A stretch of DNA of 64,000 nucleotides from Mucilaginibacter terrae. Lineage in GTDB: Bacteria; Bacteroidota; Bacteroidia; Sphingobacteriales; Sphingobacteriaceae. Location: the NCBI RefSeq assembly GCF_031951985.1, contig NZ_JAVLVU010000001.1, positions 3,844,001 to 3,908,000 on the forward strand. The letters run 5' to 3'. Under the pieces are notes generated by a model. The model searched no databases, was not told where the DNA came from, and saw only the letters and a program-made list of their open reading frames with translations. A program made the position numbers and the translations under genes. Numbering within the stretch: position 1 is the stretch's first letter; each line of letters starts with the position of its first letter. Of this stretch, positions 1 through 64,000 are shown piece by piece.

Positions 1-669
1 ATTGATTGTATTGTTTTTGGGTTTGATGGTTCGGACATGAAACTACTGTTGATACAGCGTGGTTTTGACCCCGAGCGGAACAAATGGAGCCTTATGGGCG
101 GTTATGTTGATGAAGATGAAAGCGTTGATGCAGCATCGGGCCGAATACTTGAAAACCTTACTGGGCTAAGCGGGGTATACCTCGAACAACTGCATACTTT
201 TGGCTCGGTAAAGCGCGATACCAACGAACGCACCATCAGCATCACCTATTTTGCCCTTATTGATATTGCCAAATACAAGCAGCAATTAAGTGCCGATTAT
301 CATGCCGAGTGGTTCCCGGTAAATAATATTCCTAAGTTGATTTTCGACCATAATGAGATGGTGGAAATGGCTAAAAAACGCCTGCAATACAAAGCCGCCC
401 TGCACCCCGTGGTGTTTGAACTGCTGCCCGAAAAATTTACCCTGCCGCAAATACAAAGCATGTACGATGCTATTTACGAGGTGAATTTTGATAAGCGTAA
501 CTTTAGCCGTAAGCTGCTTTCAACCGGTTTGTTGATTAAACTGAACGAAAAAGACAAGATGGGCTCGAAAAAAGGGGCCTTTTATTACACGCTTGATAAA
601 GACAAGTATGAAGAGAACCTGTTTAAAATTTTCAGCCTTATTATTACCCCTGATCACCTGCAGTTTTAG
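1..669 (+). CDS. AraR-like Nudix-domain transcriptional regulator (5' end outside window)
   Basis: The first internal ATG is at 37, but the same frame is open to base 1 (IDCIVFGFDGSD before the Met), so the gene starts outside the window. The visible protein has a Nudix-like core with GGYVDEDESVDAASGR where a catalytic Nudix box should be. The REx2EE glutamates are missing, as expected for a sugar-sensing rather than hydrolysing domain. The last ~90 residues look like a winged helix. Nudix-type regulators (NrtR/AraR family) control arabinose genes in Bacteroidota, and araB follows directly, so it is probably the local arabinose repressor. The ligand is inferred. Confidence 0.85.
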   Translation: MDCIVFGFDGSDMKLLLIQRGFDPERNKWSLMGGYVDEDESVDAASGRILENLTGLSGVYLEQLHTFGSVKRDTNERTISITYFALIDIAKYKQQLSADYHAEWFPVNNIPKLIFDHNEMVEMAKKRLQYKAALHPVVFELLPEKFTLPQIQSMYDAIYEVNFDKRNFSRKLLSTGLLIKLNEKDKMGSKKGAFYYTLDKDKYEENLFKIFSLIITPDHLQF

Positions 670-725
670 TAGCAAAAAATTTTTGCAGAGGCACAAGATA
701 ACCCCTACATTTACATCCTGAAATA

Positions 726-748
726 TTAAACGTCAAAATAACGTTTAA
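726..748. promoter_or_regulatory. Palindromic operator upstream of araB
   Basis: Perfect inverted repeat with arms TTAAACGT and ACGTTTAA separated by 7 bp, ending 13 bp before the araB start codon. It sits in the only gap between the Nudix regulator and the arabinose genes, so it is the best candidate binding site for that regulator. Assignment is by position and symmetry only. Confidence 0.6.
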
Positions 749-761
749 TTGAAAAATAACC

Positions 762-2435
762 ATGACTGATAAACCTCAATATGTAATTGGCGTTGATTAC
801 GGCTCGGACTCGGTACGCTCTGTAATTGTTAACGCTGCCGACGGTAAAGAACTGGCTACCTCGGTGTTCTATTATCCGCGCTGGCAAAAACAACAGTACT
901 GCGATGCCGCCAACAACCAATTCCGCCAGCATCCTTTAGATTATGTTGAAGGCCTGGAAAGCACTATTAAAGCATGTATTGCCAAAGCCGGAGCCGAAGT
1001 GGCCTCACAAATAAAAGCCATTGCGGTTGATACCACAGGTTCTACACCGGTAGCGGTAAACAAAGCCGGTGTGCCATTGGCATTATTACCCGAATTTGAG
1101 CACCACCCGGCTGCCATGTTTGTGCTTTGGAAAGACCATACCTCGGTTAAAGAAGCTGCCGAAATAAACGAACACGCCACTAAATTCGATATTAACTACC
1201 TGCAATACGTAGGTGGTATTTACTCGTCAGAGTGGTTTTGGGCAAAGTTGCTGCACATCCTTCGTACCGATGAGATAGTGCGCAACAATATATACTCTTG
1301 GGTTGAGCATTGCGACTGGATTCCGTTTTTATTAACCGGCGGTACCGATGCCGACCAAATTATGCGTGGCCGTTGTTCATCAGGCCATAAAGGTTTATGG
1401 GCTGCCGAGTTTGGTGGTTTACCTCCTGATGAGTTCTTCTCCTCGTTAGACCCGCTTTTAAAAGGATTTACTGAGCGTTTATATAAAGAAACTTATACAT
1501 CAGATGTTCCTGCCGGAAACTTATCTCCTGAGTGGGCTGAACGTTTAGGCCTATCAACCGATGTATTGGTAGGTGTTGGTGCATTTGATGCCCACATGGG
1601 TGCCGTTGGCGGCCAAATTGAGCCTTATCACCTGAGCAAGGTAATGGGAACCTCAACCTGTGATATTTTGGTTGCCCCAAACCGCGATATGGAAGGCAAA
1701 CTGGTTAAAGGTATTTGCGGACAGGTTGACGGCTCGGTTATTCCAGGCATGGCAGGTTTAGAAGCCGGTCAATCGGCCTTTGGCGATACGTATGCCTGGT
1801 TTAAAAACCTGTTGGCCTGGCCTATTCAAAACCTGCTGAATGATTCGGCCGTAGTTGACGTGCAAACCGCCGAAGCTTTAAAAGAAGAAATGATCGGTAA
1901 GATCATCCCCGAACTAAGCAAAGCCGCCGCAGCTTTACCGTTAGACGAGAAAGCCGAACTGGCTACCGATTGGTTTAACGGCCGCCGTACGCCCGATGCC
2001 AACCAACTGTTAAAAGGTACCATTACCGGTTTAGGTTTAGGCAGCGATGCCCCGCGCGTTTTCCGTGCACTGGCCGAGGCTACCTGCTTTGGTGCACGCA
2101 GTATAGTGGAGCGTTTCAGGAGCGAAGGGGTGCCGGTTGAAGGTATTATTGGTATTGGCGGTGTGGCTAAAAAATCACCCTACATTATGCAAATGATGGC
2201 TGACGTACTGCAAATGCCAATCCGTATTCACCAGTTTGAGCATACCTGTGCCTTAGGCGCGGCTATGTTTGCTGCCACTGTTGCGGGCATCTACCCTAAA
2301 GTAGAAGACGCCATGGAAGCTATGGGTGGTGGCTTTGATGTGGAGTACTTCCCTGAAGCTGCCAATACCGAGTTTTATAACAAGCGCTACGCGCAATATA
2401 ATACCTTAGGTAAGTTTACCGAAACAACTGTATAA
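762..2435 (+). CDS. araB: Ribulokinase
   Basis: FGGY-family sugar kinase of 557 aa, the normal length for ribulokinase. It phosphorylates L-ribulose with ATP in the cytoplasm, the second step of L-arabinose breakdown. The N-terminal ATPase fold opens with VIGVDYGSDSVRSVIV. The second domain has GVGAFDAHMGAVGG and, near the C-terminus, IGIGGVAKKSPYIMQMMAD and HTCALGAAMFAA. It lies between the Nudix regulator and araD/araA in one direction, giving a complete isomerase-kinase-epimerase pathway to D-xylulose 5-phosphate. Identification is firm from both sequence and context. Confidence 0.95.
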   Translation: MTDKPQYVIGVDYGSDSVRSVIVNAADGKELATSVFYYPRWQKQQYCDAANNQFRQHPLDYVEGLESTIKACIAKAGAEVASQIKAIAVDTTGSTPVAVNKAGVPLALLPEFEHHPAAMFVLWKDHTSVKEAAEINEHATKFDINYLQYVGGIYSSEWFWAKLLHILRTDEIVRNNIYSWVEHCDWIPFLLTGGTDADQIMRGRCSSGHKGLWAAEFGGLPPDEFFSSLDPLLKGFTERLYKETYTSDVPAGNLSPEWAERLGLSTDVLVGVGAFDAHMGAVGGQIEPYHLSKVMGTSTCDILVAPNRDMEGKLVKGICGQVDGSVIPGMAGLEAGQSAFGDTYAWFKNLLAWPIQNLLNDSAVVDVQTAEALKEEMIGKIIPELSKAAAALPLDEKAELATDWFNGRRTPDANQLLKGTITGLGLGSDAPRVFRALAEATCFGARSIVERFRSEGVPVEGIIGIGGVAKKSPYIMQMMADVLQMPIRIHQFEHTCALGAAMFAATVAGIYPKVEDAMEAMGGGFDVEYFPEAANTEFYNKRYAQYNTLGKFTETTV

Positions 2436-2440
2436 CTTCT

Positions 2441-2512
2441 GAACCGGAATTTTAGGAATTAGTAGAATTTTCAGAATTCTGTTCTTTCTATAAATTCCTA
2501 AAATTCCGGTTC
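2441..2512. repeat. Long inverted repeat between araB and araD
   Basis: Two 20-nt arms (2441-2460 and 2493-2512) are perfect reverse complements, beginning GAACCGGAATTTT and ending AAAATTCCGGTTC, around a 32-nt loop. The loop contains a smaller AGAATT/AATTCT symmetry. There is no U-run, so it is not an obvious terminator. It is more likely a dispersed palindromic intergenic repeat or an mRNA processing/stability hairpin between araB and araD. Confidence 0.7.
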
Positions 2513-2533
2513 AAGACAAATAACATATTCGAA

Positions 2534-3238
2534 ATGAGTAAATACGATCATATAAAACAGGCCGCCTACGCCGCCAATATGGAACTGCCCAAACTTGGTC
2601 TGGTTATTTTTACCTTTGGTAACGTGAGCGCCGCCGACCATGATTTAGGCGTGTTTGCCATTAAACCAAGCGGTGTACCTTACGAAGATCTTTCGCCCGA
2701 GAAAATGGTGATCGTTGATTTTGACGGCAATACTATTGAAGGTGATTTACGTCCGTCGTCAGACACCAAAACCCACGCCGTTTTATATAAAACCTGGGGA
2801 CCGGCAATTGGTGGTGTTTGCCATACGCACTCTACCTACGGTACTGCCTGGGCACAATCACAGCGCGATATTCCGATCTTCGGCACCACCCACGCCGATT
2901 ATAACACGGTAGACATCCCGTGCGCGCCGCCAATGATCGACGAGTACATTGCCGGCGATTACGAGTACAAAACAGGTTTCCAGATCATGGATGTGTTTGA
3001 GGAAAAAGGCTTGGATTATAAAGAGGTTGAAATGGTATTGGTGGGCAATCACGCACCGTTTACCTGGGGTAAAACCGCTGCCAAAGCCGTGCATAATAGT
3101 GCGGTGTTAGAAGCAATTGCTAAAATGGCCCTGCTAACCGAACAAATTAACCCACAGGCCCCACGCCTAAAAGATGCTTTAATACGTAAGCACTACGAGC
3201 GAAAACACGGACCTGATTCATATTATGGACAGAGCTAA
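2534..3238 (+). CDS. araD: L-ribulose-5-phosphate 4-epimerase
   Basis: Class II aldolase/adducin family, 234 aa, the usual AraD length. It converts L-ribulose 5-phosphate to D-xylulose 5-phosphate using a divalent metal. Visible family marks are FGNVSAAD near residue 29, AIKPSGVPYEDL, the HTHSTYGTAWAQ zinc-binding histidines, and HADYNTVDIPC. It follows araB after a 98-nt gap filled by a palindromic repeat and precedes araA, so the three enzymes are probably co-transcribed. Confidence 0.95.
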   Translation: MSKYDHIKQAAYAANMELPKLGLVIFTFGNVSAADHDLGVFAIKPSGVPYEDLSPEKMVIVDFDGNTIEGDLRPSSDTKTHAVLYKTWGPAIGGVCHTHSTYGTAWAQSQRDIPIFGTTHADYNTVDIPCAPPMIDEYIAGDYEYKTGFQIMDVFEEKGLDYKEVEMVLVGNHAPFTWGKTAAKAVHNSAVLEAIAKMALLTEQINPQAPRLKDALIRKHYERKHGPDSYYGQS

Positions 3239-3245
3239 GTGAGTG

Positions 3246-3352
3246 GTTGAATGGTTGATTGGTGAGTAGTTGATACTACCATGGCATATCATCCGTTCTC
3301 CTTTAAAAAACTACTTAACTCAATCAACTAATCAACTACTTAACAATTCAAC
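3246..3352. repeat. Imperfect inverted repeat between araD and araA
   Basis: The left part (GTTGAATGGTTGATTGG onward) and right part (ending TTAACAATTCAAC) are approximate reverse complements. The right part also repeats CTACTTAAC directly. It is built from TTGA/TCAA words, unlike the flanking genes, and looks like a second dispersed intergenic repeat. It places the true araA start downstream at 3360. Confidence 0.5.
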
Positions 3353-3359
3353 AAAAAGA

Positions 3360-4862
3360 ATGATTAATTTAAAAGAACTTGAAGTTTGGTTTGTAACCGG
3401 CAGCCAGGACCTTTACGGCGAGGATACGCTGAAACAGGTTGCCGAGCACTCGCAGGAAATTGCACGTGGTTTAGATGCCAACGCTGCTGTTCCGGTGAAA
3501 GTGGTTTTTAAACCAACTGTTAAATCATCTGAAGAGATATACAGCCTCATTCAGGAAGCCAACGTAACGCCTAACTGTATTGGCTTAATTACCTGGATGC
3601 ACACTTTCTCGCCCGCTAAAATGTGGATTCGCGGATTGAGCATCCTTAAAAAGCCTGTGCTTCACCTGCATACCCAGTTCAATGCCCAAATTCCTTGGAG
3701 CAGCATTGACATGGACTTTATGAATCTTAACCAAAGCGCCCACGGCGACCGTGAGTTTGGTTTTATGATGAGCCGTATGCGCTTACGCCGTAAGGTGGTT
3801 GTTGGTCACTGGCAAGAGGAAGAAGTAGCCAACCAAATTAGCGTTTGGGCACGTGCTGCTGCCGGTTGGCATGATTGGCAAGGCGCTAAATTTGCCCGCT
3901 TTGGCGATAACATGCGCTACGTTGCCGTTACCGATGGTGATAAGGTAGAAGCCGAATTACAATTTGGTTTCTCGGTGAATACTTACGGTATTGGTGATCT
4001 GGTAGGCGTTATTAACGCGTTAGATTACTCGTTAATTGACCAGCAAATTGCCGAATACCACGACTTATACGATGTAGCTGCCGAACTGCAAAAAGGCGGC
4101 GCTCAGCATCAGTCGTTAATTGAGGCTGCTAAAATTGAGGTAGGTTTACGTACCTTCTTGAAACAAGGCGGCTTTAAAGGTTTCAGCGATACGTTTGAAG
4201 ACCTGCACGGGATGGTACAATTACCGGGCATTGGCGCACAACGCCTGATGGCCGAAGGTTACGGTTTTGCCGGCGAAGGTGACTGGAAAACCGCTGCCCT
4301 GGTACGCGCCATGAAAGTAATGGGCGCCGGCCTGCCGGGTGGTAACGCCTTTATGGAAGATTACACTTACCATTTTGACGGTGCTAACTCTATGGTTTTA
4401 GGCTCGCACATGCTGGAGGTTGATCCGGCTATATCAACAGGTAAACCAAAGGTTGAGGTGCATCCCTTAGGTATTGGTGGTAAGGCCGATCCTGTTCGTT
4501 TGGTATTTAACGTGGCCGGTGGTGCTGCTTTGAACGCATCTATTGTGGATATGGGTAACCGTTTCCGTATGATCGTGAACGAGGTTGAGGCTGTTGAGCC
4601 AACCAACGATTTACCTAAACTGCCGGTAGCCCGTGTGCTTTGGAAACCATACCCGAACATGAAAGACGGATGTGCGGCCTGGATATATGCCGGTGGCGCT
4701 CACCATACCTGCTACAGCCAAAACTTAACCGACGAGCATTTACACGCCTTTGCCGAAATGGCGGGCATTGAGTACCTGTTGATAGGTAAAGAAACCAAGT
4801 TGCGCGAATTCCAGAAAGAGATTGCCTGGAACGATGCTTACTACAAAATGGGTAAATATTAA
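3360..4862 (+). CDS. araA: L-arabinose isomerase
   Basis: 500-aa enzyme interconverting L-arabinose and L-ribulose, the first catabolic step; manganese dependent in the family. I chose the ATG at 3360 ([20 protein letters not shown]) because AraA proteins begin just before the WFVTGSQ motif and are ~500 aa. An upstream ATG at 3270 would translate the intergenic repeat. The family motif [14 protein letters not shown] and the C-terminal GGAHHTCYS region are present. It is the last gene of the arabinose operon and is followed by a clear terminator hairpin. Confidence 0.95.
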
Positions 4863-4881
4863 TTAGCCCAACTTATATAAT

Positions 4882-4918
4882 AAAGCTCCTGTATCGGTCA
4901 TGATGCAGGGGCTTTTTA
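4882..4918 (+). terminator. Terminator of the arabinose operon
   Basis: Hairpin AAAGCTCCTG / CAGGGGCTTT (one G-T pair) followed by a T-run, 20 nt after the araA stop. Confidence 0.85.
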
Positions 4919-4984
4919 TTTAGGTACAGCTGTTACAATGCGTTGAAAACCTGCGTATAAGTAATAAAACTATCTAAATCTGTT

Positions 4985-5665
4985 ATGAAGAAGCTTCTAC
5001 TTGTTTTATTAACCGGCCTGTCTCTTGCCGCTTGTATTAAAGAAAAGGATAATAATGAGATAACCGGCCCCGAACCGATGCCCGAGAAAGTACTGTCGCG
5101 CGACACAATAAAAAGCGGCCAGCTATGGGGCTTTGCCATCGGGCAAACCAGTGCCCAGGTTTATGCCAAAGCACAGGAGATAAGTGTTGAACGCAAAATA
5201 GCTTACATGAGTGTGGTTGGTAATGTTTTTACCTCACTCGAGCCTCTCGAAAACAAGATACCGCTGTACACCACCATTCTTTTAGACCAAACCATTGGCA
5301 CCGGTACCGGCATACAAATTTACTTTGCCGACAATAAGGTAAAGAGCATGTGGACAAATGACGGCGTGCAAATGGGAAGATGGCCTGTTGTAACCGGCAG
5401 TAATTCATCAATAGCTGTTGAAGACCATATAAATGATGTGTACGCCAAACTGGTGAACATTAAAAAAATTAGCGCATATGCCAATAAATTTGAGCGTATT
5501 TCAATGTTCGATAAAGATTTTAGTAAAGCTTACGATCCGCAAATGGCCGCCTCGCGCCTGTGGTATGTAAACGGCAATATAGATGATAAGCAATATTACC
5601 GCTTAGAACTTAACTTTGTAGCAGGTAAGCTGGTTTCTATTTATTCTGCGCTGTTAGAAAAGTAG
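4985..5665 (+). CDS. Lipoprotein of unknown function
   Basis: 226 aa. The N-terminus MKKLLLVLLTGLSLAAC is a lipoprotein signal peptide with lipobox LAAC, so the mature protein starts at Cys17 and is probably outer-membrane anchored. A charged linker (KEKDNNEITGPEPMPEK) precedes a compact ~180-aa domain with no motif I recognise. It lies between two terminators and is therefore monocistronic. No function is proposed. Confidence 0.7.
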   Translation: MKKLLLVLLTGLSLAACIKEKDNNEITGPEPMPEKVLSRDTIKSGQLWGFAIGQTSAQVYAKAQEISVERKIAYMSVVGNVFTSLEPLENKIPLYTTILLDQTIGTGTGIQIYFADNKVKSMWTNDGVQMGRWPVVTGSNSSIAVEDHINDVYAKLVNIKKISAYANKFERISMFDKDFSKAYDPQMAASRLWYVNGNIDDKQYYRLELNFVAGKLVSIYSALLEK

Positions 5666-5684
5666 TTAGTTTTCCAAGACTATT

Positions 5685-5721
5685 AAAAGCCATTGCCTCG
5701 TACATAATGCAATGGCTTTTA
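5685..5721. terminator. Bidirectional terminator between convergent genes
   Basis: Perfect hairpin AAAAGCCATTG ... CAATGGCTTTT with A/T runs on both sides. It lies between the end of the lipoprotein gene (5665, +) and the stop of the convergent gene (5719, -). Confidence 0.8.
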
Positions 5722-6378
5722 TTTGCCATCCTCTAAAATACTTATATCAAGCTTTCGGGATGATAGCTTGTCCTTATTTACCGTCCACAATTTCCAGTGC
5801 TTGTTTGATGGGGTAAAAGGTAATTGAGATTTGATCGCTTTAATGTACTCAATAGCATAAGCGTCCAGTTCTTCAAAAGGGAGAACAAACCAAACCGAAA
5901 CGCTGTATTTGGAGCCGCACCTGAAACGTATTTGCGAATTGTGCAGCCGAACATCTATTATGGGGATGGTATCCTGCCCGGGCAATACTCTTTTATTCAC
6001 CGGATTGATAAAATGGAAACGCCATGTTACCGAAAAGGTTATTTTGTTGAACTTTTCGTGAAATGCCAGTGCTTCATCAACTTGCCTTGCAACAATATTC
6101 CAGGTCCAAACGGAGGTTCCGGAACCAATATATTGACTTAATGACCACGACGGTAGCCCAAAGCGTTTAATTGTTTCCCACAGCAACTTAAACGAAATTT
6201 TTTCTCCCTGGAAAAAGCTATTAAACTCCAACTGAACGCCCAGGGGCTGAGGTGCATTGGTGAAATGATTGGCAAAGTCTATCAATCGCTTGTATAATTC
6301 TGAAGCAGCAAATTTATTTATATAATGAGCACCGCCCGATTTTAGTGGCAAGCCATCGTATGTAATGAATTTTTGCAT
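5719..6378 (-). CDS. Hypothetical protein
   Basis: 219 aa, no signal peptide or membrane segment. It is rich in aromatic residues (for example SVTWRFHFINPVNKR, VSVWFVLPFEELDAY). I recognise no family. The coding frame is uninterrupted and the gene is bounded by a shared terminator downstream and a ~110-bp divergent intergenic region upstream, so it is likely real. It could be a soluble beta-rich protein; nothing supports a specific role. Confidence 0.6.
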   Translation of the reverse strand: MQKFITYDGLPLKSGGAHYINKFAASELYKRLIDFANHFTNAPQPLGVQLEFNSFFQGEKISFKLLWETIKRFGLPSWSLSQYIGSGTSVWTWNIVARQVDEALAFHEKFNKITFSVTWRFHFINPVNKRVLPGQDTIPIIDVRLHNSQIRFRCGSKYSVSVWFVLPFEELDAYAIEYIKAIKSQLPFTPSNKHWKLWTVNKDKLSSRKLDISILEDGK

Positions 6379-6491
6379 GTTTTGTGGTGGTTGGGTGGTG
6401 CTTATAAATATAATACTGATTTTTATTTTTTACTGTAACCATTTGCCCTTTACCTGCATCTTATAAATAAGAACAACAAAACCATAATATC

Positions 6492-7226
6492 ATGAAAACT
6501 ATAGCCACCATATTATTAGCCACTGCATTGGTTGCAGGAGCAACCCAAACCTTTGCTAAGCCAGCCATTACGGTTAAAGCCTACCATACCGACGAGCAGG
6601 ACCGCAAACTGTCGGGTTTTTCATCGGTAAGTGTATCGGGTTCATTCGATGTTTATCTTACACAGGGCAGCATCGAATCGGTTAAAGTGGAAGCTGATGC
6701 CGATGAGATAGATAAAATTGTGACTGAAGTTGATAACGGGGTTCTGAAAATTTATACCAAACGCACTACCGGCTTAACCTGGAACTGGGGAGGTAACAAA
6801 AAACGAATTGTACGTGTTGTGGCTAAAGACCTGCACAAAATTGGTCTGTCGGGTTCAGGAGATGTATTCTTTACCGATGGTTTCCGTACGCAGGATATGG
6901 TGGTAAGCTTGAGCGGTTCGGGTGATATTAAAGGTAAACTGGATGTTAAAAAGCTCGACGTATCCATCGTTGGTTCGGGTGATATCAGCCTTAGTGGTAG
7001 GGCCGAAACTTCGGCTGTTAAAGTATCAGGCTCGGGCGATTACAAGGGAAGTTCATTAACCACCGTGTCAACCTCAGTGAGAGTGGTAGGCTCGGGCGAT
7101 GCCTCGGTAAACGTAAGTGGGAAATTGGATGCCTCGGTAGCTGGTTCGGGTGATATCCGCTACACCGGCGGGGTTAAACAAATATCAACCTCTAAAGCAG
7201 GTAGCGGCGATATACATAAGTTTTAA
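6492..7226 (+). CDS. Head GIN domain-containing secreted protein (DUF2807-type)
   Basis: 244 aa with signal peptide MKTIATILLATALVAGATQTFA. The body is a beta-helix-like repeat in which GSGD recurs seven times at ~20-residue spacing (SGSGDVFF, SGSGDIKG, VGSGDISL, SGSGDYKG, VGSGDASV, AGSGDIRY, AGSGDIHK). This is typical of the Bacteroidota head GIN / putative auto-transporter adhesin family. It is probably periplasmic or outer-membrane associated. Biological role is unproven for most members. A strong terminator follows. Confidence 0.85.
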   Translation: MKTIATILLATALVAGATQTFAKPAITVKAYHTDEQDRKLSGFSSVSVSGSFDVYLTQGSIESVKVEADADEIDKIVTEVDNGVLKIYTKRTTGLTWNWGGNKKRIVRVVAKDLHKIGLSGSGDVFFTDGFRTQDMVVSLSGSGDIKGKLDVKKLDVSIVGSGDISLSGRAETSAVKVSGSGDYKGSSLTTVSTSVRVVGSGDASVNVSGKLDASVAGSGDIRYTGGVKQISTSKAGSGDIHKF

Positions 7227-7243
7227 GCTTGATAATATAAATA

Positions 7244-7275
7244 CTACAAAAGGCGCTTTATGCGCCTTTTGTAGT
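7244..7275 (+). terminator. Terminator after the head GIN gene
   Basis: Perfect hairpin CTACAAAAGGCGC / GCGCCTTTTGTAG with a 5-nt loop, 18 nt after the stop codon, followed by TTT. Confidence 0.85.
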
Positions 7276-7360
7276 TTAAGTACGTAATATAACCATAAAG
7301 TTTGCCCAATATGGGCTTAACACTAAGAGCATAGTTTTACAATTAAACCTGTAAGTGGCT

Positions 7361-7993
7361 ATGTTCAAATTTTTTGTACCAAAAAGCAATGTGTTCTTTA
7401 ACCTGTTCAACCAGTCGGCATCCAATAATGTGCGTATATCCGAGCTGTTGTACAAGGCCGTAAGCAGCGATTCGCCACATGAGGAAAAGATGCATTTTAA
7501 CCAGATAGCCCGGCTTAAAACCATTGGTAATGATTTAAAGCACCAGGTTTACACCGTGTCGTCGCGCTCGTTAATTTCGCCGTTTGAGCGTAATGATATG
7601 TATGCACTGGCATCAGCCATTAACCAGGTTTGCGATACCATGCACGTAGCCGCCCGCCGTTTAAGCCTGTATCAGTTAAGCACGGTAGAACCTGCCATTA
7701 AAGAAATTTCGGGCTTAATTATTGAAGCCAGCATGGAGCTCGACAAAAGCGTGAACTACCTGAGCAACCTGAGCCTGGCAGCCGATATAGCCGCCTGCTG
7801 CAAAAAAATACGTCAACTGGAAAACTACGCCGATCAGGTGTACGATAAGGCACTCTCATCTTTAGCCCATAACGAAACCAACGGCATCGAACTTATTAAA
7901 TACACCGAAATACTGGCCGCTTTAGAGCGCGCAACCGACCGTTGCGAGGATGCTACAGATGTGATAGAGAGTATTGTAGTAAAGAATACGTAG
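7361..7993 (+). CDS. DUF47 / PhoU-like protein
   Basis: About 210 aa, all-helical, matching the DUF47 family (TIGR00153/PhoU-like), which usually partners PiT-type phosphate transporters. Recognisable parts are MFKFFVPKSNVFFNLFNQSA at the start and FERNDMYALASAINQVCDTM in the middle. A GTG at 7355 would add two residues; I prefer the ATG at 7361 because family members begin MF/ML-K-F. Unusually, no phosphate transporter gene follows here; the next gene is a convergent pectate lyase. Confidence 0.85.
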   Translation: MFKFFVPKSNVFFNLFNQSASNNVRISELLYKAVSSDSPHEEKMHFNQIARLKTIGNDLKHQVYTVSSRSLISPFERNDMYALASAINQVCDTMHVAARRLSLYQLSTVEPAIKEISGLIIEASMELDKSVNYLSNLSLAADIAACCKKIRQLENYADQVYDKALSSLAHNETNGIELIKYTEILAALERATDRCEDATDVIESIVVKNT

Positions 7994-8008
7994 AAGTTAA
8001 AACTTGCG

Positions 8009-8054
8009 CTCGTTTATAACGAGTGCTTAACATGGCTTTGCGTTTATAACGCAA
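8009..8054. repeat. Two adjacent hairpins sharing the core GTTTATAAC
   Basis: CTCGTTTATAACGAG (8009-8023) and TTGCGTTTATAACGCAA (8038-8054) are two palindromes with the same centre and different stems. They lie in the gap between the convergent DUF47 and pectate lyase genes. They may be terminators or remnants of a repeat; no long U-run follows. Confidence 0.5.
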
Positions 8055-8117
8055 CTTATTGCATAATCCACAATATAATCATTCATCACAAACAAGCGTA
8101 ATAGTGCATATAAAGCC

Positions 8118-9521
8118 TTATTTAATACTATTCAAATAAACCTCCAGCATAGTATAACCACTTTTGTGCAGTTTATTCCGGTCGGCTGCGTTGTTTTTAT
8201 CTAAGCCGTTGGCTGTTTCCCAGGCATCGGGTATGCCGTCGTGGTCGGTATCGGCAGGAGCTGGTGCCATGTTATAAGCAGGCCAGCCACCTACGGCCAA
8301 TGCATCATCAATAATGCCTGCTTTATTTAAACTGCCCATGCCTTTGGGGTTATTGTTTTTTACTTCGTTAACAACACGGCTGTCCACCGCGTCGCGTTTG
8401 GGGAGCAGTGCCCCGGCTTTTTCCAGTACCGAGGTATAGGCATCAGCAGCTTTTTGGGTGTTGATGTTTTCTGCCTTGAATGCGGTGCTCGTTAGCACGC
8501 TGCTGCGTTTATCCTGGGGCAACCGGTTAAGGTCTAAACCTGCATTATTATTGGCGCTTAGTGCGGCATCGCCTTCCATCATGTTGCCGTTTAAGTACCA
8601 TTGCCCGGTTCCGGCTTCGTGGTAGGCTTCGCAAAACAGCTTTTTAACCCCCTCGGTTGCCGGACCGGGTTTGTAATAGTTGTTCACCATATTAATTTCC
8701 GACCGTCCGCCGGGAATTTTAATTTCGCCACCATAGCAGGCGCCGCTGCGCCCCCAGTTATAAATAACATTGTTGCGGTAATCTATCAACGCAATGGTAT
8801 CATGCGCGCGTGAGCCATTAAAACGTACGGCGCGGCTATATTGATTGGCAATTAAGTTGTGGTGGTAGGTTACATACTGCCCGCCCCAAACGCCGCCGTA
8901 ACTGCGCACGCCTTTTAAATGCCCTGCGTTATATAAACCCTCGCTTACTATGCACCATTGCACGGTTACGTTTTTAATATCGTACATGGCGGCGCACTCT
9001 TCATTTGCCCAGCTAAACGAGCAATGATCGATAATGATGTTTCGCATGTTTTCCATATCGAAACCATAAATGCCTGATGCGGCTTTACCTCCCGGTCTCG
9101 ACCGCAGATAGCGGATAATAATGTTTCCGTTTTTGCCGCCACCGTTTAGGATGAAAGAATTGCCTTTAAGGCAAATGCCGTCAACGGGCGCGGTTTGACC
9201 TGCAATGGTAAGGTTGGAGCGGTTGATTTTTATAGCCGATTGTAACTCAATAATTCCGGCAACTTTAAATATAACAGTAAGCGGTTCAGTAGGGTAAGCC
9301 TTTAAAGCCTCCCTAAAGCTACCCGGGCCCGAATCATTTAGGTTGGTAACTTCGGCTACCTGTCCGCCACGGCCGCCCGTTGCATATTTGCCAAAACCTT
9401 CGGCTCCGGGGAAAGCCACAAGTTTATCATCCGATGGATTTATTATATAAGTGGGTTGCTTAAAGGAGAATAAATAAAAGGCTCCGCAACATAGTAATGC
9501 AGCTATTAATGCTTTTTTCAT
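8118..9521 (-). CDS. Secreted pectate lyase (polysaccharide lyase family 1-like)
   Basis: 467 aa with an N-terminal signal/anchor (MKKALIAALLCCGAFYLF). The domain starts FPGAEGFGKYATGGRGG and continues with parallel beta-helix rungs (NIIIRYLRSRPGG, NIIIDHCSFSWANEE, QYVTYHHNLIANQYSRAVRFNGSR); the late RxxR is the expected catalytic arginine region of PL1 enzymes. Near residue 435 the motif DTDHDGIPDAWE is a calcium-binding type-3-repeat-like loop common on secreted Bacteroidota glycanases. It would cleave polygalacturonan by beta-elimination. It is about 3 kb from the arabinose operon, fitting plant cell wall use. Confidence 0.85.
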   Translation of the reverse strand: MKKALIAALLCCGAFYLFSFKQPTYIINPSDDKLVAFPGAEGFGKYATGGRGGQVAEVTNLNDSGPGSFREALKAYPTEPLTVIFKVAGIIELQSAIKINRSNLTIAGQTAPVDGICLKGNSFILNGGGKNGNIIIRYLRSRPGGKAASGIYGFDMENMRNIIIDHCSFSWANEECAAMYDIKNVTVQWCIVSEGLYNAGHLKGVRSYGGVWGGQYVTYHHNLIANQYSRAVRFNGSRAHDTIALIDYRNNVIYNWGRSGACYGGEIKIPGGRSEINMVNNYYKPGPATEGVKKLFCEAYHEAGTGQWYLNGNMMEGDAALSANNNAGLDLNRLPQDKRSSVLTSTAFKAENINTQKAADAYTSVLEKAGALLPKRDAVDSRVVNEVKNNNPKGMGSLNKAGIIDDALAVGGWPAYNMAPAPADTDHDGIPDAWETANGLDKNNAADRNKLHKSGYTMLEVYLNSIK

Positions 9522-9624
9522 ATAAGTATAATATGGTTTACAAACTTAAATGATTAAAGCAATTAACAGTTTAAAAGCCTTGTATTGGGGTGTAAAAGTT
9601 TGGGTACATTCGTTGTCAAAGCAT

Positions 9625-9654
9625 GTACCTGAGCGGCAAACATCGCTCAGGTAC
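9625..9654. repeat. Hairpin downstream of the SDR gene
   Basis: Perfect inverted repeat GTACCTGAGC / GCTCAGGTAC with a 10-nt loop. It lies 25 bp past the SDR stop and may serve as a transcription end, although no U-run is visible. Confidence 0.5.
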
Positions 9655-9678
9655 AGGTAATATAAGGTTATTTGCTAA

Positions 9679-10422
9679 TTATTTCAATCCGTAATTAAGA
9701 TAGCCACCATCAGCTACTATTTCTGTTCCGGTAATAAAACTTGCGGCATCTGAAGCCAGGAACAACACCGTTTTTGCAATTTCATCAGCATCGCCTAATC
9801 TTTGCAGCGCTGTGGCCGAGGCTAAATATGCTTTTGCTTCGGGAGGTACAGCATATTCTAAACCGGGTGTTTGAACCGGCCCCGGGCTAATAATATTTAC
9901 GCGGATCTTTCTATCTGCCAACTCGTTTGCAGCAATTTGGGCAATTTTATTTAATGCGCCTTTTGTTGCCGAATATATACTGGTTCCTAAATTGGAGGCC
10001 GTAGCCACTGTTGATGAGGTAAATACTACGGCCGCACCGTTTGCCAAATACGGAATAAGCTTTTGCAGGGTAAAGAAATGGCCTTTTACATTGGTGTTAA
10101 ATTGCGCATCAAACTCAGCCTCTGTTGCTTGTTCAATAGGGGTAAATATGCCTATTCCGGCATTAAGGAATAAAATATCCAATTTTTCGCCGCTATCGGC
10201 AATTGCTTTTTCCAGTATCGAAATATCGGCCAGATTAGCTGTATCTGAAACCACGGTTCTCAATTTGGTGCTGTCGATCTCGGCAGCAGCGTTCTGTAAA
10301 TTTTTGCTGTTTCTGCCGGTAATCCAAACATTAGCACCTGCATTAATAAATGCCTTAGCAGTTGCCAAACCAATTCCTGTGGTTCCGCCTGTTATAACTA
10401 CGTTTTTATTTGTGAAATTCAT
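9679..10422 (-). CDS. SDR family NAD(P)-dependent oxidoreductase
   Basis: 247 aa classical short-chain dehydrogenase. Cofactor motif TGGTTGIG near residue 12, LNAGIG near residue 89, catalytic Ser in FTSSTVA and YSATK with the Tyr/Lys pair near residue 153. The C-terminal GTEIVADGGYLNYGL is typical. Substrate unknown. It is transcribed divergently from an HxlR regulator across a 101-bp region full of GTAAC repeats, so it is probably the regulator's target, as seen for many SDR/HxlR pairs. Confidence 0.9.
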   Translation of the reverse strand: MNFTNKNVVITGGTTGIGLATAKAFINAGANVWITGRNSKNLQNAAAEIDSTKLRTVVSDTANLADISILEKAIADSGEKLDILFLNAGIGIFTPIEQATEAEFDAQFNTNVKGHFFTLQKLIPYLANGAAVVFTSSTVATASNLGTSIYSATKGALNKIAQIAANELADRKIRVNIISPGPVQTPGLEYAVPPEAKAYLASATALQRLGDADEIAKTVLFLASDAASFITGTEIVADGGYLNYGLK

Positions 10423-10473
10423 TGTTATATTTTTTGTTTACAATGCAAACTTATAACACATAAATTTATTTTG

Positions 10474-10521
10474 GTAACTTTGTAACCAAAAGTAACAGTA
10501 ACATTTGGGTAACAAGGTAAC
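10474..10521. promoter_or_regulatory. Cluster of six GTAAC repeats in the SDR/HxlR divergent promoter
   Basis: GTAAC occurs at 10474, 10482, 10492, 10498, 10509 and 10517, all on the same strand within 48 bp and ending just before the HxlR start codon. This density is far above background and suggests a cooperative operator for the HxlR protein. Confidence 0.55.
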
Positions 10522-10523
10522 TT

Positions 10524-10874
10524 ATGGTTGATAACGCTTGTATTTTAGGGCATAAAAAAGAGGTGATGGCTGTACATGATGCCATGGACGTGCTGAACGG
10601 AAAATGGAAGATTTCCATCATCTCGTCTATTTGCTTTTACAATGAAAGGCGATTTTCAGACATTCTAAACGATGTGAATGGAATATCAAATAAAATGCTG
10701 AGTAAGGAGCTAAAGGAACTGGAGGCAAATAAACTGATAAAGCGAAGCGTGTTAGATACACAGCCTGTAACGGTAAAGTATAACCTTACAGAATACGGAC
10801 GTACGTTGCAAACCATTATCAACAATCTTGCCGAGTGGGGTATGGAGCACAGGAGAGTAATTACCGGGAAATAG
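10524..10874 (+). CDS. HxlR-family transcriptional regulator
   Basis: 116 aa winged helix-turn-helix protein. Family marks: MDVLNGKWKISIISSICF, FSDILNDVNGISNKMLSKELKELE (recognition region) and VKYNLTEYGRTL. One cysteine at position 6 lies where redox-sensing members of the family carry their sensor Cys, so sensing of reactive electrophiles is possible but inferred. Divergent from the SDR oxidoreductase, with GTAAC repeats between. Confidence 0.9.
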   Translation: MVDNACILGHKKEVMAVHDAMDVLNGKWKISIISSICFYNERRFSDILNDVNGISNKMLSKELKELEANKLIKRSVLDTQPVTVKYNLTEYGRTLQTIINNLAEWGMEHRRVITGK

Positions 10875-10895
10875 TATTTGTAATACAACCTCTCT

Positions 10896-11525
10896 TTACA
10901 AAGTTAGGGCACAAAAGGTATACCCTTGTTTACTCCAAGCTTCTAAAGCTCTGGGCAGCGTATACTCCAGCCGGTTAAAGGCTTTTAAGCTATCATGAAA
11001 CACCACTATCGAGCCGTTTTCGGTATGTTTAAGTACGCCTTTAAGGCAATCTTTGGGTTTAAGCGACATATCGAAATCTCCGCTTAATACATCCCACATT
11101 ATAATTTTGAGGTGGGGTTTTAAAGTAAACAACCTTTGCGCTTGTGAGCGTTTAACACGGCCATAAGGCGGGCGGAATAATGACGTGCCCAATTGCTCAT
11201 CGGCCTTTAAATAATTGGCTACGTAGTTATCATCGTCGGTTTTCCAGCCTTTGAGGTGATTATAGGTATGGTTGCCAATAGCATGGCCATCGGCTTTTAC
11301 CTGTTCAAAAATGTCGGGGTGTTTATGTACGTTATCGCCAATGCAAAAAAAGGTGGCTTTGGCATTATACTGTTTAAGAGTTTTAAGTACAAACGGGGTA
11401 ACTACCGGTATGGGGCCATCATCAAACGTAAGGTAAATAACCGGCTCGTTGCGCGCTGCGTTCCAGGTGAATTTGGGATAGAGCTTTTTGAGCAGCCAGG
11501 GCGATTTTACCAGGTACATACGCAA
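10896..11525 (-). CDS. Polysaccharide deacetylase (NodB homology domain)
   Basis: 209 aa carbohydrate esterase 4 fold. Motif 1 TFDDGP near residue 33, motif 2 HxxxH in GNHTYNH, motif 3 RPPYG, and the C-terminal IVVFHDS all present, so it should be an active metal-dependent N- or O-deacetylase. No clear signal peptide; the first ~20 residues (MYLVKSPWLLKKLYP) resemble other short cytoplasmic or membrane-associated members. A second Met two codons in is an equally good start. Substrate unknown. Confidence 0.9.
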   Translation of the reverse strand: MRMYLVKSPWLLKKLYPKFTWNAARNEPVIYLTFDDGPIPVVTPFVLKTLKQYNAKATFFCIGDNVHKHPDIFEQVKADGHAIGNHTYNHLKGWKTDDDNYVANYLKADEQLGTSLFRPPYGRVKRSQAQRLFTLKPHLKIIMWDVLSGDFDMSLKPKDCLKGVLKHTENGSIVVFHDSLKAFNRLEYTLPRALEAWSKQGYTFCALTL

Positions 11526-11571
11526 ATAAAAGCATTTTTATTGAGAGACAGCAATCACCAATAAGGTAAGC

Positions 11572-11919
11572 TTACCGCCCCTGCAAAGGTTTAGCCTTAA
11601 AATATTTAATAAAATGATCGGCCCCAATTAGCAGGCAAAATACAAACCCCGCCTCAAAAATCAGCTTCAACACTTTTGCCGGTACGCCCGATAGCATAGC
11701 CACATAGCCCGGGAGCAAATAATTACCCGCCAGGCCAACCAAGGTAAACATGGCAAAGCATAGCAGCGAATACCTGATGTATTTGTAGTTGTTTTTGCGC
11801 TGTATTTGATGCTGCATACGGGCCATAACCTGTTGCTCAAAGCTGGCATTGGGCATAGTGAGCCTGCTTTTGCTAATGGCTTTTCCTAATTCAAAATCTT
11901 TATCTTCAAACTCGTTCAT
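11572..11919 (-). CDS. Small membrane protein downstream of sigma factor (possible anti-sigma partner)
   Basis: 115 aa with a charged N-terminal half (~60 residues) and two hydrophobic segments (YSLLCFAMFTLVGLAGNYLL and KLIFEAGFVFCLLIGADHFI). It overlaps the ECF sigma factor gene by 4 nt, so the two are translationally coupled. Membrane proteins in this position often hold the sigma factor inactive. That role is inferred from context, since no anti-sigma domain is recognisable. Confidence 0.7.
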   Translation of the reverse strand: MNEFEDKDFELGKAISKSRLTMPNASFEQQVMARMQHQIQRKNNYKYIRYSLLCFAMFTLVGLAGNYLLPGYVAMLSGVPAKVLKLIFEAGFVFCLLIGADHFIKYFKAKPLQGR

Positions 11920-12476
11920 GCCTTTTGCTTTTTTTGTTGCTCAATGATGGACTGCATGCGTTTGCGGCCACGGTGCAATAATACTTTAATATTGGCTTCG
12001 GTATAGCCGGTTATAATACAAATATCCTTAATGCTGCTTTCTTCTAAATAAAACAGGCGCAGGGCAATAGCCTCGTTAGGGGGCATCAGTTTAAAAGCAA
12101 AGTTTATCATTTCAAATCGTTCACTTTCTTGCAAATTATTTAAACTATCGGTGTCGGCAATATCCATCTCATAGTCTTCACAGTATACCAACTGTTGCTT
12201 TTTTTCTTTTTTTAGCCGCATAAAAGCCTCGTTTACTATTATGCGGTAAAACCAGGTTTTAAAAGCCGATTGCTGGCTGAACGATGCAATGCCGTTGAAT
12301 GCTTTAATAAACGCATCCTGTGCTACCTCCTCGGCCACAAAATCATCTTTTACTATAGATACGGCCAGTGTAAATGCCATGTCTTCGTAAGTTCGGATAA
12401 AATAGCGGTAAGCGCTTTCCTCGCCGGCAATAAGCTGTTTAATATAAAAGCTTTCGGTAGATGGGCTATTTGCCAT
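11916..12476 (-). CDS. ECF-type RNA polymerase sigma factor
   Basis: 186 aa. Region 2: EESAYRYFIRTYEDMAFTLA ... VAEEVAQDAFIKAF ... FKTWFYRIIVNEAF. Region 4: LPPNEAIALRLFYLEESS-like segment (LMPPNEAIALRLFYLEESSI) with the HTH ITGYTEANIKVLLHRGRKRM. It lacks region 3 as expected for ECF sigmas. It overlaps both neighbours (4 nt and 11 nt), forming a three-gene unit with two small membrane proteins. Confidence 0.93.
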   Translation of the reverse strand: MANSPSTESFYIKQLIAGEESAYRYFIRTYEDMAFTLAVSIVKDDFVAEEVAQDAFIKAFNGIASFSQQSAFKTWFYRIIVNEAFMRLKKEKKQQLVYCEDYEMDIADTDSLNNLQESERFEMINFAFKLMPPNEAIALRLFYLEESSIKDICIITGYTEANIKVLLHRGRKRMQSIIEQQKKQKA

Positions 12477-12798
12477 TTACCTTGCCGGCTTTATTAGCTA
12501 TAATCATTGAAATACCACCCGAAATACCCAAAATAGGTAAACCCAGCTGAGCATGAACGGCTACAAATTTGTCGAGCACGTAAATAAACAATAAGCCGAT
12601 GCTGAGGCCAATGATGATGATACCTACTTTAAGTAATGAGGCACCGGGCATTTTGTCAACTGTTTCTTTAGGGTCGAGGCCTTTCTCCAGCAAAAACAAA
12701 CGCTCTTTGGAGTTGGCCCTGTGCCAAAAGTACCAGGTTAAAAATAAACAGGTGGTTATGGTTACGGTGGCAACACTTACTACTAATGCTTTTTCCAT
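12466..12798 (-). CDS. Small membrane protein (DUF6249-like)
   Basis: 110 aa from the ATG at 12798 (MEKALVVSVATVTITTCLF). The longer reading frame to 12843 adds a poor N-terminus. Three hydrophobic segments; the stretch KERLFLLEKGLDPKE after the first is typical of a small Bacteroidota membrane family often next to ECF sigma factors. It overlaps the sigma factor start by 11 nt and is probably the first gene of that operon. Role unknown. Confidence 0.75.
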   Translation of the reverse strand: MEKALVVSVATVTITTCLFLTWYFWHRANSKERLFLLEKGLDPKETVDKMPGASLLKVGIIIIGLSIGLLFIYVLDKFVAVHAQLGLPILGISGGISMIIANKAGKVNGK

Positions 12799-12937
12799 GT
12801 TGTGTGAAGTTAAATTTACCTGTTTGATTATTAAATTTTTCAAAAGGTTACAACTTGCAATATTTTATAGAAAATACTTGTCGTAGGCATTCACAGAATT
12901 TAATATTCCGCTTCCTGAAGAGATAGAGAGTCTTATC

Positions 12938-14101
12938 TTACTTGTTCAACAACTTCTCAATATGAGCGGTAACATTCTGTTCAAAATCATCATCATAGCC
13001 CACCAGCGTGCTTGCCACTTTGCCGTCTTTGTCAATAAAATAATATGTCGGGAATGCAGTAACATGATAGGCTTTAACCACGTTTGCGGCATCAATGCAG
13101 CCCGGATACTTGATCGTGTATTGCTTTTCAAATGCTAAAACCGCTTTCTGTTTGTCTCGTTCACTAAGGCTTATAATCACGACATCCTTATTTTTATACT
13201 TTTCGTAGATCGCATTCAATGGTTTAACAGATAGCATGCACCCTGCACAACCAATAAAGTAAAAATCCATCACCACAACTTTGCCTTTCATCTCACTTAA
13301 CGAAACCTTATTACCATTTACATCATGCAAAGTCCAGTCTGGTGCCGCTGTGCCCGAGGTTAGTAAGGTTGGTTGCGCGGCGTTTTCCTTTCTGGGGTTA
13401 AAGCGGGTGGGTACGGCAAAACGTGAAGTATTTACACCGGTTTGGTTAAACTTGTAATCAAAATATCTTTTCTCATCATAATAGGTTGTTACCATGTTAC
13501 GATAATTATATCTTCCTTTAATAGTTGCCAAAATCGGCAATCCGGTTCTTTTGTTAATATAAAATTCTCTGCGCGAGTATATATGTTCGTTATCTTCAAT
13601 CGTATCTAATACGTTAACTACAATATGCGAGGCTGTTATATTATTGATGATAGTGTCCTCAACCATTTTGATAGGAAAATGGCGTTTATCATGAAAGTTT
13701 CTTACAAATCTCAGGCTGCCAATAAGTGACTGATCGTATGCCGATGATGATTTCTCTAAGAAAAAGGTAGTATCTGCAATTGATAAAACTTGTATGCCTT
13801 CTCCATTGTACAAATCAATTCTGTGAAAGCTTTCGTTTTGGTGGTCGGTTTCGATGCTATAATAATATCCAACTTGCTTATCATCAGCATTTTTAAGAAA
13901 GAGTTCATGGTTATGAGCCACGGTGGTATCAATGCCCATATCTCTTCGCTTGTTAACAGAACGATAACTGAAGTTTTGATAGCTTTCTAATTTGGAGATG
14001 AGGGAATTGATTAAGGACACCTGTGCCTTAGCGCTGCTGCTACATAGCAGTAATATTATATACAGAATTGGTTTAACAAGCTTTTTAGTGGTATAAGGCA
14101 T
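12938..14101 (-). CDS. TlpA-like periplasmic thioredoxin-fold protein
   Basis: 387 aa with a signal peptide (LVKPILYIILLLCSSSAKAQ). Residues ~25-240 form a Bacteroidota-specific N-terminal domain. The C-terminal ~135 residues are a TlpA/AhpC-type redoxin: APDWTLHDVNGNKVSLSEMKGKVVVM, active site GCAGC (CxxC), and the cis-proline region AFPTYYFIDKDGK. Likely a periplasmic disulfide reductase. Monocistronic. Confidence 0.88.
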   Translation of the reverse strand: MPYTTKKLVKPILYIILLLCSSSAKAQVSLINSLISKLESYQNFSYRSVNKRRDMGIDTTVAHNHELFLKNADDKQVGYYYSIETDHQNESFHRIDLYNGEGIQVLSIADTTFFLEKSSSAYDQSLIGSLRFVRNFHDKRHFPIKMVEDTIINNITASHIVVNVLDTIEDNEHIYSRREFYINKRTGLPILATIKGRYNYRNMVTTYYDEKRYFDYKFNQTGVNTSRFAVPTRFNPRKENAAQPTLLTSGTAAPDWTLHDVNGNKVSLSEMKGKVVVMDFYFIGCAGCMLSVKPLNAIYEKYKNKDVVIISLSERDKQKAVLAFEKQYTIKYPGCIDAANVVKAYHVTAFPTYYFIDKDGKVASTLVGYDDDFEQNVTAHIEKLLNK

Positions 14102-14204
14102 ACGGATAGATTAATTACAAGGCAACAAGTCGATTCTGTAAAGCTATGAAGGATTTAAAGAAGAGCAAATGCTTTAACTTATTTTAACTAACCGTCAATA
14201 ACCC

Positions 14205-14228
14205 TTCACTGAATTTAATATTCCGCTT
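14205..14228. repeat. Second copy of a 24-nt sequence also found at 12890-12913
   Basis: TTCAC(T/A)GAATTTAATATTCCGCTT occurs at 12890-12913 and 14205-14228 with one mismatch, same orientation. The right copy contains the stop codon of the small DUF1398-like gene. The left copy preserves its last codons (AEY-stop) without the gene, so the left copy is probably a scar of duplication or insertion of the intervening thioredoxin gene. Confidence 0.55.
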
Positions 14229-14403
14229 GAGGAATAGGCTCGGCAACCAGGGCATTGCCCTGCAAATCATAATAGGTGCACAGCATGGCTTGGGTGTCAA
14301 TTACCCATTTTTCAACCCCGGCATCGGCCGCCTGCTGGCAAAAGGTAGCAAAATCAGTTTGCCCTTGCTGGTGTATGCGTTCAAGGTGCTCAATACGTTT
14401 CAT
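14215..14403 (-). CDS. Small protein, DUF1398-like C-terminal fragment
   Basis: 62 aa. The core FCQQAADAGVEKWVIDTQAM followed by CTYYDLQGN matches what I remember of the conserved C-terminal part of DUF1398 proteins, which are normally ~130 aa. It may be a naturally short paralog or a 5'-truncated remnant. Function of the family is unknown. Moderate confidence in family, fair confidence that it is translated. Confidence 0.55.
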   Translation of the reverse strand: MKRIEHLERIHQQGQTDFATFCQQAADAGVEKWVIDTQAMLCTYYDLQGNALVAEPIPQAEY

Positions 14404-14494
14404 GAAACACTAAACTGAACACCGGGTAATTTCGGAACTTTTCCGGGTAATTTCGCGGTTTTCAGAAGAAAAAATTGAAGGAACACAGGGGACT

Positions 14495-15979
14495 TTATTT
14501 TTGCTTGTTAAGTAGTTTTAATGCCTCTGCCGCTACAACCCGCCCCGATATTAACGCCGGCGGCACACCCGGACCAGGTACAGTAAGCTGCCCGGTATAG
14601 AGCATGTTTTTTATTTTCTTTGCCCGCATGGCCGGTTTTAAAAATGCGGTTTGACTAAGCGTGTTGGCCAATCCGTAGGCATTACCTTTAAAGGAATGGT
14701 AATCGGCCTTAAAATCGTTCATGGCGTAGCTGCGTTTTACCACAATATTTTGGCGGATACTTTGCCCGGTGATGGCCTCAAAACGATTGAGCATCAGGTC
14801 AAAGTATTTTTCGCGCAGGGCTTCATCATCGTGCAATCCCGGTGCCAGCGGCATCAAAAAAAACAGGTTCTCATGCCCCTCGGGCGCTACGGTAGCATCT
14901 GTTTTTGAGGCGCACGATACGTAGAATAATGGCTTGGTTGGCCATTTAGGGTCGGTATATATTTCGCGGGCATGCAGCTCAAAATCTTCATCAAAGAACA
15001 GGTTATGATGCTCAATACCCTCAACCCGCTTATCTAAACCTATATAATAAAGTAAACTTGAGGGCGACATGGTGCGGCTATTCCAGTACTGCGGCGTATA
15101 ATTACGGTTTTCTTTGGGGATGAGTTGCTGGTCGGTATGCTCATAATCGGCCCCCGAAATGATCAGGTCAGCAGTAAATGATCCTGCTTTAGTATGCACC
15201 TGCCCGGCTTTGCCGTTTTGTATGTCGATGGCTGTTACCTCGGTATTGAGTTTAATTTCAACCCCATAGCTTTCGGCCAGGCTAACCATGGCTTTAACAA
15301 TCTGGTTCATGCCGCCTTGAGGGTACCAGGTGCCCAATACCAGGTCGGCATAATTCATCATGCTGTACATGGCCGGGGTATTTTGCGGCGTGGCTCCCAA
15401 AAACAACACCGGAAACTCCAGCAACTTAATAAGCTTGGGGTTTTTAAAGTATTTGCGCACATGCTTGCTCATGCTGGTGAGCAACTGTATACCAAGGCTT
15501 TTCTTTAACAAGTTAAGATCCATGTACTCGGTAATGGAGTGCGATGGTTTAAAAACGTATTCGCCCATACCCACCCTGTACTTGTATTCGGCCTGTTTCA
15601 AAAACTCGTCGAGCGCCTGGCTGCTGCCGGGTTCAATGCGCTCAAATAAGGCTTTTAGCTTGTCCATATCGGCGGCTACGTCAATATGGTCGTTTTGGGC
15701 ATAGTAAACACGATAACCTGGGTCGAGGCGTGTTAAGTGGTAATAATCAGATGGTTTTTTACCAAACAGGGCAAAGTAATCTTCAAAAACATCGGGCATC
15801 CAATACCAGCTTGGGCCCATATCAAAGGTAAACCCTTCGTGCTGCCATATACGGGCGCGGCCGCCGGGCTGGTCGTTCTTTTCTAAAATAGTAACTTCGC
15901 AGCCTTCTTTAGCCAGCAGCGTGGCTGCTGCCAGACCCGAAAATCCTGCACCAATAACAATAACCTTTTTTTTGCTCAT
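14495..15979 (-). CDS. crtI: Phytoene desaturase
   Basis: 494 aa FAD-dependent carotenoid desaturase. N-terminal dinucleotide fold VIGAGFSGLAAATLLAKEG; downstream GGRARIWQHEGFTFDMGPSWYWMPD; C-terminal CrtI signature LYTGQLTVPGPGVPPALISG. It introduces double bonds into phytoene to give lycopene at the membrane. It is divergent from crtB across a 96-bp promoter region, so the two are probably co-regulated. Confidence 0.95.
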   Translation of the reverse strand: MSKKKVIVIGAGFSGLAAATLLAKEGCEVTILEKNDQPGGRARIWQHEGFTFDMGPSWYWMPDVFEDYFALFGKKPSDYYHLTRLDPGYRVYYAQNDHIDVAADMDKLKALFERIEPGSSQALDEFLKQAEYKYRVGMGEYVFKPSHSITEYMDLNLLKKSLGIQLLTSMSKHVRKYFKNPKLIKLLEFPVLFLGATPQNTPAMYSMMNYADLVLGTWYPQGGMNQIVKAMVSLAESYGVEIKLNTEVTAIDIQNGKAGQVHTKAGSFTADLIISGADYEHTDQQLIPKENRNYTPQYWNSRTMSPSSLLYYIGLDKRVEGIEHHNLFFDEDFELHAREIYTDPKWPTKPLFYVSCASKTDATVAPEGHENLFFLMPLAPGLHDDEALREKYFDLMLNRFEAITGQSIRQNIVVKRSYAMNDFKADYHSFKGNAYGLANTLSQTAFLKPAMRAKKIKNMLYTGQLTVPGPGVPPALISGRVVAAEALKLLNKQK

Positions 15980-16048
15980 GCCGTGTTTACAAGGGCAAAG
16001 TAAGCAAATTGTTTGGCGCGGCGGTCAAACAATGTAGCTTCAATTATG

Positions 16049-16056
16049 TACATTTG
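16049..16056 (+). promoter_or_regulatory. Bacteroidota -7 box for crtB
   Basis: TACATTTG fits the TAnnTTTG consensus and lies 19 nt before the crtB ATG. The -33 TTG element is weak here. Confidence 0.5.
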
Positions 16057-16075
16057 GTTGATTACCTGCTAACCG

Positions 16076-16909
16076 ATGAATTTATTTGACGAAACCTGCT
16101 TTGAGTGCAGCAAAATTATTACTTCTAAGTACAGTACATCGTTTAGCAAAGGTATCATGGCTTTTGATAAGCGTTTCCGTTATCCCATTTATGCCATATA
16201 CGGTTTTGTACGCTACGCCGACGAAATTGTAGATACATTTCATGACTACGATAAAGCCGCGCTTATTGCAAGTTTCAGGGCGCAAACCTTTGAAGCCATC
16301 GCGCAAAAAATAAGCTTGAACCCGGTTTTGCATGCATTTCAGCAGGTGGTTAATCAATTTGGTATCGACCATGAATTGATCGATGCTTTTCTGCGCTCCA
16401 TGGAAATGGACCTTGATAAAACGGCTTATGATAGTGCAACCTATCAAACCTACATTTATGGTTCGGCAGAGGTGGTTGGCCTGATGTGCCTGCACATATT
16501 TTGCGATAATAACAAAGAGCAATATGAGCAACTGGTGCCAATGGCGCGCAGCTTGGGCGCAGCGTTTCAAAAAGTGAATTTTTTGCGCGATGTAAAGTCT
16601 GATTTTGAAGAGCGCGGCCGTACCTACTTCCCTCTTGTTGACTTTAGGCGCTTTAGCGAGCAGGACAAAAAAGATATTGAGGCCGATATTGAAAAGGATT
16701 TTGATGATGCTTTCAAAGGCATTAAACAATTGCCCGGCGGTACACGCCTGGGTGTTTATGTGGCCTATATTTACTACCGCCAATTATTCAAAAAAATAAG
16801 CCGTACACCGGCCAATACTATACTGCAAAAACGTATTCGTATATCTGATGCGCAAAAAACGGCGTTATACTTCAAAGCTGTTTTGCATCAAAAGTTAAAT
16901 GTGATTTAA
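16076..16909 (+). CDS. crtB: Phytoene synthase (squalene/phytoene synthase family)
   Basis: 277 aa all-helical prenyl synthase. First Asp-rich motif YADEIVD near residue 45; second motif FLRDVKSDFEERGRTYFP near residue 170. It condenses two geranylgeranyl diphosphates to phytoene, the committed carotenoid step. Its stop codon overlaps the next start (TAATG), beginning a chain of four overlapping genes. Confidence 0.93.
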   Translation: MNLFDETCFECSKIITSKYSTSFSKGIMAFDKRFRYPIYAIYGFVRYADEIVDTFHDYDKAALIASFRAQTFEAIAQKISLNPVLHAFQQVVNQFGIDHELIDAFLRSMEMDLDKTAYDSATYQTYIYGSAEVVGLMCLHIFCDNNKEQYEQLVPMARSLGAAFQKVNFLRDVKSDFEERGRTYFPLVDFRRFSEQDKKDIEADIEKDFDDAFKGIKQLPGGTRLGVYVAYIYYRQLFKKISRTPANTILQKRIRISDAQKTALYFKAVLHQKLNVI

Positions 16910-17454
16910 TGAAGTTTAGTTGCCCGTTTTTTGCTTTCCTGTTTTTTATACTTACCACTACCAGTATTTGCAGGGCCGATGTGCCTGAACCGCAGGTTAT
17001 ACGTAAGCAATTATTAGTAGCACTCGAAAAGCGCAGTTTAACCGACTCGCTTTACAAAGCCCTTACCAACGAGCCTAATAAAACACCCCTGCTTACCTGT
17101 TATCTTGGCGTAGTGCAAGCCCTTAAAGCCAAACATGCCTGGAACCCATATTTTAAAGTGAAGTACTTAAACGATGCCGAAAAGACATTAAAAACCGCGG
17201 TAGCGGGGCAGCCTGATAATATTGAAATTCGTTTTATGCGCTTTTCAATAGAGCATAACGTGCCGGGCTTTTTGGGCTATACCAAGCATTTGGTAGCCGA
17301 TAGGGAGGAGATGATTAAACAGCTGAATCGAAAGCATTACACCACGGCCGATGAAAGCGTGGTACGTACTATCATTAAGTTTCTTATCGACTCGAAACGT
17401 TGCACCCCGCACGAAACCGAAACCCTGCATAAACAATTAGCCGCCTTAAAGTGA
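16909..17454 (+). CDS. Secreted protein of unknown function embedded in the carotenoid operon
   Basis: 181 aa with a signal peptide (FAFLFFILTTTSICRA, cleavage near residue 23). The rest is predicted helical and resembles TPR-like packing (KTPLLTCYLGVVQALKAK, AEKTLKTAVAGQPDNIEIRF). It overlaps crtB by 1 nt and the lycopene cyclase by 4 nt, so it is translationally coupled to pigment enzymes. No catalytic motif is seen. It may assist membrane placement of carotenoids, but that is only inference from position. Confidence 0.75.
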   Translation: MKFSCPFFAFLFFILTTTSICRADVPEPQVIRKQLLVALEKRSLTDSLYKALTNEPNKTPLLTCYLGVVQALKAKHAWNPYFKVKYLNDAEKTLKTAVAGQPDNIEIRFMRFSIEHNVPGFLGYTKHLVADREEMIKQLNRKHYTTADESVVRTIIKFLIDSKRCTPHETETLHKQLAALK

Positions 17455-18134
17455 AATACGCTTACCTGCTCATCAACTTTTTGACTGTTATATTTCCCGT
17501 GCTGTTATCATTTGATAAACGCGTGGCTTTTCATAAAAGCTGGAAATTTATTTGGCCGGGCATGGCTATCACCGGTTTGGTGTTTTTGTTTTGGGATGTG
17601 CTGTTTACGCTCAAAGGTGTATGGTCATTTAATGATAACTACATTGTTGGCATCCGCTTTTGGGGGCTTCCGTTAGAAGAAGTGCTGTTCTTTCTCACTG
17701 TGCCCTTCTCCTGCATTTTTATTTATGCCTGTTTAAACTATTACATAAAGTGGCAGTTTCCGGCTGGCATAAGCAAATGGATTTCCAACCTCATGATCTT
17801 GTTGAGTATGGTGATGCTTGCTATGTATTTCGACAGGTTATATACTACGGTTACCTTTGGGCTGCTTTTGGTAATGATATTTGCCGTTCAGTATGTATTA
17901 AAATCGGTTTGGCTGCCACGCTTTTATATGGCTTACATTGTATCGCTGCTGCCGTTTTATATTGTTAACGGCATACTTACTTCGGTACCCATTGTACTTT
18001 ATAATAATGCCGAAAACATAGGCAGGCGGGTTGGCACTATTCCTTTTGAAGATCACTTTTACTCATTGACCTTGCTACTCATGAACGTTGCCTTTTTTGA
18101 GTATTTTAAAAACAAGCGTAGCTTAGCAGCATGA
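17451..18134 (+). CDS. Lycopene cyclase domain protein (fused CrtYc-CrtYd type)
   Basis: 227 aa with six to seven membrane segments. Two copies of the cyclase motif are visible: FWGLPLEEVLFFLTVPF near residue 70 and GTIPFEDHFYSLTLLL near residue 200, so both halves of the heterodimeric-type cyclase are fused. It should convert lycopene to a beta-ring carotenoid. The start is a GTG in the GTGA overlap with the previous stop, indicating translational coupling. Confidence 0.88.
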   Translation: MKYAYLLINFLTVIFPVLLSFDKRVAFHKSWKFIWPGMAITGLVFLFWDVLFTLKGVWSFNDNYIVGIRFWGLPLEEVLFFLTVPFSCIFIYACLNYYIKWQFPAGISKWISNLMILLSMVMLAMYFDRLYTTVTFGLLLVMIFAVQYVLKSVWLPRFYMAYIVSLLPFYIVNGILTSVPIVLYNNAENIGRRVGTIPFEDHFYSLTLLLMNVAFFEYFKNKRSLAA

Positions 18135-18364
18135 GTTTGCCTGTATATACCCGCTCGCAACTGGCCCTGCGTAATGGGCAAGACAAGCCCCAGATTTGGG
18201 TAGCTTACCGCGGAACCATTTATGATGTAGGCAAAAGCCGCTTATGGCGCGATGGTAAACACTATGAACACTGGGCCGGGCAGGATCTCACAGAGGAAAT
18301 GCTGGATGCCCCGCACGCCGATGATGTGTTTAAGCGCTTTGAGGTAGTAGGGGTGCTGGGTTGA
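18131..18364 (+). CDS. Small cytochrome b5-like heme-binding protein
   Basis: 77 aa, essentially one cytochrome b5-like domain: TRSQLALRNGQDKPQIWVAY, then IYDVGKSRLWRDGKHYEHWAGQDLT and PHADDVFKRFEVVG. The histidines in KHYEHW and APHADD are the candidate heme ligands. No signal peptide or anchor. It overlaps the lycopene cyclase by 4 nt (ATGA), so it is produced with carotenoid enzymes. A role as electron donor to a carotenoid-modifying oxygenase encoded elsewhere is possible but unproven. Confidence 0.82.
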   Translation: MSLPVYTRSQLALRNGQDKPQIWVAYRGTIYDVGKSRLWRDGKHYEHWAGQDLTEEMLDAPHADDVFKRFEVVGVLG

Positions 18365-18376
18365 CTCTTATAAAAA

Positions 18377-18460
18377 CGTCATTGCGAGGTACGAAGCAAT
18401 CTCTGAACTATGCAAGAATGAATATCTTACGCAGAGATTGCTTCGTACCTCGCAATGACG
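18377..18460. repeat. Long palindromic repeat (GTCATTGCGAGG type)
   Basis: Two 29-nt arms (18377-18405 and 18432-18460) are perfect reverse complements around a 26-nt loop. The arm begins CGTCATTGCGAGGTACGAAG. Sequences of this type recur between genes in many Bacteroidota genomes. It sits between two convergent genes and may act as a transcription barrier. Confidence 0.8.
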
Positions 18461-18486
18461 GAAGTTTTTATATCATAGATCTAAGT

Positions 18487-19407
18487 TTATAGCTCAATTT
18501 CAAACTGCGCCAGGTTTATAAATTCCTGCACACGACCTGCAACTTCTTCTTGGGTAAGATTCTTTATTTTTTCGGTACCAAATTTCTCCACACAAAAAGA
18601 AGCTAATGCTGAGCCAAAAATGATGGCGTTTTTCATATTGTTGAAGTTGATGGTACCAACCTTAGCCAAATAACCAATAAAACCACCGGCAAAAGTATCA
18701 CCGGCACCGGTTGGGTCAAATACATCTGCCAACGGCAGGGCAGGGGCCGAGAACACTTTATCTTCGTGGAACAGCAAAGCACCGTGCTCACCTTTTTTAA
18801 TGATGAGGTATTTAGGGCCCATGCCTAAAATTTTACGGGCAGCTTTTACCAATGAGTATTCGCCGCTTAACTGGCGGGCTTCAGCATCATTAATGGTTAA
18901 AACGTCAACCATTTTGATAGTTTCGAGCAAATCATCCAGTGCAATGTCCATCCAGAAGTTCATGGTATCCATTACTACGAGCTTAGGGCGGTTTTTAAGG
19001 CGTTTAATAACCGTTTGCTGCACCTGTGGGGTAAGATTGCCCAGCATCAAAAATTCGCAGTCCTGATACGACTCTGGGATGATGGGGTCAAAATCAGCCA
19101 GTACGTTTAGTTCGGTAGCCAAAGTATCGCGGCTGTTCATATCATTATGGTAGCGTCCGCTCCAAAAAAACGATTTTTCGCCTTGCTTTACCTGCAGGCC
19201 TTCGGTACTAATATGATGTTGCTGAAAATCGGCAATCTCACTTTCGGGAAAATCGTCGCCTACCACGGCAACAATTTTTACATCGTTATAAAAGTATGAT
19301 GCGGCCAAACTGGCATAGGTAGCAGCCCCGCCAACAATTTTATCGGTTTTACCAAAGGGGGTTTCGATAGCGTCAAATGCCACAGTACCAATCACTAATA
19401 AACTCAT
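18487..19407 (-). CDS. PfkB-family carbohydrate/nucleoside kinase
   Basis: 306 aa from the ATG at 19407 (MSLLVIGTVAFDAIETPFG); an ATG at 19482 would overlap the tRNA promoter region. PfkB signature 1 (KIVGGAATYASLAASYF) and signature 2 (DVFDPTGAGDTFAGGFIGYL), with the GAGD catalytic loop. It phosphorylates a sugar or nucleoside with ATP; the specific substrate cannot be told from sequence alone. Monocistronic. Confidence 0.88.
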   Translation of the reverse strand: MSLLVIGTVAFDAIETPFGKTDKIVGGAATYASLAASYFYNDVKIVAVVGDDFPESEIADFQQHHISTEGLQVKQGEKSFFWSGRYHNDMNSRDTLATELNVLADFDPIIPESYQDCEFLMLGNLTPQVQQTVIKRLKNRPKLVVMDTMNFWMDIALDDLLETIKMVDVLTINDAEARQLSGEYSLVKAARKILGMGPKYLIIKKGEHGALLFHEDKVFSAPALPLADVFDPTGAGDTFAGGFIGYLAKVGTINFNNMKNAIIFGSALASFCVEKFGTEKIKNLTQEEVAGRVQEFINLAQFEIEL

Positions 19408-19440
19408 GTGAAAAATATTTAAATTTTTTTTGTGCAAATA

Positions 19441-19471
19441 TTGTGAAATATCCGCGAAGTTTATACTTTTG
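19441..19471 (+). promoter_or_regulatory. Promoter of tRNA-Asn
   Basis: TTG at 19441-19443 and TACTTTTG at 19464-19471 separated by 20 bp match the Bacteroidota -33/-7 promoter. The tRNA begins 24 bp downstream. Confidence 0.65.
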
Positions 19472-19494
19472 CACCACTCCAAACCGGAAAAGAT

Positions 19495-19568
19495 TCCTGA
19501 GTAGCTCAGCCGGTTAGAGCATCTGACTGTTAATCAGAGGGTCGCTGGTTCGAGCCCAGCCTCAGGAG
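19495..19568 (+). tRNA. tRNA-Asn (anticodon GTT)
   Basis: 74-nt cloverleaf. Acceptor TCCTGAG pairs with CTCAGGA, discriminator G. D-arm GCTC..GAGC, anticodon stem TCTGA/TCAGA with loop CTGTTAA (anticodon GTT), T-arm CTGG-TTCGAGC-CCAG. The CCA is not encoded. Its 3' end is the start of a direct repeat used as an integration site. Confidence 0.96.
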
Positions 19569-19677
19569 CCTCAAAATCAATGATTTATCCCCACTCTGGC
19601 GAGTGGGGATTTTTTTTTCGCATAGTTTTCGCATACTTTTCAGTATTGCATACCGCAGACGAAATTCCTTAGTTGAC
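19565..19677. repeat. Attachment-site direct repeat, tRNA-proximal copy
   Basis: Starts with the last four bases of tRNA-Asn. GGAGCCTCAAAATCAAT is identical to 26305-26321, and the following ~95 bp remain clearly similar, including an identical 21-nt run (19620-19640 = 26352-26372) with repeated GCATA words that could be recombinase arm sites. It marks the junction between chromosome and inserted DNA. Confidence 0.8.
19587..19618 (+). terminator. Terminator of tRNA-Asn
   Basis: Hairpin ATCCCCACTC / GAGTGGGGAT with a 4-nt loop followed by eight T, 18 nt after the tRNA. The copy of this region at 26.3 kb has lost the pairing. Confidence 0.8.
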
Positions 19678-19784
19678 AAAAGATCCTTTTTAAGCCGTAT
19701 ACTAACCATCCCCAAAAGCATAGCCTTTAAAAAAATGTTTTTATTCTGTCATGTTATTTAAAACAATAAAAACCCCTTGTTTTT

Positions 19785-19799
19785 TTGAACACTGTTTAA
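19785..19799. promoter_or_regulatory. TetR operator, copy 1 (upstream of tetR)
   Basis: TTGAACACTGTTTAA, one base off a perfect palindrome and nearly identical to the site in front of the outer membrane factor gene. A TATATTTG -7-like box lies downstream at 19845-19852, so this site could control tetR itself. Confidence 0.6.
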
Positions 19800-19869
19800 T
19801 AACATTGCATTGTTTTACACCCAAACCAAAATGGCAGGCAATAATATATTTGTAACTTGTTAATTTAGA

Positions 19870-20478
19870 ATGAGCATAGCAGAAAGAAAGTTAGAAGAGA
19901 AACAAGAGATGCACGAACGCATCCTTAACGGAGCGCGAAAGATATTCCTGGAGAAAGGCTATGACCAGACCAGCATGCGCAATATCGCTCAGGAGATCAA
20001 CTATAGCCCAGGCTCCATATACTTCTATTTCAAAGATAAAAGTGAGATCTTCCACGAATTGCATAAAGAGGGTTTTCTCCTGCTGCTTAACCAGTTAAAG
20101 GTGCTGGAAAAGGTCCGTGATCCCTTTGAAAGATTGAAAGCCTCAGGCCGGGTTTTTATCCAGTTCGCACAAGAGAACAAGGATTACTATAACTTGATGT
20201 TCATCGTAGAAGAGCCGGTTAAAGATCCTTCGTCTGAAGGATTCCAGATAGCCGAGGAGGCGATCAGCTATATGCAGGGAATGATCATCGAATGCCAGCA
20301 GAAAGGCAAATTCAAGGATATGGATACGGAATATTTTACTTTCCTGATCATTTCCGTGGTACACGGCATTTGCGCACTTTTCTGTAAGAATCGCAATACC
20401 AGTTTTGTTGGCAAGACCGATGAAGAACTGATGGAGAATGGCTACGAGTCTTTCGTGGCCTTACTCGAAAAAAGTTAG
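19870..20478 (+). CDS. TetR-family transcriptional regulator of the efflux operon
   Basis: 202 aa. N-terminal HTH: ILNGARKIFLEKGYDQTSMRNIAQEINYSPGSIYFYFKDKSEIF, a textbook TetR DNA-binding domain (residues ~15-60). The C-terminal ligand domain is divergent. It immediately precedes a TolC-MFP-RND operon in the same direction and is flanked by two copies of one palindrome, so it very likely represses both itself and the pump. The inducer is unknown. Confidence 0.92.
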   Translation: MSIAERKLEEKQEMHERILNGARKIFLEKGYDQTSMRNIAQEINYSPGSIYFYFKDKSEIFHELHKEGFLLLLNQLKVLEKVRDPFERLKASGRVFIQFAQENKDYYNLMFIVEEPVKDPSSEGFQIAEEAISYMQGMIIECQQKGKFKDMDTEYFTFLIISVVHGICALFCKNRNTSFVGKTDEELMENGYESFVALLEKS

Positions 20479-20497
20479 CTATTTTTTTGAAACAATA

Positions 20498-20512
20498 TTG
20501 AACACTGTTCAA
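20498..20512. promoter_or_regulatory. TetR operator, copy 2 (upstream of the efflux operon)
   Basis: Perfect palindrome TTGAACACTGTTCAA ending 10 bp before the outer membrane factor start. Matches copy 1 upstream of tetR at 14 of 15 positions. Confidence 0.65.
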
Positions 20513-20522
20513 ATTTAAAACA

Positions 20523-21893
20523 ATGATTAAAATGAAATTTAGAAATCAAACATTTTATCAGCTTTTGCTTTTATCGTCGGCCTTACTGGCCGCACCAATA
20601 GTAAAAGCCCAGGGGAAGCTGGATGAATATATCCGGGATGGCCTTGCCTCCAATGAGAGCATTAAGCAACAAAACTTTGTGTTGGAAAAGAATGTCTATG
20701 CATTGAAAGAAGCTAAAAGCATGTTCCTGCCGGAGGTTACTTTTTCAACCACGTATACCAAAGCTGACGGGGGGCGTACGATAGATTTTCCTACCGGCGA
20801 CCTGTTTAACGGTGTTTATGCCACGCTGAACCAGCTGACAGGTACTAACGCTTTTCCGCAATTGCAGAACCAGAAGATCCTGCTTAACCCGGATAATTTC
20901 TATGATGCCAAATTCCGCACAACACTTCCCATCCTGAATGCGGAACTGATCTATAACAAGCGGATCAAAAAGCAGCAGATCGACCTGCAGAAAGCTGAAG
21001 TATTGCTTTACAAGCGGGAACTGGTCAAAGAGATCAAAACAGCCTATTACACTTACTTGAAAGCTGTTAATGCTACCGATATCTATCAATCCTCACTCCG
21101 GCTGGTTGAAGAAGGACAAAGGATCAACACCAAACTATATGAAAATAGCAAGGTCAACCGCACGGTAGTACTCAGAAGCCAGAACGAAGTATCAAAGATA
21201 AATGCTTCGCTTACCAGTGCCAGGAAAACTGCGGAATCGGCGCGCTACTATTTTAACTTCCTGCTCAACCGCCCGCTTACCGACAGTATCTTATCGGATA
21301 ATATTAAGGTATTGCCGGCAAATGAACAACTTGGGGGAAACAGCGTCAGCGGCAGGGAGGAACTCTCTAAACTCCGGATCGCCAAAGATATTAACGGCAA
21401 CCTGACGGGACTAGCTAAGTCTTACATCGTTCCCAAATTAGGGACGTTTATCGACCTGGGTTCACAGGCTTTTGACTGGAAGTTCAATAACAACAGCCGC
21501 TATTACCTGTTCGGCGTGTCTCTCCAATGGAACCTCTTTTCTTCCGGCAAGAACAATTACCGGGTGAAGCAGGCGATCGCCGATCAGCATGCCCTGGCCT
21601 CGCAAACAGATCATGTACAACAGCAACTGCTGACGGAATTGAAGGTACGCCAGGCCGGTATGCAAAGCGCCATTGCCCAATACCAGGCGGCCGAATCACA
21701 ATTAAAAACCTGCCAGACCTATTACGGTGATATGCTGAAGCTATACAAACAAGGCATGGCGATCTATATCGAGCTGCTCGATGCCCAGAACCAATGGATC
21801 GATGCACAGCTTAAAACAAATATTGCCCTTTACGATACCTGGATCGCCAATACGGCGATCGAACGTGCGAACGCCAGTTTTACTATTCAATAA
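20523..21893 (+). CDS. Outer membrane efflux protein (TolC-like OMF)
   Basis: 456 aa with signal peptide ending LLAAPIVKAQ. Two long helical hairpin repeats typical of TolC-family channels (for example LYKRELVKEIKTAYYTYLKAV and VQQQLLTELKVRQAGMQSAI). The pump's outer membrane exit duct. First gene of the efflux operon; the next start is 10 nt downstream of its stop. A second in-frame ATG at 20532 is an alternative start. Confidence 0.9.
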   Translation: MIKMKFRNQTFYQLLLLSSALLAAPIVKAQGKLDEYIRDGLASNESIKQQNFVLEKNVYALKEAKSMFLPEVTFSTTYTKADGGRTIDFPTGDLFNGVYATLNQLTGTNAFPQLQNQKILLNPDNFYDAKFRTTLPILNAELIYNKRIKKQQIDLQKAEVLLYKRELVKEIKTAYYTYLKAVNATDIYQSSLRLVEEGQRINTKLYENSKVNRTVVLRSQNEVSKINASLTSARKTAESARYYFNFLLNRPLTDSILSDNIKVLPANEQLGGNSVSGREELSKLRIAKDINGNLTGLAKSYIVPKLGTFIDLGSQAFDWKFNNNSRYYLFGVSLQWNLFSSGKNNYRVKQAIADQHALASQTDHVQQQLLTELKVRQAGMQSAIAQYQAAESQLKTCQTYYGDMLKLYKQGMAIYIELLDAQNQWIDAQLKTNIALYDTWIANTAIERANASFTIQ

Positions 21894-21903
21894 AATCAAG
21901 ACC

Positions 21904-22956
21904 ATGAAAAAAATACAACTATTCAGCATTATCCTAGCAGCGCTAATTTTAGTGGCTGCCTGCAAAGAAAAACACCAGGAAGGAGATCCAATAGGACAAC
22001 CGGATATCATCCCCGTAAAAACAGCCCCGGTGTCTACGCTAGGTGTACCCGATCAAATCACCGCCACCGGCCTCGTGAGTACAGAGGATGAAGCCAAATA
22101 CGCCTTTAAGATAGGTGGCGTGATCAGCCGAATCCTGGTTCAGGAGGGGCAGTCCTTTAAACAAGGGCAATTACTGGCTACACTCAATTCCACAGAAATT
22201 TCAGCAGGTTTGGCACAATCCAGCCTCAGTGTAGAAAAAGCAGCGCGTGACTATAACCGCGCGTTGAATTTATACAAAGACAGCGTTTATACTTTAGAAC
22301 AACTACAGAATACTAAAACAGCTTTGGATGTAGCTAGGAAAGCAAGAGAAGCAACCGCTTTCAATGAGCGTTACTCTAAAATTTATGCGGCTTCTGATGG
22401 CTTTGTCAGCAAGAAGATAGCGAACGAAGGAGAAGTGATTGCCGAAGGCATGCCGGTACTGCTCATCAATTCTACCGAGCAACACAACAGCTATTCGCTT
22501 AAGGTGGGTGTTACCGACCGGGAATGGGCCATCATTAAGCAGGGCCAAACCGCCAAAGTAACGCTCGATGGCTATGCCGGTAAAACCTTTGATGCGACTG
22601 TATTCCGCAAGTCCCAGGCAGCAGACCGTGAACTGGGTTCTTTCCAGATCGAATTAAAGCTGCAACTGAACGGTGTAAAACCAGCGGTGGGCATGTTTGG
22701 CAAAGCCGAGATCGCTACCCATCAGGATGAAAACGTGATGGTTATTCCCTACGCATCACTGGTAGAGGCCGATGGCGACAAAGGATTTGTATTTACCACA
22801 GTAGGATCAAACCGGGTAAAACGAGTGCCGGTCAGCATTTTGAAGTTCGACAATGAAAATGTGTATCTCAAAGATAAACTGGAAGGCATAGACCAGATCG
22901 TCGTTTCCAACAGTGCCTACCTCAACGAACAATCCATCATAAAAATCATTCAATAA
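21904..22956 (+). CDS. RND efflux periplasmic adaptor (membrane fusion lipoprotein)
   Basis: 350 aa from the ATG at 21904; a longer frame from 21781 overlaps the previous gene and has no signal. Lipoprotein signal FSIILAALILVAAC. Lipoyl/barrel-sandwich half-motifs FKIGGVISRILVQEGQSFKQ and YAASDGFVSKKIANEGEVI flank an alpha-hairpin. C-terminal beta-barrel and membrane-proximal domain (GMFGKAEIATHQDENVMVIP). Links the OMF to the inner membrane pump; the next gene starts 4 nt after its stop. Confidence 0.92.
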   Translation: MKKIQLFSIILAALILVAACKEKHQEGDPIGQPDIIPVKTAPVSTLGVPDQITATGLVSTEDEAKYAFKIGGVISRILVQEGQSFKQGQLLATLNSTEISAGLAQSSLSVEKAARDYNRALNLYKDSVYTLEQLQNTKTALDVARKAREATAFNERYSKIYAASDGFVSKKIANEGEVIAEGMPVLLINSTEQHNSYSLKVGVTDREWAIIKQGQTAKVTLDGYAGKTFDATVFRKSQAADRELGSFQIELKLQLNGVKPAVGMFGKAEIATHQDENVMVIPYASLVEADGDKGFVFTTVGSNRVKRVPVSILKFDNENVYLKDKLEGIDQIVVSNSAYLNEQSIIKIIQ

Positions 22957-22960
22957 GGTC

Positions 22961-25900
22961 ATGAAGATCACCAATTTTGCCGTTAAGAATTATCAGTTCA
23001 CGCTGATCATATTCCTTATGGTGGCCGTTGTCGGCTTGCTGACACTGTTTACCATGCCCCGTTCGGAAGATCCTACCACGCATCCTCCGCAGTATATCAT
23101 TACGGTTATTTACCCGGGTACCAGTCCCAAGGATATGGAAGAACAGGTCGTGAAACCCATCGAGAATAAGATCTATGGTCTGGAAAATATAGAAAAGATC
23201 CTGACGACCGTCGAAGATGGCGTAGCCGTTATCCAACCTAAGTTCAAATATGGCGTGGATGTCGACAATAAGTACCAGGAAATATCCACCGAGATCAATG
23301 CTTTAAAAAACAGCGAACTTCCCAAAGATATTTACCTGATCAAAACGGAAAAGGTATCCTCGGCGGATGTAAAGATCCTGCAGGTTGCCCTGTTGTCTGA
23401 CCAGGCTTCTGGTAAAATGCTGCGGGACGAAGCAGATATCTTAAAAACACAGTTAGAGAAGATCACCAACCTCAAAGAGGTGAAATACTTCGGCATGCCC
23501 GAGCAGGAGATCCGCATCGACATACAACTGGATAAACTGGCACAGTTAAAAATACCGCTTAATGTGGTCATGGGTAGTTTGCAAAGTGAGGCTGCGGATA
23601 TTCCAGGCGGCAGCATTAACCTGGACAGCAAGGTTTTTAATGTGAAAACCAGCGGTAAATTCAAGAACACCGATGATGTAGCCAATACGGTGATCTACAA
23701 TGCCAACGGCAAGATCATTTATTTGAAGGATGTAGCCACGGTAAGTTATAAGGACGCTACGGTAAACCACATCACACGGATAAATGGTCACCGTTGCGTG
23801 CTGGTTACGGCAGCCATGAAAGACAATGTAAATATTACCAGCGTTCAGAAAGAATATTTACTGGTACTGGAAGCATTCGGGAAAACCCTGCCGGAGAATA
23901 TCCACATGGTCAAAAACTTCGATCAGGCCAATATGGTATCCGAGCGCCTGGGGCATTTGGGTTTTGATTTTGGTTTGGCCATTGTTCTGGTCGTGATCAC
24001 GTTGCTGCCATTAGGGTTCAGGGCATCTTTGATCGTAATGATCTCTATCCCGCTATCTTTAGCCCTGGGGCTCATTGCTATGAACCTGTTGGGTTATTCT
24101 TTAAACCAGTTAAGTATTGTCGGCCTGGTGGTGGCCTTAGGCTTGCTGGTAGATGACAGCATTGTGGTGGTAGAGAATATTGAGCGCTGGCTCAGGGAAG
24201 GCCATTCGCGAATGAACGCCATTTTTAAGGGAACGAAACAGATCGGCGCAGCCGTTGTCGGCTGTACTGCGACGCTGGTGATCGCATTCCTGCCCCTGGC
24301 CTTTTTACCCGATGTGGCCGGTGAATTTGTCCGCAGCCTGCCTATGGCCGTCATGACCAGCGTTCTGGCATCCATGATCGTTGCTTTAACGCTTGTACCT
24401 TTCCTGGGCAGCCGGATGTTAAAGACCCATGAACATGGCGAGGGTAACTTCTTTTTAAAACACCTACAACGGTTTCTGACCAGATCTTACAGCCGCGTAA
24501 TGCCTGTTGCATTAAAGTGGCCGAAGGTTACTATCGGGATATCCTTAGCCCTGAGCGGGCTTGCCTTTTTCCTGTTCACCTTGACCGGGTTCAAGCTTTT
24601 TCCAACCTCGGAAAAACCGATGTTCCTGATCAATATTAAAATGCCCTTACAGGCGGATATTCCGGAAAGTGACCGGGCAACCAAACTGGTAGAAGGAGAA
24701 TTAAAAAAACACAAAGAGATCGTGTATTATACCGCTAACGTTGGTAAAGGTAACCCGCAGATCTATTACAATGTGCATCAGCAGGACGTCAAGCCCGACT
24801 TTGCACAGGTGTTCGTGCAGCTGGACGATGGGACAAGCCCAAGCGAAAAAACCGAACTGATCAAAAGACTGATCAAAAAGTTCAATGACTTTCCCTACGC
24901 CAGGATAGAGATCAAGGATTTTGAACAGGGCCCACCAATTGAAGCCAATATCGTTGTCAGGTTATTTGGGGAGAACCAGGATACCTTGCGGTCCCTGACC
25001 TTTAAAGTAGAAGAGATTCTGAAGAAACATCCGGGTACTTTTTTCGTCAACAACGAACTCAATACATACAAATCAGATGTTAAAATAAAGATCGATAAAG
25101 AAAAAGCCCGAACCCTGGGTGTCCTGACCAGTGACGTCGACAAAGTCATCCGTATGGCTGTTGCCGGGTTAACCGTAGGTGACTATATTGATGACCGGGG
25201 CGATTCACGCAACGTGGTGATCACAATGCCCAGAGATAAATTCTCCAATCTGGACGCACTTAAAAAACTTTATGTCAACAATGTGCAGGGCACCCCGGTG
25301 CAGGTAGACCAGATCGCGACGATCACATTTGAAACCTCACCCACTGCGATCAATCACTTCAACAAATCACGGTTTGCCAAGGTCACCTCGCTTACGAAAG
25401 AGCATGTATTGGCAAATGATATCCTCAAAGATGTTGTTCCGCAGTTAAATAAATTGAAGATGCCGCAGGGCTATTATTACAAGCTCTCCGGCGAAGCCGA
25501 ATCAGAAGGAGATACGCTTGGCGGTAATTTCCTGTCGGTGATCATATTAAGCACCTTTCTTTTCATTGGTGTCCTGCTGCTGCAATTCAAAACCTTTAAA
25601 GGGATCATTATCGTGCTTTCGATCATACCCCTCGGGATCTTGGGCGGCGTGGTATTCCTGCTCTTTACCGGCAATCCCATGTCATTGGTATCCATTATCG
25701 GTTTCATCGGACTCTCGGGCATACAGGTTAAAAATTCACTTTTGCTAGTGGATTTCACCAACCAGTTGCGTGCTGAAGGGCATAGCATAGACGAGGCGAT
25801 CCATATGGCAGGCGAAACCCGCTTTCTGCCGGTGGTGCTTACTTCTATCACGGCGATCTGCGGTTTGCTTCCTATTGCGTTAAACCCGAACCCCCTGATC

Positions 25901-26017
25901 GCGCCGTTAGCTATTGTATTGATCGGCGGATTGATCAGTTCTACTATCCTTTCCAGGATAGTTACACCAGTCATGTATAAACTTATACCGCCACATTTGG
26001 GAGAAGATGGAGTCTAA
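22961..26017 (+). CDS. RND-family efflux transporter, inner membrane subunit
   Basis: 1018 aa AcrB/MexB-type proton-driven pump with 12 membrane segments and two large periplasmic loops. Marks: start NFAVKNYQFTLIIFLMVAVVG, SEDPTTHPPQYIITVIYPGTS, the TM4 proton relay VALGLLVDDSIVVVENIERW, and TM10-11 GFIGLSGIQVKNSLLLVDF. Its single-subunit form and substrate range cannot be decided; the hydrophobic-drug family is more likely than metal export. Last gene of the tetR-controlled operon. Confidence 0.93.
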   Translation: MKITNFAVKNYQFTLIIFLMVAVVGLLTLFTMPRSEDPTTHPPQYIITVIYPGTSPKDMEEQVVKPIENKIYGLENIEKILTTVEDGVAVIQPKFKYGVDVDNKYQEISTEINALKNSELPKDIYLIKTEKVSSADVKILQVALLSDQASGKMLRDEADILKTQLEKITNLKEVKYFGMPEQEIRIDIQLDKLAQLKIPLNVVMGSLQSEAADIPGGSINLDSKVFNVKTSGKFKNTDDVANTVIYNANGKIIYLKDVATVSYKDATVNHITRINGHRCVLVTAAMKDNVNITSVQKEYLLVLEAFGKTLPENIHMVKNFDQANMVSERLGHLGFDFGLAIVLVVITLLPLGFRASLIVMISIPLSLALGLIAMNLLGYSLNQLSIVGLVVALGLLVDDSIVVVENIERWLREGHSRMNAIFKGTKQIGAAVVGCTATLVIAFLPLAFLPDVAGEFVRSLPMAVMTSVLASMIVALTLVPFLGSRMLKTHEHGEGNFFLKHLQRFLTRSYSRVMPVALKWPKVTIGISLALSGLAFFLFTLTGFKLFPTSEKPMFLINIKMPLQADIPESDRATKLVEGELKKHKEIVYYTANVGKGNPQIYYNVHQQDVKPDFAQVFVQLDDGTSPSEKTELIKRLIKKFNDFPYARIEIKDFEQGPPIEANIVVRLFGENQDTLRSLTFKVEEILKKHPGTFFVNNELNTYKSDVKIKIDKEKARTLGVLTSDVDKVIRMAVAGLTVGDYIDDRGDSRNVVITMPRDKFSNLDALKKLYVNNVQGTPVQVDQIATITFETSPTAINHFNKSRFAKVTSLTKEHVLANDILKDVVPQLNKLKMPQGYYYKLSGEAESEGDTLGGNFLSVIILSTFLFIGVLLLQFKTFKGIIIVLSIIPLGILGGVVFLLFTGNPMSLVSIIGFIGLSGIQVKNSLLLVDFTNQLRAEGHSIDEAIHMAGETRFLPVVLTSITAICGLLPIALNPNPLIAPLAIVLIGGLISSTILSRIVTPVMYKLIPPHLGEDGV

Positions 26018-26057
26018 TCGTCGGCTCTAATTGCCCTCTTCTATTGATGCATTCATT

Positions 26058-26096
26058 AAATAGTTTCCAGGACTTGACAGCCTGGAAACTATTTTA
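26058..26096 (+). terminator. Terminator of the efflux operon
   Basis: Hairpin AATAGTTTCCAGG / CCTGGAAACTATT with a 9-nt loop followed by TT, 40 nt after the RND stop codon. Confidence 0.8.
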
Positions 26097-26304
26097 CCTG
26101 ATGATACTGTATCAAGTTGCACAGTAAAATATTCTCAGAGTTTTAAAATAGCTTTAACGAATTATAGTTGTACGATACGATATATGTTATATCTTGAGGG
26201 GCCACCAGGTTCGAAAAATATGTCAGCCTCTGCCTTCTAAAATTGCTTTAATTCGCTTAAATACGCATTTGCCTGGTTAACTAGTTCGAAATTGGGCCGG
26301 TTGG

Positions 26305-26411
26305 GGAGCCTCAAAATCAATTATTCCCCCCTCCGGCGATTGGTTTTTTTTGCATAGTTTTCGCATACTTTTTCAGTACTTCCATACCGCAGTCAAAATT
26401 GCTTAGGTGAC
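26305..26411. repeat. Attachment-site direct repeat, distal copy
   Basis: Counterpart of 19565-19677. The gene-free stretch 26018-26521 holds this repeat and the efflux terminator and nothing else I can see. Just upstream, GTTCGAA and GGGAG echo a degenerate tRNA T-arm/acceptor tail, as expected for an old recombination junction. It marks the boundary between the efflux island and the conjugative element. Confidence 0.75.
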
Positions 26412-26521
26412 GCTATATTGTTTTTAAGCATTCATTTGTTTTAAAAAGCCCCAGTAATTTCATTTGATCGTTTTCCAAGAATTTTAATTTTAGAAGATAT
26501 CTTTCGTTGAATAGGCGAAAT

Positions 26522-27037
26522 TTAAAAATTGTATGATCGGCAATTACTGTGGATATTATCAAGTGCCGTCAGTATTTCGTCTAAGTCCAGTGTTTCATCA
26601 CGAAATACCAGTGTGTTATTAAATGAATTATAACCTCTATGGGTATTTAAAGGACGATCACCAAAGATACCGCTTCTAAAAGATGGATTCATTGCCAAAT
26701 CAATGTATACCCCTTGCGAATTACCTTGAAAATATTCCTCAACGCGCTCATCATAATGCTCAAAAAAGTTATTACGAAATTTACGGCTGGAAAGCGGATT
26801 GTCCTTTTCAACTTTCAGCAGTTCCCTTAATTTTTCTCCGCGTATTTTATATTTCTGTCTTGGCCAGAGAATCTTCGATACATTTCCTGTTGCTACAAGA
26901 ATAGATTGAATAGAGCACCAGGTTTCTACTTGATCAAAATTGTCATGAGTTGCCCGCAGTCGTTCAGCAGCTCTCCGTGCAATTTTAGCTTGTAGAATAA
27001 TTTCACCTATTAAAATCATTTCTTGAAGACCTGTCAT
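26522..27037 (-). CDS. Hypothetical protein with a HEPN-like RxxxxxH motif
   Basis: 171 aa, helical, no signal peptide. The segment RKFRNNFFEHYDERVEEY contains R-N-x4-H, similar to the catalytic RX4-6H of HEPN ribonucleases, inside a helical context (LQAKIARRAAERLRATHDNF upstream). It is transcribed towards the attachment repeat and divergent from the conjugation genes. It might be an element-borne toxin or defence effector; family assignment is tentative. Confidence 0.55.
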   Translation of the reverse strand: MTGLQEMILIGEIILQAKIARRAAERLRATHDNFDQVETWCSIQSILVATGNVSKILWPRQKYKIRGEKLRELLKVEKDNPLSSRKFRNNFFEHYDERVEEYFQGNSQGVYIDLAMNPSFRSGIFGDRPLNTHRGYNSFNNTLVFRDETLDLDEILTALDNIHSNCRSYNF

Positions 27038-27315
27038 GTTATTGGAAATTTAATTTTCTTAACGGAATATAGTCGTTTTGAGGTTCGTTGAATAACCTGA
27101 AAACAAAATACAAACTATTCTGCGCAGCCTATTTGCGTAGCGGTTCTGAATTTATTTATTTCTGCACGAACTCCTATCCATTAAGATTGCCAGCTTAAAT
27201 TTATTCCATTATTGCCGTTGTTTTGATTTTCTTGCTGTCCGACTCGGACAATCTCGGAGTGATTTAACGCTCATGCTAAATAATTTTGCTTCCATAACGA
27301 ACAAAAAAAGCTGTT

Positions 27316-27654
27316 ATGGAAATATTAACATTTGATCAGCTACCTAAAGCGGTAAGCGAACTTTTAGAAAAGGTATCGAAAATCGAGGGCATCCTTAGTG
27401 ACGATCATTCAAGAGAAACGGAGGCCGATAACTTATTTTCAATTAAGCAGGCATCTGCATTTTTGAATTTATCTATTTCTACTATTTACGGAAAGGTGTG
27501 CCGCCGGGAGATACCGGTAAGCAAGCAAGGGAAGAGACTTTATTTCAATAAAACGGAACTGCTTGACTGGATCAGGGCTGGACGGAAAAGCACGCTGGCC
27601 GAAATCGCCAATACCGTGAAATTGATCCCATCAAGGCGAACCCAACGTAGTTAA
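27316..27654 (+). CDS. Excisionase-like helix-turn-helix protein
   Basis: 112 aa. A coiled N-terminus precedes a MerR/excisionase-type HTH (HTH_17): LFSIKQASAFLNLSISTIYGKVCRREIPVSKQGKRLYF then FNKTELLDWIRAG. Such proteins begin the transfer region of many Bacteroidota integrative elements and act in excision or regulation. A TAATTTTG -7-like box lies at 27281-27288. The next gene, a ParA-type ATPase, starts 33 nt after its stop. Confidence 0.85.
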   Translation: MEILTFDQLPKAVSELLEKVSKIEGILSDDHSRETEADNLFSIKQASAFLNLSISTIYGKVCRREIPVSKQGKRLYFNKTELLDWIRAGRKSTLAEIANTVKLIPSRRTQRS

Positions 27655-27687
27655 CAATCGTCAATTCATTAATTAATAAATAGCATC

Positions 27688-28293
27688 ATGGCAAAGATCA
27701 TCACATTGGCACACCAAAAAGGCGGCGTCGGCAAAAGCACACTGGCATTGAACCTGGCACTCTGCTTCAAAGACCAATTAAGGGTCGCTCTGATCGATTC
27801 CGATCTGCAGGGAAGCATCTATCATCTGAAAGAAGATTTTACTGAATTGGATATCCTGGCCCCAGAAAAGATAAGCGAGATACCCACATTAGACTATGAT
27901 CTGATCATCGTAGATACCCCTCCATATTTATCCAATCGCTTGAACGAGCTGTTTGGCTATTCTGATTATGTGCTCGTGCCAACTAAGGCTGGCTTCTTTG
28001 ATGTGATGGCTATTAAATCAACACTGGCCCTGATCAAATTTGCCCAGGCAAAAAATCTTAATTTGAAGGCAGGCATTGTGCTTAATATGTTAAAGCCAAG
28101 GTCTGGAATTACGGCCGAGGTTGTTGAATTAATTCAAACGTTGGGTACTCCCTTATTGAAGACGCGCGTTTTTGACCGGGTAAGCCTGGCAAGGTCATCC
28201 ATGACCTCGGGCATACTGAAAAGCACAGATCAAAAAGCAATAGAGGAAGTGACTTTTCTGGCGGAGGAGATAGTGGATCTGATCAGTGTATAA
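27688..28293 (+). CDS. ParA/MinD-type ATPase (conjugative element TraA-like)
   Basis: 201 aa P-loop ATPase with deviant Walker A KGGVGKST at residues 11-18, Walker A' LIDSDLQGS and Walker B YDLIIVDTPPYL. Small ParA proteins of this length lack a DNA-binding extension and usually work with a short ribbon-helix-helix partner and a nearby centromere. Both are present downstream (palindrome array 28305-28433, 85-aa protein at 28484). Likely maintains the element or acts in transfer. Confidence 0.9.
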   Translation: MAKIITLAHQKGGVGKSTLALNLALCFKDQLRVALIDSDLQGSIYHLKEDFTELDILAPEKISEIPTLDYDLIIVDTPPYLSNRLNELFGYSDYVLVPTKAGFFDVMAIKSTLALIKFAQAKNLNLKAGIVLNMLKPRSGITAEVVELIQTLGTPLLKTRVFDRVSLARSSMTSGILKSTDQKAIEEVTFLAEEIVDLISV

Positions 28294-28304
28294 ATGTAGT
28301 TAGG

Positions 28305-28433
28305 AACATTTGGACAAATGTTCATTTGAATAAACCTGCAAGTGAACAAATGTAGGTTTGTTTAAATGGGCATTTGTAGCAAGCTACAAATGTAGATCTG
28401 TTCAAATATTCAATGAGAGAAATATGCAAATGT
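28305..28433. promoter_or_regulatory. Centromere-like array of CAAATGT palindromes
   Basis: The 190-bp gap between the ParA gene and the 85-aa gene holds repeated CAAATGT / ACATTTG words. There is a perfect palindrome AACATTTG-GA-CAAATGTT (28305-28322), further copies at 28347, 28370 (GCATTTG), 28387 and 28427, and a second palindrome ATTTGTAG/CTACAAAT (28372-28391). The layout fits a parS/centromere or partition operator. Confidence 0.65.
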
Positions 28434-28483
28434 TCATTGCTCCAATTGTAGCATTATTGAAATGCACATAAAGCTTAACCGCC

Positions 28484-28741
28484 ATGGATGATTATAAAAA
28501 GAAGCTGGGCAACCTGGCCAGTAAGATCAAAAACGAAACGCCGCAAACGCCGATTCAGCAGGTGCAGCCGGTAAGGGTTTTAGCTGTACCTGCGGAGGAG
28601 GAAGAAGCACGTTTTAACAACTGGATACCGAAAGGTCTTAAAAGAAAAATCAAGGCCTACGGAGCTCAAAATGATATTTCTCAAAAGGACATCACCATAC
28701 AGGCCTTACAGCAATTTTTAAAGGAAAATGGAAATGAATAA
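28484..28741 (+). CDS. Small DNA-binding-like partner of the ParA ATPase
   Basis: 85 aa. A charged, proline/glutamine-rich N-terminal half is followed by WIPKGLKRKIKAYGAQNDISQKDITIQALQQFL, which reads as a short ribbon-helix-helix domain (beta strand then two helices). Its place after a ParA-type ATPase and a palindrome array suggests it is the centromere-binding protein. No clear family name. Confidence 0.7.
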   Translation: MDDYKKKLGNLASKIKNETPQTPIQQVQPVRVLAVPAEEEEARFNNWIPKGLKRKIKAYGAQNDISQKDITIQALQQFLKENGNE

Positions 28742-28909
28742 ATCAACTCGCAACGGACGTCATGCCATTGAAAAGGGATTGAACTGCTGTCTTTTTGCAG
28801 TTAGCAAGATGTACGTTTGTACCACAAACGGATCTTGCCCGCTCCTCCGGGGTCGTCGGGGATTGGCATCAAACGCTCCAAAGTCGGTTTGATAAAGAAA
28901 GAATTTAAC
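28742..28909. other. Candidate origin of transfer upstream of the mobilization genes
   Basis: Gene-free, more GC-rich stretch with inverted repeats AACTGC/GCAGTT and CGTTTGT-acc-ACAAACG followed by GGATCTTGCCCGCTCC. Position immediately before mobC-like and relaxase genes is the usual oriT place. A similar word order (ACAAAAACGG, CTTGCC) appears in the other mobC upstream region at the right edge of the window, read on the minus strand. Confidence 0.45.
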
Positions 28910-29320
28910 ATGGGAAAGACACAGGAAAACAGATCGCGCTGGCTGAAGGTACGGCTTAAACCCAGCGAGTATATGGAGATGGAAAGCCGGTTTGCGAAAT
29001 CAAGCTTTCAATCCCTGAGCGAGTTCGGACGGGCGATGCTTTTAGGCAAACCTGTTACCGTCCTTAACCGGGACCGCTCTATGGATGATGTGCTCGAAGA
29101 GCTTACGCAGCTCAGGCGGGAACTGAACAGTATTGGCAACAACTTGAACCAGGCGATGCGCAGTATAAACAGTGCACATGGTAACGCGGATACCCGTTTA
29201 TGGATGGGACTGATCACCCTTACCCGGACAAAACTGGAGCCCGCGATCACGCAGATCAAGGAACGGATGAACCAATATGCCGAGCTATGGTTGCAAAGAT
29301 TAAAACCGGAAAGAGCCTGA
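28910..29320 (+). CDS. MobC-like relaxosome accessory protein
   Basis: 136 aa from the ATG at 28910 (MGKTQENRSRWLKVRLKPSEY); a longer frame to 28817 reads through the oriT-like region. Ribbon-helix-helix start (RWLKVRLKPSEYMEMESRFAK), then SLSEFGRAMLLGKPV and the characteristic LRRELNSIGNNLNQAMRSIN of MobC proteins. It would bind oriT and help the relaxase. It overlaps the relaxase start by 34 nt. Confidence 0.82.
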   Translation: MGKTQENRSRWLKVRLKPSEYMEMESRFAKSSFQSLSEFGRAMLLGKPVTVLNRDRSMDDVLEELTQLRRELNSIGNNLNQAMRSINSAHGNADTRLWMGLITLTRTKLEPAITQIKERMNQYAELWLQRLKPERA

Positions 29321-30510
29321 GCGGGGCACTTTACTACAACGAACATAAAGTCGGTCAGGGACTGGCCATCCTCCTGGATGCCCCGGGTTTTCAGAAGGAC
29401 GCACCGCAATTGTCCTTTACAGAGAAGCTATCCAGGCTTGCGGATCTGGCTGGCAGGAACCAGCGCGTGAGAACAAATACGCTGCATGTTTCCCTGAACT
29501 TTGACGTGTCCGAGAAACTTAATCCAACTTTATTATGCGACATCGCCAGGGACTACATGGAAGGGATCGGCTTCAAAGATCAGCCGTATCTCGTCTATCA
29601 GCATCTGGATGCCGGTCATCCGCATATCCATATCCTATCCACGAACATCGACTTCGAAGGAAACCGCATCAGCCTTCACAATCTGGGGAAGCTGCGATCA
29701 GAACCGACGAGGAAGGAGATCGAAGTCAGGTATCAGCTGGTTAAAGCGCAGGACCCCAGGCAGCTTGCGGTTGAACGGATCCGGCCGAAGGCTATCGTCT
29801 ACGGAAAAACTGATTCCAGGAAAGCGGTTAGCGATCTGGTTCACGAGATAGCCCGGACGTATAGGTTTACCAGCCTGATTGAATTTAATGCGATTCTTTC
29901 CCGTTTTAACGTGGTTGCCGACCGTGGAAACACAACCTCGGTCATGTATGGAAAGAACGGTCTCCGGTACTGGATCACAAATGCCGATGGAGATAAAATG
30001 GGCGTGCCTTTAAAAGCGAGCCAGCTCTATGGCAAGCCGACCTTGCCGTTTTTAGAAAAGCAATTTCAACTGAACAAATCATTGAGAAAGCCCTGCCGGG
30101 AGATACTCTGCGAGAAGATTGACAAGGCGGTTCGCAAAAGCACTGGTCTGGCAGAGTTGGAGGTAAACTTAAGCAAGGCCGGGGTTGATCTGATCAAACG
30201 GATGAACCCCGAGGGCAGGCTTTATGGACTGACCTACCTGGATCATGACCAACGGGCAATTTTTAATGGCAGTGATCTGGGGAAATTGTATAGCGCAGGC
30301 CCGGTCATCGATGCACTGCAATACCGGAAACCTGAAGGTGATATGATATCGAAGCCCGACAGCCGGCGCGAACAGCCAATAGTTTCAGTTGTACATCAAT
30401 TGCCGGGAAGTTCACTGCTGGCCGAACTGCTCGAACCCATATATGAGGATCAAATTCCTGGTGAGCTTTTGAAGAACAAGCGTAAGAAGAAAAAACGTAT
30501 CCACTTTTAA
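29287..30510 (+). CDS. MOBP-type relaxase
   Basis: 407 aa from the ATG at 29287 (MVAKIKTGKSLSGALYYNEHK), the usual opening of Bacteroidota relaxases. The three-histidine metal motif is HPHIHILSTN near residue 112, with the upstream YQHLDAG. The catalytic tyrosine is probably in the GALYYNEHK region. It nicks oriT and pilots the strand during conjugation. The C-terminus is lysine-rich (KNKRKKKKRIHF). The coupling-protein gene follows 11 nt later. Confidence 0.9.
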   Translation: MVAKIKTGKSLSGALYYNEHKVGQGLAILLDAPGFQKDAPQLSFTEKLSRLADLAGRNQRVRTNTLHVSLNFDVSEKLNPTLLCDIARDYMEGIGFKDQPYLVYQHLDAGHPHIHILSTNIDFEGNRISLHNLGKLRSEPTRKEIEVRYQLVKAQDPRQLAVERIRPKAIVYGKTDSRKAVSDLVHEIARTYRFTSLIEFNAILSRFNVVADRGNTTSVMYGKNGLRYWITNADGDKMGVPLKASQLYGKPTLPFLEKQFQLNKSLRKPCREILCEKIDKAVRKSTGLAELEVNLSKAGVDLIKRMNPEGRLYGLTYLDHDQRAIFNGSDLGKLYSAGPVIDALQYRKPEGDMISKPDSRREQPIVSVVHQLPGSSLLAELLEPIYEDQIPGELLKNKRKKKKRIHF

Positions 30511-30521
30511 AAATCCAAGTC

Positions 30522-32459
30522 ATGCAAACAGGAGAAAACGAACAGGCCTTGAGGAAGATCATCGATTTTACCAGGTTCTTGAGCATTGCTGTTTTGATCA
30601 TACACTTCTATCTGTGCTGCTATCAGGCATTCCAGGTTTGGGGTTTAACACATCCTGTCTTGAACAGGATCTTGTGGCCTGTCGCACAATTTAAAATTTT
30701 CGATTCTTTGCTGTATGCCAAGGGATCTGCTATTGCCCTCCTCCTGGTCTCACTTTTGGGAAGCAAGGGTAGAAAAGACGAGAAGATCACAATGAGCGAG
30801 ATGATCAACTTTGGGCTTACCGGTTTGTTTCTTTATGCCGGGAGCAATTTGTTGCTTACGTCGCTCCAGCGCTCAGTTGGAACCTATGCCCTGTACATGG
30901 CACTAACCGCGATCGGCTACATGATGATTATCCGGTGCGGATCATTGCTTTTCCGGATGCTGAAGCTCAACATGACCGGCGATGTGTTTAACAAATACAA
31001 TGAATCTTTTCCGCAGGAAGAGCGTTTGCTGGAAAACGAGTATTCCATCAATCTCCCGGCAGCGTATAACTTTAAAGGCAAGACCCGGAAAAGCTGGATC
31101 AATATCATCAACCCGTTCCGCGGCACGTTGGTACTGGGAACACCAGGTGCAGGTAAATCTTATTTTGTGATCCGGCACCTCATCACGCAGCACATCAAAA
31201 AGGGCTTCACCATGCTGGTTTATGATTTCAAGTATGATGACCTCTCCAGGATCGTCTATAATGCCTTACGCCGGTATAAACACTTATACCCGGTCGAACC
31301 CCGGCAATACATCATCAACCTGGAAAAAGTGATGCACCGCAATAACCCGCTTGAGCCCGAGACCATGACGGATATTACTGATGCCATGGATTCCGCCCGA
31401 ACTATCATGCTGGGCCTGAACCGGGAGTGGATCAAGAAAACCGGGGACTTTTTCGTGGAATCACCCATCAATTTTGTGACGGCACTCATCTGGTTCCTGA
31501 AGAAATACGAAGGGGGCAGATACTGTACGTTGCCCCATACTATTGAACTCGCCCAGGTGGATTATAAGTTCTTATTTGCGCTGTTAAAAAAGGAACCGGA
31601 GATCGAAGTCCTCATTAATCCGTTCATCTCCGCCTGGGAGAATGAAGCGACAGATCAACTGGAGGGGCAGATCGCCAGTGCTAAGATCAGCATGGCCAGG
31701 CTCGTGTCGCCCACGTTATACTATGTGTTGTCAGGCAGCGATTTTTCACTGGATATCAACAATCCCCAGTCGCCCAAGATCGTTTGTTTGGCCAACAATC
31801 CACAAAAGTCGCAGATCTTCGGTGCGGTACTCTCTCTTTATGTTAACCGGATCAATAAACTGGTCAACCGGAAGAACCAGCAGAAATGCAGCCTGATCTT
31901 TGATGAATTTCCGACCATCTACTTTAACGGTATTGACAGCCTGATCGCGACAGCCCGTTCCAACAAGGTCGCCACGACGCTGGCGGTGCAGGACTATAGC
32001 CAGTTGAAGAAAGATTATGGCAGGGAACAGGCCGAAGTAATCATGAATATAGTCGGCAACATTATCTCCGGGCAGGTGACCGGGGATACCGCTAAACAAC
32101 TGAGTGAACGCATCGGCAAGATCGTTCAGGAACGGCAAAGTATCACGATCAACAGCCAGGATACGTCGGTGAACAAATCCACACAGCTTGATTTCGCCGT
32201 ACCGGCTTCAAAGATCGCCGGATTATCATCAGGCGAGTTTGTGGGAACGGTTGCCGATGACCCGGATAACAAGATAGATCTGAAGGTTTTCCATAACGCG
32301 ATCATCAACGATCACCAGGCAATAAGATCGGAAGAGGAAAAGTATGAAGCCATACCATCCGTCAGGCAGGTAACTGAGGATACGCTAATGGCCAATTATC
32401 TCCGCATCAAAAAGGAGATCAGTCAGATCATCGTTACGGAATTGGAGACCAATCCCTGA
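30522..32459 (+). CDS. Type IV coupling protein (TraG/VirD4 family, YWFCY N-terminus)
   Basis: 645 aa. N-terminal membrane domain with about four hydrophobic segments, then a RecA-like ATPase: Walker A LGTPGAGKSYFV near residue 208 and Walker B CSLIFDEFPTIYF near residue 460, with VGNIISGQVTGDTAKQLSERIGK near the end. It passes the relaxase-DNA complex to the secretion channel. Called MobC in Bacteroides elements, not to be confused with the small MobC above. Confidence 0.92.
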   Translation: MQTGENEQALRKIIDFTRFLSIAVLIIHFYLCCYQAFQVWGLTHPVLNRILWPVAQFKIFDSLLYAKGSAIALLLVSLLGSKGRKDEKITMSEMINFGLTGLFLYAGSNLLLTSLQRSVGTYALYMALTAIGYMMIIRCGSLLFRMLKLNMTGDVFNKYNESFPQEERLLENEYSINLPAAYNFKGKTRKSWINIINPFRGTLVLGTPGAGKSYFVIRHLITQHIKKGFTMLVYDFKYDDLSRIVYNALRRYKHLYPVEPRQYIINLEKVMHRNNPLEPETMTDITDAMDSARTIMLGLNREWIKKTGDFFVESPINFVTALIWFLKKYEGGRYCTLPHTIELAQVDYKFLFALLKKEPEIEVLINPFISAWENEATDQLEGQIASAKISMARLVSPTLYYVLSGSDFSLDINNPQSPKIVCLANNPQKSQIFGAVLSLYVNRINKLVNRKNQQKCSLIFDEFPTIYFNGIDSLIATARSNKVATTLAVQDYSQLKKDYGREQAEVIMNIVGNIISGQVTGDTAKQLSERIGKIVQERQSITINSQDTSVNKSTQLDFAVPASKIAGLSSGEFVGTVADDPDNKIDLKVFHNAIINDHQAIRSEEEKYEAIPSVRQVTEDTLMANYLRIKKEISQIIVTELETNP

Positions 32460-32665
32460 AAATGATCCCAACCGGGGGTAAATGGTTGTTGGTTTTTTGT
32501 GCACTTAATTTTATAAAAACAAGGGGTTCTGCTTAAAGTAGCTGATCGGCAAGCCGGATTTGCGTAGTACGGATGGTTATTTAGTGGCAATTTGATACTA
32601 CCCATTACTAACTGTTTTTTGGTCAATAATGTGCCGTACTTCGATGTACCCAATACATCGCTGCC

Positions 32666-33121
32666 ATGCAATTACCCATTAAGCTCACCAAAGAGAGCCG
32701 GCCCATAACCGGTATTGCCGCAGCGCTGCTCGTGGCCCTGTTTGTCTATACTGCGCTGAGTAAGTGGTTCGCTTTTCAGGAATTCAAAGTTCAGATGCGT
32801 GTCCAGGCCGTTCCGGGTTGGGCCGCAGATTTTTTGACCTGGACGCTGCCCACAACGGAACTGATCGTTGCCCTGTTGCTCATTACCTATAAGTGGCGCC
32901 TGATTGGATTTTGGCTATCCCTGGCACTGATGACATCGTTTACAGGCTATATCATGCTGGTGCTAGTAGGATACTTTGGCCGAGTACCTTGTTCCTGCGG
33001 TGGCGTACTCAAAAGCATGGGCTGGCAAACCCATCTTTTCTTCAATCTCTTTTTTTTGCTGTTAAGTATCCTCGGTATATATCTTGTTAACAGGGAAAGG
33101 AGGATGATTGGCACAGTCTGA
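32666..33121 (+). CDS. MauE/DoxX-like membrane protein
   Basis: 151 aa with four membrane segments. Between segments 3 and 4 lies RVPCSCGGVLKSMGWQTHLFFN, the CxCGG motif of the MauE family (methylamine utilisation/vitamin K-linked redox). In Bacteroidota, MauE-like proteins often sit near TlpA-type thioredoxins and SusCD genes, as here. Probably passes electrons to or from a periplasmic disulfide system. The 206 bp upstream (32460-32665) show no gene. Confidence 0.8.
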   Translation: MQLPIKLTKESRPITGIAAALLVALFVYTALSKWFAFQEFKVQMRVQAVPGWAADFLTWTLPTTELIVALLLITYKWRLIGFWLSLALMTSFTGYIMLVLVGYFGRVPCSCGGVLKSMGWQTHLFFNLFFLLLSILGIYLVNRERRMIGTV

Positions 33122-33265
33122 ATCCAGGAACTGCCGATGTCACTTACTATGTAGCTGACAACGGCCAGGACATGCCGAAAACCCGTCAATAGAGTAGGCA
33201 AATAAATGATCTGTTTTAAATTAAAGTTTTTAGGCAGCTTTTTGATGCAACAAAGCTCCGTTCTT

Positions 33266-33586
33266 ATGAAAAAGTTAAAAATCAATATCGCGCTTATCGC
33301 CATGATCGTCGCTGCAACAGCCGCATTCGCATTTAAACCAGCACCTGTGGTACAGGGTAAACATGCGCCTGTCAATTGGTTCTATAATGGCACGGCTTCG
33401 ACAGAAGCAGCCATAAAAGACGGTAATAACTGGGACCTTTCCAACGCCGGCTCTTGTTCGGCAGCCGGTACCAGGCCATGCGAGATCACGGTGGAAGATG
33501 TAAGCACCCAGGAAGATCTCGATGCTTACCTGGACGGTTTTACACGGGCTCAAATTCTCGCGATGTCACCTAACCGTAAGCCCTGA
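33266..33586 (+). CDS. DUF6520-like small secreted protein
   Basis: 106 aa from the ATG at 33266 (MKKLKINIALIAMIVAATAAFA); upstream Mets at 33206 and 33245 give no better start. Signal peptide, then APVNWFYNGTAS, and two cysteines in SCSAAGTRPC. This resembles the DUF6520 family of small exported proteins in Bacteroidota. The paired cysteines and the MauE neighbour suggest a disulfide-bonded product, function unknown. Confidence 0.72.
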   Translation: MKKLKINIALIAMIVAATAAFAFKPAPVVQGKHAPVNWFYNGTASTEAAIKDGNNWDLSNAGSCSAAGTRPCEITVEDVSTQEDLDAYLDGFTRAQILAMSPNRKP

Positions 33587-33606
33587 TCTGCTTTTCGACT
33601 AAGTGC

Positions 33607-33641
33607 AAAAGGCAGGTACGTTATCGTACCTGCCTTTTTTT
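33607..33641. terminator. Bidirectional terminator between DUF6520 and susD-like genes
   Basis: Perfect hairpin AAAAGGCAGGTACG / CGTACCTGCCTTTT with loop TTAT and a T-run; serves both converging genes. Confidence 0.88.
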
Positions 33642-35007
33642 ATTGCGGGTTCTGGGTCATCCCCGACAAGCTGATCACGTCTTCCGGTAAGGGCAAGGCA
33701 AACCGTGGACTATTCGGGGGCAAGGTATATTGCTGGCCGTTGATATTGCGGGTCAGCGTGATGTTAGCACCGAGCTTGTTCAGCCGTTTGATATCTGTCC
33801 ATCGCAGACCGCGGAATAAAAGTTCTTTCCTTCTTTCCAGCAATACCCTTGCCAGCGCGGCCTGTTGGGTCAGGTTAGCCAGGCTGGTAAAAGTACCCCG
33901 CCGGTAACGTGCAGCTAACAGGGTGTTGAGGTCATTTAATCCTTCCTGTATATCATTTGCCCGGATCGCCGCTTCTGCCCGGATCAGGTACATTTCATCG
34001 GTAGCCACCCCGCATAACAGACTGAATTCCCCGGTGTAATTCCCCTTAAAAGAAAATGTACCGTCTCCATTGTCACGGAAGAACAAAGTCCTTCTCAGGT
34101 CATTTGCTTCGTAAGAATTCAGCAGCGTCGGACTGATCTTCGGTGTATTGAAGAGTAGTGAAGCAGTTACGCTGAATATCGTGGAAAATATAGTTTCCGG
34201 ATTAGTGGCGCTGATGGGATACTCTGCACTGGGGTCGAGTGCATTGTAATCGATCAGCTGGTTCTGTAGCCGAAGGCAGCTGTCGGCATATATTCGTGCC
34301 TGGGCAAACTCCCCCTTGTTCAGATAGGTTCGCGCCAGCAACCCATAACCTGCAGCTTTTCCAGGCCGAAAGGTGCTGAGCGGCTGGTTTGCCGCAGTGG
34401 CTATGCCTTCCCGCAAGTACCGGATAACAGCTTGGTAGGTATCCTCCAGGGTAGCCCGGGTTTGCTTTTCGTTAAAATTGGTCGAAACCGGCAGTGGCAG
34501 TCCCAGATCGTTAGCAGCGGTCGCGGGATCGTAGGCATTGGTCCAGGTGCCGGCTGCGTCAAGCAACCGGGCTGCTTTAAAGATCAGCGCCTGTGCTTTA
34601 ATGTTGTCCCAGGTGGCGGCATTGGCAGGTGTACGCGCTATGAGCGCCAATCTTTCCATTACGGAATTTGATGCGTAAACCGAGCTATAGGTCCAGGACC
34701 AGCCGTTACCTTGGTCGCCCGGCAGGAAAAGGTTGTTACTGGCCCAGCTGTAGGTCCCGCGGTCCTGGTCATATTCGAGTGCCTGGTAATCATTGTTAGT
34801 CAGGAAAAAATCATCTGTACTGACCTCAGCCGCTGAACTGTAATTATTATTCATTGTGTTGAAATTATCCAGGATCGTTTGCAGCTGTGACAGGTTCTCC
34901 GGGATCATAAGCCGTTGGTTGGATTTTTCTTCCAGGAATTTTTTACAGCCGGTGTTTAAAATAATGCTGACGAACAGCATGCTTGTCAAAAACTTTTTCA
35001 TCATCAT
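33640..35007 (-). CDS. SusD/RagB-like outer membrane lipoprotein
   Basis: 455 aa. Signal peptide with lipobox-like LNTGC, then KKFLEEKSNQRLMIPENLSQLQTILDNFN typical of SusD-like proteins of short-peptide or unknown-substrate type. The C-terminus has RRKELLFRGLRWTDIKRLN. It caps the SusC channel and captures ligand at the cell surface. The gene starts 3 nt after the susC-like stop; three successive ATGs make the exact start uncertain by two codons. Confidence 0.92.
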   Translation of the reverse strand: MMMKKFLTSMLFVSIILNTGCKKFLEEKSNQRLMIPENLSQLQTILDNFNTMNNNYSSAAEVSTDDFFLTNNDYQALEYDQDRGTYSWASNNLFLPGDQGNGWSWTYSSVYASNSVMERLALIARTPANAATWDNIKAQALIFKAARLLDAAGTWTNAYDPATAANDLGLPLPVSTNFNEKQTRATLEDTYQAVIRYLREGIATAANQPLSTFRPGKAAGYGLLARTYLNKGEFAQARIYADSCLRLQNQLIDYNALDPSAEYPISATNPETIFSTIFSVTASLLFNTPKISPTLLNSYEANDLRRTLFFRDNGDGTFSFKGNYTGEFSLLCGVATDEMYLIRAEAAIRANDIQEGLNDLNTLLAARYRRGTFTSLANLTQQAALARVLLERRKELLFRGLRWTDIKRLNKLGANITLTRNINGQQYTLPPNSPRFALPLPEDVISLSGMTQNPQ

Positions 35008-35010
35008 TAA

Positions 35011-38000
35011 CTATAAGGTTGTGCGAAGTCCAATTGAATAAATGCGCGGGTCAGCGACCCGGAAGGCGGTACCATAGCTGAAATCCGGGTCCAGCCCCTG
35101 TTTGTTGGCGCGCCAAAGTATACCCAGGTTATTGGCGCTACCATAAATCTGTAAGCGTCGGACGGGTAGGAAACGGTGTTTGGATTGCTCAAGCGTGTAA
35201 GATAAAGTCACATACTGCAGGCGCACATGGTCAGCCTTTTCGACCAGCGTTTCGGAACCTGCATAAAAGTTACTTCTTGAGGAGGACAAGGGGTAGCTGA
35301 AAGAAGGGACGCTCGTTCTGGCTTCATCACCGGGCTGCTGCCACCTTTGTGCATAATCGCTATGCCCGGCCCAGCTTGATCCGAGCTGGCTGTAGTTGAT
35401 GGAAGAGCGGTGAAAATAGTAGCCGAACTTATAACTGATACTAAAGTTCAGTTCCAGGTCGCCAATTGCTAAGGTATTGATCAATGAACCGAAGGATGTC
35501 GGGATGGCGGAGCCGAAATAGCGCAGGTCTTCCAGCCGGACATCAGGTCCCGTAAGCGCTGCATAGTTTTGGCTGATCTCGCCTCCAACATACCCCCGGG
35601 GAGCACCTGTGCCCGGGTCAAGTCCGGCCGTGCGGTACCCAAAAACGGAATACACCGGGTAACCCGTCAGGCCGGTAATATTTGAGGTAGCATCCGTGCT
35701 CACAAAACGGTTGGCCTGCTGGTCTGCCAGGTAATAATCAGTAACCTTGTCTTTGTACCGGCTGTAGTTCAGGGTCGTATTCCACCGTACCTCGCTGTTA
35801 AGATTGCGGCTGTTCAATTGTATATCCAGTCCGTGGCCGCTCATTCCTGCTACATTGCGGACGATCGATGCGCCGACCCCTGTCGTGTAATCAATAGGCG
35901 CCAGCCCGAAGAGATTTTGCCCCTTTTTATGATAGTACTCAATACTTCCGGTCAGCGCGTCCCCGAATGCCCTGAAGTCTGCAGCGATATTCAGCATTTT
36001 AGAGGTTTCCCAACGCAGCTCCGGGTTGGCATAATTGTCGAAACGGGAATAAGGCAGGTTCGTATAGGGTGATGGCAGGCCCAAATAAGCGATCGTAGTT
36101 ACGGCAACCATCGATGGATTGATATTGCCGCTTTGACCGTAGGTCGCCCGCAGCCGGAGATAATTGACGGCTTTCACTTTAAAAAAGTTTTCCCTGCTGG
36201 CCTCCCAGCTAAGCCCGGTGGACCAGAAGGGGTTCCACTGGTCGTTGGTATTCAACCCAAACAGGTTGGAAGCGTCCCGCCTGGCACTCAGTGAAAGTGC
36301 GTATTTACGGTCGTAGGTATAAGCGCCATTCGCATAGTACGATACAAAACGGGTGTTTCTTTCGGAAAGGCCATTGGCTGAAGGGATAAAGGACGCTGCC
36401 CCGGTCACAAAGGTGGGATATTGGCGCGTCAGGTCAACGTTACCGAAACTGAGATTCCCGGGGTCATAACCGAACAACCGGAAGGCCTGCCCGGTCGTAT
36501 GGCTGTTCCTGATCTCCGTTCCAGCGATGGCACTGATCTCATGCACCCCCAGCTGCCGGTCGAAATTTAGCTGGCCACGGAAATTATGGGCCTCCAGGTC
36601 GTCTCGCGCGTAATCAATGATCCCGCCTTTCGGCACGTTGTTGGTTAGTGTGCCGTTCGCTGCTATCGACGTATAGAGATTGACGAGGTTCCGGCTGTAG
36701 AAACTTTCGGCGTCATAAAGATGGTCGGACGGATTTTGCTGCCGTTCATACTGATATTTGACATCTGCTTTTAAGCCAAAAGGAAGATCATATGTTAAAC
36801 CGGCATTGACGAGTACATCCTGCAAGCGTCCTTTCGTAGAATCGTGCTTATAATCTTCCAGCGGATAGTAACGCCAGTCGAGGAGCCGGCCATTGCCCGC
36901 TGTTGCCAGGTAAGAGGCCCGGTAATCTTTAACAATAGGCAGCGCGTTTCCACTCGCATCTGCAAATTGGGCATATGGATAGAACGCCGGTCCCCTGGAG
37001 GTGACATCGCCATAGCCCGGGCGTCCGGAACGGTTCGATCCGTCTGTATAATAGATACCGGCCAGCAATTGAAGCTTGGCAACAGGCCGGAATGTGGTGC
37101 TGAAGCGCAGGTTCTTGCGGTCGCTGACCGCATCCAGGTTGGTGACGTTGCGGTCATACCCTGCGAATGCCGTCCAGGTCACCTTGTCGGTACCACCACG
37201 CAGGCTGAGTGCGTATTGCTGGCTGACCGCACGCCTGTACAGGTAACGGTCAAAATCATCGCGGATATCCAAAGACCGTAATTGGTCGATCTGCCGGTTA
37301 GCTTCTGCCGCGCTGATCGCTCCGGTCGCCTGCTGGTTCAGCAGTTCTACAACGGGCGACAGTGCAGGCCGGCTTGAAGAGTTGATCTGGGTCCGGTAAT
37401 AGTTCTGACCGAACAGGAACCTTTCCGCATCGATAAAGTCACTGCTGGACATCTGGCGAAGCTGGCCGAGGTCCGGCTTATCACCAATGCTCACATTGGC
37501 ATTCCAGTCAATGGTCAGCGGTTGGTTCTGCCGCCCTTTTTTAGTGGTGATCACGATCACGCCATTGCCGGCCCTGGCGCCCCAGATCGAAGCCGCCGCT
37601 GCATCCTTAAGGATGGTAATATTCTCTACTTCGTTGGGATTGATGTTATTGATATTGCCGTCGTAGGGGAAATTATCTACCACGATCAGCGGGTCTTTCG
37701 GCCCTCGAATCGAACTCAGACCGCGTATCGTTAGCTGTCCTGCTGCGTTGGTGCCGCGGTCAACGGTCAGGCCGTTCGCGATCGCCGGAAGGCGGGAAAG
37801 GATATTAGGCGATACCTGCTGGTTGAACGTTTTGCTGTCGATGCTGCTGAAGGAACCTGTGGCCCTTTCCCGCGGCACATTCTGGTAGCCGGTCGATATG
37901 GTCACCTCCTGGAGCTGGCGGTTACTGCGTGTCATACTGAGGGTCAGTGGGATACTGACCGGGAAGTCAAGCCTGACCTCCCTTTTTTCGTATCCGGTGA

Positions 38001-38217
38001 ATGTAATATATAATACGTCGCCGTTTTTCAACGCAGGCAGGTGAAAGTTTCCTTTCGCGTCCGTGATCACCACGTTACTGCTTTGATTGAGCTGGACCGT
38101 GGCCCCCACCAGTGGCCGCTTATCGTCCGCGCTCAGGACCTGGCCGGTGATTACCTGTTGGGCATTTGCCGTAATGCTTAAAAAAAGGGAAAGAAATAAT
38201 ATTATCTTTGATTTCAT
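35011..38217 (-). CDS. SusC/RagA-like TonB-dependent outer membrane transporter
   Basis: 1068 aa. Signal peptide (IILFLSLFLSITANAQ), carboxypeptidase-regulatory-like domain (VITGQVLSADDKRPLVGATV), plug domain with VDNFPYDGNINNINPNEVENITILKDAAAASIWG, then a beta-barrel. It imports large nutrients or peptides with TonB energy. No carbohydrate enzymes accompany it; instead the neighbours are a TlpA-DUF3738 fusion and small proteins, so a peptide-type substrate is plausible. Confidence 0.94.
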   Translation of the reverse strand: MKSKIILFLSLFLSITANAQQVITGQVLSADDKRPLVGATVQLNQSSNVVITDAKGNFHLPALKNGDVLYITFTGYEKREVRLDFPVSIPLTLSMTRSNRQLQEVTISTGYQNVPRERATGSFSSIDSKTFNQQVSPNILSRLPAIANGLTVDRGTNAAGQLTIRGLSSIRGPKDPLIVVDNFPYDGNINNINPNEVENITILKDAAAASIWGARAGNGVIVITTKKGRQNQPLTIDWNANVSIGDKPDLGQLRQMSSSDFIDAERFLFGQNYYRTQINSSSRPALSPVVELLNQQATGAISAAEANRQIDQLRSLDIRDDFDRYLYRRAVSQQYALSLRGGTDKVTWTAFAGYDRNVTNLDAVSDRKNLRFSTTFRPVAKLQLLAGIYYTDGSNRSGRPGYGDVTSRGPAFYPYAQFADASGNALPIVKDYRASYLATAGNGRLLDWRYYPLEDYKHDSTKGRLQDVLVNAGLTYDLPFGLKADVKYQYERQQNPSDHLYDAESFYSRNLVNLYTSIAANGTLTNNVPKGGIIDYARDDLEAHNFRGQLNFDRQLGVHEISAIAGTEIRNSHTTGQAFRLFGYDPGNLSFGNVDLTRQYPTFVTGAASFIPSANGLSERNTRFVSYYANGAYTYDRKYALSLSARRDASNLFGLNTNDQWNPFWSTGLSWEASRENFFKVKAVNYLRLRATYGQSGNINPSMVAVTTIAYLGLPSPYTNLPYSRFDNYANPELRWETSKMLNIAADFRAFGDALTGSIEYYHKKGQNLFGLAPIDYTTGVGASIVRNVAGMSGHGLDIQLNSRNLNSEVRWNTTLNYSRYKDKVTDYYLADQQANRFVSTDATSNITGLTGYPVYSVFGYRTAGLDPGTGAPRGYVGGEISQNYAALTGPDVRLEDLRYFGSAIPTSFGSLINTLAIGDLELNFSISYKFGYYFHRSSINYSQLGSSWAGHSDYAQRWQQPGDEARTSVPSFSYPLSSSRSNFYAGSETLVEKADHVRLQYVTLSYTLEQSKHRFLPVRRLQIYGSANNLGILWRANKQGLDPDFSYGTAFRVADPRIYSIGLRTTL

Positions 38218-38223
38218 CTGGAA

Positions 38224-39537
38224 TTAAGGTTTTAGGTCATGAGTTGAACTTTTTTTGTCAGTGACGATGAGCATCAGCAACGATCTTTTGGCTTCACGGA
38301 GGTCGAGGCCATAAGGACGCAGTGCGTTCCGGATCTCCCTGATATCGGTCGAACCGGTCAGTGTCAGGTCAACCATACCGGTGTATCCGGTCTCGTCCAC
38401 GACGGGACGGTCGATACTTTCCAGGTCGCCTAATCGGATCACCAGCTGTTTCAACGGGCGGTTGCTGATCTGATACGGGGCAGACCGGAACAGCGTGTTT
38501 TTAGATATGCCGCCTTTTGACCGGAGCCGGTCTGTGCTGTCGGTACGCTGAAGAACATAACACGGCACTTCCTGCTTTTCGACCACCCCGGTATAGGCCG
38601 TCAGGGCGTTGAGTTCGCTGAGCATGGTTTCATATAACCGGTCCGCCTGTTCCTGCGGAAGGATCAGGTCGTAATTGTAGAGATTGTCCTGATCGTAACT
38701 GCCGTCACGGGCCTTGGAAAGATTTAAGGTGATCTTCGCCGGGTCCTGAACGTCAAGTATCATTCGCTTTTCGCTGAACTGCTGCTGCTGTTTATTAAAC
38801 AATTTGATCGCTGCCGTTTCATAAAGCCAAAGCAGGTTGCTGTTCGTCACCGCGATCCCGATGTTCTTACCGCCCTTTGTTCTGGGATGGTTGCCGGTGC
38901 CAAGGCCGCTGTAGTGCCCCTTGCTCAGAATGGAATACTTGACGATCTCGTTTCCCGGTGGGTACGCTTCATCCAGGAATAGCGGCCTGGTGGCGTCCAG
39001 GTCCTTTTTGGTCTGTACCTGTACGTTTTGACCGGACAGGGCTTTCTGAATATTGGCTTCATTCACCTCTTCTGCACCGGTGATCGCAACAACTTTGCCG
39101 GCACCGTCGATCATCACGTAATGCGGCAAGCCGGTATGCGGGAATAATCTGGACAGCAGTGTGTCAGCTACCGCTGTCTTGATATGGTATCGTTTCCCGT
39201 TGGCGGAAGTGAAAAACTGACGGATCTTGGGCACTGGTTCGTAGGCCACACCAAGTGCGAATACGCGGTCACCAAACTTTTGCTCCAGCGCTTCGATCCT
39301 GGGGAAGTTGATCAGGCAGGCAGAGCACCAGGTTGCCCAGAAGTCAAGAATGATCACCTTGCCTTTAAGGCTGGCGGTAGACAGATTGCCAGCTTTGTAG
39401 TTCAGCATGTTGCTGATCGTGATATCAGGGAATTGATCCCCTATTTTCAGGGGGGTGATGGGGGCTTTACTTTGAGCAATACACGGAAAGTTCAGGCAAA
39501 GCACAGCCATTACACTTAGTAAAGTGTTTTTTTTCAT
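38224..39537 (-). CDS. TlpA-family thioredoxin fused to a DUF3738-like domain
   Basis: 437 aa from the ATG at 39537 (MKKNTLLSVMAVLCLNFPCIAQ, signal peptide). Residues ~30-165 are a redoxin with active site WCSAC (FWATWCSACLINFPRIEAL). Residues ~190-430 resemble the DUF3738/TIGR03435 domain, with RPVVDETGYTGMVDLTL and a preceding LKQLVIRLGDLE. It ends 6 nt before susC and is co-transcribed. Likely a periplasmic disulfide reductase tied to the SusCD cargo. Confidence 0.85.
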   Translation of the reverse strand: MKKNTLLSVMAVLCLNFPCIAQSKAPITPLKIGDQFPDITISNMLNYKAGNLSTASLKGKVIILDFWATWCSACLINFPRIEALEQKFGDRVFALGVAYEPVPKIRQFFTSANGKRYHIKTAVADTLLSRLFPHTGLPHYVMIDGAGKVVAITGAEEVNEANIQKALSGQNVQVQTKKDLDATRPLFLDEAYPPGNEIVKYSILSKGHYSGLGTGNHPRTKGGKNIGIAVTNSNLLWLYETAAIKLFNKQQQQFSEKRMILDVQDPAKITLNLSKARDGSYDQDNLYNYDLILPQEQADRLYETMLSELNALTAYTGVVEKQEVPCYVLQRTDSTDRLRSKGGISKNTLFRSAPYQISNRPLKQLVIRLGDLESIDRPVVDETGYTGMVDLTLTGSTDIREIRNALRPYGLDLREAKRSLLMLIVTDKKSSTHDLKP

Positions 39538-39609
39538 ATTTTTTTGAATAAATGAATGCGGTGAACTGCTTGGCAACAGCCGGCATTCATGTCATGGTAT
39601 CAATCGATC

Positions 39610-39942
39610 TTATGTGCCCGGCGTAATGGACAGGGCTTGCGATCGGTAAGCCGAGGCGATGAAATCATTCAGCTGATCCAGGAATTCAGCGAAATCATTA
39701 TCCGTTATATCAGCTTTCCATTTGCAGTCGTTAACCGCCCAACATTGGAAGATCAGCATCGTAAAGTACCTTACTGTTTCCGGAGGGTAACGCTTAAAGA
39801 ACCGGGACATTCCCTGCATCGCTTGTCGTTTCTCCCGCTGTAATACTTTGATGCGCCTCCCGGCATAGTTGTCAGCGCAAAACTTTCGGCGAAAAAAAAG
39901 GCAAAGCATAGCCAGGATACGTGTCTGTATCAATTTTTTCAT
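39610..39942 (-). CDS. Small hypothetical protein of the SusCD operon
   Basis: 110 aa. Basic N-terminus with a short hydrophobic stretch (ILAMLCLFFRRKFC) followed by RRIKVLQREKRQAMQGMSRFFKRYPPETVRYFTMLIFQCW. No clean signal peptide. I do not recognise the family. It is in the same operon as the TlpA-DUF3738 gene (72 nt gap) and downstream of the 17-aa peptide gene, separated by a hairpin. Possibly a small membrane or regulatory protein. Confidence 0.65.
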   Translation of the reverse strand: MKKLIQTRILAMLCLFFRRKFCADNYAGRRIKVLQREKRQAMQGMSRFFKRYPPETVRYFTMLIFQCWAVNDCKWKADITDNDFAEFLDQLNDFIASAYRSQALSITPGT

Positions 39943-39985
39943 GAGTGTTTGATTAGAAGTTAATGAATGGGGTTCAAGAAGAGAA

Positions 39986-40026
39986 CGGCAACCGGAAAAC
40001 TAACTATTAACTGATGACGGTTGCCG
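39986..40026 (-). repeat. Intra-operon hairpin
   Basis: Perfect 9-bp inverted repeat CGGCAACCG / CGGTTGCCG around a 23-nt loop, 12 nt after the 17-aa gene stop and before the 110-aa gene. No U-run, so it may tune expression of downstream genes or protect the upstream message. Confidence 0.6.
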
Positions 40027-40037
40027 CGGTCCCTTAT

Positions 40038-40091
40038 TTAATCCGGCGGGCAGATGACCAGCAGCCACATGTTTGGCTTGTTATTGCTCAT
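40038..40091 (-). CDS. 17-residue peptide gene with a strong Shine-Dalgarno site
   Basis: ATG at 40091 to TAA at 40038 encodes MSNNKPNMWLLVICPPD. AAAGGAGG lies 5 nt before the ATG, which is unusual because Bacteroidota genes seldom use such perfect ribosome binding sites. It overlaps the end of the 87-aa gene by 11 nt. The peptide has a hydrophobic core (MWLLVI) and a C-terminal CPPD. It could be a secreted signal, a RiPP-like product or a leader controlling downstream translation. Translation is inferred from the SD site. Confidence 0.5.
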   Translation of the reverse strand: MSNNKPNMWLLVICPPD

Positions 40092-40344
40092 GGTCGCCTC
40101 CTTTCTGAACTTCTTGTTGTTGGGCGTATAGCGCGAGGGAAAGATCCTGAAGTTTGTGAATGAATAGGCCAAGCTGCTCAGGTGGGAGCTTATGGAGTTC
40201 GCGGCCGTCTCCGGTAAGGCCAAAGGCGTACCATTTTTGCAATTCCGCTTTGACTTCCGCAGAAGCTATCGTGCCGAAGATCTGCTCCAGCGCTTGCTCC
40301 GGGGAAATGAGGTGAACGGAATTTAATGTTTTGACTTTGGCCAT
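40081..40344 (-). CDS. Small hypothetical protein, first gene of the SusCD operon
   Basis: 87 aa, soluble, helical: MAKVKTLNSVHLISPEQALE followed by a Leu-rich helix (LHKLPPEQLGLFIHKLQDLS) and a Gln/Glu tail. Family not recognised. It follows a long structured 5' leader with a Bacteroidota -7 box and overlaps the 17-aa peptide gene. It may act on or sense the peptide. Reading frame and clear start support that it is real. Confidence 0.65.
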   Translation of the reverse strand: MAKVKTLNSVHLISPEQALEQIFGTIASAEVKAELQKWYAFGLTGDGRELHKLPPEQLGLFIHKLQDLSLALYAQQQEVQKGGDHEQ

Positions 40345-40357
40345 ACCTATGTTATAA

Positions 40358-40516
40358 AAGATGGGCAGCCAAAAATAACAAAGGCGTGGAACCCATCTTA
40401 AACGTAACTAGGTACCTAGGAGAACCTTGACCACGAATAAGTGAGCCCACGCCTTTGGCATGGGCATCTCACTTATCATCTCGTGGTCTTTTGAAATTTC
40501 CTAGGTTTCAGTTACG
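40358..40516 (-). ncRNA. Highly structured 5' leader RNA of the small-protein/SusCD operon
   Basis: Hairpin A is a rod of five nested stems with internal loops: CGTAACT/AGTTACG (40403-40409 with 40510-40516), CCTAGGA/TCCTAGG, GACCACGA/TCGTGGTC, TAAGTGAG/CTCACTTA and GCCCA/TGGGC (40445-40449 with 40461-40465), apex GCCTTTGGC. Hairpin B is AAGATGGG/CCCATCTT (40358-40365 with 40392-40399), ending just before the first gene. The loop of B (40379-40389) is perfectly complementary over 11 nt to the apex of A (40447-40457). This allows a kissing or switch structure. No known riboswitch class is recognised. Confidence 0.7.
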
Positions 40517-40551
40517 AGATAAAAGTTAATGCACTAATATTTTTAACACTA

Positions 40552-40559
40552 CAAAAGTA
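40552..40559 (-). promoter_or_regulatory. -7 box for the leader RNA and operon
   Basis: TACTTTTG on the minus strand matches the Bacteroidota TAnnTTTG box. Transcription would begin near 40545, ~30 nt before hairpin A, giving a ~200-nt leader. The -33 element is not a good match. Confidence 0.5.
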
Positions 40560-40602
40560 GCTTACTTACTATTAAGTATCGTAAATATAATAATAATTTC
40601 AT

Positions 40603-40626
40603 AATTGTGGTAGAACTGCCACAATT
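40603..40626. promoter_or_regulatory. Operator-like palindrome upstream of the XRE regulator
   Basis: Perfect 8-bp inverted repeat AATTGTGG / CCACAATT with an 8-nt spacer, between the divergent XRE gene and the leader promoter. Likely binding site of the XRE protein. Confidence 0.55.
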
Positions 40627-40659
40627 TTTCTAAAAATTAAAGCTGAATTTCCTACTTTT

Positions 40660-40881
40660 ATGAAAGAGCAGGAAGAAATACTTTTAAAACAGATAGGAAC
40701 GGCAATTTTTGATATACGAATCGAAAAAGGTCTAAGTCAAGAAGATGTAGCTGCTCGATGTGATGTTGATAGGGGCAAAATAAGTAAGATTGAGAACGGC
40801 TCTGCTAATTATTATATAACAACTTTAATCGAGCTTGCCAAAGGATTAGACGTAGATATAAGACGATTTTTTGATTCTTAA
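40660..40881 (+). CDS. XRE-family helix-turn-helix regulator
   Basis: 73 aa, a single Cro/C1-type HTH: IGTAIFDIRIEKGLSQEDVAARCDVDRGKISKIENGSANYYITTLIELAKGLDV. No extra sensor domain, so ligand or peptide sensing would need another partner. Divergent from the leader RNA/SusCD operon with a palindrome between, so it probably controls that operon or itself. The 275 bp downstream (40882-41156) show no gene. Confidence 0.88.
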   Translation: MKEQEEILLKQIGTAIFDIRIEKGLSQEDVAARCDVDRGKISKIENGSANYYITTLIELAKGLDVDIRRFFDS

Positions 40882-41156
40882 TTGGCGTTTCCTTCGGCCA
40901 GGCTTTCCGTTATAAGTCCTCGCTGCGCTGTGGGCTTTTCACTGCAATCCTTAACGCGAATTGTTTAAGATATTATAGAGAGCTCAATTTCGCTTTAATA
41001 ATTTAAGCTACGAGTTTTGCTTTCCTTAGATTGTTTAACATTGCTAAGCTTTTCGATGAGATTCCATTTGAGCGTGAATATTTGAGATATTAGTTAATTA
41101 GAGCATACTCAATAAACGAAATGCAGCGTATATATGAGGGCTTATGTTTGCCGATT

Positions 41157-41999
41157 TTATCTTCTTTCGCTAATAAAAGCCAACCCGTTTTCCTCACAGC
41201 AGGCAATAGCAACTGCTGATAATTGTACATCCCTTTTTGTAAGCCTTCTAATTTCATCTTTTAGGAATTTAACTCTATATCGACCAAAATTGGATATTCC
41301 CTCTGGGTCATTAGATATCGTCCTAATTTCGTCTACCATGCGTTGACAGAAATCCCATACCCTTTCTCTTAATTCTTCAAGCGGGGTATGGTCTAAATGA
41401 TAAAGTTTAATTGAAGTTTCAACCCTAATTTTATCCCGCACGTCTAAAATCGCTGGAGCGTTAGCGATTGCTTTTCCCTTTGAATCAAATGTAAGGAGAT
41501 TCGGATCATCCGCGTCGCAAGGGTCTAACAGCATAATTTCTTCATCTTTACATCTTGGTTTGTTTTTAGCTACAAAACTTCCTTCAAATAATGGGAAGTA
41601 AACCCACTTTCCACCTGCGACTTTTGCACTGTCAAATTTATCTCTTCTTGGTTCGTTAGAATATTGACTGCTAAATCTGTAATTTTCATAATCATATGCC
41701 AGCCACCAGTATCCGTCTTCATCTGCTCTTTTTATCCCTTTGATATTTTTAGCAATTCCTTTCGGTCTAAAGTGATCAATATCTCTGTCAGACATAACGT
41801 CCAATGCTTCCGAGTACCAACATTTACCCTTTGATAATTCACTTAAAGGAACAAATAATTGTTTCCAAATTTGATTTTTTTCAATAATCGTTTGTCTTTC
41901 TTTATCATCCGCAGCATTTAAAAGCATTTGGTTAAGTTTTGCAGCCTTATTTAACCAACCGTCAGGCAGAACAATTTCGTCCATATTGATATATCTCAT
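41157..41999 (-). CDS. HNH-type nuclease, Septu PtuB-like
   Basis: 280 aa. The motif DRDIDHFRPKG at residues 71-81, preceded by Cys60 (GKCWYS), matches the divergent HNH of PtuB/TIGR02646 proteins, where the DH/EH-FRPK segment carries the catalytic His. A second conserved-looking patch is WWLAYDYENYRFSS. The start overlaps the upstream ATPase stop by 4 nt (ATGA). In Septu, PtuB cleaves nucleic acid when licensed by the PtuA ATPase. Here the pair is the tail of an hsdM-hsdS operon. Confidence 0.82.
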   Translation of the reverse strand: MRYINMDEIVLPDGWLNKAAKLNQMLLNAADDKERQTIIEKNQIWKQLFVPLSELSKGKCWYSEALDVMSDRDIDHFRPKGIAKNIKGIKRADEDGYWWLAYDYENYRFSSQYSNEPRRDKFDSAKVAGGKWVYFPLFEGSFVAKNKPRCKDEEIMLLDPCDADDPNLLTFDSKGKAIANAPAILDVRDKIRVETSIKLYHLDHTPLEELRERVWDFCQRMVDEIRTISNDPEGISNFGRYRVKFLKDEIRRLTKRDVQLSAVAIACCEENGLAFISERR

Positions 42000-43603
42000 G
42001 GCTTCTTTTCTTCGTCCATAAGCTGTTTAATCAACACCGCCATTTTATCATTTTGGATCTTACGTTCTTCCAAGTTATTAGATGGCCTTTTTAAGTCTGG
42101 ATTTTGATATACAGCGTGAATGAATTTATCATATAACGGATCGCGTTGTGTTTTATCAAATCCAATACGAGATAATTTATTGGTTAGCACTTGAAGCTCG
42201 GCCTCAGTTTCAGGAGACAGTTCGCTATCCCTATTTAGTACTTCGAGTTCTCTTTTGCGGGTAAGATCTTTGAAAGATTCTTCATCCATAGAAGTTGGTA
42301 AATTAAAAAATTCTGAAGTTAAAATTCCGGCAACACCCAGACCCTTAGGGTCAAAATAAGGCTCCATTGTTTTAATCGTTTGCTTTTCTTTTCCATCTTC
42401 TGATATTTCACTTTTGCTGTAAAATACTCTAATCTCTTCTTTGGATAGTCCACCAATTACTAATGGATCATGTGTCGTCATTATAATTTGACTTGACTCA
42501 TCTTTATCGGTGTAGTCATGGAGTAAATTCATATATTTCCATTTCCACAATGGATTTAAATGGGTGTCCGGCTCATCTAATAGGATAAGTGATTCTTCTG
42601 CCTTTGTAAAGCGTAGTAATCCGATAACAGTAAGTAGTTGTTGTTCTCCTTCAGAGAGTTCTTTAAAAGTGATATTACCATCGACATGTTGCTTTTTAAC
42701 CTTCACCCTCACCTCTTGTATTAAATCAGACATGTAAGTGCTTTCCAATTTCTTGAAAAACTCTGTATTACGTCGGTATTTTTTGGCGATTTTTTCAAGT
42801 TTTTCTTGATTTGAAATATATAGGTATAATTCTTCCTGTTCAGGATGTTTATTAAAGTCTTCTCTGATCTTTTCTTTATGATAAATGGGCCCGATAGAAG
42901 CATCCCAAAGTTCAGTTAAGAAATCTTTGACAACCCCTTTAGCATACCAAAAACGAGAATCTCCTTCTTTTTTATTTCCTCTCCAATTCGGCTTTTTCAT
43001 AACAAATAACACGGATTCAAGCCCAACGATATTTAAATATTCTTTTAAGAACGTATTAATTTTATTGTCGTTGAAACCATAAAAAGCTAATAATACAAAA
43101 TAACTATGTATGTGCCTGGCGTAAAAGAGAGGCCGAAAAGGTTCATCAATTCCGTCAAGAAGATCCTTATAAAATTTATTTTGATGTCTATCAAAGTGCT
43201 CTAAAAGTCTATTACTGATACCTGAATAATATGAAAATACATATTTAGGTAAGTATTCGTCTCGGTTTTGCTCAATTTTTTTTTTCGAAATGGGCTTTTT
43301 ATCATACGCAATTTCTGCAAGGCTTTTTTGTACGCCATGATAGAATTGAAATTTACCCTTCGTTCCTGGCCCACCCACAACTTTTAATAGGTTATCCTTG
43401 CACTGATATTCTATCTCATAGTTAAACGGTGACTCCTCTTTTAGATCGAGATCACGAAATATAATAACAAGGGCCTCGAGAAAATTTGATTTACCAGCAG
43501 CATTTTGTCCTAATAAGACTGTATGTTTCTCTCTCTTGTCAATATCAATTTTAAAATCAGTGAGATTTTTAAATTCTTTTATGTAGACTTTATCTATTCT
43601 CAT
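41996..43603 (-). CDS. RecF/OLD-like AAA ATPase, Septu PtuA-like
   Basis: 535 aa SMC/ABC-type ATPase without a TOPRIM nuclease. N-terminus KVYIKEFKNLTDFKIDI; Walker A GQNAAGKS at 32-39; a helical middle ~200 aa; signature LSEGEQQLLTVIG; Walker B SLILLDEPDTHLNP; switch His in MTTHDPL. The length and single downstream HNH partner fit PtuA. It overlaps hsdS and the HNH gene by 4 nt each. It probably senses invading DNA or phage interference and controls the HNH nuclease. Confidence 0.85.
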   Translation of the reverse strand: MRIDKVYIKEFKNLTDFKIDIDKREKHTVLLGQNAAGKSNFLEALVIIFRDLDLKEESPFNYEIEYQCKDNLLKVVGGPGTKGKFQFYHGVQKSLAEIAYDKKPISKKKIEQNRDEYLPKYVFSYYSGISNRLLEHFDRHQNKFYKDLLDGIDEPFRPLFYARHIHSYFVLLAFYGFNDNKINTFLKEYLNIVGLESVLFVMKKPNWRGNKKEGDSRFWYAKGVVKDFLTELWDASIGPIYHKEKIREDFNKHPEQEELYLYISNQEKLEKIAKKYRRNTEFFKKLESTYMSDLIQEVRVKVKKQHVDGNITFKELSEGEQQLLTVIGLLRFTKAEESLILLDEPDTHLNPLWKWKYMNLLHDYTDKDESSQIIMTTHDPLVIGGLSKEEIRVFYSKSEISEDGKEKQTIKTMEPYFDPKGLGVAGILTSEFFNLPTSMDEESFKDLTRKRELEVLNRDSELSPETEAELQVLTNKLSRIGFDKTQRDPLYDKFIHAVYQNPDLKRPSNNLEERKIQNDKMAVLIKQLMDEEKKP

Positions 43604-45213
43604 GCTAATTCGAGATATCCTTTTTCTCCATCAACCTCTTTTACGGTTTTGTCGCTTTCAATGCACTTTTTTAAAGCTGCATAAAACTCATCAACATCTT
43701 CTTTATAAATCGACATTTTCCATAAGTCACCTGCAGCCGTTTTGCCGTGAATTTTTAATATATCTAATAATTCCATAGTTAGGTTGTCAATATTAAATTT
43801 TGGTATATTTACTTTAATTTTATTGGCTATTGAAGGGGCTAAATCACTAAGTTTATTTATCCTTACGTCTAGTTTGCCTTCATAGTCCCCAAATATCTCG
43901 CTTAGTCGTAATTGTAATAACAGGGTAGAATCGATTTTAATTTGTTCTATTTGATGTTTTAAGGCATTGATCGTTTCCATAGCATTATTTACTATATTAA
44001 CTATTTTCAGCTGCTCTTCATATGGTGGTAAAGCAATTGGGGTGCTTCTAACAACAGTCTTGTTAATTGAAGCTAAATTTGTTGTCTGTTTTGCAGATCT
44101 TTCATAGAAGCCATTATTAAACGAAGAATTTATAAAAATCAAAATATATTCTTCTGAAATTTTGTTAATGAATTTTCTTGCCCTGAAAATATGATTTTGA
44201 TGAATACATTCTGGAATTTCACATTTCCATAAAGCTGCCCTTCCTACTTTATCAGCATCACCACCCTCAGCCATTAATAGGTCACCGAATTTTAATTGGT
44301 ATTTATTCAAGTCAGATTTCGGGACCGCTATTTCTTTAACGTTAGTCAAATCAAGAAAATTCCGTTGTACATTAGCGACCCTTAAATAGGGGGTATTTAT
44401 AAGAGGCTCGTTATAAATTTTTCCTTTGGTTACTCCACCCGCAATGTGCATTATTGCCTCTAATCGGCACCACGTCCAATTTTTGGGTAATTTATAAGTA
44501 TTGTCATCTTTAGTGATTGACGGTAGGAGCAACTCTCGATTTATCTTCTTCGATTTTAATAGCTTAGCTCTAATATGTAAACTTTCTCTAACCAATTCGG
44601 TGGCACTACTAGCTTCTAAATTGGAATTACGCCAGCTTTTCGTAGAGTTGCCTACAATAGCATCATCCACTATGTTTTTTGAAAGTTTCTCAATTAAAGC
44701 GGATTGATAATTGGATTCATTGATAGCTTTTGCAGATTTAGCCTCTAAGTCTTGAATGTAATCTATAATTTCCCTTTGCTTAGGTTTTGGTGGTATAGGA
44801 ATTATTAAATTTATTAATTGATTAAAATGAATTCTTTTTGAGCCAACACCCTTTGAAAACGTTTTAAGCTTCAAATAAAACTGATCTTGCTTAAAAAAAT
44901 AATATATCCACTCTGGATAACAAACTTTGTCTATGTCAAATGCAGGAATGTCAGAACTTGATTCATAACCATCTAGCAGGTCTGGCACAATGCCAAAGGC
45001 CCCTTTCTCAAGATTTTGTTTTCCGTAAATAAACTGCCCCGCTCTTCTAATATAATATTTTGTAGCGCCTTGCTTATCGATGATATCAGGCCGTTTTTCA
45101 ACTCCGCCTACATTTAATTTTACTCTAATTCTTTTCGCAATATTCGGACTCACAGATTCAATTTTTGATTCGGTAAGGATATCACCAAGGCGAAAAAGTT
45201 TCCATTTATCCAT
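43600..45213 (-). CDS. hsdS: Type I restriction-modification specificity subunit HsdS with extra C-terminal domain
   Basis: 537 aa. Two target-recognition domains, each followed by a long helix: first begins WKLFRLGDILTESKIES and ends with PPKPKQREIIDYIQDLEAK, second begins LPKNWTWCRLEAIMHIAGG and ends with PPYEEQLKIVNIVNNAMETIN. An extra ~85-residue C-terminal part (LTMELLDILKIHGKTAAGDLW onward) looks like a winged-helix module absent from classical HsdS. Start overlaps the hsdM stop (TAATG). Confidence 0.9.
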   Translation of the reverse strand: MDKWKLFRLGDILTESKIESVSPNIAKRIRVKLNVGGVEKRPDIIDKQGATKYYIRRAGQFIYGKQNLEKGAFGIVPDLLDGYESSSDIPAFDIDKVCYPEWIYYFFKQDQFYLKLKTFSKGVGSKRIHFNQLINLIIPIPPKPKQREIIDYIQDLEAKSAKAINESNYQSALIEKLSKNIVDDAIVGNSTKSWRNSNLEASSATELVRESLHIRAKLLKSKKINRELLLPSITKDDNTYKLPKNWTWCRLEAIMHIAGGVTKGKIYNEPLINTPYLRVANVQRNFLDLTNVKEIAVPKSDLNKYQLKFGDLLMAEGGDADKVGRAALWKCEIPECIHQNHIFRARKFINKISEEYILIFINSSFNNGFYERSAKQTTNLASINKTVVRSTPIALPPYEEQLKIVNIVNNAMETINALKHQIEQIKIDSTLLLQLRLSEIFGDYEGKLDVRINKLSDLAPSIANKIKVNIPKFNIDNLTMELLDILKIHGKTAAGDLWKMSIYKEDVDEFYAALKKCIESDKTVKEVDGEKGYLELA

Positions 45214-46625
45214 TAAAATTTTATTTTTAAGAAAGACAATAATTCTTGGCTGCGTTGCATTGACCGCTCAAGGCGCAAAACAATTTCATCACTGTTTAAT
45301 TTTTCTTCCTGTTCTCCAAAATAAGGGCTTGATATATCTAAGTTGTAGTTGCGTTTTTTTATATCGTTAATAGAAACTTTCCAAGAGTAATCATTTTCTT
45401 GTCTTTTGTTCCACCAGGTTTTTTCAATTTCAAACTCTTTCAGAGTGATTGGTCTGGATCTATTATATGACTTCTGATTTGGGGGTAGCGGATGTTCGAA
45501 ATACCAAATGTATTGGGTCGGCTTGCCTTTTTCAAAGAATAAGAGGTTAGTTTTGATATTTGTATAGGGACTAAACACGCCATTTGGCAAACGAACGATA
45601 GTGTGCAAATTGCATTGATCTAAAAGCTCTTGCTTGATTCTTGTTCTAACGCCTTCGCCAAACAAAAAGCCATCAGGTAAAATTATAGCAGCTTTACCAT
45701 TCTTTTTCAATAGTTTGATAATTAAAGCTACAAACAAATCCGACGTTTCTTTTGTCCGAAAGTTAATAGGGAAATTGTCTTCTGTACCATCTTCCTCAAG
45801 GCCGCCAAACGGCGGATTGCTAAAAATTACATCAACTTGGTCGTCCTCTAACCAAGTACTATAAGGTTTACTCAACAAGTTATCACGATGTATTTTTGGC
45901 GAAGCGAAGCCTTGCAACATTAAGTTGGTCGTGCATAGTAAATGCGGAAGCGGTTTTTTTTCTATGCCTAGAACAGTGTCTTCTAATAATTCTATATCGG
46001 CGGTTGAATCCATAGCTTGAATATAATCAATACTACAAGTTAAAAAGCCTCCAGTACCACATGCTGGATCTAGTATCTTTTGACCTTTAGATGGCTCTGT
46101 CATTTCAACCATAAATTGGGTTACCGCTCTGGGAGTGTAGTATTCTCCAGAAGAACCAGCACTTTGAAGTTCTTTTAGAATCGTCTCATATATCTCATTG
46201 AAAACGTGAATCTCTCTAGAGCTGCTAAAGTTTATTTTATCAATTTCAATAACTACCTGTCTAAATAAGGTTCCATTTTTCATGTAATTATAAGTGTCCT
46301 CAAAAACAGCTTTTACAACATGTGCATACTCATTTTCTTTTTCATCAAGGTGCTTTAAAGTGGCAAAAAGCTCTTGATTGATAAAATCAATTAGAGCTTC
46401 TCCTGTGAGCTTGGTGTTATTAACAGCCCAATTTTCCCATTTGAGATGATGAGGGATAGGTGATTTGTAATTAGATATTCGATTTTTCCATTCTCCTTCT
46501 TTATCAGAAAATATTTTTAGAAACAGCATCCAAACCATTTGAGAGATTCTCTGTGCATCACCATCTACACCGGAATCTTTCCTCATGATGTCTCGAATAG
46601 ATTTAATAATTGTCGAAATATTCAT
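45213..46625 (-). CDS. hsdM: Type I DNA N6-adenine methyltransferase HsdM
   Basis: 470 aa. N-terminal helical domain (ISTIIKSIRDIMRKDSGVDGDAQRIS), SAM-binding motif LDPACGTGGFL near residue 186 and catalytic NPPFGG near residue 270. Normal HsdM length. It methylates adenines at sites chosen by HsdS and thereby marks self DNA. It heads a four-gene operon with hsdS, a PtuA-like ATPase and a PtuB-like HNH protein; no hsdR is found in the window. Confidence 0.94.
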   Translation of the reverse strand: MNISTIIKSIRDIMRKDSGVDGDAQRISQMVWMLFLKIFSDKEGEWKNRISNYKSPIPHHLKWENWAVNNTKLTGEALIDFINQELFATLKHLDEKENEYAHVVKAVFEDTYNYMKNGTLFRQVVIEIDKINFSSSREIHVFNEIYETILKELQSAGSSGEYYTPRAVTQFMVEMTEPSKGQKILDPACGTGGFLTCSIDYIQAMDSTADIELLEDTVLGIEKKPLPHLLCTTNLMLQGFASPKIHRDNLLSKPYSTWLEDDQVDVIFSNPPFGGLEEDGTEDNFPINFRTKETSDLFVALIIKLLKKNGKAAIILPDGFLFGEGVRTRIKQELLDQCNLHTIVRLPNGVFSPYTNIKTNLLFFEKGKPTQYIWYFEHPLPPNQKSYNRSRPITLKEFEIEKTWWNKRQENDYSWKVSINDIKKRNYNLDISSPYFGEQEEKLNSDEIVLRLERSMQRSQELLSFLKIKF

Positions 46626-47183
46626 CTATATATATTCTATTTTGCCATGTCTCCATTCAAAAGAAAAGAGAATAAATTTATAATTGCCAACCAATGAGAA
46701 TATTAAACCTCAAATAATAAGCTTTGATGTGTTTGTCGAAATTAACGATATATCCAAGTTTAATGGAAAGTTTTTTGACAAAACGAGATTACAACAATAG
46801 GATGTCCATTGTTACGAAATTAGCGGGATTTTTATCGGTTAAAACATGTAGACTGCAATTGCTGCTAATATTACAGGGTTTGAGCTATTTATTTAATTTT
46901 TTTTACTTTCAATTCGACATAACATTACAAGCCAAAAAATTAGCTACTACCTGTATTTAAGGAGGGACTTATTTTGCTTAGTAGATGGGTGCGTTATAGC
47001 TTTCCTTTATTGATATAAATGGACTGTCCATTTATCTGGTTACATGTATAAGTTAATATAATTAACATCCGCTGCTAAATTCAAATTTTGTTCATTAGAT
47101 CTTATGCTATTTGATGTAAGTTTGGTTTGAGAATAGACCTCATTAGCTTATCATATTGAGCCTAACTTGTATAGTACAAAGAC
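46626..47183. other. Gene-free region between hsdM and the DUF3800 gene
   Basis: 558 bp, AT-rich, divergent spacer. It must contain the promoters of the hsdM operon and of the DUF3800 gene, but I see no convincing -7/-33 pair, terminator or conserved small gene. Confidence 0.6.
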
Positions 47184-48329
47184 ATGAAAAATATAATTGC
47201 GTTTGCAGACGAGTCTGGTAACAATTCTTTTGAGTTTTCGACTCAGGGAACGCATTTTATTGTAGCAAGTGTGATTCTTAGAAAGGATAAGCTTGAAGAA
47301 ACAGAATTGTTGATCGAAGACATAAGAAAACGCTATTTTCAGACCGGCGAGATCAAATCAAGCAAGGTTGGCGACAATCATTCCCGAAGGCTGAAAATTT
47401 TGCATGAGCTATCGAATGCCGACTTTTCCATCTATGCGGTCGTCGTTAATAAAAAGAAGCTCGTGGGTGAAGGGTTCAAATACAAGCCTTCGTTCTATAA
47501 ATTTTTAAACGGGCTTGTTTACAAAGAATTATTCAAGACCTTCCCAGAACTTGATTTAGTGGTAGACGAGCATGGAAGTAACGACTTTATGAGGCAGTTT
47601 AAAGTGTATGTAGAAAAGCATCATAAGCCCAATTTATTTTCAGGAAGCGAATTTCAGTTCTCTGGAAGTGCTACTAGCGTGATGATTCAACTGGCAGATT
47701 TTATCGCAGGAACACTTGGCAGATGCTTCGATGAATTGAGAAAAGTTCCTGAAGGTGAGCAATTTTTAAATATTCTTCAGCCGAAAATCACAAGCTTAAA
47801 TTTCTTTCCGTATGAACCACAACATTATCTTGCGGATGCTGAACTCAATAACAATAATTTTCACGAGTCAGTAGCACAGGCTGGTGTTAACAGTGCCATG
47901 CATTTTATTGAGAATAAAAAGGTTGTGACGCAGGATGATGCTGATCAGGTCAACTGTGTAAAGCTAATACTTCTTTATTTCAACACTTATGGAACAAAGC
48001 TATATATCACCACGAAACAAATCATTCAACACTTACAGGTTGGAAGGGTAGAGCCGCTCAGCGAGCACCAATTTCGCACTAAAGTTATTGGTCAAATCCG
48101 GGACGTAGGCGTGTTGGTCGTAAGCAGCAGCTCCGGTGTTCACAAAGGTTACAAATTGCCTGCATCTCTGAATGATCTGTATAGGTTTGTCAATCATGGA
48201 AACAGTGTCATTATGCCAATGCTGCATCGAATAAAGGTGTTCCGCGAAAAGATTAAATTAGCCACACTCAATGAAGTGGATATTTTGGAAAATGAGGACT
48301 TTTTAGGATTGCGTGATTTACTTAAGTGA
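47184..48329 (+). CDS. DUF3800 domain protein with C-terminal helix-turn-helix-like part
   Basis: 381 aa. N-terminal DUF3800 fold (RNase H-like) with the acidic motif IIAFADESGNNSF at residues 3-15 and a second acidic patch LDLVVDEHGSNDF near residue 125. The ~110 C-terminal residues (YITTKQIIQHLQVGRVEPLS...) resemble a winged helix. DUF3800 proteins are frequent beside restriction systems and are suspected nucleases. Function unproven. Monocistronic and divergent from hsdM. Confidence 0.82.
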   Translation: MKNIIAFADESGNNSFEFSTQGTHFIVASVILRKDKLEETELLIEDIRKRYFQTGEIKSSKVGDNHSRRLKILHELSNADFSIYAVVVNKKKLVGEGFKYKPSFYKFLNGLVYKELFKTFPELDLVVDEHGSNDFMRQFKVYVEKHHKPNLFSGSEFQFSGSATSVMIQLADFIAGTLGRCFDELRKVPEGEQFLNILQPKITSLNFFPYEPQHYLADAELNNNNFHESVAQAGVNSAMHFIENKKVVTQDDADQVNCVKLILLYFNTYGTKLYITTKQIIQHLQVGRVEPLSEHQFRTKVIGQIRDVGVLVVSSSSGVHKGYKLPASLNDLYRFVNHGNSVIMPMLHRIKVFREKIKLATLNEVDILENEDFLGLRDLLK

Positions 48330-48463
48330 TAAAATATGCAACTTATTGACGGAAAATTACCTTTTTCATTTTAATTAATTGCAATCAATTTAGATACGAA
48401 TATATCCTCCATATATAGGGCAACGTCAGCATGATATATAAGTTTTACCGTCAAAAATTATGA

Positions 48464-48598
48464 CTACTTATCTTTTTTAACGTTAACTAGTTTAGATAAT
48501 GTTCGCCCAAACTTTTCTGTTTTTTTTATTACACCAGGCTTGATTTGTTCTGTAGCAGGAGACTTATCAATAAATAATTTTGTTTCTTTTTTAGTCAT
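48464..48598 (-). CDS. 44-aa protein with GRTLS motif
   Basis: ATG at 48598, stop TAG at 48464. Sequence begins MTKKETKLFIDKSPATEQ and contains KFGRTLSKLVNVK near the C-terminus. It starts 1 nt after the 38-aa gene stops. The GRTLS core is shared with the 38-aa product and with the tail of the upstream 217-aa membrane protein, which argues that all three are genuine and related. Lys-rich, no hydrophobic segment. Function unknown. Confidence 0.6.
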   Translation of the reverse strand: MTKKETKLFIDKSPATEQIKPGVIKKTEKFGRTLSKLVNVKKDK

Positions 48599-48599
48599 T

Positions 48600-48716
48600 T
48601 CATTTCAATTTTGGAGTGGTAACAACTTTAGCCTTAATAAGCTTTGATAAAGTTCGGCCTTCGTTTAATGATATAATTTTTTGAGGTTCAATTTTAGGGT
48701 TCTGTTTGTTGCTCAT
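48600..48716 (-). CDS. 38-aa protein with GRTLS motif
   Basis: ATG at 48716, stop TGA at 48600. Begins MSNKQNPKIEPQKIISLN and continues EGRTLSKLIKAKVV. It starts 6 nt after the stop of the 217-aa membrane protein gene and is followed by the 44-aa paralog. Such tight packing plus the shared GRTLSKL motif supports translation. Could be a modified peptide, a toxin/antidote or an adaptor ligand; none is demonstrable. Confidence 0.6.
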   Translation of the reverse strand: MSNKQNPKIEPQKIISLNEGRTLSKLIKAKVVTTPKLK

Positions 48717-48722
48717 TATAAT

Positions 48723-49376
48723 TTATTTGTTAGTTGATTGATTATTTGCTGGTTTAGAACTACCGTTGTTGTTACTATTCCCTGTTTGTGTAGTAGCTGG
48801 TTTTAATGGCACGGAAAGTGTCCGGCCTTTAGACAGGTCATTGTTTTGCGTTTGTGGTTTGATCTCTTTCGACATATCATTCTTATTATTTAAAGTTTCC
48901 TGTTTTTTATGGCTTGCCTCCCAAGCATTTATCGAGCAAAACGTTACCAAGAAGGCAATTCCGACAAAAAGTGATATAGTAGTACTCCAATTGATTTGTA
49001 CCATTATTCTATTACATTGATCCAATCTTGCATCAGCTTTTGCTTCTGTCTCATTATGTATAGTTACTTGATCTGGACTAGCGTTTTCAGGTAATTCTAC
49101 GCTACACGCTGCATACAACAACCGGCATTCACTATGGAAGGCGCTTGATAATTGGTGAGATACTAAGTTCCCTAATAGAGTTAACGCTAATAGTCCCCAA
49201 CTTAAAATCAAAAAAACAACTCCGCTAGCATTATCAACCTTAATTATTTTATCAAGAAAGGTCATGGATAGGACTAAAGTACCAGCAGCTATGTAAACAA
49301 GGTTTTTTTCGTAATCGTCTTCGCTTTTTTCTTTGATTTTATCTAAAGCTTCTAATTGCTTGTCCGAAAATGGCAT
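48723..49376 (-). CDS. Membrane protein with GRTLS-type C-terminal tail (SLATT-like architecture)
   Basis: 217 aa. Charged N-terminal helix (DKQLEALDKIKEKSEDDYEK), two adjacent membrane segments (YIAAGTLVLSMTFLDK and FLILSWGLLALTLLGNLV), a helical cytosolic or periplasmic part, a third segment (TTISLFVGIAFLVTFCSIN) and a disordered Asn/Gln-rich tail. The tail begins MSKEIKPQTQ and contains SKGRTLSVPLKP, like the two following mini-genes. The layout recalls pore-forming SLATT-type defence effectors, but homology is not established. Confidence 0.68.
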   Translation of the reverse strand: MPFSDKQLEALDKIKEKSEDDYEKNLVYIAAGTLVLSMTFLDKIIKVDNASGVVFLILSWGLLALTLLGNLVSHQLSSAFHSECRLLYAACSVELPENASPDQVTIHNETEAKADARLDQCNRIMVQINWSTTISLFVGIAFLVTFCSINAWEASHKKQETLNNKNDMSKEIKPQTQNNDLSKGRTLSVPLKPATTQTGNSNNNGSSKPANNQSTNK

Positions 49377-49580
49377 TGTCTTATCTTTGAGATTGGCATA
49401 GGTTTTCTATTGCAATCTAAGTTAGTAAATTATAAGAAAAAAGTATATCCCTTATTAATTATATTAATGTGGTGATTTTAATACACAACATTATTATAAT
49501 GTTGAAGCCCAAAGAATAGTTTTGATTGCCCCCAAAAAGAAATGGCAAATTAAGTGATTTTCGAAGATACATATAAACAG

Positions 49581-49604
49581 AAAAGCCCGGATAACCGGGC
49601 TTTT
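49581..49604 (-). terminator. Terminator after the 65-aa gene
   Basis: Perfect hairpin AAAAGCCCGG-ATAA-CCGGGCTTTT, 19 nt past the stop of the minus-strand 65-aa gene. Confidence 0.85.
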
Positions 49605-49622
49605 CGTATGCTTGAGATATTT

Positions 49623-49820
49623 TTATGCGTTCAGGACAATTCCTGCGAGTTCCATTTCTGATTCTTTCTCGATCACTCTTTGTTCATGAAGAAAGTCATC
49701 CATTCCTTTATTCAGATCTTGAATGATCTTGTCATTTTGCTCCGGAGTGAAAACCACTGGCTTGCTTTTTGAAAGAATAGACTCAAGCATTAGTTCATAT
49801 TTGCTCTTTTTGATTTCCAT
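49623..49820 (-). CDS. 65-aa acidic/helical protein downstream of the protease
   Basis: Begins MEIKKSKYELMLESILSKSK, soluble, predicted helical, ending in the hydrophobic LAGIVLNA. It starts 13 nt after the protease stop and ends at a terminator, so it is the last gene of that operon. Family not recognised. It may be an inhibitor or substrate of the protease; a second small gene sits after the metallo-beta-lactamase on the other side. Confidence 0.6.
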   Translation of the reverse strand: MEIKKSKYELMLESILSKSKPVVFTPEQNDKIIQDLNKGMDDFLHEQRVIEKESEMELAGIVLNA

Positions 49821-49833
49821 TAAACTAATGTTT

Positions 49834-50832
49834 TTACTTTAAATTTTCTTTATATGAATCGAATGGACTTTTATCAAAGATATTAAGTCCTTTGAAATTC
49901 CCCAAATTTTGGACAAAAAATGTGCCATCAGAAAATGCAGAGATCAGAGACGTGTCAGTTGACACATCCATGTCAATGAATTCTACAGGTTCTGTCGCAT
50001 CCTGAATATAGAATTCATCACATTTTCCTGCAATATAAGATTCTTTTTTACTTAATTCCGCAATCCAGATAAATTTTGGCATCGAAAGCGCCAAAACCAG
50101 TTCCTTGACAACCGGATTTAAGTCCTCATTCAATGCGATGTAGGATTTGTAAGATCGACTGGATGCTAAAAAGATTTTAAGAATTCTGGGCTCCGTCCCC
50201 ACTATTCCTATCTCTTTAATTTCAAGTGCTTTATAGAAATTTCTCGTTGCTCTTGCAGCATCTAAATAGATTTTTTTGTATAGTGGGACAATGACATTTT
50301 TGATTTCACAGGAATGCCATTTTTCCGATTTATAATAGATCTCACAGGGTTTGTCTAATTTGGTGACTTGAAAAGGTGGGTAATTGTCATCAATAAAGAC
50401 ATAGTTTCTGGTGATCTTATTGAAATCAATCACAGGAAGTCCGTTGGGCAGAATTTCATGTGGTTGACAAATTACAGTTTCCTCACGATTTTCTTTTTCA
50501 CGGCCGACAATATTGACAACGTGTCCGATTTCCTTATTCTTGAGAACACCCACAATAGGAATACCGGATTCAATATAAGTACTGATGATCACATCTATAT
50601 TTACTTTGGCCTTTGAAAGTTTCTCCTGTGAATAGATCATCGACCCAAATCCAAATTCTCTGAGCGCGAATGTGATTTGTTCTGCAGTCAATCCTTCAGA
50701 AGGTAAGAGTCTTTTAAAGGAATACTTTTGAAGTAACTTTGTGATTTGGGACAACAATACGGGCTGATATTCGGGATATTTATTGCCGAAATATTCAATT
50801 AGCGACCATATGGTGGTCTCTGCACAGGTCAT
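49834..50832 (-). CDS. Papain-like/C39-like cysteine protease, C-terminal part of a frameshifted gene
   Basis: 332 aa as read. Catalytic Cys in TCAETTIWSL right at its start, candidate His in IGHVVNIVGR near residue 105, and acidic FIDDNYPPF near residue 150. The frame stays open far upstream of its first ATG and reads sensible protein (GFLVLRPTFPKIIGRNAISP) over the end of the preceding gene. It is therefore the 3' part of one larger gene broken near 51010-51020. It may be non-functional or the break may be a sequencing artefact. Confidence 0.7.
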   Translation of the reverse strand: MTCAETTIWSLIEYFGNKYPEYQPVLLSQITKLLQKYSFKRLLPSEGLTAEQITFALREFGFGSMIYSQEKLSKAKVNIDVIISTYIESGIPIVGVLKNKEIGHVVNIVGREKENREETVICQPHEILPNGLPVIDFNKITRNYVFIDDNYPPFQVTKLDKPCEIYYKSEKWHSCEIKNVIVPLYKKIYLDAARATRNFYKALEIKEIGIVGTEPRILKIFLASSRSYKSYIALNEDLNPVVKELVLALSMPKFIWIAELSKKESYIAGKCDEFYIQDATEPVEFIDMDVSTDTSLISAFSDGTFFVQNLGNFKGLNIFDKSPFDSYKENLK

Positions 50833-50974
50833 GGTCTGATTATCCTGACTTGCATGGGGGAAAGACTGAACCGTTTGCTTGATCGAATTGGTGGTTGCAT
50901 TGATTCCACTTAGGCAACATACGATATTGCTGTCCTTTTTTGCTTTAGGAGATATGGCATTTCTACCGATGATC

Positions 50975-51397
50975 TTAGGAAAGGTCGGTCTTAATACAAG
51001 AAAACCCAGGTAATTTTTCCTGCACTACGGTTAGGTCAGTATCCGGGTCTTTCCTGAAATTTTCACTGGCGACGGGACATCCGAAGAATGATAGCCTGAT
51101 GCAGTCCCTGTGATACCCTTTTAACTTGGATGAATAATAGTGATAATAGGTATCACGATACATTTTGTCCACATAGGGGGTTTCGATAAGGACATAAAGA
51201 TCATCCCGCAAAGTTTCCAGGAAAGATTGTAATTGCTTTTCAACAACTTTACGGCTTGTCGACTCATTGATCTGGTAAAGTGTGGTTAAAAGATATTCTA
51301 CAAAAGGCCCGACTTCTTTAATAGGTTTAGTCTCTATTTCAATGCCGGAGTCAATAAAGTCTTTAATCGTATCTTTAACGGAAACAGGTTGGCTCAT
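50975..51397 (-). CDS. N-terminal part of the frameshifted protease gene
   Basis: 140 aa from the ATG at 51397 (MSQPVSVKDTIKDFIDSG). Helical N-terminal domain ending ...DTDLTVVQEK before running out of frame. Removing one A from the run of five A near 51018 joins VVQE directly to NYLGFLVLRPTFP of the downstream frame, giving one protein of ~520 aa that keeps the catalytic Cys/His. Divergent from the metallo-beta-lactamase gene across only 36 bp. Confidence 0.65.
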   Translation of the reverse strand: MSQPVSVKDTIKDFIDSGIEIETKPIKEVGPFVEYLLTTLYQINESTSRKVVEKQLQSFLETLRDDLYVLIETPYVDKMYRDTYYHYYSSKLKGYHRDCIRLSFFGCPVASENFRKDPDTDLTVVQEKLPGFSCIKTDLS

Positions 51398-51433
51398 AAT
51401 ATATTGCAAATATAAATATTGTAATTCGATAAT

Positions 51434-52444
51434 ATGGAAGTGTTTATAAGGGTGCTTAACGTCGGTGACGGTGATGCAGTTATTGTTAAAGTAATTGATA
51501 CGGACAGAAAACTTGTTTTTATGATCGATGCAGGTCATCCTTACGATTATGAAAAGGTTAGCAAAAATCTGAAAGAAGTGTTAGAAAGTGTGGAATTGCC
51601 CGCACCCGACTTTATATTATGCACCCATTACGATAATGATCATATCGGAGGATTATTAAAACTGGTAAAGGATTATGAAACTCAAAAACCTTCGGTTTGG
51701 ATCCATGCGACAAGTGAAAAGATCAATGTTAAAGATTTAACTGAGCTGGTGAACCATGAGCCGGAAAATGGAATCATGCCATCTGAGGAAGATGATAATC
51801 TGGCGGGGGAAAATTCAGCTAACATAGTTTATTATCAGAATGTACTCACTACTGTTGAGCAAGAGATTGCTTTGCTGGAATATTTACGGCCTGCAGGTTT
51901 TTCTTGCAAGGAACCGCTTGCTGAAAATTTTAAGATCGACCAATGGCCGGAACTGTCTATCTTGAGCCCCACCACTTCATTTTATGAGACCTTGTTCCCC
52001 GAACATTTCAGTACGCAGGAACTGGTCGAGAATCATATGAATGTCTTAAAGGGCGCGGAAACTGATCAAAAGATTTCAGATGATCCATGCAAAAAGCTTG
52101 ACCTGAAAAAATCCCCGATCACCGCGACGAACATGAACAGCGCCATATTAATGCTGGTAGCAGACGGCAAAAAGATCATATTTAGCGGAGATGCTGGAAT
52201 AGAGTCTTTTGAAGCGATCCCGGATTATAAAAACGTGCTTGACCAACTGTACTTTTTGAAAGTTCCGCATCATGGAAGCAGAAACAATATCAACCAGGAA
52301 TTGATTCAACTTATGAAACCAAGAATTGCTGTTATTTCCGGAAGGCACCATGTATCCGGTGATGTTTTGGCCTGTTTAAAGGCAACTTGTGAAGAAGTTT
52401 CGGTAACGAAAGATGGTCAGGATATCGATGTAACTATACCTTAA
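51434..52444 (+). CDS. ComEC-like metallo-beta-lactamase fold hydrolase
   Basis: 336 aa, soluble. Metal-binding motifs: THYDNDHIGG near residue 63 (HxxxDH), later FSGDAG near residue 250 and LKVPHHGSRNN near residue 275. This matches the stand-alone MBL domain related to the ComEC C-terminus, usually a nuclease or phosphodiesterase. It is divergent from a papain-like protease gene and followed by a 64-aa gene. MBL and protease pairs occur in bacterial conflict modules, which is the best contextual clue. Confidence 0.85.
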   Translation: MEVFIRVLNVGDGDAVIVKVIDTDRKLVFMIDAGHPYDYEKVSKNLKEVLESVELPAPDFILCTHYDNDHIGGLLKLVKDYETQKPSVWIHATSEKINVKDLTELVNHEPENGIMPSEEDDNLAGENSANIVYYQNVLTTVEQEIALLEYLRPAGFSCKEPLAENFKIDQWPELSILSPTTSFYETLFPEHFSTQELVENHMNVLKGAETDQKISDDPCKKLDLKKSPITATNMNSAILMLVADGKKIIFSGDAGIESFEAIPDYKNVLDQLYFLKVPHHGSRNNINQELIQLMKPRIAVISGRHHVSGDVLACLKATCEEVSVTKDGQDIDVTIP

Positions 52445-52454
52445 TTATTTGTCC

Positions 52455-52649
52455 ATGAAACCTTTCAAATCATTTGTAAATCAGAAGAAGCCTAAAAGAT
52501 CTTCCATCAATCCTTTTATTCGGTTGGTTGAGGACAAGAAACGGGTTAGCAAGGCGTTTTCTCAAAGATTATCACTAGGTACACTTGAGGATATTAAGTT
52601 CGTCAAATCTGTCAATGACAAAATTGAATTATTTGCTATTTCTATATAA
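52455..52649 (+). CDS. 64-aa basic protein downstream of the metallo-beta-lactamase
   Basis: Begins MKPFKSFVNQKKPKRSSINP, strongly basic in the first half, then SLGTLEDIKFVKSVNDKIEL. Starts 10 nt after the MBL stop and ends before a strong terminator, so it is co-transcribed. No family recognised. Could be a substrate or small regulatory subunit. Confidence 0.6.
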   Translation: MKPFKSFVNQKKPKRSSINPFIRLVEDKKRVSKAFSQRLSLGTLEDIKFVKSVNDKIELFAISI

Positions 52650-52660
52650 TATCTGTAAAA

Positions 52661-52690
52661 GAAAAGAGCAGGATGGATCCTGCTCTTTTC
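52661..52690. terminator. Bidirectional terminator
   Basis: Perfect hairpin GAAAAGAGCAGGAT / ATCCTGCTCTTTTC with a 2-nt centre. It ends both the MBL-side operon and the converging tra-side gene. Confidence 0.9.
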
Positions 52691-52693
52691 TTT

Positions 52694-53457
52694 TTAAACT
52701 TTTAGCTTACTTTTTTTGGCCGACTTTTTTTCCGGCAGCGCTTCCTTTTGCTGTTTGCCCTGTTGCTGGGTTTTTTCCGTTTTGACCGCAGGTGCGAGCA
52801 GTTCTTCGCGTTTCAGTTTTTTCATCTGCGGATCGTACAGGTCAATGGTCTTGAACTGGGATTGGCCGTGACATAATACTTCTGTTCCTTGCCGTCTTTT
52901 TCAACGGTGATCTGCTGGGCATTCCCTTTTTTCAAAGAGCGAAGCAGGTTTTCACGGCCTTCATCCGTTTTCATTTCCTTGATCCCTTTACCGGCCAGCA
53001 CTTCTTCCGGCTTATAACCGTAGTTTTCATTATAGGATCGGAATTTCTTGTTGCCGCCTTCTGTCAGGTTTTCATTATCCAGTTTTAACCAGGCGGTATA
53101 TTTCTCGCCTTCCTGGCTGAAAAGCTGCTTATGCACAGCGCGGCCTTCTATCAGGTTAAAAGCTTCTTTCGCCGTTACGCCATTTCCTTTATTAATATAG
53201 AACGACTGCTTGTTGTCTTCGCCTTTGTCATTCTTGATAGTGGCATCGTACTTATTGAAAAAATACATCTCCTGGTTTTCACCCGCTTTGAAGTGCAGGG
53301 TATAATCCGTTTTCTTCTGGTTGAACTCATGCGAAGTGTTCAATTTGAATTCCGGTGACTTAGCTTCAATTTGCTTTTCCAAATCGGTATTCAGCTTTTC
53401 GCCAAATCCAAGGTTCAGTAAGCTCTTTTTCAAAAATTCTACATTCTGCGTATTCAT
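52694..53457 (-). pseudogene. Conjugative-element protein (DUF3945/DUF4099-like) with a 1-nt frameshift
   Basis: The frame from 53457 (MNTQNVEFLKKSLLNLGFGE) encodes 211 aa, typical of a Bacteroidota element protein with repeated DUF3945-like parts (GYKPEEVLAGKGIKEMKTDEG). At ~52864 it slips: a CCC run where CCCC would be expected ends the protein early. In the next frame the reading continues with FKTIDLYDPQMKKLKREELL and a Lys/Gln-rich tail to a stop at 52694. Either a true mutation or a homopolymer error. Confidence 0.7.
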
Positions 53458-53516
53458 AACTTTTCCGATTATTGATTAATTGATCTATTGAGTATTAAGT
53501 GCGAAACGGGTTCTGT

Positions 53517-54638
53517 CTATAAGCTGGTCTTCTGCTGGTTGTCGCGCAACAGCAAAGGCGTTTCGTCCTGTAGCCGGACCTTGATCTTTTTGACCTTTTT
53601 GTTGAATAACCCTTTTGCCGCATTGATCCCGGATGTTGCAGCCTGTGCGCCAATTGATTGATCCATGGACAGGATCTGCATATTGGCCAGGGCGTTTTCG
53701 GCCCCTTCACCCGCAGCGCCGGCCAGTTCCGCTTCTGGTGCGGGTATGCCTGGCATACCGTCCATGCTGTAAACCGTCAGGTCAACGGGGATGATCTTAT
53801 CACCCAGGCGGATGTTCTTTACCTGTACCAGCAGGCGCTGGTTGGTAACCTGGCAAATACCGAACAACAGTTGTCCTTTAGGCATAACCTGTTTCCTTAG
53901 GGTAACGCTATCCGTTAATTTGATCCTTACGGCAGCGCCGTCCGCTACTTTTTGTTTGCCATCGATAGTCGCCGAAATAGCCTGAAAGGCATTTTCCGTT
54001 ACCGCTTTGCTGCTGCCGGAAACGGCCGTGCCGGGATTCTGTATGGCCTGGAGTTGGGAGAGCACCTTACTGATCTGCTGCATCTCCGGGTCTGCTGCCT
54101 TACCCTCGCCCGCAGCGTTCATCATCGAACGCAGTTTACGGATACTCCGGTCATCCTCTTCGCGGGCTACTGCATGTACCGGCGCGCTGGCCGGCTGCGT
54201 AGCGATCTGCCGGTTGATCTGGGCGATCTTCTGCTCGATCTGTGCCGATTGCAGATCCGCCTGGTTCGGTGCTGCCGGGTCAGCGATCCCGTTAGTGACA
54301 GATTGCGGCGATCTTTCGCCACCCATTTCGGCAAGGAAACTGCTGCTTACGATACTTCCCGAGGAGGAGTCTCTGGCCGCCTGCTGGTAAAGGGCCAGTT
54401 TGTCCTGCTTTTTCTCTTCCTTAAAACTGGCGTTGGGTAAGGTGGTGTTCAGCCCGGCAGGTGCGTTCCTCACCTCGTCCGGCTGGCCTTCCTTTTTACC
54501 GCCGCCCAATGCCCAGAAGGCAATGGTCATAAACGGCAGGATCAGAATGGGCAGGGCCAAATAAAATTTCCGTCTCTTTTTTTGCGCTTCAGGTAGCGCT
54601 GCCGCTGAGGGGCTGTCAATGATGATGTTCATGTTCAT
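53517..54638 (-). CDS. traM: Conjugative transposon protein TraM (VirB10-like)
   Basis: 373 aa. One N-terminal membrane segment (FYLALPILILPFMTIAFWAL), a long Ala/Gln-rich periplasmic linker, then a C-terminal VirB10-like beta domain (VRIKLTDSVTLRKQVMPKGQLLFG...). It spans the periplasm as part of the type IV secretion core. TraN and later tra genes, which should follow, are missing. Confidence 0.88.
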   Translation of the reverse strand: MNMNIIIDSPSAAALPEAQKKRRKFYLALPILILPFMTIAFWALGGGKKEGQPDEVRNAPAGLNTTLPNASFKEEKKQDKLALYQQAARDSSSGSIVSSSFLAEMGGERSPQSVTNGIADPAAPNQADLQSAQIEQKIAQINRQIATQPASAPVHAVAREEDDRSIRKLRSMMNAAGEGKAADPEMQQISKVLSQLQAIQNPGTAVSGSSKAVTENAFQAISATIDGKQKVADGAAVRIKLTDSVTLRKQVMPKGQLLFGICQVTNQRLLVQVKNIRLGDKIIPVDLTVYSMDGMPGIPAPEAELAGAAGEGAENALANMQILSMDQSIGAQAATSGINAAKGLFNKKVKKIKVRLQDETPLLLRDNQQKTSL

Positions 54639-54964
54639 TGTTTTTTAGTTAATGAATCGGTTACTTGCTCTTGGATAAGGTGGGGAACCGCCGGCGAGGG
54701 CTGCCCGATAGCGGCCGGACGATAGGCTGTGATTTTAACGTGGGCCATCGTGCGGAACTTTAAGGAAGTCACACCGATCAGCAGGCTGATGAGCGCTACA
54801 AACGCCCAAAAGCAGCGGAGCTGTATCTTCCTGGGGAATTGATTAAAGCGATCGTTCAGCCACAGCGCGATGCGCCGCATCGAACGGATGAGAAATCCGG
54901 CGATCCAATGTGCCAGTCGGTCACGGGCTTCCCGGCTTTTGGGTGAATGTTTACTGAACAGCAT
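54635..54964 (-). CDS. traL: Conjugative transposon protein TraL-like
   Basis: 109 aa with one central membrane segment (RCFWAFVALISLLIGVTSL) and a basic N-terminus. Overlaps traM by 4 nt and traK by 14 nt, the standard tra order in Bacteroidota elements. Role in the channel is not well defined. Confidence 0.78.
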   Translation of the reverse strand: MLFSKHSPKSREARDRLAHWIAGFLIRSMRRIALWLNDRFNQFPRKIQLRCFWAFVALISLLIGVTSLKFRTMAHVKITAYRPAAIGQPSPAVPHLIQEQVTDSLTKKQ

Positions 54965-55589
54965 AACTGTTGGTGTTGGCGTTAAGTGTGGTGTCTTTGT
55001 TAACCAGGGTTTCCCAGCGTTGGATCAGGAATCCATGCGGGTTATTATCCGACCTCGCGACATCGCGCAGGTAACCCTGCGTTACCAGCAGCCGGTTAAC
55101 GGTAGAAGAGGATCGGATCAGCCGTTCCCGTGCATAACATTTGAAATAGTACGGGTGCTGGTTCAGGTCAAGTGAAATACTGTCTATTTCGATCTGCTGG
55201 CTGATGTTTCCGGAGATCAGGTTGTTGTAATAGCTTTTTTCCTTAAGATTGTTATACTGATTCCGCGCACTTTCATCTGCCAGATACAGGGCTCTGCCCA
55301 TATTCGCGCTGATGACTTTTTCATCCGGGTCAAGCGTAAAAAAATAATGGTGAAACATGCTGATGTGGTCTCGGGCCTCGACGGGAACATTGTCTTTTCT
55401 TTCCGCAGAAACGGCTTCCATGGCCTTTCCATTGGCCAGGATATAAATATGCTTGCCTGCATTGTTGGAACTTTCATAGCTTTTATACAGGGCAAAGCAA
55501 GAGATCAGGGTACAGGCTGCGATCAGTACGAGGCTGAATGCTTTAATATGCCGGAAGGCGGTGTCGATATTTTTGAGGTGCGTGAACAT
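54951..55589 (-). CDS. traK: Conjugative transposon protein TraK (VirB8-like)
   Basis: 212 aa. Short cytosolic start, membrane segment FSLVLIAACTLISCFALYKS, then a periplasmic domain with the Bacteroidota TraK hallmarks (VEARDHISMFHHYFFTLDPDEKVI, QIEIDSISLDLNQHPYYFKCYA). Inner-membrane scaffold of the secretion channel. Confidence 0.9.
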   Translation of the reverse strand: MFTHLKNIDTAFRHIKAFSLVLIAACTLISCFALYKSYESSNNAGKHIYILANGKAMEAVSAERKDNVPVEARDHISMFHHYFFTLDPDEKVISANMGRALYLADESARNQYNNLKEKSYYNNLISGNISQQIEIDSISLDLNQHPYYFKCYARERLIRSSSTVNRLLVTQGYLRDVARSDNNPHGFLIQRWETLVNKDTTLNANTNSYAVQ

Positions 55590-55615
55590 ATGCGTAGAAA
55601 TTAAAGGTGAATAAA

Positions 55616-56818
55616 TCAGTTACCGGTAAGTTTCTTCTTCTGATAGTCATCGGCAGTTTGTCCGCTTCCTGACGCTTTTCCGTGATAACCTTCCATAAAT
55701 TTTGCGGGGGCATTGAACAGGTTTTTAGCGCCGTTCATGGCCCGGCTGCTTACAGCGGTCCCGCCGGCTACAACCGTGTTGCTGGAAGAACTGACCAGGG
55801 TGTTTACTTTGCTTAAAAGGCCGTTCATGCCGCCTGCATTGACGATGTACCCCGCGACACTGGGAACGGTAAAATAGCCGATGGTGCCGATGATCAGGAA
55901 GACAAGGTATGCGGTATCGGTGGAGCTGAAGAAGGTATCGCCGGATTGCTGCACCTGGCCGATATCGATCCTGAGCATGTTTTCCTGAACTTTGCCGATG
56001 ATCGCCCCAAAAATATTGGCGACGGGGAGCCAGAGGAATACGTTGAGGTACTTGGCAAGCCAGACGGTAAGCGTATGCTGGAAGCCGTCGAAAACCGCCA
56101 GCCCGAAAACGATGGGCCCTAGGATCGCCAGTACGATGAGATAAAAGGTACGGATGGTGTTGATGCATAGTGAAGCTGCTTCATAGGTTACCTGCAAAAC
56201 TTCGGACATCCATTTTTTGACCGTGTTGCGAAACTGGTAGCTGGCCTTGGCCATCGCGAATTTCATATCGTTGCCGATACCTTCGAAAACGCCTTCTTTG
56301 TCTCCATTTTCATCTTGCGGATGAGTATATTTATACCATTTGTCCCGGTCCCCCTGCCCGTCGTCACCTTCATACATCTGCCAGGTGCTGGTTTGCTTGA
56401 CGGCATCCTCCTTGGCTTTCAACAGCCGTGCTATGGCCGCATCGGAGTCTTTGACCATCCCTGCGGTAGCGGTAACAGTCGGTTTCATGATGCCGTTGAT
56501 CACGGTGATCACTACCGGGAACATCATAATGGCCATACCAAGGGCGAACGGCCGGAGCAGGGGATAAAAGTCAATGGCTTCAGCATTGGCGATCTGACGC
56601 CAGACCCTCGCCGCGATATACCACAGCGCGCCAAAGCCCGCGATAGCACGTCCAACGCCGATAAGCTGACCGAACATGGGTAACATGTCCTCATACACGG
56701 TGTCCAGCGTTCCCTGCAACCCGTGAATATCACCGGCAAGCCCCTGCGCGTAGCTCAGTGATGGCATCATTGCGGCCATAATGACCAGGATGCCGCTTGT
56801 AACGATATACTTTTTCAT
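55616..56818 (-). CDS. traJ: Conjugative transposon protein TraJ (polytopic, VirB6-like)
   Basis: 400 aa with a signal-like first segment and about six further membrane spans. Typical TraJ start region GQLIGVGRAIAGFGALWYIAARVWRQIANAE and PFALGMAIMMFPVVITVINGIM. Central channel component in the inner membrane. Starts 7 nt after the preceding traI-like stop. Confidence 0.9.
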   Translation of the reverse strand: MKKYIVTSGILVIMAAMMPSLSYAQGLAGDIHGLQGTLDTVYEDMLPMFGQLIGVGRAIAGFGALWYIAARVWRQIANAEAIDFYPLLRPFALGMAIMMFPVVITVINGIMKPTVTATAGMVKDSDAAIARLLKAKEDAVKQTSTWQMYEGDDGQGDRDKWYKYTHPQDENGDKEGVFEGIGNDMKFAMAKASYQFRNTVKKWMSEVLQVTYEAASLCINTIRTFYLIVLAILGPIVFGLAVFDGFQHTLTVWLAKYLNVFLWLPVANIFGAIIGKVQENMLRIDIGQVQQSGDTFFSSTDTAYLVFLIIGTIGYFTVPSVAGYIVNAGGMNGLLSKVNTLVSSSSNTVVAGGTAVSSRAMNGAKNLFNAPAKFMEGYHGKASGSGQTADDYQKKKLTGN

Positions 56819-56825
56819 AGCATTT

Positions 56826-57473
56826 TCAATTAGTTAAACCGTAAAGGCGTTTCAGTTGACGGGTATTTTCGAGATCCCGGGTACGCCTGAGCGACAGGAT
56901 GATTCCCTGCCTGTTAAAGGACCGCAGAAAGTTCAGCTTATCAGTTGTTCCACTGTAAATGCGGTCGATGGCCTGCAGGCGTTCCGCATCTGACATGCGG
57001 AGTTTACCGGCAGAGGTCACCTGTATCAGCTCCTCGATCCCCTGTAAACTTTCCCCGATCAGCTTTTGATAGACATTAGAAAGGTAACCCAGTTCCGCGG
57101 CTGAAAAAGTTCCGCTCTGCCGGAAACGACCTGTCGCACTTTTGTATTCTTTGATGAGGCTGGTCTGCATGGAAATAATCTCCGGGATCCTTTGGTAATT
57201 CCTGACGGCCGGACTCACTGCTAAAAGCCCGCTCAGGTAAATATCATGCAGGTCGAAATTGCCCTTGCTAAGGTTAGAAATCATCCCATAGCCCTGCTGG
57301 TACACCTGGTAGCCGGTTTTCATATCAGAAAGGATACTTTTAAGCTGGGTGAGCTTCTCGATGTTGAGCAGGAGCTGCTGCATTTCTGTCCCCTGGGCGT
57401 AGCCTTTCACAGAGCCCATCCCGACCAATATGCTGAGCGTAACGATAATGACTTTGCTTTTCATGTTTTTCAT
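56826..57473 (-). CDS. TraI-like conjugation protein, copy 1
   Basis: 215 aa from the ATG at 57473 (an ATG at 57464 is equally likely). Signal peptide (VTLSILVGMGSVKGYAQ), then helical VirB5-like body: LKSILSDMKTGYQVYQQGYGMI ... KLIGESLQGIEELIQVTSAGKLRMSDAERLQAIDRIY. Periplasmic or pilus-associated. Three related traI-like genes lie in tandem here. Confidence 0.82.
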   Translation of the reverse strand: MKNMKSKVIIVTLSILVGMGSVKGYAQGTEMQQLLLNIEKLTQLKSILSDMKTGYQVYQQGYGMISNLSKGNFDLHDIYLSGLLAVSPAVRNYQRIPEIISMQTSLIKEYKSATGRFRQSGTFSAAELGYLSNVYQKLIGESLQGIEELIQVTSAGKLRMSDAERLQAIDRIYSGTTDKLNFLRSFNRQGIILSLRRTRDLENTRQLKRLYGLTN

Positions 57474-57483
57474 TTTTCCGGGT

Positions 57484-58176
57484 TTATTGGATGCCGCGCA
57501 TCGACCTGCCGGCCTTTGCATCTTTTTCTTGTTGCTTGCGCCCTTTTATGAGGCTCACCACCTGCACTACGAAAGCCGAACTGAACCGGTAGTTTTCCGT
57601 CATCGCCGCATGCACCTGGTTAAGCTGTTCAATTCTTTCCCGGTCACCGGCTTTGAGCTTGCCATTGCTAATGACCCGGTCCAGGTCCTGGAGTTGGAGT
57701 TCACAGTCATGTAACACCGCCCCTCTGACCTTTCCAAGGTATTGTATCTCTGCTGGGGATAGCCCCTCCGGTCGTTCCAATGGCCCGAACAGCTGTTCGA
57801 TATCCGCCTGTCGACGGATGATCTCCCGGATCTGCGGGTCGTCCCTGACGGCCGGTCCTGCCTGAAGGAGTCGATCGTAATAAACGGAATGGCTCCCGTA
57901 CTCATCTTTGAGGTAACTGCTCACGGTGCCTAACCCGTTTTGGGCCACCGAATAGCCTTTTTGGAGATAGTCGCTGTATACCCGAAGGGCAGCGAGCTGC
58001 TCCAGCAGGTATTTTTTCTGTGTCTTTTTCTGCGAGAACCATTCAGAAAAGGTTTGGCCATGCACCACGGTGCTCATCCCGGAGGCAATGGCCGTAACGA
58101 AGGCATAGAGTAACAGTTTTTTGGTATGCTTGCCGATCTGACCGGCTTCGTACCATGCGGTGCTAACGGATGCCAT
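57484..58176 (-). CDS. TraI-like conjugation protein, copy 2
   Basis: 230 aa. N-terminal hydrophobic segment (KLLLYAFVTAIASGMSTVVHGQ) and the same helical plan as copy 1: LAALRVYSDYLQKGYSVAQNGL ... CELQLQDLDRVISNGKLKAGDRERIEQLNQVH. Clear but distant paralog of copies 1 and 3. Overlaps copy 3 by 14 nt. Confidence 0.8.
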   Translation of the reverse strand: MASVSTAWYEAGQIGKHTKKLLLYAFVTAIASGMSTVVHGQTFSEWFSQKKTQKKYLLEQLAALRVYSDYLQKGYSVAQNGLGTVSSYLKDEYGSHSVYYDRLLQAGPAVRDDPQIREIIRRQADIEQLFGPLERPEGLSPAEIQYLGKVRGAVLHDCELQLQDLDRVISNGKLKAGDRERIEQLNQVHAAMTENYRFSSAFVVQVVSLIKGRKQQEKDAKAGRSMRGIQ

Positions 58177-58639
58177 AAAGCGCTTTGATTTGGTTCACAT
58201 CACCCTGTTGCTTACCTCTTTCGAGCGTGAGCATCAGGTTTTGGTTATTGAATTGTTTGAGATCGGTGAAATTTTCCTCCAGCCGGTTTCCTGCCGCGTT
58301 GATCAGTTCGAGCCGCTGTTCGTCCGTCATCTGGGTTTTGAAGCTATTGATCACCAGCATGATCTGGTCAAGGTTCGCGACACTGGATTCCAAAATGCCC
58401 GAATAGACTTCCTGCATGTGACCGAGCTCGTCCGCGCTGAAATGTTTGTCGGAATTGAAAAGCCCCCAGGCCTTTTGATATTCGCCCACCAGTTGCGCCT
58501 GACGGATAGTAAGGTCCTTGATCCGCTGGTAATAACTGATCACCGATTTGATCTTCCAGAGTTCATCATAATAGTTACCATATAGCTTTCGCTGCTTGTC
58601 CGTCCATTCGGAGATCTCCGTTAACCGGAGCTTCGACAA
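58163..58639 (-). pseudogene. TraI-like conjugation protein, copy 3, 5'-truncated
   Basis: 158 aa from a TTG at 58639; no ATG and no signal peptide. The body KQRKLYGNYYDELWKIKSVISYY ... MTDEQRLELINAAGNRLEENF matches the traI plan but lacks ~60 N-terminal residues that copies 1 and 2 have. The frame stays open a little further upstream with unrelated residues and then stops. It marks where the tra cluster was cut; traG (VirB4) should lie upstream and is absent. Confidence 0.75.
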
Positions 58640-59420
58640 TAAGTCTTGCCAAAAGGTTTTTACTGAGCCACAAAAATCACCTCTGTTTTTGCTATAAAAC
58701 TGAAGTCAGCCTTTAGGAAAGATTCTAAAACTGCTGGAAAATGCGTTGCAAACCTGTCTTTGAAGGTGGGATATAGATCTATAGATAACTTACATTACGG
58801 ATTTGTCCGATTAAAAAAAAATAGGAAATTTACAAAAAGATTCTATCGTGAAAATAATTGTACAAAGCAGAGAGATCGTCCCGGACGGTCTCCAATGAGG
58901 TCAGCTTCCGGTCTCTCCTTGATTCGTAATCAAAACCATATTCCAGGAATTTATCGGCAGCTAAGAAATGCTTATTCTGTTCTATTTCTGAAGATTATAA
59001 ATTAAGAACCCTAAATGAAGGCGTACACCGTTGCGGTTCATGCTTATAATTCATCTGCTATCGATGATATAATCTTGATACATTTGATTATTATAATTTT
59101 CACACTATTGATTTTTATAATAATAGCACGGATACTCCAGTTGGAAACTTTGTTCAGGACCTATAATGCATAAACAAATGGCAACACCAACGGAGAAAAT
59201 TAGCAGATGCATACTACCTGACTGTAGTCAGCTTAGTTTTTAGGTTTGGCAAAACGATCCGGACATTATCCTGCATCATCTACAGATTAAACATAAAGAA
59301 ATTTGCAACAAGGTGATATGGTAATAACAAGGCGATTGCGCAAATCGCCACTTGCACAATAGCTGCATTACTTTTTGTTTGTGCAAGCGATACCTGCACA
59401 AAGTGGTCTCCACCTCTCTA
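58640..59420. other. Gene-free region next to the truncated tra cluster
   Basis: 781 bp, AT-rich, with no credible coding frame. It contains small inverted repeats CTGACTgtAGTCAG (59218-59231) and CTTGCACAA/TTGTGCAAG (59351-59387), the latter just past the DUF1016 stop. Probably debris from the deletion that removed upstream tra genes. Confidence 0.6.
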
Positions 59421-60467
59421 TTACTCCAACTGCTTTTTCAGTGCATCTTTACTTGGTAAAACAGCCTTATATTCTTTCGAGAAGATTTGTTTGTTATTCT
59501 CAGGCAATGTAAACTCTATCACCGTGCGATTTTCTTCTTTGCAGAGAATGATGCCAATCGTGGGATTCTCTTCCGATAGCTTAACTTTCCGATCGTAATA
59601 GTTGACATACATTTGCATCTGTCCTATATCCTGATGGGTAAGCTTTCCTATTTTTAGATCAAACAGCACAAAACATTTAAGAAGTCTATTGTAAAATACC
59701 AGATCAACAAAGAAGCTATCTCCTTCGAATGTGAATCGTCTTTGTCTTCCCTCAAATAAAAACCCTTTACCCAGTTCGAGCATAAAATGCTCTAGTTTGT
59801 CTATGATTGCGGTTTCAAGATCACTTTCCGAATATTTGGCATCTTCTCTTAGCCCTAAAAATTCCAAAACATAGTGGCTTTTTAGTGCATCCGAAGGCTT
59901 TTGAATGACCTGACCTTTCTCGGCCAGTTCCTTTATACCCTTTTTATCTTTGCTCAGAGCTAGGCGCTCAAATAACGCAGAGTTATATTGTCTTTGTAAT
60001 TCTCTTACTGACCAATTGCCCTGAGCTGCTTCGATTTCATAAAATTGCCGTTCGTCTTCGTCCTTGATTTTAAGTAACTGTATATAGTGTGTCCAGCTTA
60101 AATGAAACGGATTTTCTAAAATCCCAATCAGTGATTGGGGTTTTGTATCCTTCATGGTTTTCCCAATCGGTGATTGGGGAAACCTATCCTGATAAGTTAA
60201 ATAAAAGCTACGCATATATTCCAGGTTGGACACGGAATATCCCTTGCCAAACTCGTTGTTTAATTCGCTGCTTAAACGTGCAATTGTCTCTTTTGCATAA
60301 TCGGCACGTCGTTTTCCAAGTTGTTCGTCTTCGACAATCATTCTGCCTATTTGGAAATAGGCGAGTACCATCGCTTGGTTAACGTTACGGACTATATGGA
60401 GCTGAGTTTCTGTAATTACAGCTTTTATATTTTCAAAGAGTCGAAACGGAGATTGATTTAAGCTCAT
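59421..60467 (-). CDS. PDDEXK nuclease domain protein (DUF1016/YhcG family)
   Basis: 348 aa from the ATG at 60467 (MSLNQSPFRLFENIKAVITE). N-terminal DUF1016 part (VLAYFQIGRMIVEDEQLGK..AKETIARLSSELNNEFGKGYS) and C-terminal nuclease fold with FFVDLVFYNRLLKCFVLFDLKIG, which holds the D...DLK catalytic pair. Common on mobile elements and suspected in defence or recombination. Confidence 0.88.
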   Translation of the reverse strand: MSLNQSPFRLFENIKAVITETQLHIVRNVNQAMVLAYFQIGRMIVEDEQLGKRRADYAKETIARLSSELNNEFGKGYSVSNLEYMRSFYLTYQDRFPQSPIGKTMKDTKPQSLIGILENPFHLSWTHYIQLLKIKDEDERQFYEIEAAQGNWSVRELQRQYNSALFERLALSKDKKGIKELAEKGQVIQKPSDALKSHYVLEFLGLREDAKYSESDLETAIIDKLEHFMLELGKGFLFEGRQRRFTFEGDSFFVDLVFYNRLLKCFVLFDLKIGKLTHQDIGQMQMYVNYYDRKVKLSEENPTIGIILCKEENRTVIEFTLPENNKQIFSKEYKAVLPSKDALKKQLE

Positions 60468-60501
60468 AATATAATTTTGTATAATCAGCAATGGCACTTA
60501 A

Positions 60502-60819
60502 CTAACGCTGCCTGATTCGTTCTTGCCGTTTCCCTTTTGTTTTCGGTTCCTCAAAATTCATGAGCATATCTGCCATCTCTTTTTTGGTCTCACTTTGAAA
60601 GCCAGCCCAGTAATTTTGGGTGGTTGCAAGCGTAGTATGCCCTAAAGCCTCCTGTGCAAATTCCATCCCTTGCTTTCTGGTAACCTGAGTAGTAAAGGAA
60701 TGTCTGGCCTCCATGGTCCCCTTTATATCCATACCATTATTATTCGCCAGTTTTTTCATATGTTGATTGATAAAGCGGACAAAGTTTTGATTGACACGGT
60801 GACGCTCCTTAGCTGTATA
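60502..60819 (-). pseudogene. Tyrosine recombinase (integrase) C-terminal remnant
   Basis: From the ATG at 60759 the product is 85 aa. Open frame continues upstream to a stop at 60820-60822 with matching residues (YTAKERHRVNQNFVRFINQH). It keeps the catalytic ARHSFTT and GHTTLATTQNYWAGF (nucleophile Tyr) but lacks the first Arg and the whole N-terminal half. It is cut exactly where the IS21 element begins, so insertion or an associated deletion removed the rest. Confidence 0.82.
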
Positions 60820-60935
60820 TTATGGAGATGTTGACCACCTTGTTCCAGGCCAAACTGACCAGGCAATTTGCTGACATGAGATGTGCAGCGGGTGCTTAAG
60901 AAGCGTTGTCAAAAATAGGTATTTAAAAGTTATTT

Positions 60936-61685
60936 TTATTCAAGGTTGTTTGCCGTTATTGGTGTACGCTTTCTTCTCATCGATTCTCCTTTCAATTCTA
61001 TCCGGTGTGCATCGTGAACGATCCGGTCCAGGATAGCATCAGCAATTGTCTTTTCACCAATCACTTCAAACCACTTGCTTACCGGCAGCTGAGAGGTAAT
61101 GATCAGCGAGGTCTTACCGTGCCGGTCCTCGATGATCTCCAGCAGGGCGGCCCTGCTCTGGGCATCAAAAGGCTGTATCCCAAAGTCGTCCAGTATAAGC
61201 AGTTGTGTCCTTTCCAGTTTAGCGATCTCCTTGATATACGAGCCATCAGCCTTAGCCATTTTGAGTTTGGCAAACAGCTTGGGCGTGCTGGCATAGAACA
61301 CCCGGTAGCCCTGGATACAGGCCTGATGGCCAATAGCTGAAGCCACGTAGCTTTTGCCGATACCGGTGCTGCCAGTGACCAGGATGTTTTCAAAGCGGTC
61401 AATGAACGTACATTCGGCCAAGCGCATGATCTGGTTGCGGTCGATACTTCGTTCAGCATGGTAGTGAACGTCCTCTATAGCGGCTTTATAGCGGAACTTG
61501 GCATATAGGATCGTGCGCTCAATGCGCCTGTTCTGGCGGTCGTCCCATTCGGCATCTACCAGGTGGCCCAGCAGTTCATCTGCTGTATAATCATTCGTTT
61601 TACCGGTTTCCACGCTGCTTTTGAAAGCATGGAACATGCCGAAGAACTTCATCTTCCGCAGTTTGTCTAAGGTGTCTTGATTCAT
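60936..61685 (-). CDS. istB: IS21-family helper ATPase IstB
   Basis: 249 aa AAA+ ATPase. Walker A VTGSTGIGKSYVASAIGHQ near residue 105, Walker B LLILDDFGIQPF near residue 165, and sensor ITSQLPVSKWFEVIGEKTIADAILDR. It assists the IstA transposase in target selection. It starts 27 nt after istA stops. Confidence 0.95.
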   Translation of the reverse strand: MNQDTLDKLRKMKFFGMFHAFKSSVETGKTNDYTADELLGHLVDAEWDDRQNRRIERTILYAKFRYKAAIEDVHYHAERSIDRNQIMRLAECTFIDRFENILVTGSTGIGKSYVASAIGHQACIQGYRVFYASTPKLFAKLKMAKADGSYIKEIAKLERTQLLILDDFGIQPFDAQSRAALLEIIEDRHGKTSLIITSQLPVSKWFEVIGEKTIADAILDRIVHDAHRIELKGESMRRKRTPITANNLE

Positions 61686-61712
61686 GTTGTTATAGTTGTT
61701 TGTTATTAATGC

Positions 61713-63257
61713 TTATTTGTAATCCCCTCTAATATTATTGTGGCTGGGCATAGGCAGCTCGTCTGCGAACAGGCTTTCTTCATAGCTGTCCATGTTGTTC
61801 TCCAGGATAGTTTGTATGGTTTTATAGTTGTAAATGCCATAGCTTAAAGCACGCTGGCAGGCGACGATCAGGCGCTCGTTACCCGCTTTCTTGGCAAAGC
61901 CCAATACCCCCAGGCAGGACTTGTAGGCCTGTTCCGGGTGCTGCTTGCGGTCCAGTATCTTCAGGATATACAGCCTGACATCCTCATGGATCGAGGCCGC
62001 CCAGTCCAGGAACATATCAGGTGACCAGTCCGCCTTAAAGCGGTGTGTGGTGGCCAAGTGCTCTTTATCTGTCGTATAGCCGTAAGGATTCTTATTGCGT
62101 TTGTGCAGCGCGATCCGCTCATAGTTAGAAAAGATCTCTACGGTTGTGCGTGAGTATAAAAGCTTTACCCGTTTACCGATGTAGCGGTAAGGAACGCTGT
62201 AGTAGTGTTTATCAGGGCCCAGGTTAACATGCCCGTTCTTGATCACTTTGGCATAGAAGTGCTGTTTGAACTGGTAGCGCATGACCGGAAGCGGGGTGAG
62301 TGTATGCCTTTCTACTTCCTCGAACTGAAGCCTGCGGCTATAGTTACGTCCTTTGAGGAACTGGGTGTTATGCACCTCCAGGGCTTCCCATATCGCTGCA
62401 TTGAGGTCTGCAAGAGAATGATAGGTTTGTTTGTTTAAAGGTGCATAGACCTTGCTATAAAGGATCTTAACAGCACCTTCCACCAGCGCTTTATCACGCG
62501 GGCGGTACGCCCGCGCAGGTAAGATGGTGGTACCGTAATGTTCGGCAAAGTCCTCAAAAGTCTCATTCAGGGTAGGCTCATAGCGGCTGCTTTTGGTTAC
62601 GGCAGCTTTGAGGTTATCCGGCACAATGGCGGCGGGTACGCCGCCGATAAAGTGCAGGGTATTCTCGCAGGCGGCAATAAAGTCTTCCTTTTGCTGGCTC
62701 ATAACAGCCTCTGCATAAGTAAGCTGGCTGGCACCTAGTATGGCTACAAAGACTTCTACTGATATGATCTCACCGGTATCCTTATCGGTAAGGTTCATCT
62801 TTTCACCAGCAAAATCCACATACAGCTTATCTCCGGCTTTGTGATCCATGTGCATGGTTGGATTGACCCTGGCCTTCCATTGGTTGTAGTAAAAGCAGAA
62901 CTGGCTGTACCTGTAGCCATCAGGAAACTCTTTGATATAGGCCTCCCACAGCATATAGCGGGTCATGCCGGTACGCTTCAGTTCTTTATCTACGTGGGGG
63001 AAGCACCGTAGCATGGACTGCATACGGCTGCTGGGTGGCTGCTCTCTGGTCTTGCCAAAAAAGTCTTCCAGCTCTTTGTCGTTCAGGGAATTGACTTCTT
63101 CAAACGTGCAGCCGCTGGCCTTAAAGGCGGATACGTACTTCTTTACGGTGTTTCGGGATGCGTCAACCTGGGCAGCTATGCTCATTAGAGGACGCTGCTG
63201 GCTGTACAACTTTAAGATCTTTCTTATCTTACTCATGCTGATTGTTAAGTTGGCCAT
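61713..63257 (-). CDS. istA: IS21-family transposase IstA
   Basis: 514 aa. N-terminal HTH (KIRKILKLYSQQRPLMSIAAQ followed by DASRNTVKKYVSAF), DDE catalytic core starting GDKLYVDFAGEKM (first Asp), second Asp in IVPDNLKAAVTKSSRYEP, and Glu in PRDKALVEGAVKILYSKVY. All three catalytic positions present, so probably active. A Met seven codons later (63236) is an alternative start. Confidence 0.94.
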   Translation of the reverse strand: MANLTISMSKIRKILKLYSQQRPLMSIAAQVDASRNTVKKYVSAFKASGCTFEEVNSLNDKELEDFFGKTREQPPSSRMQSMLRCFPHVDKELKRTGMTRYMLWEAYIKEFPDGYRYSQFCFYYNQWKARVNPTMHMDHKAGDKLYVDFAGEKMNLTDKDTGEIISVEVFVAILGASQLTYAEAVMSQQKEDFIAACENTLHFIGGVPAAIVPDNLKAAVTKSSRYEPTLNETFEDFAEHYGTTILPARAYRPRDKALVEGAVKILYSKVYAPLNKQTYHSLADLNAAIWEALEVHNTQFLKGRNYSRRLQFEEVERHTLTPLPVMRYQFKQHFYAKVIKNGHVNLGPDKHYYSVPYRYIGKRVKLLYSRTTVEIFSNYERIALHKRNKNPYGYTTDKEHLATTHRFKADWSPDMFLDWAASIHEDVRLYILKILDRKQHPEQAYKSCLGVLGFAKKAGNERLIVACQRALSYGIYNYKTIQTILENNMDSYEESLFADELPMPSHNNIRGDYK

Positions 63258-63408
63258 GCTTAGGAGGTGTATATGTCTGCCTCCTTAGGATGGTTCGCTC
63301 TTCAGCACCAGCTACACTATTACAGTGGTCACTTTCGCCCGGAATACCCTGGTCAGTTTGCCGCGGAATGGGTGGTCAGCTTGCCCCGGAATGGGATGGT
63401 CACTTTCA

Positions 63409-63759
63409 TCAGAATCTCCAATCATTTCCCTGCAATAAGTTTAGCAGTAAGGTTTCCTGCTTCTTCAACTCGGTAAGCTGCTCACCGATGCCAAATGGAA
63501 ACTTGCCTGAATTGGCATGCCAGGCTAACTGATTGATGTTAACACCAATCTTTTTCAGTTCCATGTAAGTTTCCAGGTCGACCCGTTCCATTTTTGGAGA
63601 TGGAAAGTGTCCGGCGAAAATTTTCTTTCGTATAATATCACCAGGCTTACAGCCATATCTCTTGGCTAACGCAAGCAACGCTTCCCGCTGTCTTAGTGTT
63701 ATACGAACTCTAATGAAAGCTGATTTTCTATCTGTATCGGATATAGATGGTCGTCCCAT
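63409..63759 (-). CDS. MobC-like mobilization protein (second copy in window)
   Basis: 116 aa. Ribbon-helix-helix beginning SAFIRVRITLRQREALLALAKR, then GDIIRKKIFAGHFP and the MobC core LKKIGVNINQLAWHANSGKFP. Different in sequence from the copy at 28910, so a separate element. Its last codons (GNDWRF-stop) abut the IS21 end, so the 3' end may be altered and the relaxase that should follow has been displaced. Confidence 0.82.
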   Translation of the reverse strand: MGRPSISDTDRKSAFIRVRITLRQREALLALAKRYGCKPGDIIRKKIFAGHFPSPKMERVDLETYMELKKIGVNINQLAWHANSGKFPFGIGEQLTELKKQETLLLNLLQGNDWRF

Positions 63760-64000
63760 AGACCCAACGAAATTTAATCCGGAGTAAGCTGCGGAACGAT
63801 CGGCAGCTCAAAATGAGACCTGCCGGGGCAGGCTGCGAAGTGACCTTTCGCATAAGAGAAAGTCTTCCGAATGACAGACTTATTAATTGATAAACCTCTC
63901 CAATGTATTTTTATTGTACCCCAACAAAAATATTTTCTCAACCCGTGCGGAACGAAGTGAGGCATGGCGGGTCCGGGTGTCCCGGCAAGCCGTTTTTGTG
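63760..64000. other. Candidate second oriT at the window edge
   Basis: Upstream region of the second mobC-like gene, with dyads CCTGCC/GGCAGG near 63820 and GC-rich repeats near 63970. Read on the minus strand its outer edge is CACAAAAACGGCTTGCC, similar to ACAAACGGATCTTGCC upstream of the first mobC at 28.83 kb. No protein is likely here. Confidence 0.4.

Follow-up and report, generated by a model that had tools for sequence, protein, structure and literature searches.

A structured leader RNA with covarying pseudoknots ahead of unrelated genes in Bacteroidota

The 64,000-nucleotide stretch of Mucilaginibacter terrae DNA analysed here (the window, to whose positions all coordinates refer) contains, between a divergent helix-turn-helix gene and an operon, a sequence able to fold into a long rod and a second hairpin whose loops are complementary to each other, which raises the question of whether a functional RNA is made there, from which strand it is read, and how it might act on the genes behind it. 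The original prediction was an unclassified structured leader RNA at the head of an operon of tiny proteins plus TlpA/SusC/SusD, and it has largely been borne out. The operon does begin with ORFs of 87, 17 and 110 aa, which are followed by genes for a TlpA-like protein, SusC and SusD. Likewise, Rfam 15, searched at gathering and relaxed thresholds, returned no match for the window element or for 25 homologous loci, the best sub-threshold hits lying far below the cut-off, and no description of the leader was found in the literature, with subscription journals and preprints outside the scope of that search.

The leader occupies 40358-40547 on the minus strand and consists of a 5' hairpin (P0) on the side of the predicted start, a rod of 114 nt, and a 3' hairpin (P5) whose loop takes part in a pseudoknot (K1). 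The predicted -7 box, TACTTTTG at 40552-40559, is a match to the Bacteroidota consensus TAnnTTTG only; it lies ahead of the rod on the same strand, as had been claimed, at a spacing of 35 nt rather than 36. With the box placed as in Flavobacterium, where it spans -12 to -5 (PMC9723704), transcription is predicted to start near 40547. This is also where P0 (GUUAA...UUAAC, 40525-40547, minus strand) begins, a hairpin recognized by sequence comparison that is weak in the window and that relatives carry in a GCGA..CTTC/GAAG..TCGC version. As a side observation, CTACTTTTGTAGTGTTAAAAATATTA (40535-40560, minus strand), which covers the -7 box, recurs at 100% over 26 nt in one genome, while a dozen other genomes contain a 24-nt stretch overlapping it at about 96%, in each case away from the leader; judged by its letters, it is a dispersed promoter-like sequence.

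The rod itself (40403-40516), delineated by folding and covariation, has the length and the five stems in series that were predicted, with small internal loops between the stems and G-U at a few of the pairs: P1a (40509-40516/40403-40410), P1b (40499-40505/40415-40421), P2 (40481-40488/40429-40436), P3 (40470-40475/40438-40443) and P4 (40457-40465/40445-40453). P5 (40358-40399), defined by the fold and an arm-matching test, pairs AAGAUGGG (40392-40399) with CCCAUCUU (40358-40365) and stops 13 nt short of the ATG at 40344, which confirms a second hairpin near the start codon. K1 joins the apex loop and the 3' strand of P4 (40447-40457, CCACGCCTTTG, core GGCGUGG) to a tail within the P5 loop (40379-40389, CAAAGGCGTGG, core CCACGCC), and the two sides are, as first noticed, exact reverse complements over 11 bases. 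Directly after the tail comes a U-rich run, UUUGUUAUUUUU (40371-40382), with the start codon about 26 nt beyond it. In addition, K2 pairs UCUCG just 5' of the rod (40515-40519) with CGAGA at the P2/P3 junction (40479-40483), and K3 (40411-40426) pairs GGU (40424-40426) with ACC (40411-40413) on the two flanks of the P1b 3' strand. K2, K3, the conservation of the U-run and the spread of the element across Bacteroidota before unrelated genes were all absent from the original prediction.

The fold is far more stable than expected from composition: on the minus strand, 40345-40530 has a folding energy of -72.6 kcal/mol, compared with -41.5 ± 4.1 kcal/mol in dinucleotide shuffles (z -7.6), and 0 of 200 shuffles equal it. 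The plus strand folds with about equal energy, and energy alone leaves the strand undecided because any long inverted repeat folds well on both strands. What speaks to the strand is the excess of G-U over A-C cells in three alignments of homologs (119:16, 114:10 and 166:7, summing to 399:33), which identifies the functional molecule as RNA of the minus strand.

When 199 relatives were searched at the nucleotide level, about 30 clear homologs came up, nearly all from the same genus, and a genus alignment of 34 sequences over the core (40378-40522, minus strand) was the source of a covariance model. In this alignment, 96.2% of cells are paired and two-sided changes occur in 21 of 38 pairs; two-sided cells number 206 against 63 ± 7 in shuffles, and structures slid out of register reach only 37-44% paired. 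At class level, 60 distant copies have compensatory changes in all 35 modelled pairs, with 95.7% of cells paired against 29-41% in slid controls, an effect size that is somewhat flattered by the fitting of these copies to the model. K1, K2, K3 and P5 lie outside the covariance model and thus provide independent tests of pairing. For K1, 88% of cells are paired in the genus, a percentage that 0 of 500 shuffles attain, and four pairs have two-sided changes; moreover, the complementarity of each apex to its own tail scores 25.4 in 133 sequences, compared with 21.0 for swapped tails (sd 0.32) and 22.0 for the top of 2000 permutations. K2, with 96.5% of cells paired and two-sided changes in 3 pairs of the genus alignment, scores 14.0 with its own partner and 11.6 when permuted (sd 0.20), and K3, in which GGU/GGC pairs with ACC/GCC, scores 10.7 against 9.0 (sd 0.16; 134 sequences). 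Matched arms of P5 score 15.5 and mismatched arms 13.6 (sd 0.19), with a smaller excess for a control arm (12.95 against 12.52, sd 0.17). These permutation tests leave sequence relatedness in, and the effects hold in the genus and class sets separately. Certain unpaired A and U positions are conserved in the family as well. With pairings that covary across more than 130 homologs, the leader structure is far beyond chance. Thus, a covariance model from homologs, the check that had been suggested, brought out compensatory changes, and together with the G-U/A-C asymmetry these uphold a structured RNA on the strand that was claimed; the covariation of the 11-bp complementarity further supports it as a real pairing, kissing or alternative. 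Neither outcome named beforehand as refuting the prediction, a lack of compensatory changes or transcription of the opposite strand alone, applies.

One strand is common to P4, as its 3' strand, and to K1, as its 5' side, and the K1 tail competes with the 5' strand of P4; for this reason, an alternative pairing is preferred to a simple loop-loop kiss. The mean calculated stabilities of the two helices in the genus are nearly equal (-15.5 kcal/mol for P4 and -16.4 kcal/mol for K1). In copies whose P4 3' strand differs from GCGUGGG, the P4 partner generally follows and so does the K1 tail, which fits its own partner better than the consensus tail in 23 of 37 such cases and worse in 7, as exemplified by GGGGUGAGC/GCUUACCCC at locus L155 and UGCGUGAG/CUCACGCA at L186. 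P4 and K1 both stay complementary as the strand changes, the pattern of mutually exclusive pairings. A U-run (at least 5 T in 7 nt) follows the K1 tail in 159 of 177 homologs, compared with 42 and 39 of 177 at control positions, and a G+C-rich helix strand thus leads directly into it. A simple terminator scan found no local terminator hairpin at the leader on this strand; the strand that would serve as the 5' arm of a terminator is part of the rod apex, about 55 nt upstream.

How widespread is this RNA, and which genes does it precede? The copies found by the model are nearly all full-length and occur in 92 of 149 genus genomes, in 94 of 395 genomes and 56 of 196 genera of a class sample, and in 47 of 395 genomes of a phylum sample, some from other classes; the class and phylum counts are lower bounds set by strict filters, and the model E-values are rough. 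Three copies occur in the genome of the window and up to 7 per genome elsewhere. A DNA pattern for a common variant matches named genomes of Flavobacterium, Chryseobacterium, Bacteroides, Parabacteroides and Mucilaginibacter as well as others, and a few matches labelled Lentisphaerae or Pelotomaculum are metagenome bins that may be misbinned.

In the genus, the leader sits between a divergent helix-turn-helix gene with an operator-like palindrome and an operon for a small protein, a 16-20-aa peptide, a TlpA-like protein, SusC and SusD. The first ORF in the window (87 aa, 40081-40344, minus strand), relatives of which follow most genus copies, has no match in Pfam, and the divergent gene (40660-40881, plus strand) encodes a 73-aa protein of the HTH_3/XRE type (Pfam HTH_3, 9e-12), whose likely operator, by its sequence, is the palindrome AATTGTGGtagaactGCCACAATT (40603-40626). 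Palindromes upstream of a number of relatives are longer than in shuffles. The genus loci L033, L043, L044, L052, L062 and others each have a long palindrome of their own before the divergent gene, with a different sequence at each locus, which would fit a co-evolution of regulator and operator.

Copies across the class precede genes for DNA methylases, type IIG/III restriction enzymes, RibD_C proteins, response regulators, ECF sigma factors, lipoproteins, RteC and SusC/D, and no single shared downstream family was found, none exceeding 3 of 80 downstream proteins. Tying the element to the TlpA/SusC/SusD operon or to the XRE gene was rejected as a general account, distant copies preceding unrelated genes and often lacking a divergent helix-turn-helix gene; the leader is thus a device of general use that does not belong to SusC/D biology, and with downstream genes this diverse any signal that it reads is probably general too. 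In line with a leader position, 117 of 219 distant copies have a same-strand ORF of at least 75 aa 10-140 nt downstream, and the median spacing of 48 nt is too short for this ORF to have a promoter of its own. A retron ncRNA would adjoin a reverse transcriptase gene, but no reverse transcriptase is found among the scanned neighbours in the window or the 25 most frequent Pfam families of the 80 downstream proteins. Separately, copies at L132, L149 and L264, in or near Bacteroides, stand before a RibD_C-type gene in CTnDOT-like surroundings, and at L132 the rteR sRNA lies about 0.6 kb downstream of the copy, with a topoisomerase-like gene nearby.

We infer a regulatory role for the leader and propose, with a probability of roughly one half, that it is a cis-acting two-state device in which P4 alternates with K1 and its U-run, K1 ends transcription, and a signal sets the balance. 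The rod would fold first, bearing K2 and K3, and its apical strand GGCGUGG could then pair either with the 5' strand of P4 or with the last-made tail, CCACGCC. Should the tail win, K1 would place an 8-11-bp G+C-rich helix right before the U-run, as an intrinsic terminator needs; should P4 hold, polymerase would read through into the operon. Through K2 and K3, this choice would be coupled to the 5' end and the P1/P2 region, and these two pseudoknots are probably where a signal is read, be it a ligand, a protein or folding speed, while the divergent XRE gene and its operator probably control the promoter separately. Compensatory changes in every helix speak for such an attenuator, as do the tracking of each apex by its own tail, the near-equal stabilities of P4 and K1, the U-run and the short distance to the gene. 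Against it stand the lack of a local terminator in the simple scan, the distance of about 55 nt to the 5' arm that the terminator would use, and the conservation of P5; as the 3' arm of P5 comes after the U-run, this suggests a role once the U-run has been transcribed, for example in translation. Instead of two states, there could also be a single compact fold in which P4 and K1 are each partly formed at the same time. K2 connects the 5' end with a position about 20 bp up the rod, implying either that the rod folds back or that folding passes through a transient step; both occur in sensing RNAs.

The main alternative to attenuation, and a possible one, is translational control by way of P5 and K1: the same leader would act on translation or mRNA stability, with K1 kissing and P5 setting access to the initiation region, and with the U-run as a single-stranded loop or a protein site. 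The retention of P5, with an arm that follows the U-run, and its end only 13 nt ahead of the ATG in the window would then make sense, but the distance from element to start varies from about 20 to more than 120 nt, and control of this kind has no need for a U-run directly after a G+C-rich helix strand. A further rival is a compact riboswitch-type aptamer with an undescribed expression platform, in which P1-P4, K1, K2 and K3 would coexist round a ligand. Three covarying pseudoknots, the conserved unpaired A/U positions and K2, whose pairing of the 5' end with the P2/P3 bulge requires a folded-back rod, all suit an aptamer, as do downstream genes that are very diverse, a known trait of second-messenger riboswitches. 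Nevertheless, P4 and K1 use one strand and cannot both be complete, and gene context gives no hint of a ligand, and we consider this reading rather doubtful.

Two further readings take the element out of the mRNA altogether. A free-standing small RNA, or a rod cut by RNase III, could act in trans with the downstream gene there by chance, having its own promoter-like box and a possible 3' end in the U-run; about half of the distant copies lack an ORF of at least 75 aa within 140 nt, some of these lying at contig ends or having shorter or later ORFs. The same-strand ORFs that stand behind 117 of 219 distant copies, with a median gap of 48 nt, and the recurrence of the same gene types behind the element across genera, RibD_C-like ones for example, make this very improbable. 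A DNA-level element, such as a single-strand promoter of conjugative DNA, an attachment site or a mobile hairpin, is scarcely credible, even with several copies in mobile-element surroundings (L132 near rteR and one before an RteC gene). Here the 399:33 ratio of G-U to A-C, on which the DNA-only reading was rejected, is joined by pseudoknots that covary across 200 nt, by a -7-type box upstream with an ORF soon after, and by plasmid and phage records, in which a distant blastn search found no match at its sensitivity.

The two-state leader favoured here resembles riboswitches and attenuators that set a terminator against an upstream helix in being a 5' leader with a covarying fold and pseudoknots, exclusive helices, a G+C-rich strand followed by a U-run, and a gene close by. 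It differs from them in that the 5' terminator arm would be the far-upstream rod apex rather than part of a local hairpin, and from riboswitches in having neither a known ligand nor a match to an Rfam riboswitch. Processive antitermination RNAs such as put and EAR, and other operon-leading RNAs, are also structured leaders before unrelated or long operons; unlike these, the element matches no Rfam model, and its U-run and strand exchange point to local control. Bacteroidales-1, Bacteroides-1, Flavo-1, Bacteroid-trp, rteR and 6S-flavo come from the same phylum, but none matches the element. A candidate motif in PMC11109978, whose terminator loop pairs with the preceding hairpin and is proposed to decide read-through, has a similar pseudoknot between terminator region and upstream hairpin; it differs in gene context, and the main text of that paper does not contain Bacteroid-, Flavobacteri-, Chryseobacterium or Pedobacter. 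Pending a ligand or protein partner, we regard the element as a new class of riboswitch-like leader RNA. More tentatively, it may represent a phylum-wide orphan class of riboswitch-like RNA with a pseudoknot as terminator, in which the tail captures the far-upstream rod apex and a general signal (a second messenger, stress or mobile-element status) sets P4 against K1.

Other features recur near the operon. Behind the small protein, or behind the leader itself, lies an ORF of 16-20 aa at about 24 of 33 genus loci (L033-L065; 40038-40091, minus strand, in the window), and its peptide ends in (W)xLVICPPE/D or LLISPPE just before the stop; by analogy, Pro-Pro-Glu/Asp in this place resembles ribosome-stalling peptides such as TnaC. 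After the peptide, here and in relatives, comes a conserved hairpin (39986-40026, minus strand) whose loop reads TCAGTTAATAGTTAA, and beyond it a start-codon region in which short inverted repeats are conserved, ATGAAAAAA..ACGAT..ATCGT..GGC..GCTATGCC; hairpin and start region together look like a second attenuator. The start region ATGAAAAAA...TGGCNNYGCTNTGCCT is present at 39899-39942 and 39494-39537 (minus strand) and once more elsewhere in the genome, before unlike coding sequences, and could be a recombination joint. In most genus loci, MauE-like and DUF6520 genes (32666-33586, plus strand, in the window) are convergent to the TlpA/SusC/SusD operon, and the DUF6520 proteins are small and secreted-looking, with cysteines.

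In summary, Rfam lacks a complex RNA whose three pseudoknots covary and which occurs in more than one-quarter of the sampled genera of its class, often in several copies per genome. To our knowledge, few RNA switches are known in Bacteroidota. The alignments and pairings offer direct mutational tests. If the element is a switch, it would be a common layer of control over accessory genes in a phylum of central importance to the microbiology of gut and soil, and if the phylum-wide orphan class is real, it would switch many accessory, horizontally moved genes in Bacteroidota.

Follow-up and report, generated by a model that had tools for sequence, protein, structure and literature searches.

Septu type I systems are defined by two genes, encoding the ATPase PtuA and the HNH nuclease PtuB, with no further conserved partners. 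PtuAB is also found in retron I-A (PADLOC Septu type II), which consists of a reverse transcriptase (RT), msDNA, PtuA, and PtuB. In retron-Eco7, where PtuAB acts as the toxin and RT-msDNA as the antitoxin, there is a loss of tRNA-Tyr (PMC11555353). One E. coli Septu system cleaves tRNA-Tyr, for which both the ATPase and the HNH residues are needed (PMC13096335), and according to an earlier report, as cited in PMC11555353, the PtuAB proteins of another E. coli Septu system cut nicked DNA. In EcoprrI, an effector containing an ATPase is encoded among hsd genes. This effector, PrrC, is a single protein that includes an anticodon nuclease domain and is encoded at a type Ic locus that contains hsdR. 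PrrC is silenced by the linked type I restriction-modification (R-M) enzyme (PMC2610378) and activated by phage Stp (PMC2610378; PMC12707154), and the gene order in the operon cloned in PMC11555353 is hsdR-hsdS-prrC-hsdM.

The operon examined here, hsdM-hsdS-ptuA-ptuB, spans positions 46625 to 41157 on the minus strand of the window, which refers to the whole stretch of 64,000 nucleotides from Mucilaginibacter terrae that was analysed. All neighbouring genes overlap, and the junction letters are ..TTTTAATGG.. for HsdM/HsdS, ..GCATGAG.. for HsdS/PtuA, and ..CCATGAG.. for PtuA/PtuB. The open reading frames and junctions confirmed to the base the overlapping string of four genes given in a preliminary description of this DNA, and every motif cited there for the four proteins was intact.

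The hsdM gene (45213..46625, minus strand) encodes an N6-adenine methyltransferase subunit of 470 amino acids with the motifs DPACGTGGF and NPPFGG, which matched N6_Mtase with 241 bits, HsdM_N with 40 bits, and PADLOC MTase_I with 639 bits. The hsdS gene (43600..45213, minus strand) encodes a specificity subunit of 537 amino acids. The match to Methylase_S (50 bits) was split over 2 stretches and, together with a structure model, bore out the 2 target-recognition domains (TRDs) previously assigned to it. The ptuA gene (41996..43603, minus strand) encodes a RecF/Rad50-like ATPase of 535 amino acids with the motifs GQNAAGKS, LSEGEQQ, and LLDEPDTH, matching AAA_21 and SMC_N as well as PADLOC PtuA1 (PDLC00293), the latter over its full length with 625 bits. 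The ptuB gene (41157..41999, minus strand) encodes an HNH nuclease of 280 amino acids with the motif DxDHFRPK and the residues H76, N106, and N115, which matched PADLOC PtuB1 (PDLC00343) with 273 bits. The best PDB matches to the PtuB model (mean pLDDT 93) were the PtuB proteins of retron Ec78 and E. coli Septu. The PADLOC scores and the PtuB fold thus agree with the earlier assignment of the ATPase and the HNH protein to the Septu type. It was also noted that 3 of the 4 zinc-knuckle cysteines of PtuB relatives have been lost in the window protein.

Comparison with described systems

The operon has the same 2 protein families as Septu type I, encoded side by side by overlapping genes, but hsdM and hsdS belong to it too, and its HsdS protein has an extra domain. 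Like retron I-A, in which PtuAB is controlled by a linked sensor and which provides the nearest solved PtuB folds, it contains PtuAB next to a candidate sensor. However, HsdMS takes the place of the reverse transcriptase, for which there was no match in the open reading frames scanned upstream of the operon, at 47 to 52 kb, or on reading the downstream sequence to 36 kb. The PrrC operon corresponds to one of the gene-order classes described below, with ptuAB taking the position of prrC between hsdS and hsdM. Unlike PrrC, the effector here consists of 2 proteins with an HNH nuclease, and hsdR is optional and lacking in this genome. As in type I R-M systems, HsdM has intact methylase motifs and HsdS has 2 TRDs, but no gene for the HsdR translocase-nuclease of these systems was found in the operon or elsewhere in the genome, and the window HsdS has an additional C-terminal winged helix.

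More distant similarities were observed to the HsdM-like, HsdS-like, and ATPase-like parts of MADS (mad2, mad5, and mad3). The scores were all far below the curated cut-offs (104 of 720 bits for mad2, 33 of 420 for mad3, and 46 of 400 for mad5), and the window operon contains neither a kinase nor mad7. A MADS-like locus is located elsewhere in this genome. The order hsdM-hsdS-ATPase, followed by a gene for a small HNH-like protein, is also seen at 4 loci with TIGR04435 ATPases (L058, L060, L062, and L064). The window ATPase scored 116 bits against the TIGR04435 cut-off of 300, compared with 749 bits for L060 and 531 bits for L062, and the HsdS proteins at these 4 loci, unlike the window HsdS, lack the C-terminal domain. 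The existence of the family TIGR04435 shows that NCBI curators were aware of restriction loci with a related ATPase.

The genome is assembled into one contig of 5,485,925 bases (5.49 Mb). No match to HSDR_N (PF04313) was found in the 5.49 Mb, in a search whose control was positive in 9 of 14 genomes. The matches to ResIII (PF04851) of a size compatible with HsdR were PriA, RecG, UvrB, Mfd, SNF2-type, or other helicases, and a profile built from 14 HsdR proteins of related loci recovered only UvrB and the helicase cores of 2 open reading frames of 507 and 1087 amino acids. The probes were considered sound since PF04313 matched 12 of these 14 HsdR proteins and ResIII matched all 14. The sole HsdR-like motors in the genome were the helicases of 507 and 1087 amino acids, both of which lack HSDR_N. 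A hidden hsdR gene elsewhere in the genome was ruled out by the searches with PF04313, PF04851, and the HsdR profile. As noted previously for the operon, no hsdR was found, here in the genome as a whole.

A search of the genome with PtuA and N6_Mtase identified a second locus, L049, at about 175.6 to 181.1 kb, with the same order hsdM-hsdS-ptuA-ptuB. It adjoins genes that, judging from their sequences, encode integrase-like, mobilisation, and TraG-like proteins of a conjugative element. The PtuA proteins of the 2 operons are only about 40% identical (42% and 39%), and they are therefore not the product of a recent duplication. The preliminary description included neither this second copy nor the C-terminal winged-helix domain of HsdS.

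Conservation of the four genes and distribution of hsdR

A PtuA alignment was searched against 84,980 species genomes and retrieved no fewer than 483 relatives, of which the 80 best-matching loci were fetched with flanks of up to 9 kb. Of these, 53 were fully flanked. Since the 80 loci are the top matches to the window PtuA, the sample is biased toward close relatives.

The hsdS gene was located directly upstream of ptuA in 52 of the 53 fully flanked loci, which departs from the definition of Septu type I as 2 genes without further conserved partners. Likewise, hsdM and/or hsdS were present in the cluster at 52 loci, with hsdM recognised in 51 to 52 of them. The gene orders were (R)-M-S-A-B and (R)-S-A-B-M, where the letters represent hsdR, hsdM, hsdS, ptuA, and ptuB, besides one locus with S-A-B only (L111) and one with ptuAB but no hsdMS (L150). 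The 3 plasmid-borne relatives examined were arranged as S-A-B-M or M-S-A-B, and a search of their plasmids for hsdR was negative. One of them is the S-A-B-M operon on the Pantoea plasmid pEuc2 (NZ_CP045722.1). Overlaps were seen between hsdS and ptuA in 65 of 76 cases and between ptuA and ptuB in 72 of 79. The linkage of hsdMS to the ATPase and HNH genes that had been reported for the window is thus a conserved unit that recurs in the relatives, and this unit is formed by hsdMS and ptuAB. The recurrence in 52 of 53 relatives and the second operon in the same genome show that the order of the 4 genes is more than chance.

A total of 18 phyla are labelled on the PtuA tree, including a methanogen. 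The pairwise distances of PtuA were correlated with those of HsdS (0.60) and HsdM (0.49), and none of 500 shuffles gave values as high. The NPPF motif of HsdM was retained in all 76 relatives, the residues H76, N106, and N115 of PtuB in all 83 sequences, and the Walker A, signature, and Walker B residues of PtuA were conserved among the relatives.

The hsdR gene was present in 16 of the 53 fully flanked loci and absent from the fetched flanks, of up to 9 kb, of the other 37. Its presence requires 16 changes on the PtuA tree, of which at least 9 are forced by well-supported branches, and a locus with hsdR and one without it could have PtuA proteins that were 80% identical. No hsdR relics were found at the loci without the gene, where weak tblastn matches in 3 loci resembled other helicases, and HSDR_N was wholly absent from 11 of these 37 genomes, many of which are drafts. 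The hsdR gene has thus been gained or lost repeatedly and is optional to the unit. A strict absence of hsdR across the family was ruled out by the 16 loci that contain it, contrary to the expectation that such loci consistently lack the gene. The related suggestion that PtuAB functions instead of HsdR agrees with the 37 loci without hsdR, but PtuAB is not a strict substitute, given that 16 loci have kept hsdR and that the gene has come and gone repeatedly.

The C-terminal winged-helix domain of HsdS

The HsdS protein has 537 amino acids in the window and 480 to 660 in most relatives. The structure model (mean pLDDT 87) displayed 2 TRDs and 2 long helices, followed by a disordered linker (residues 444-479; 43777..43884, minus strand; pLDDT <50) and a compact C-terminal domain with the topology H-H-H-E-E (residues 480-537; 43603..43776, minus strand; pLDDT ~85-93). 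Foldseek matched the body of the protein to solved HsdS structures, and some of the weak matches were to winged-helix proteins.

A profile of this tail matched 74 of 76 HsdS proteins in the set of 80 loci, both with and without hsdR, and also the HsdS proteins encoded by the 3 plasmids, which had been left out when the profile was built. There was no match in any of 8 HsdS proteins adjoining other ATPases without PtuB, in 2 other HsdS proteins tested from this genome, or in the HsdS protein of L054, although the latter locus has the order. Among 395 Bacteroidota genomes, of which 283 contained Methylase_S proteins, the tail was found on HsdS only in the window, in its paralogue, and at one other ptuAB locus. 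Similarly, in 337 genomes of the class to which L126 belongs, only the genome of L126 itself was matched. The tail as a general feature of HsdS was ruled out in these 2 sets of genomes. The profile also touched open reading frames of about 60 to 120 amino acids in one Bacteroidota family, one of which weakly matched HTH_11, and the fold is thus that of a common winged helix.

The HsdS tail goes with a PtuB-type partner. Its median sequence identity among 20 close relatives was 62%, which is similar to PtuA (62%) and HsdM (66%), compared with 38% for TRD1 and 19% for TRD2, indicating that the target specificity has been exchanged while the tail was kept. The tail is the most direct hint of a coupling between HsdMS and PtuAB, and its co-occurrence and conservation suggest that it may dock PtuAB.

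Probable control of PtuAB by HsdMS

The recurrence of the gene set across phyla, usually without HsdR, suggests that the methylase probably controls the nuclease. We consider it likely that the 4 genes constitute one defence system, with HsdMS as the sensor or gate and PtuAB as the effector. By analogy, HsdMS may gate PtuAB much as RT-msDNA does in retron I-A and as EcoprrI does for PrrC. An M2S1 complex would methylate the recognition sites of the host, and the HsdS tail would dock the PtuA-PtuB complex and keep it idle. The trigger may be a phage that inhibits or titrates the methylase, or an encounter of the complex with many unmethylated sites, upon which the Rad50-like PtuA ATPase would change state and the PtuB HNH nuclease would be freed. 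The outcome would be an abortive infection of the PrrC type through tRNA cleavage. HsdR would be dispensable and, where present, would add ordinary restriction. It is plausible that the methylation state licenses PtuAB, as the preliminary description had it, but a guard mode similar to that of PrrC fits at least as well.

An effector that is held off and acts by abortive infection is favoured here over DNA restriction, on the precedents of tRNA-Tyr as a PtuAB target and of PrrC silencing, although sequence cannot decide between them and the cutting of nicked DNA reported for another E. coli Septu system counts against this preference. If PtuAB instead served as a surrogate for restriction, HsdMS would recruit or license it at fully unmethylated sites, and the DNA would be cut in the place of HsdR with the cell spared. 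The HNH and Rad50-like parts would be consistent with a nuclease that acts on DNA, and HsdM and HsdS are intact, with diversifying TRDs, even though 37 of the 53 loci lack hsdR. However, simple replacement is difficult to reconcile with the 16 loci in which hsdR is kept beside PtuAB, a scan against domain families identified no helicase or translocase domain in PtuA, and tRNA-Tyr is the target of 2 characterised PtuAB systems. We regard surrogate restriction as rather unlikely.

It is highly improbable that PtuAB supplements a complete type I R-M system in the manner of PrrC, with the loci that lack hsdR being decaying remnants. The PrrC precedent and the hsdR gene in 16 operons are in line with such a relationship, but the loci without hsdR are in the majority, retain all catalytic residues, and contain no hsdR relics, and this genome has 2 such operons, with others located on plasmids that lack hsdR. 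Defence genes often cluster, family tools score the 2 halves of the operon separately, and ptuAB occurs by itself at L150, as might be expected if the methylase were an orphan and the stand-alone Septu system an independent neighbour in a defence island, but this interpretation is the least probable and is largely refuted by the adjacency at 52 of 53 loci, the gene overlaps, the correlated distances, and the association of the HsdS domain with PtuB-type partners.

An extension of the gated-effector model, which we put forward tentatively, is that PtuAB is a plug-in effector with a swappable sensor, RT-msDNA in retrons and HsdMS here, for which the winged helix of HsdS would be the plug. If so, a methylation-gated abortive-infection nuclease that does not need a restriction translocase would occur across many phyla of bacteria and in one or more archaea. 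Type I methylases without hsdR are found in many genomes. One widespread group of them probably gates a Septu nuclease, and the HsdS tail provides a sequence marker for finding this group. It also becomes testable what holds PtuAB off and what releases it.

Each of the parts is known, but the open literature searched did not describe their combination or how widely it is spread, nor did it mention the optional hsdR or the HsdS tail. No description of Septu with HsdS or HsdM was found in the open-access literature searched, which is weak evidence of absence. Annotation divides what is probably one system in two, so that the R-M half looks incomplete and the Septu half seems to stand alone. The RefSeq labels on the plasmid copies read only subunit S, AAA ATPase, hypothetical protein, and methyltransferase.

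Additional hsdM-hsdS loci in the same genome

A second hsdM-hsdS-ptuA-ptuB operon was identified in the M. terrae genome at about 175.6-181.1 kb (positions 5564-11087 of the fetched locus L049), where it is housed in a conjugative element, and its PtuB protein has retained the zinc-knuckle cysteines. A further hsdM-hsdS pair without hsdR was located at about 152.7-158.3 kb (L048, 4664-10308), within a second element that carries genes for an integrase and for mobilisation. This pair was preceded by genes for an OLD/AriA-like ATPase and a 336 amino acid protein, for which PADLOC gave no match. One more hsdMS without hsdR was found at about 3.38-3.39 Mb in a MADS-like locus (L050, 4524-15451), which encoded HsdM-like and HsdS-like proteins, a 1379 amino acid kinase resembling PglW/mad6 and, at 155 bits, a mad7-like protein.

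Genes flanking the operons

The neighbours in the window included genes for a DUF3800 protein with a weak match to PDC-M04A (47184-48329) and an LmuA-like protein (110 bits) with a metallo-beta-lactamase fold (51434-52444). At related loci, the place upstream of the operon was often taken not by hsdR but by an AbiEi/AbiEii or a PDC-M21A/B pair (L090, L098, L122, L123, L131 and L147; and L078, L079, L110, L111 and L152), which sometimes overlapped the first gene of the operon. A protein of roughly 414 amino acids, weakly similar to PLD-type nucleases (DrmC, PLD helicase), was encoded near the operon, often immediately 3' of ptuB (L077, L082, L088, L089, L120, L131, L136).

HsdS tails and a sister architecture

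The C-terminal tail was separated from HsdS by an in-frame stop in L148 (7446-8996) and placed in a different frame in L113 (5255-7151); these detached tails are either split genes or sequencing errors. The tail was missing from HsdS in L058, L060, L062 and L064, which represent a sister architecture of hsdM, hsdS and an ATPase gene (family TIGR04435 in L060 and L062), with a gene for a roughly 350 amino acid protein, weakly similar to PtuB/PDC-M01B, coming after them. Some of these four loci contained hsdR and others did not.
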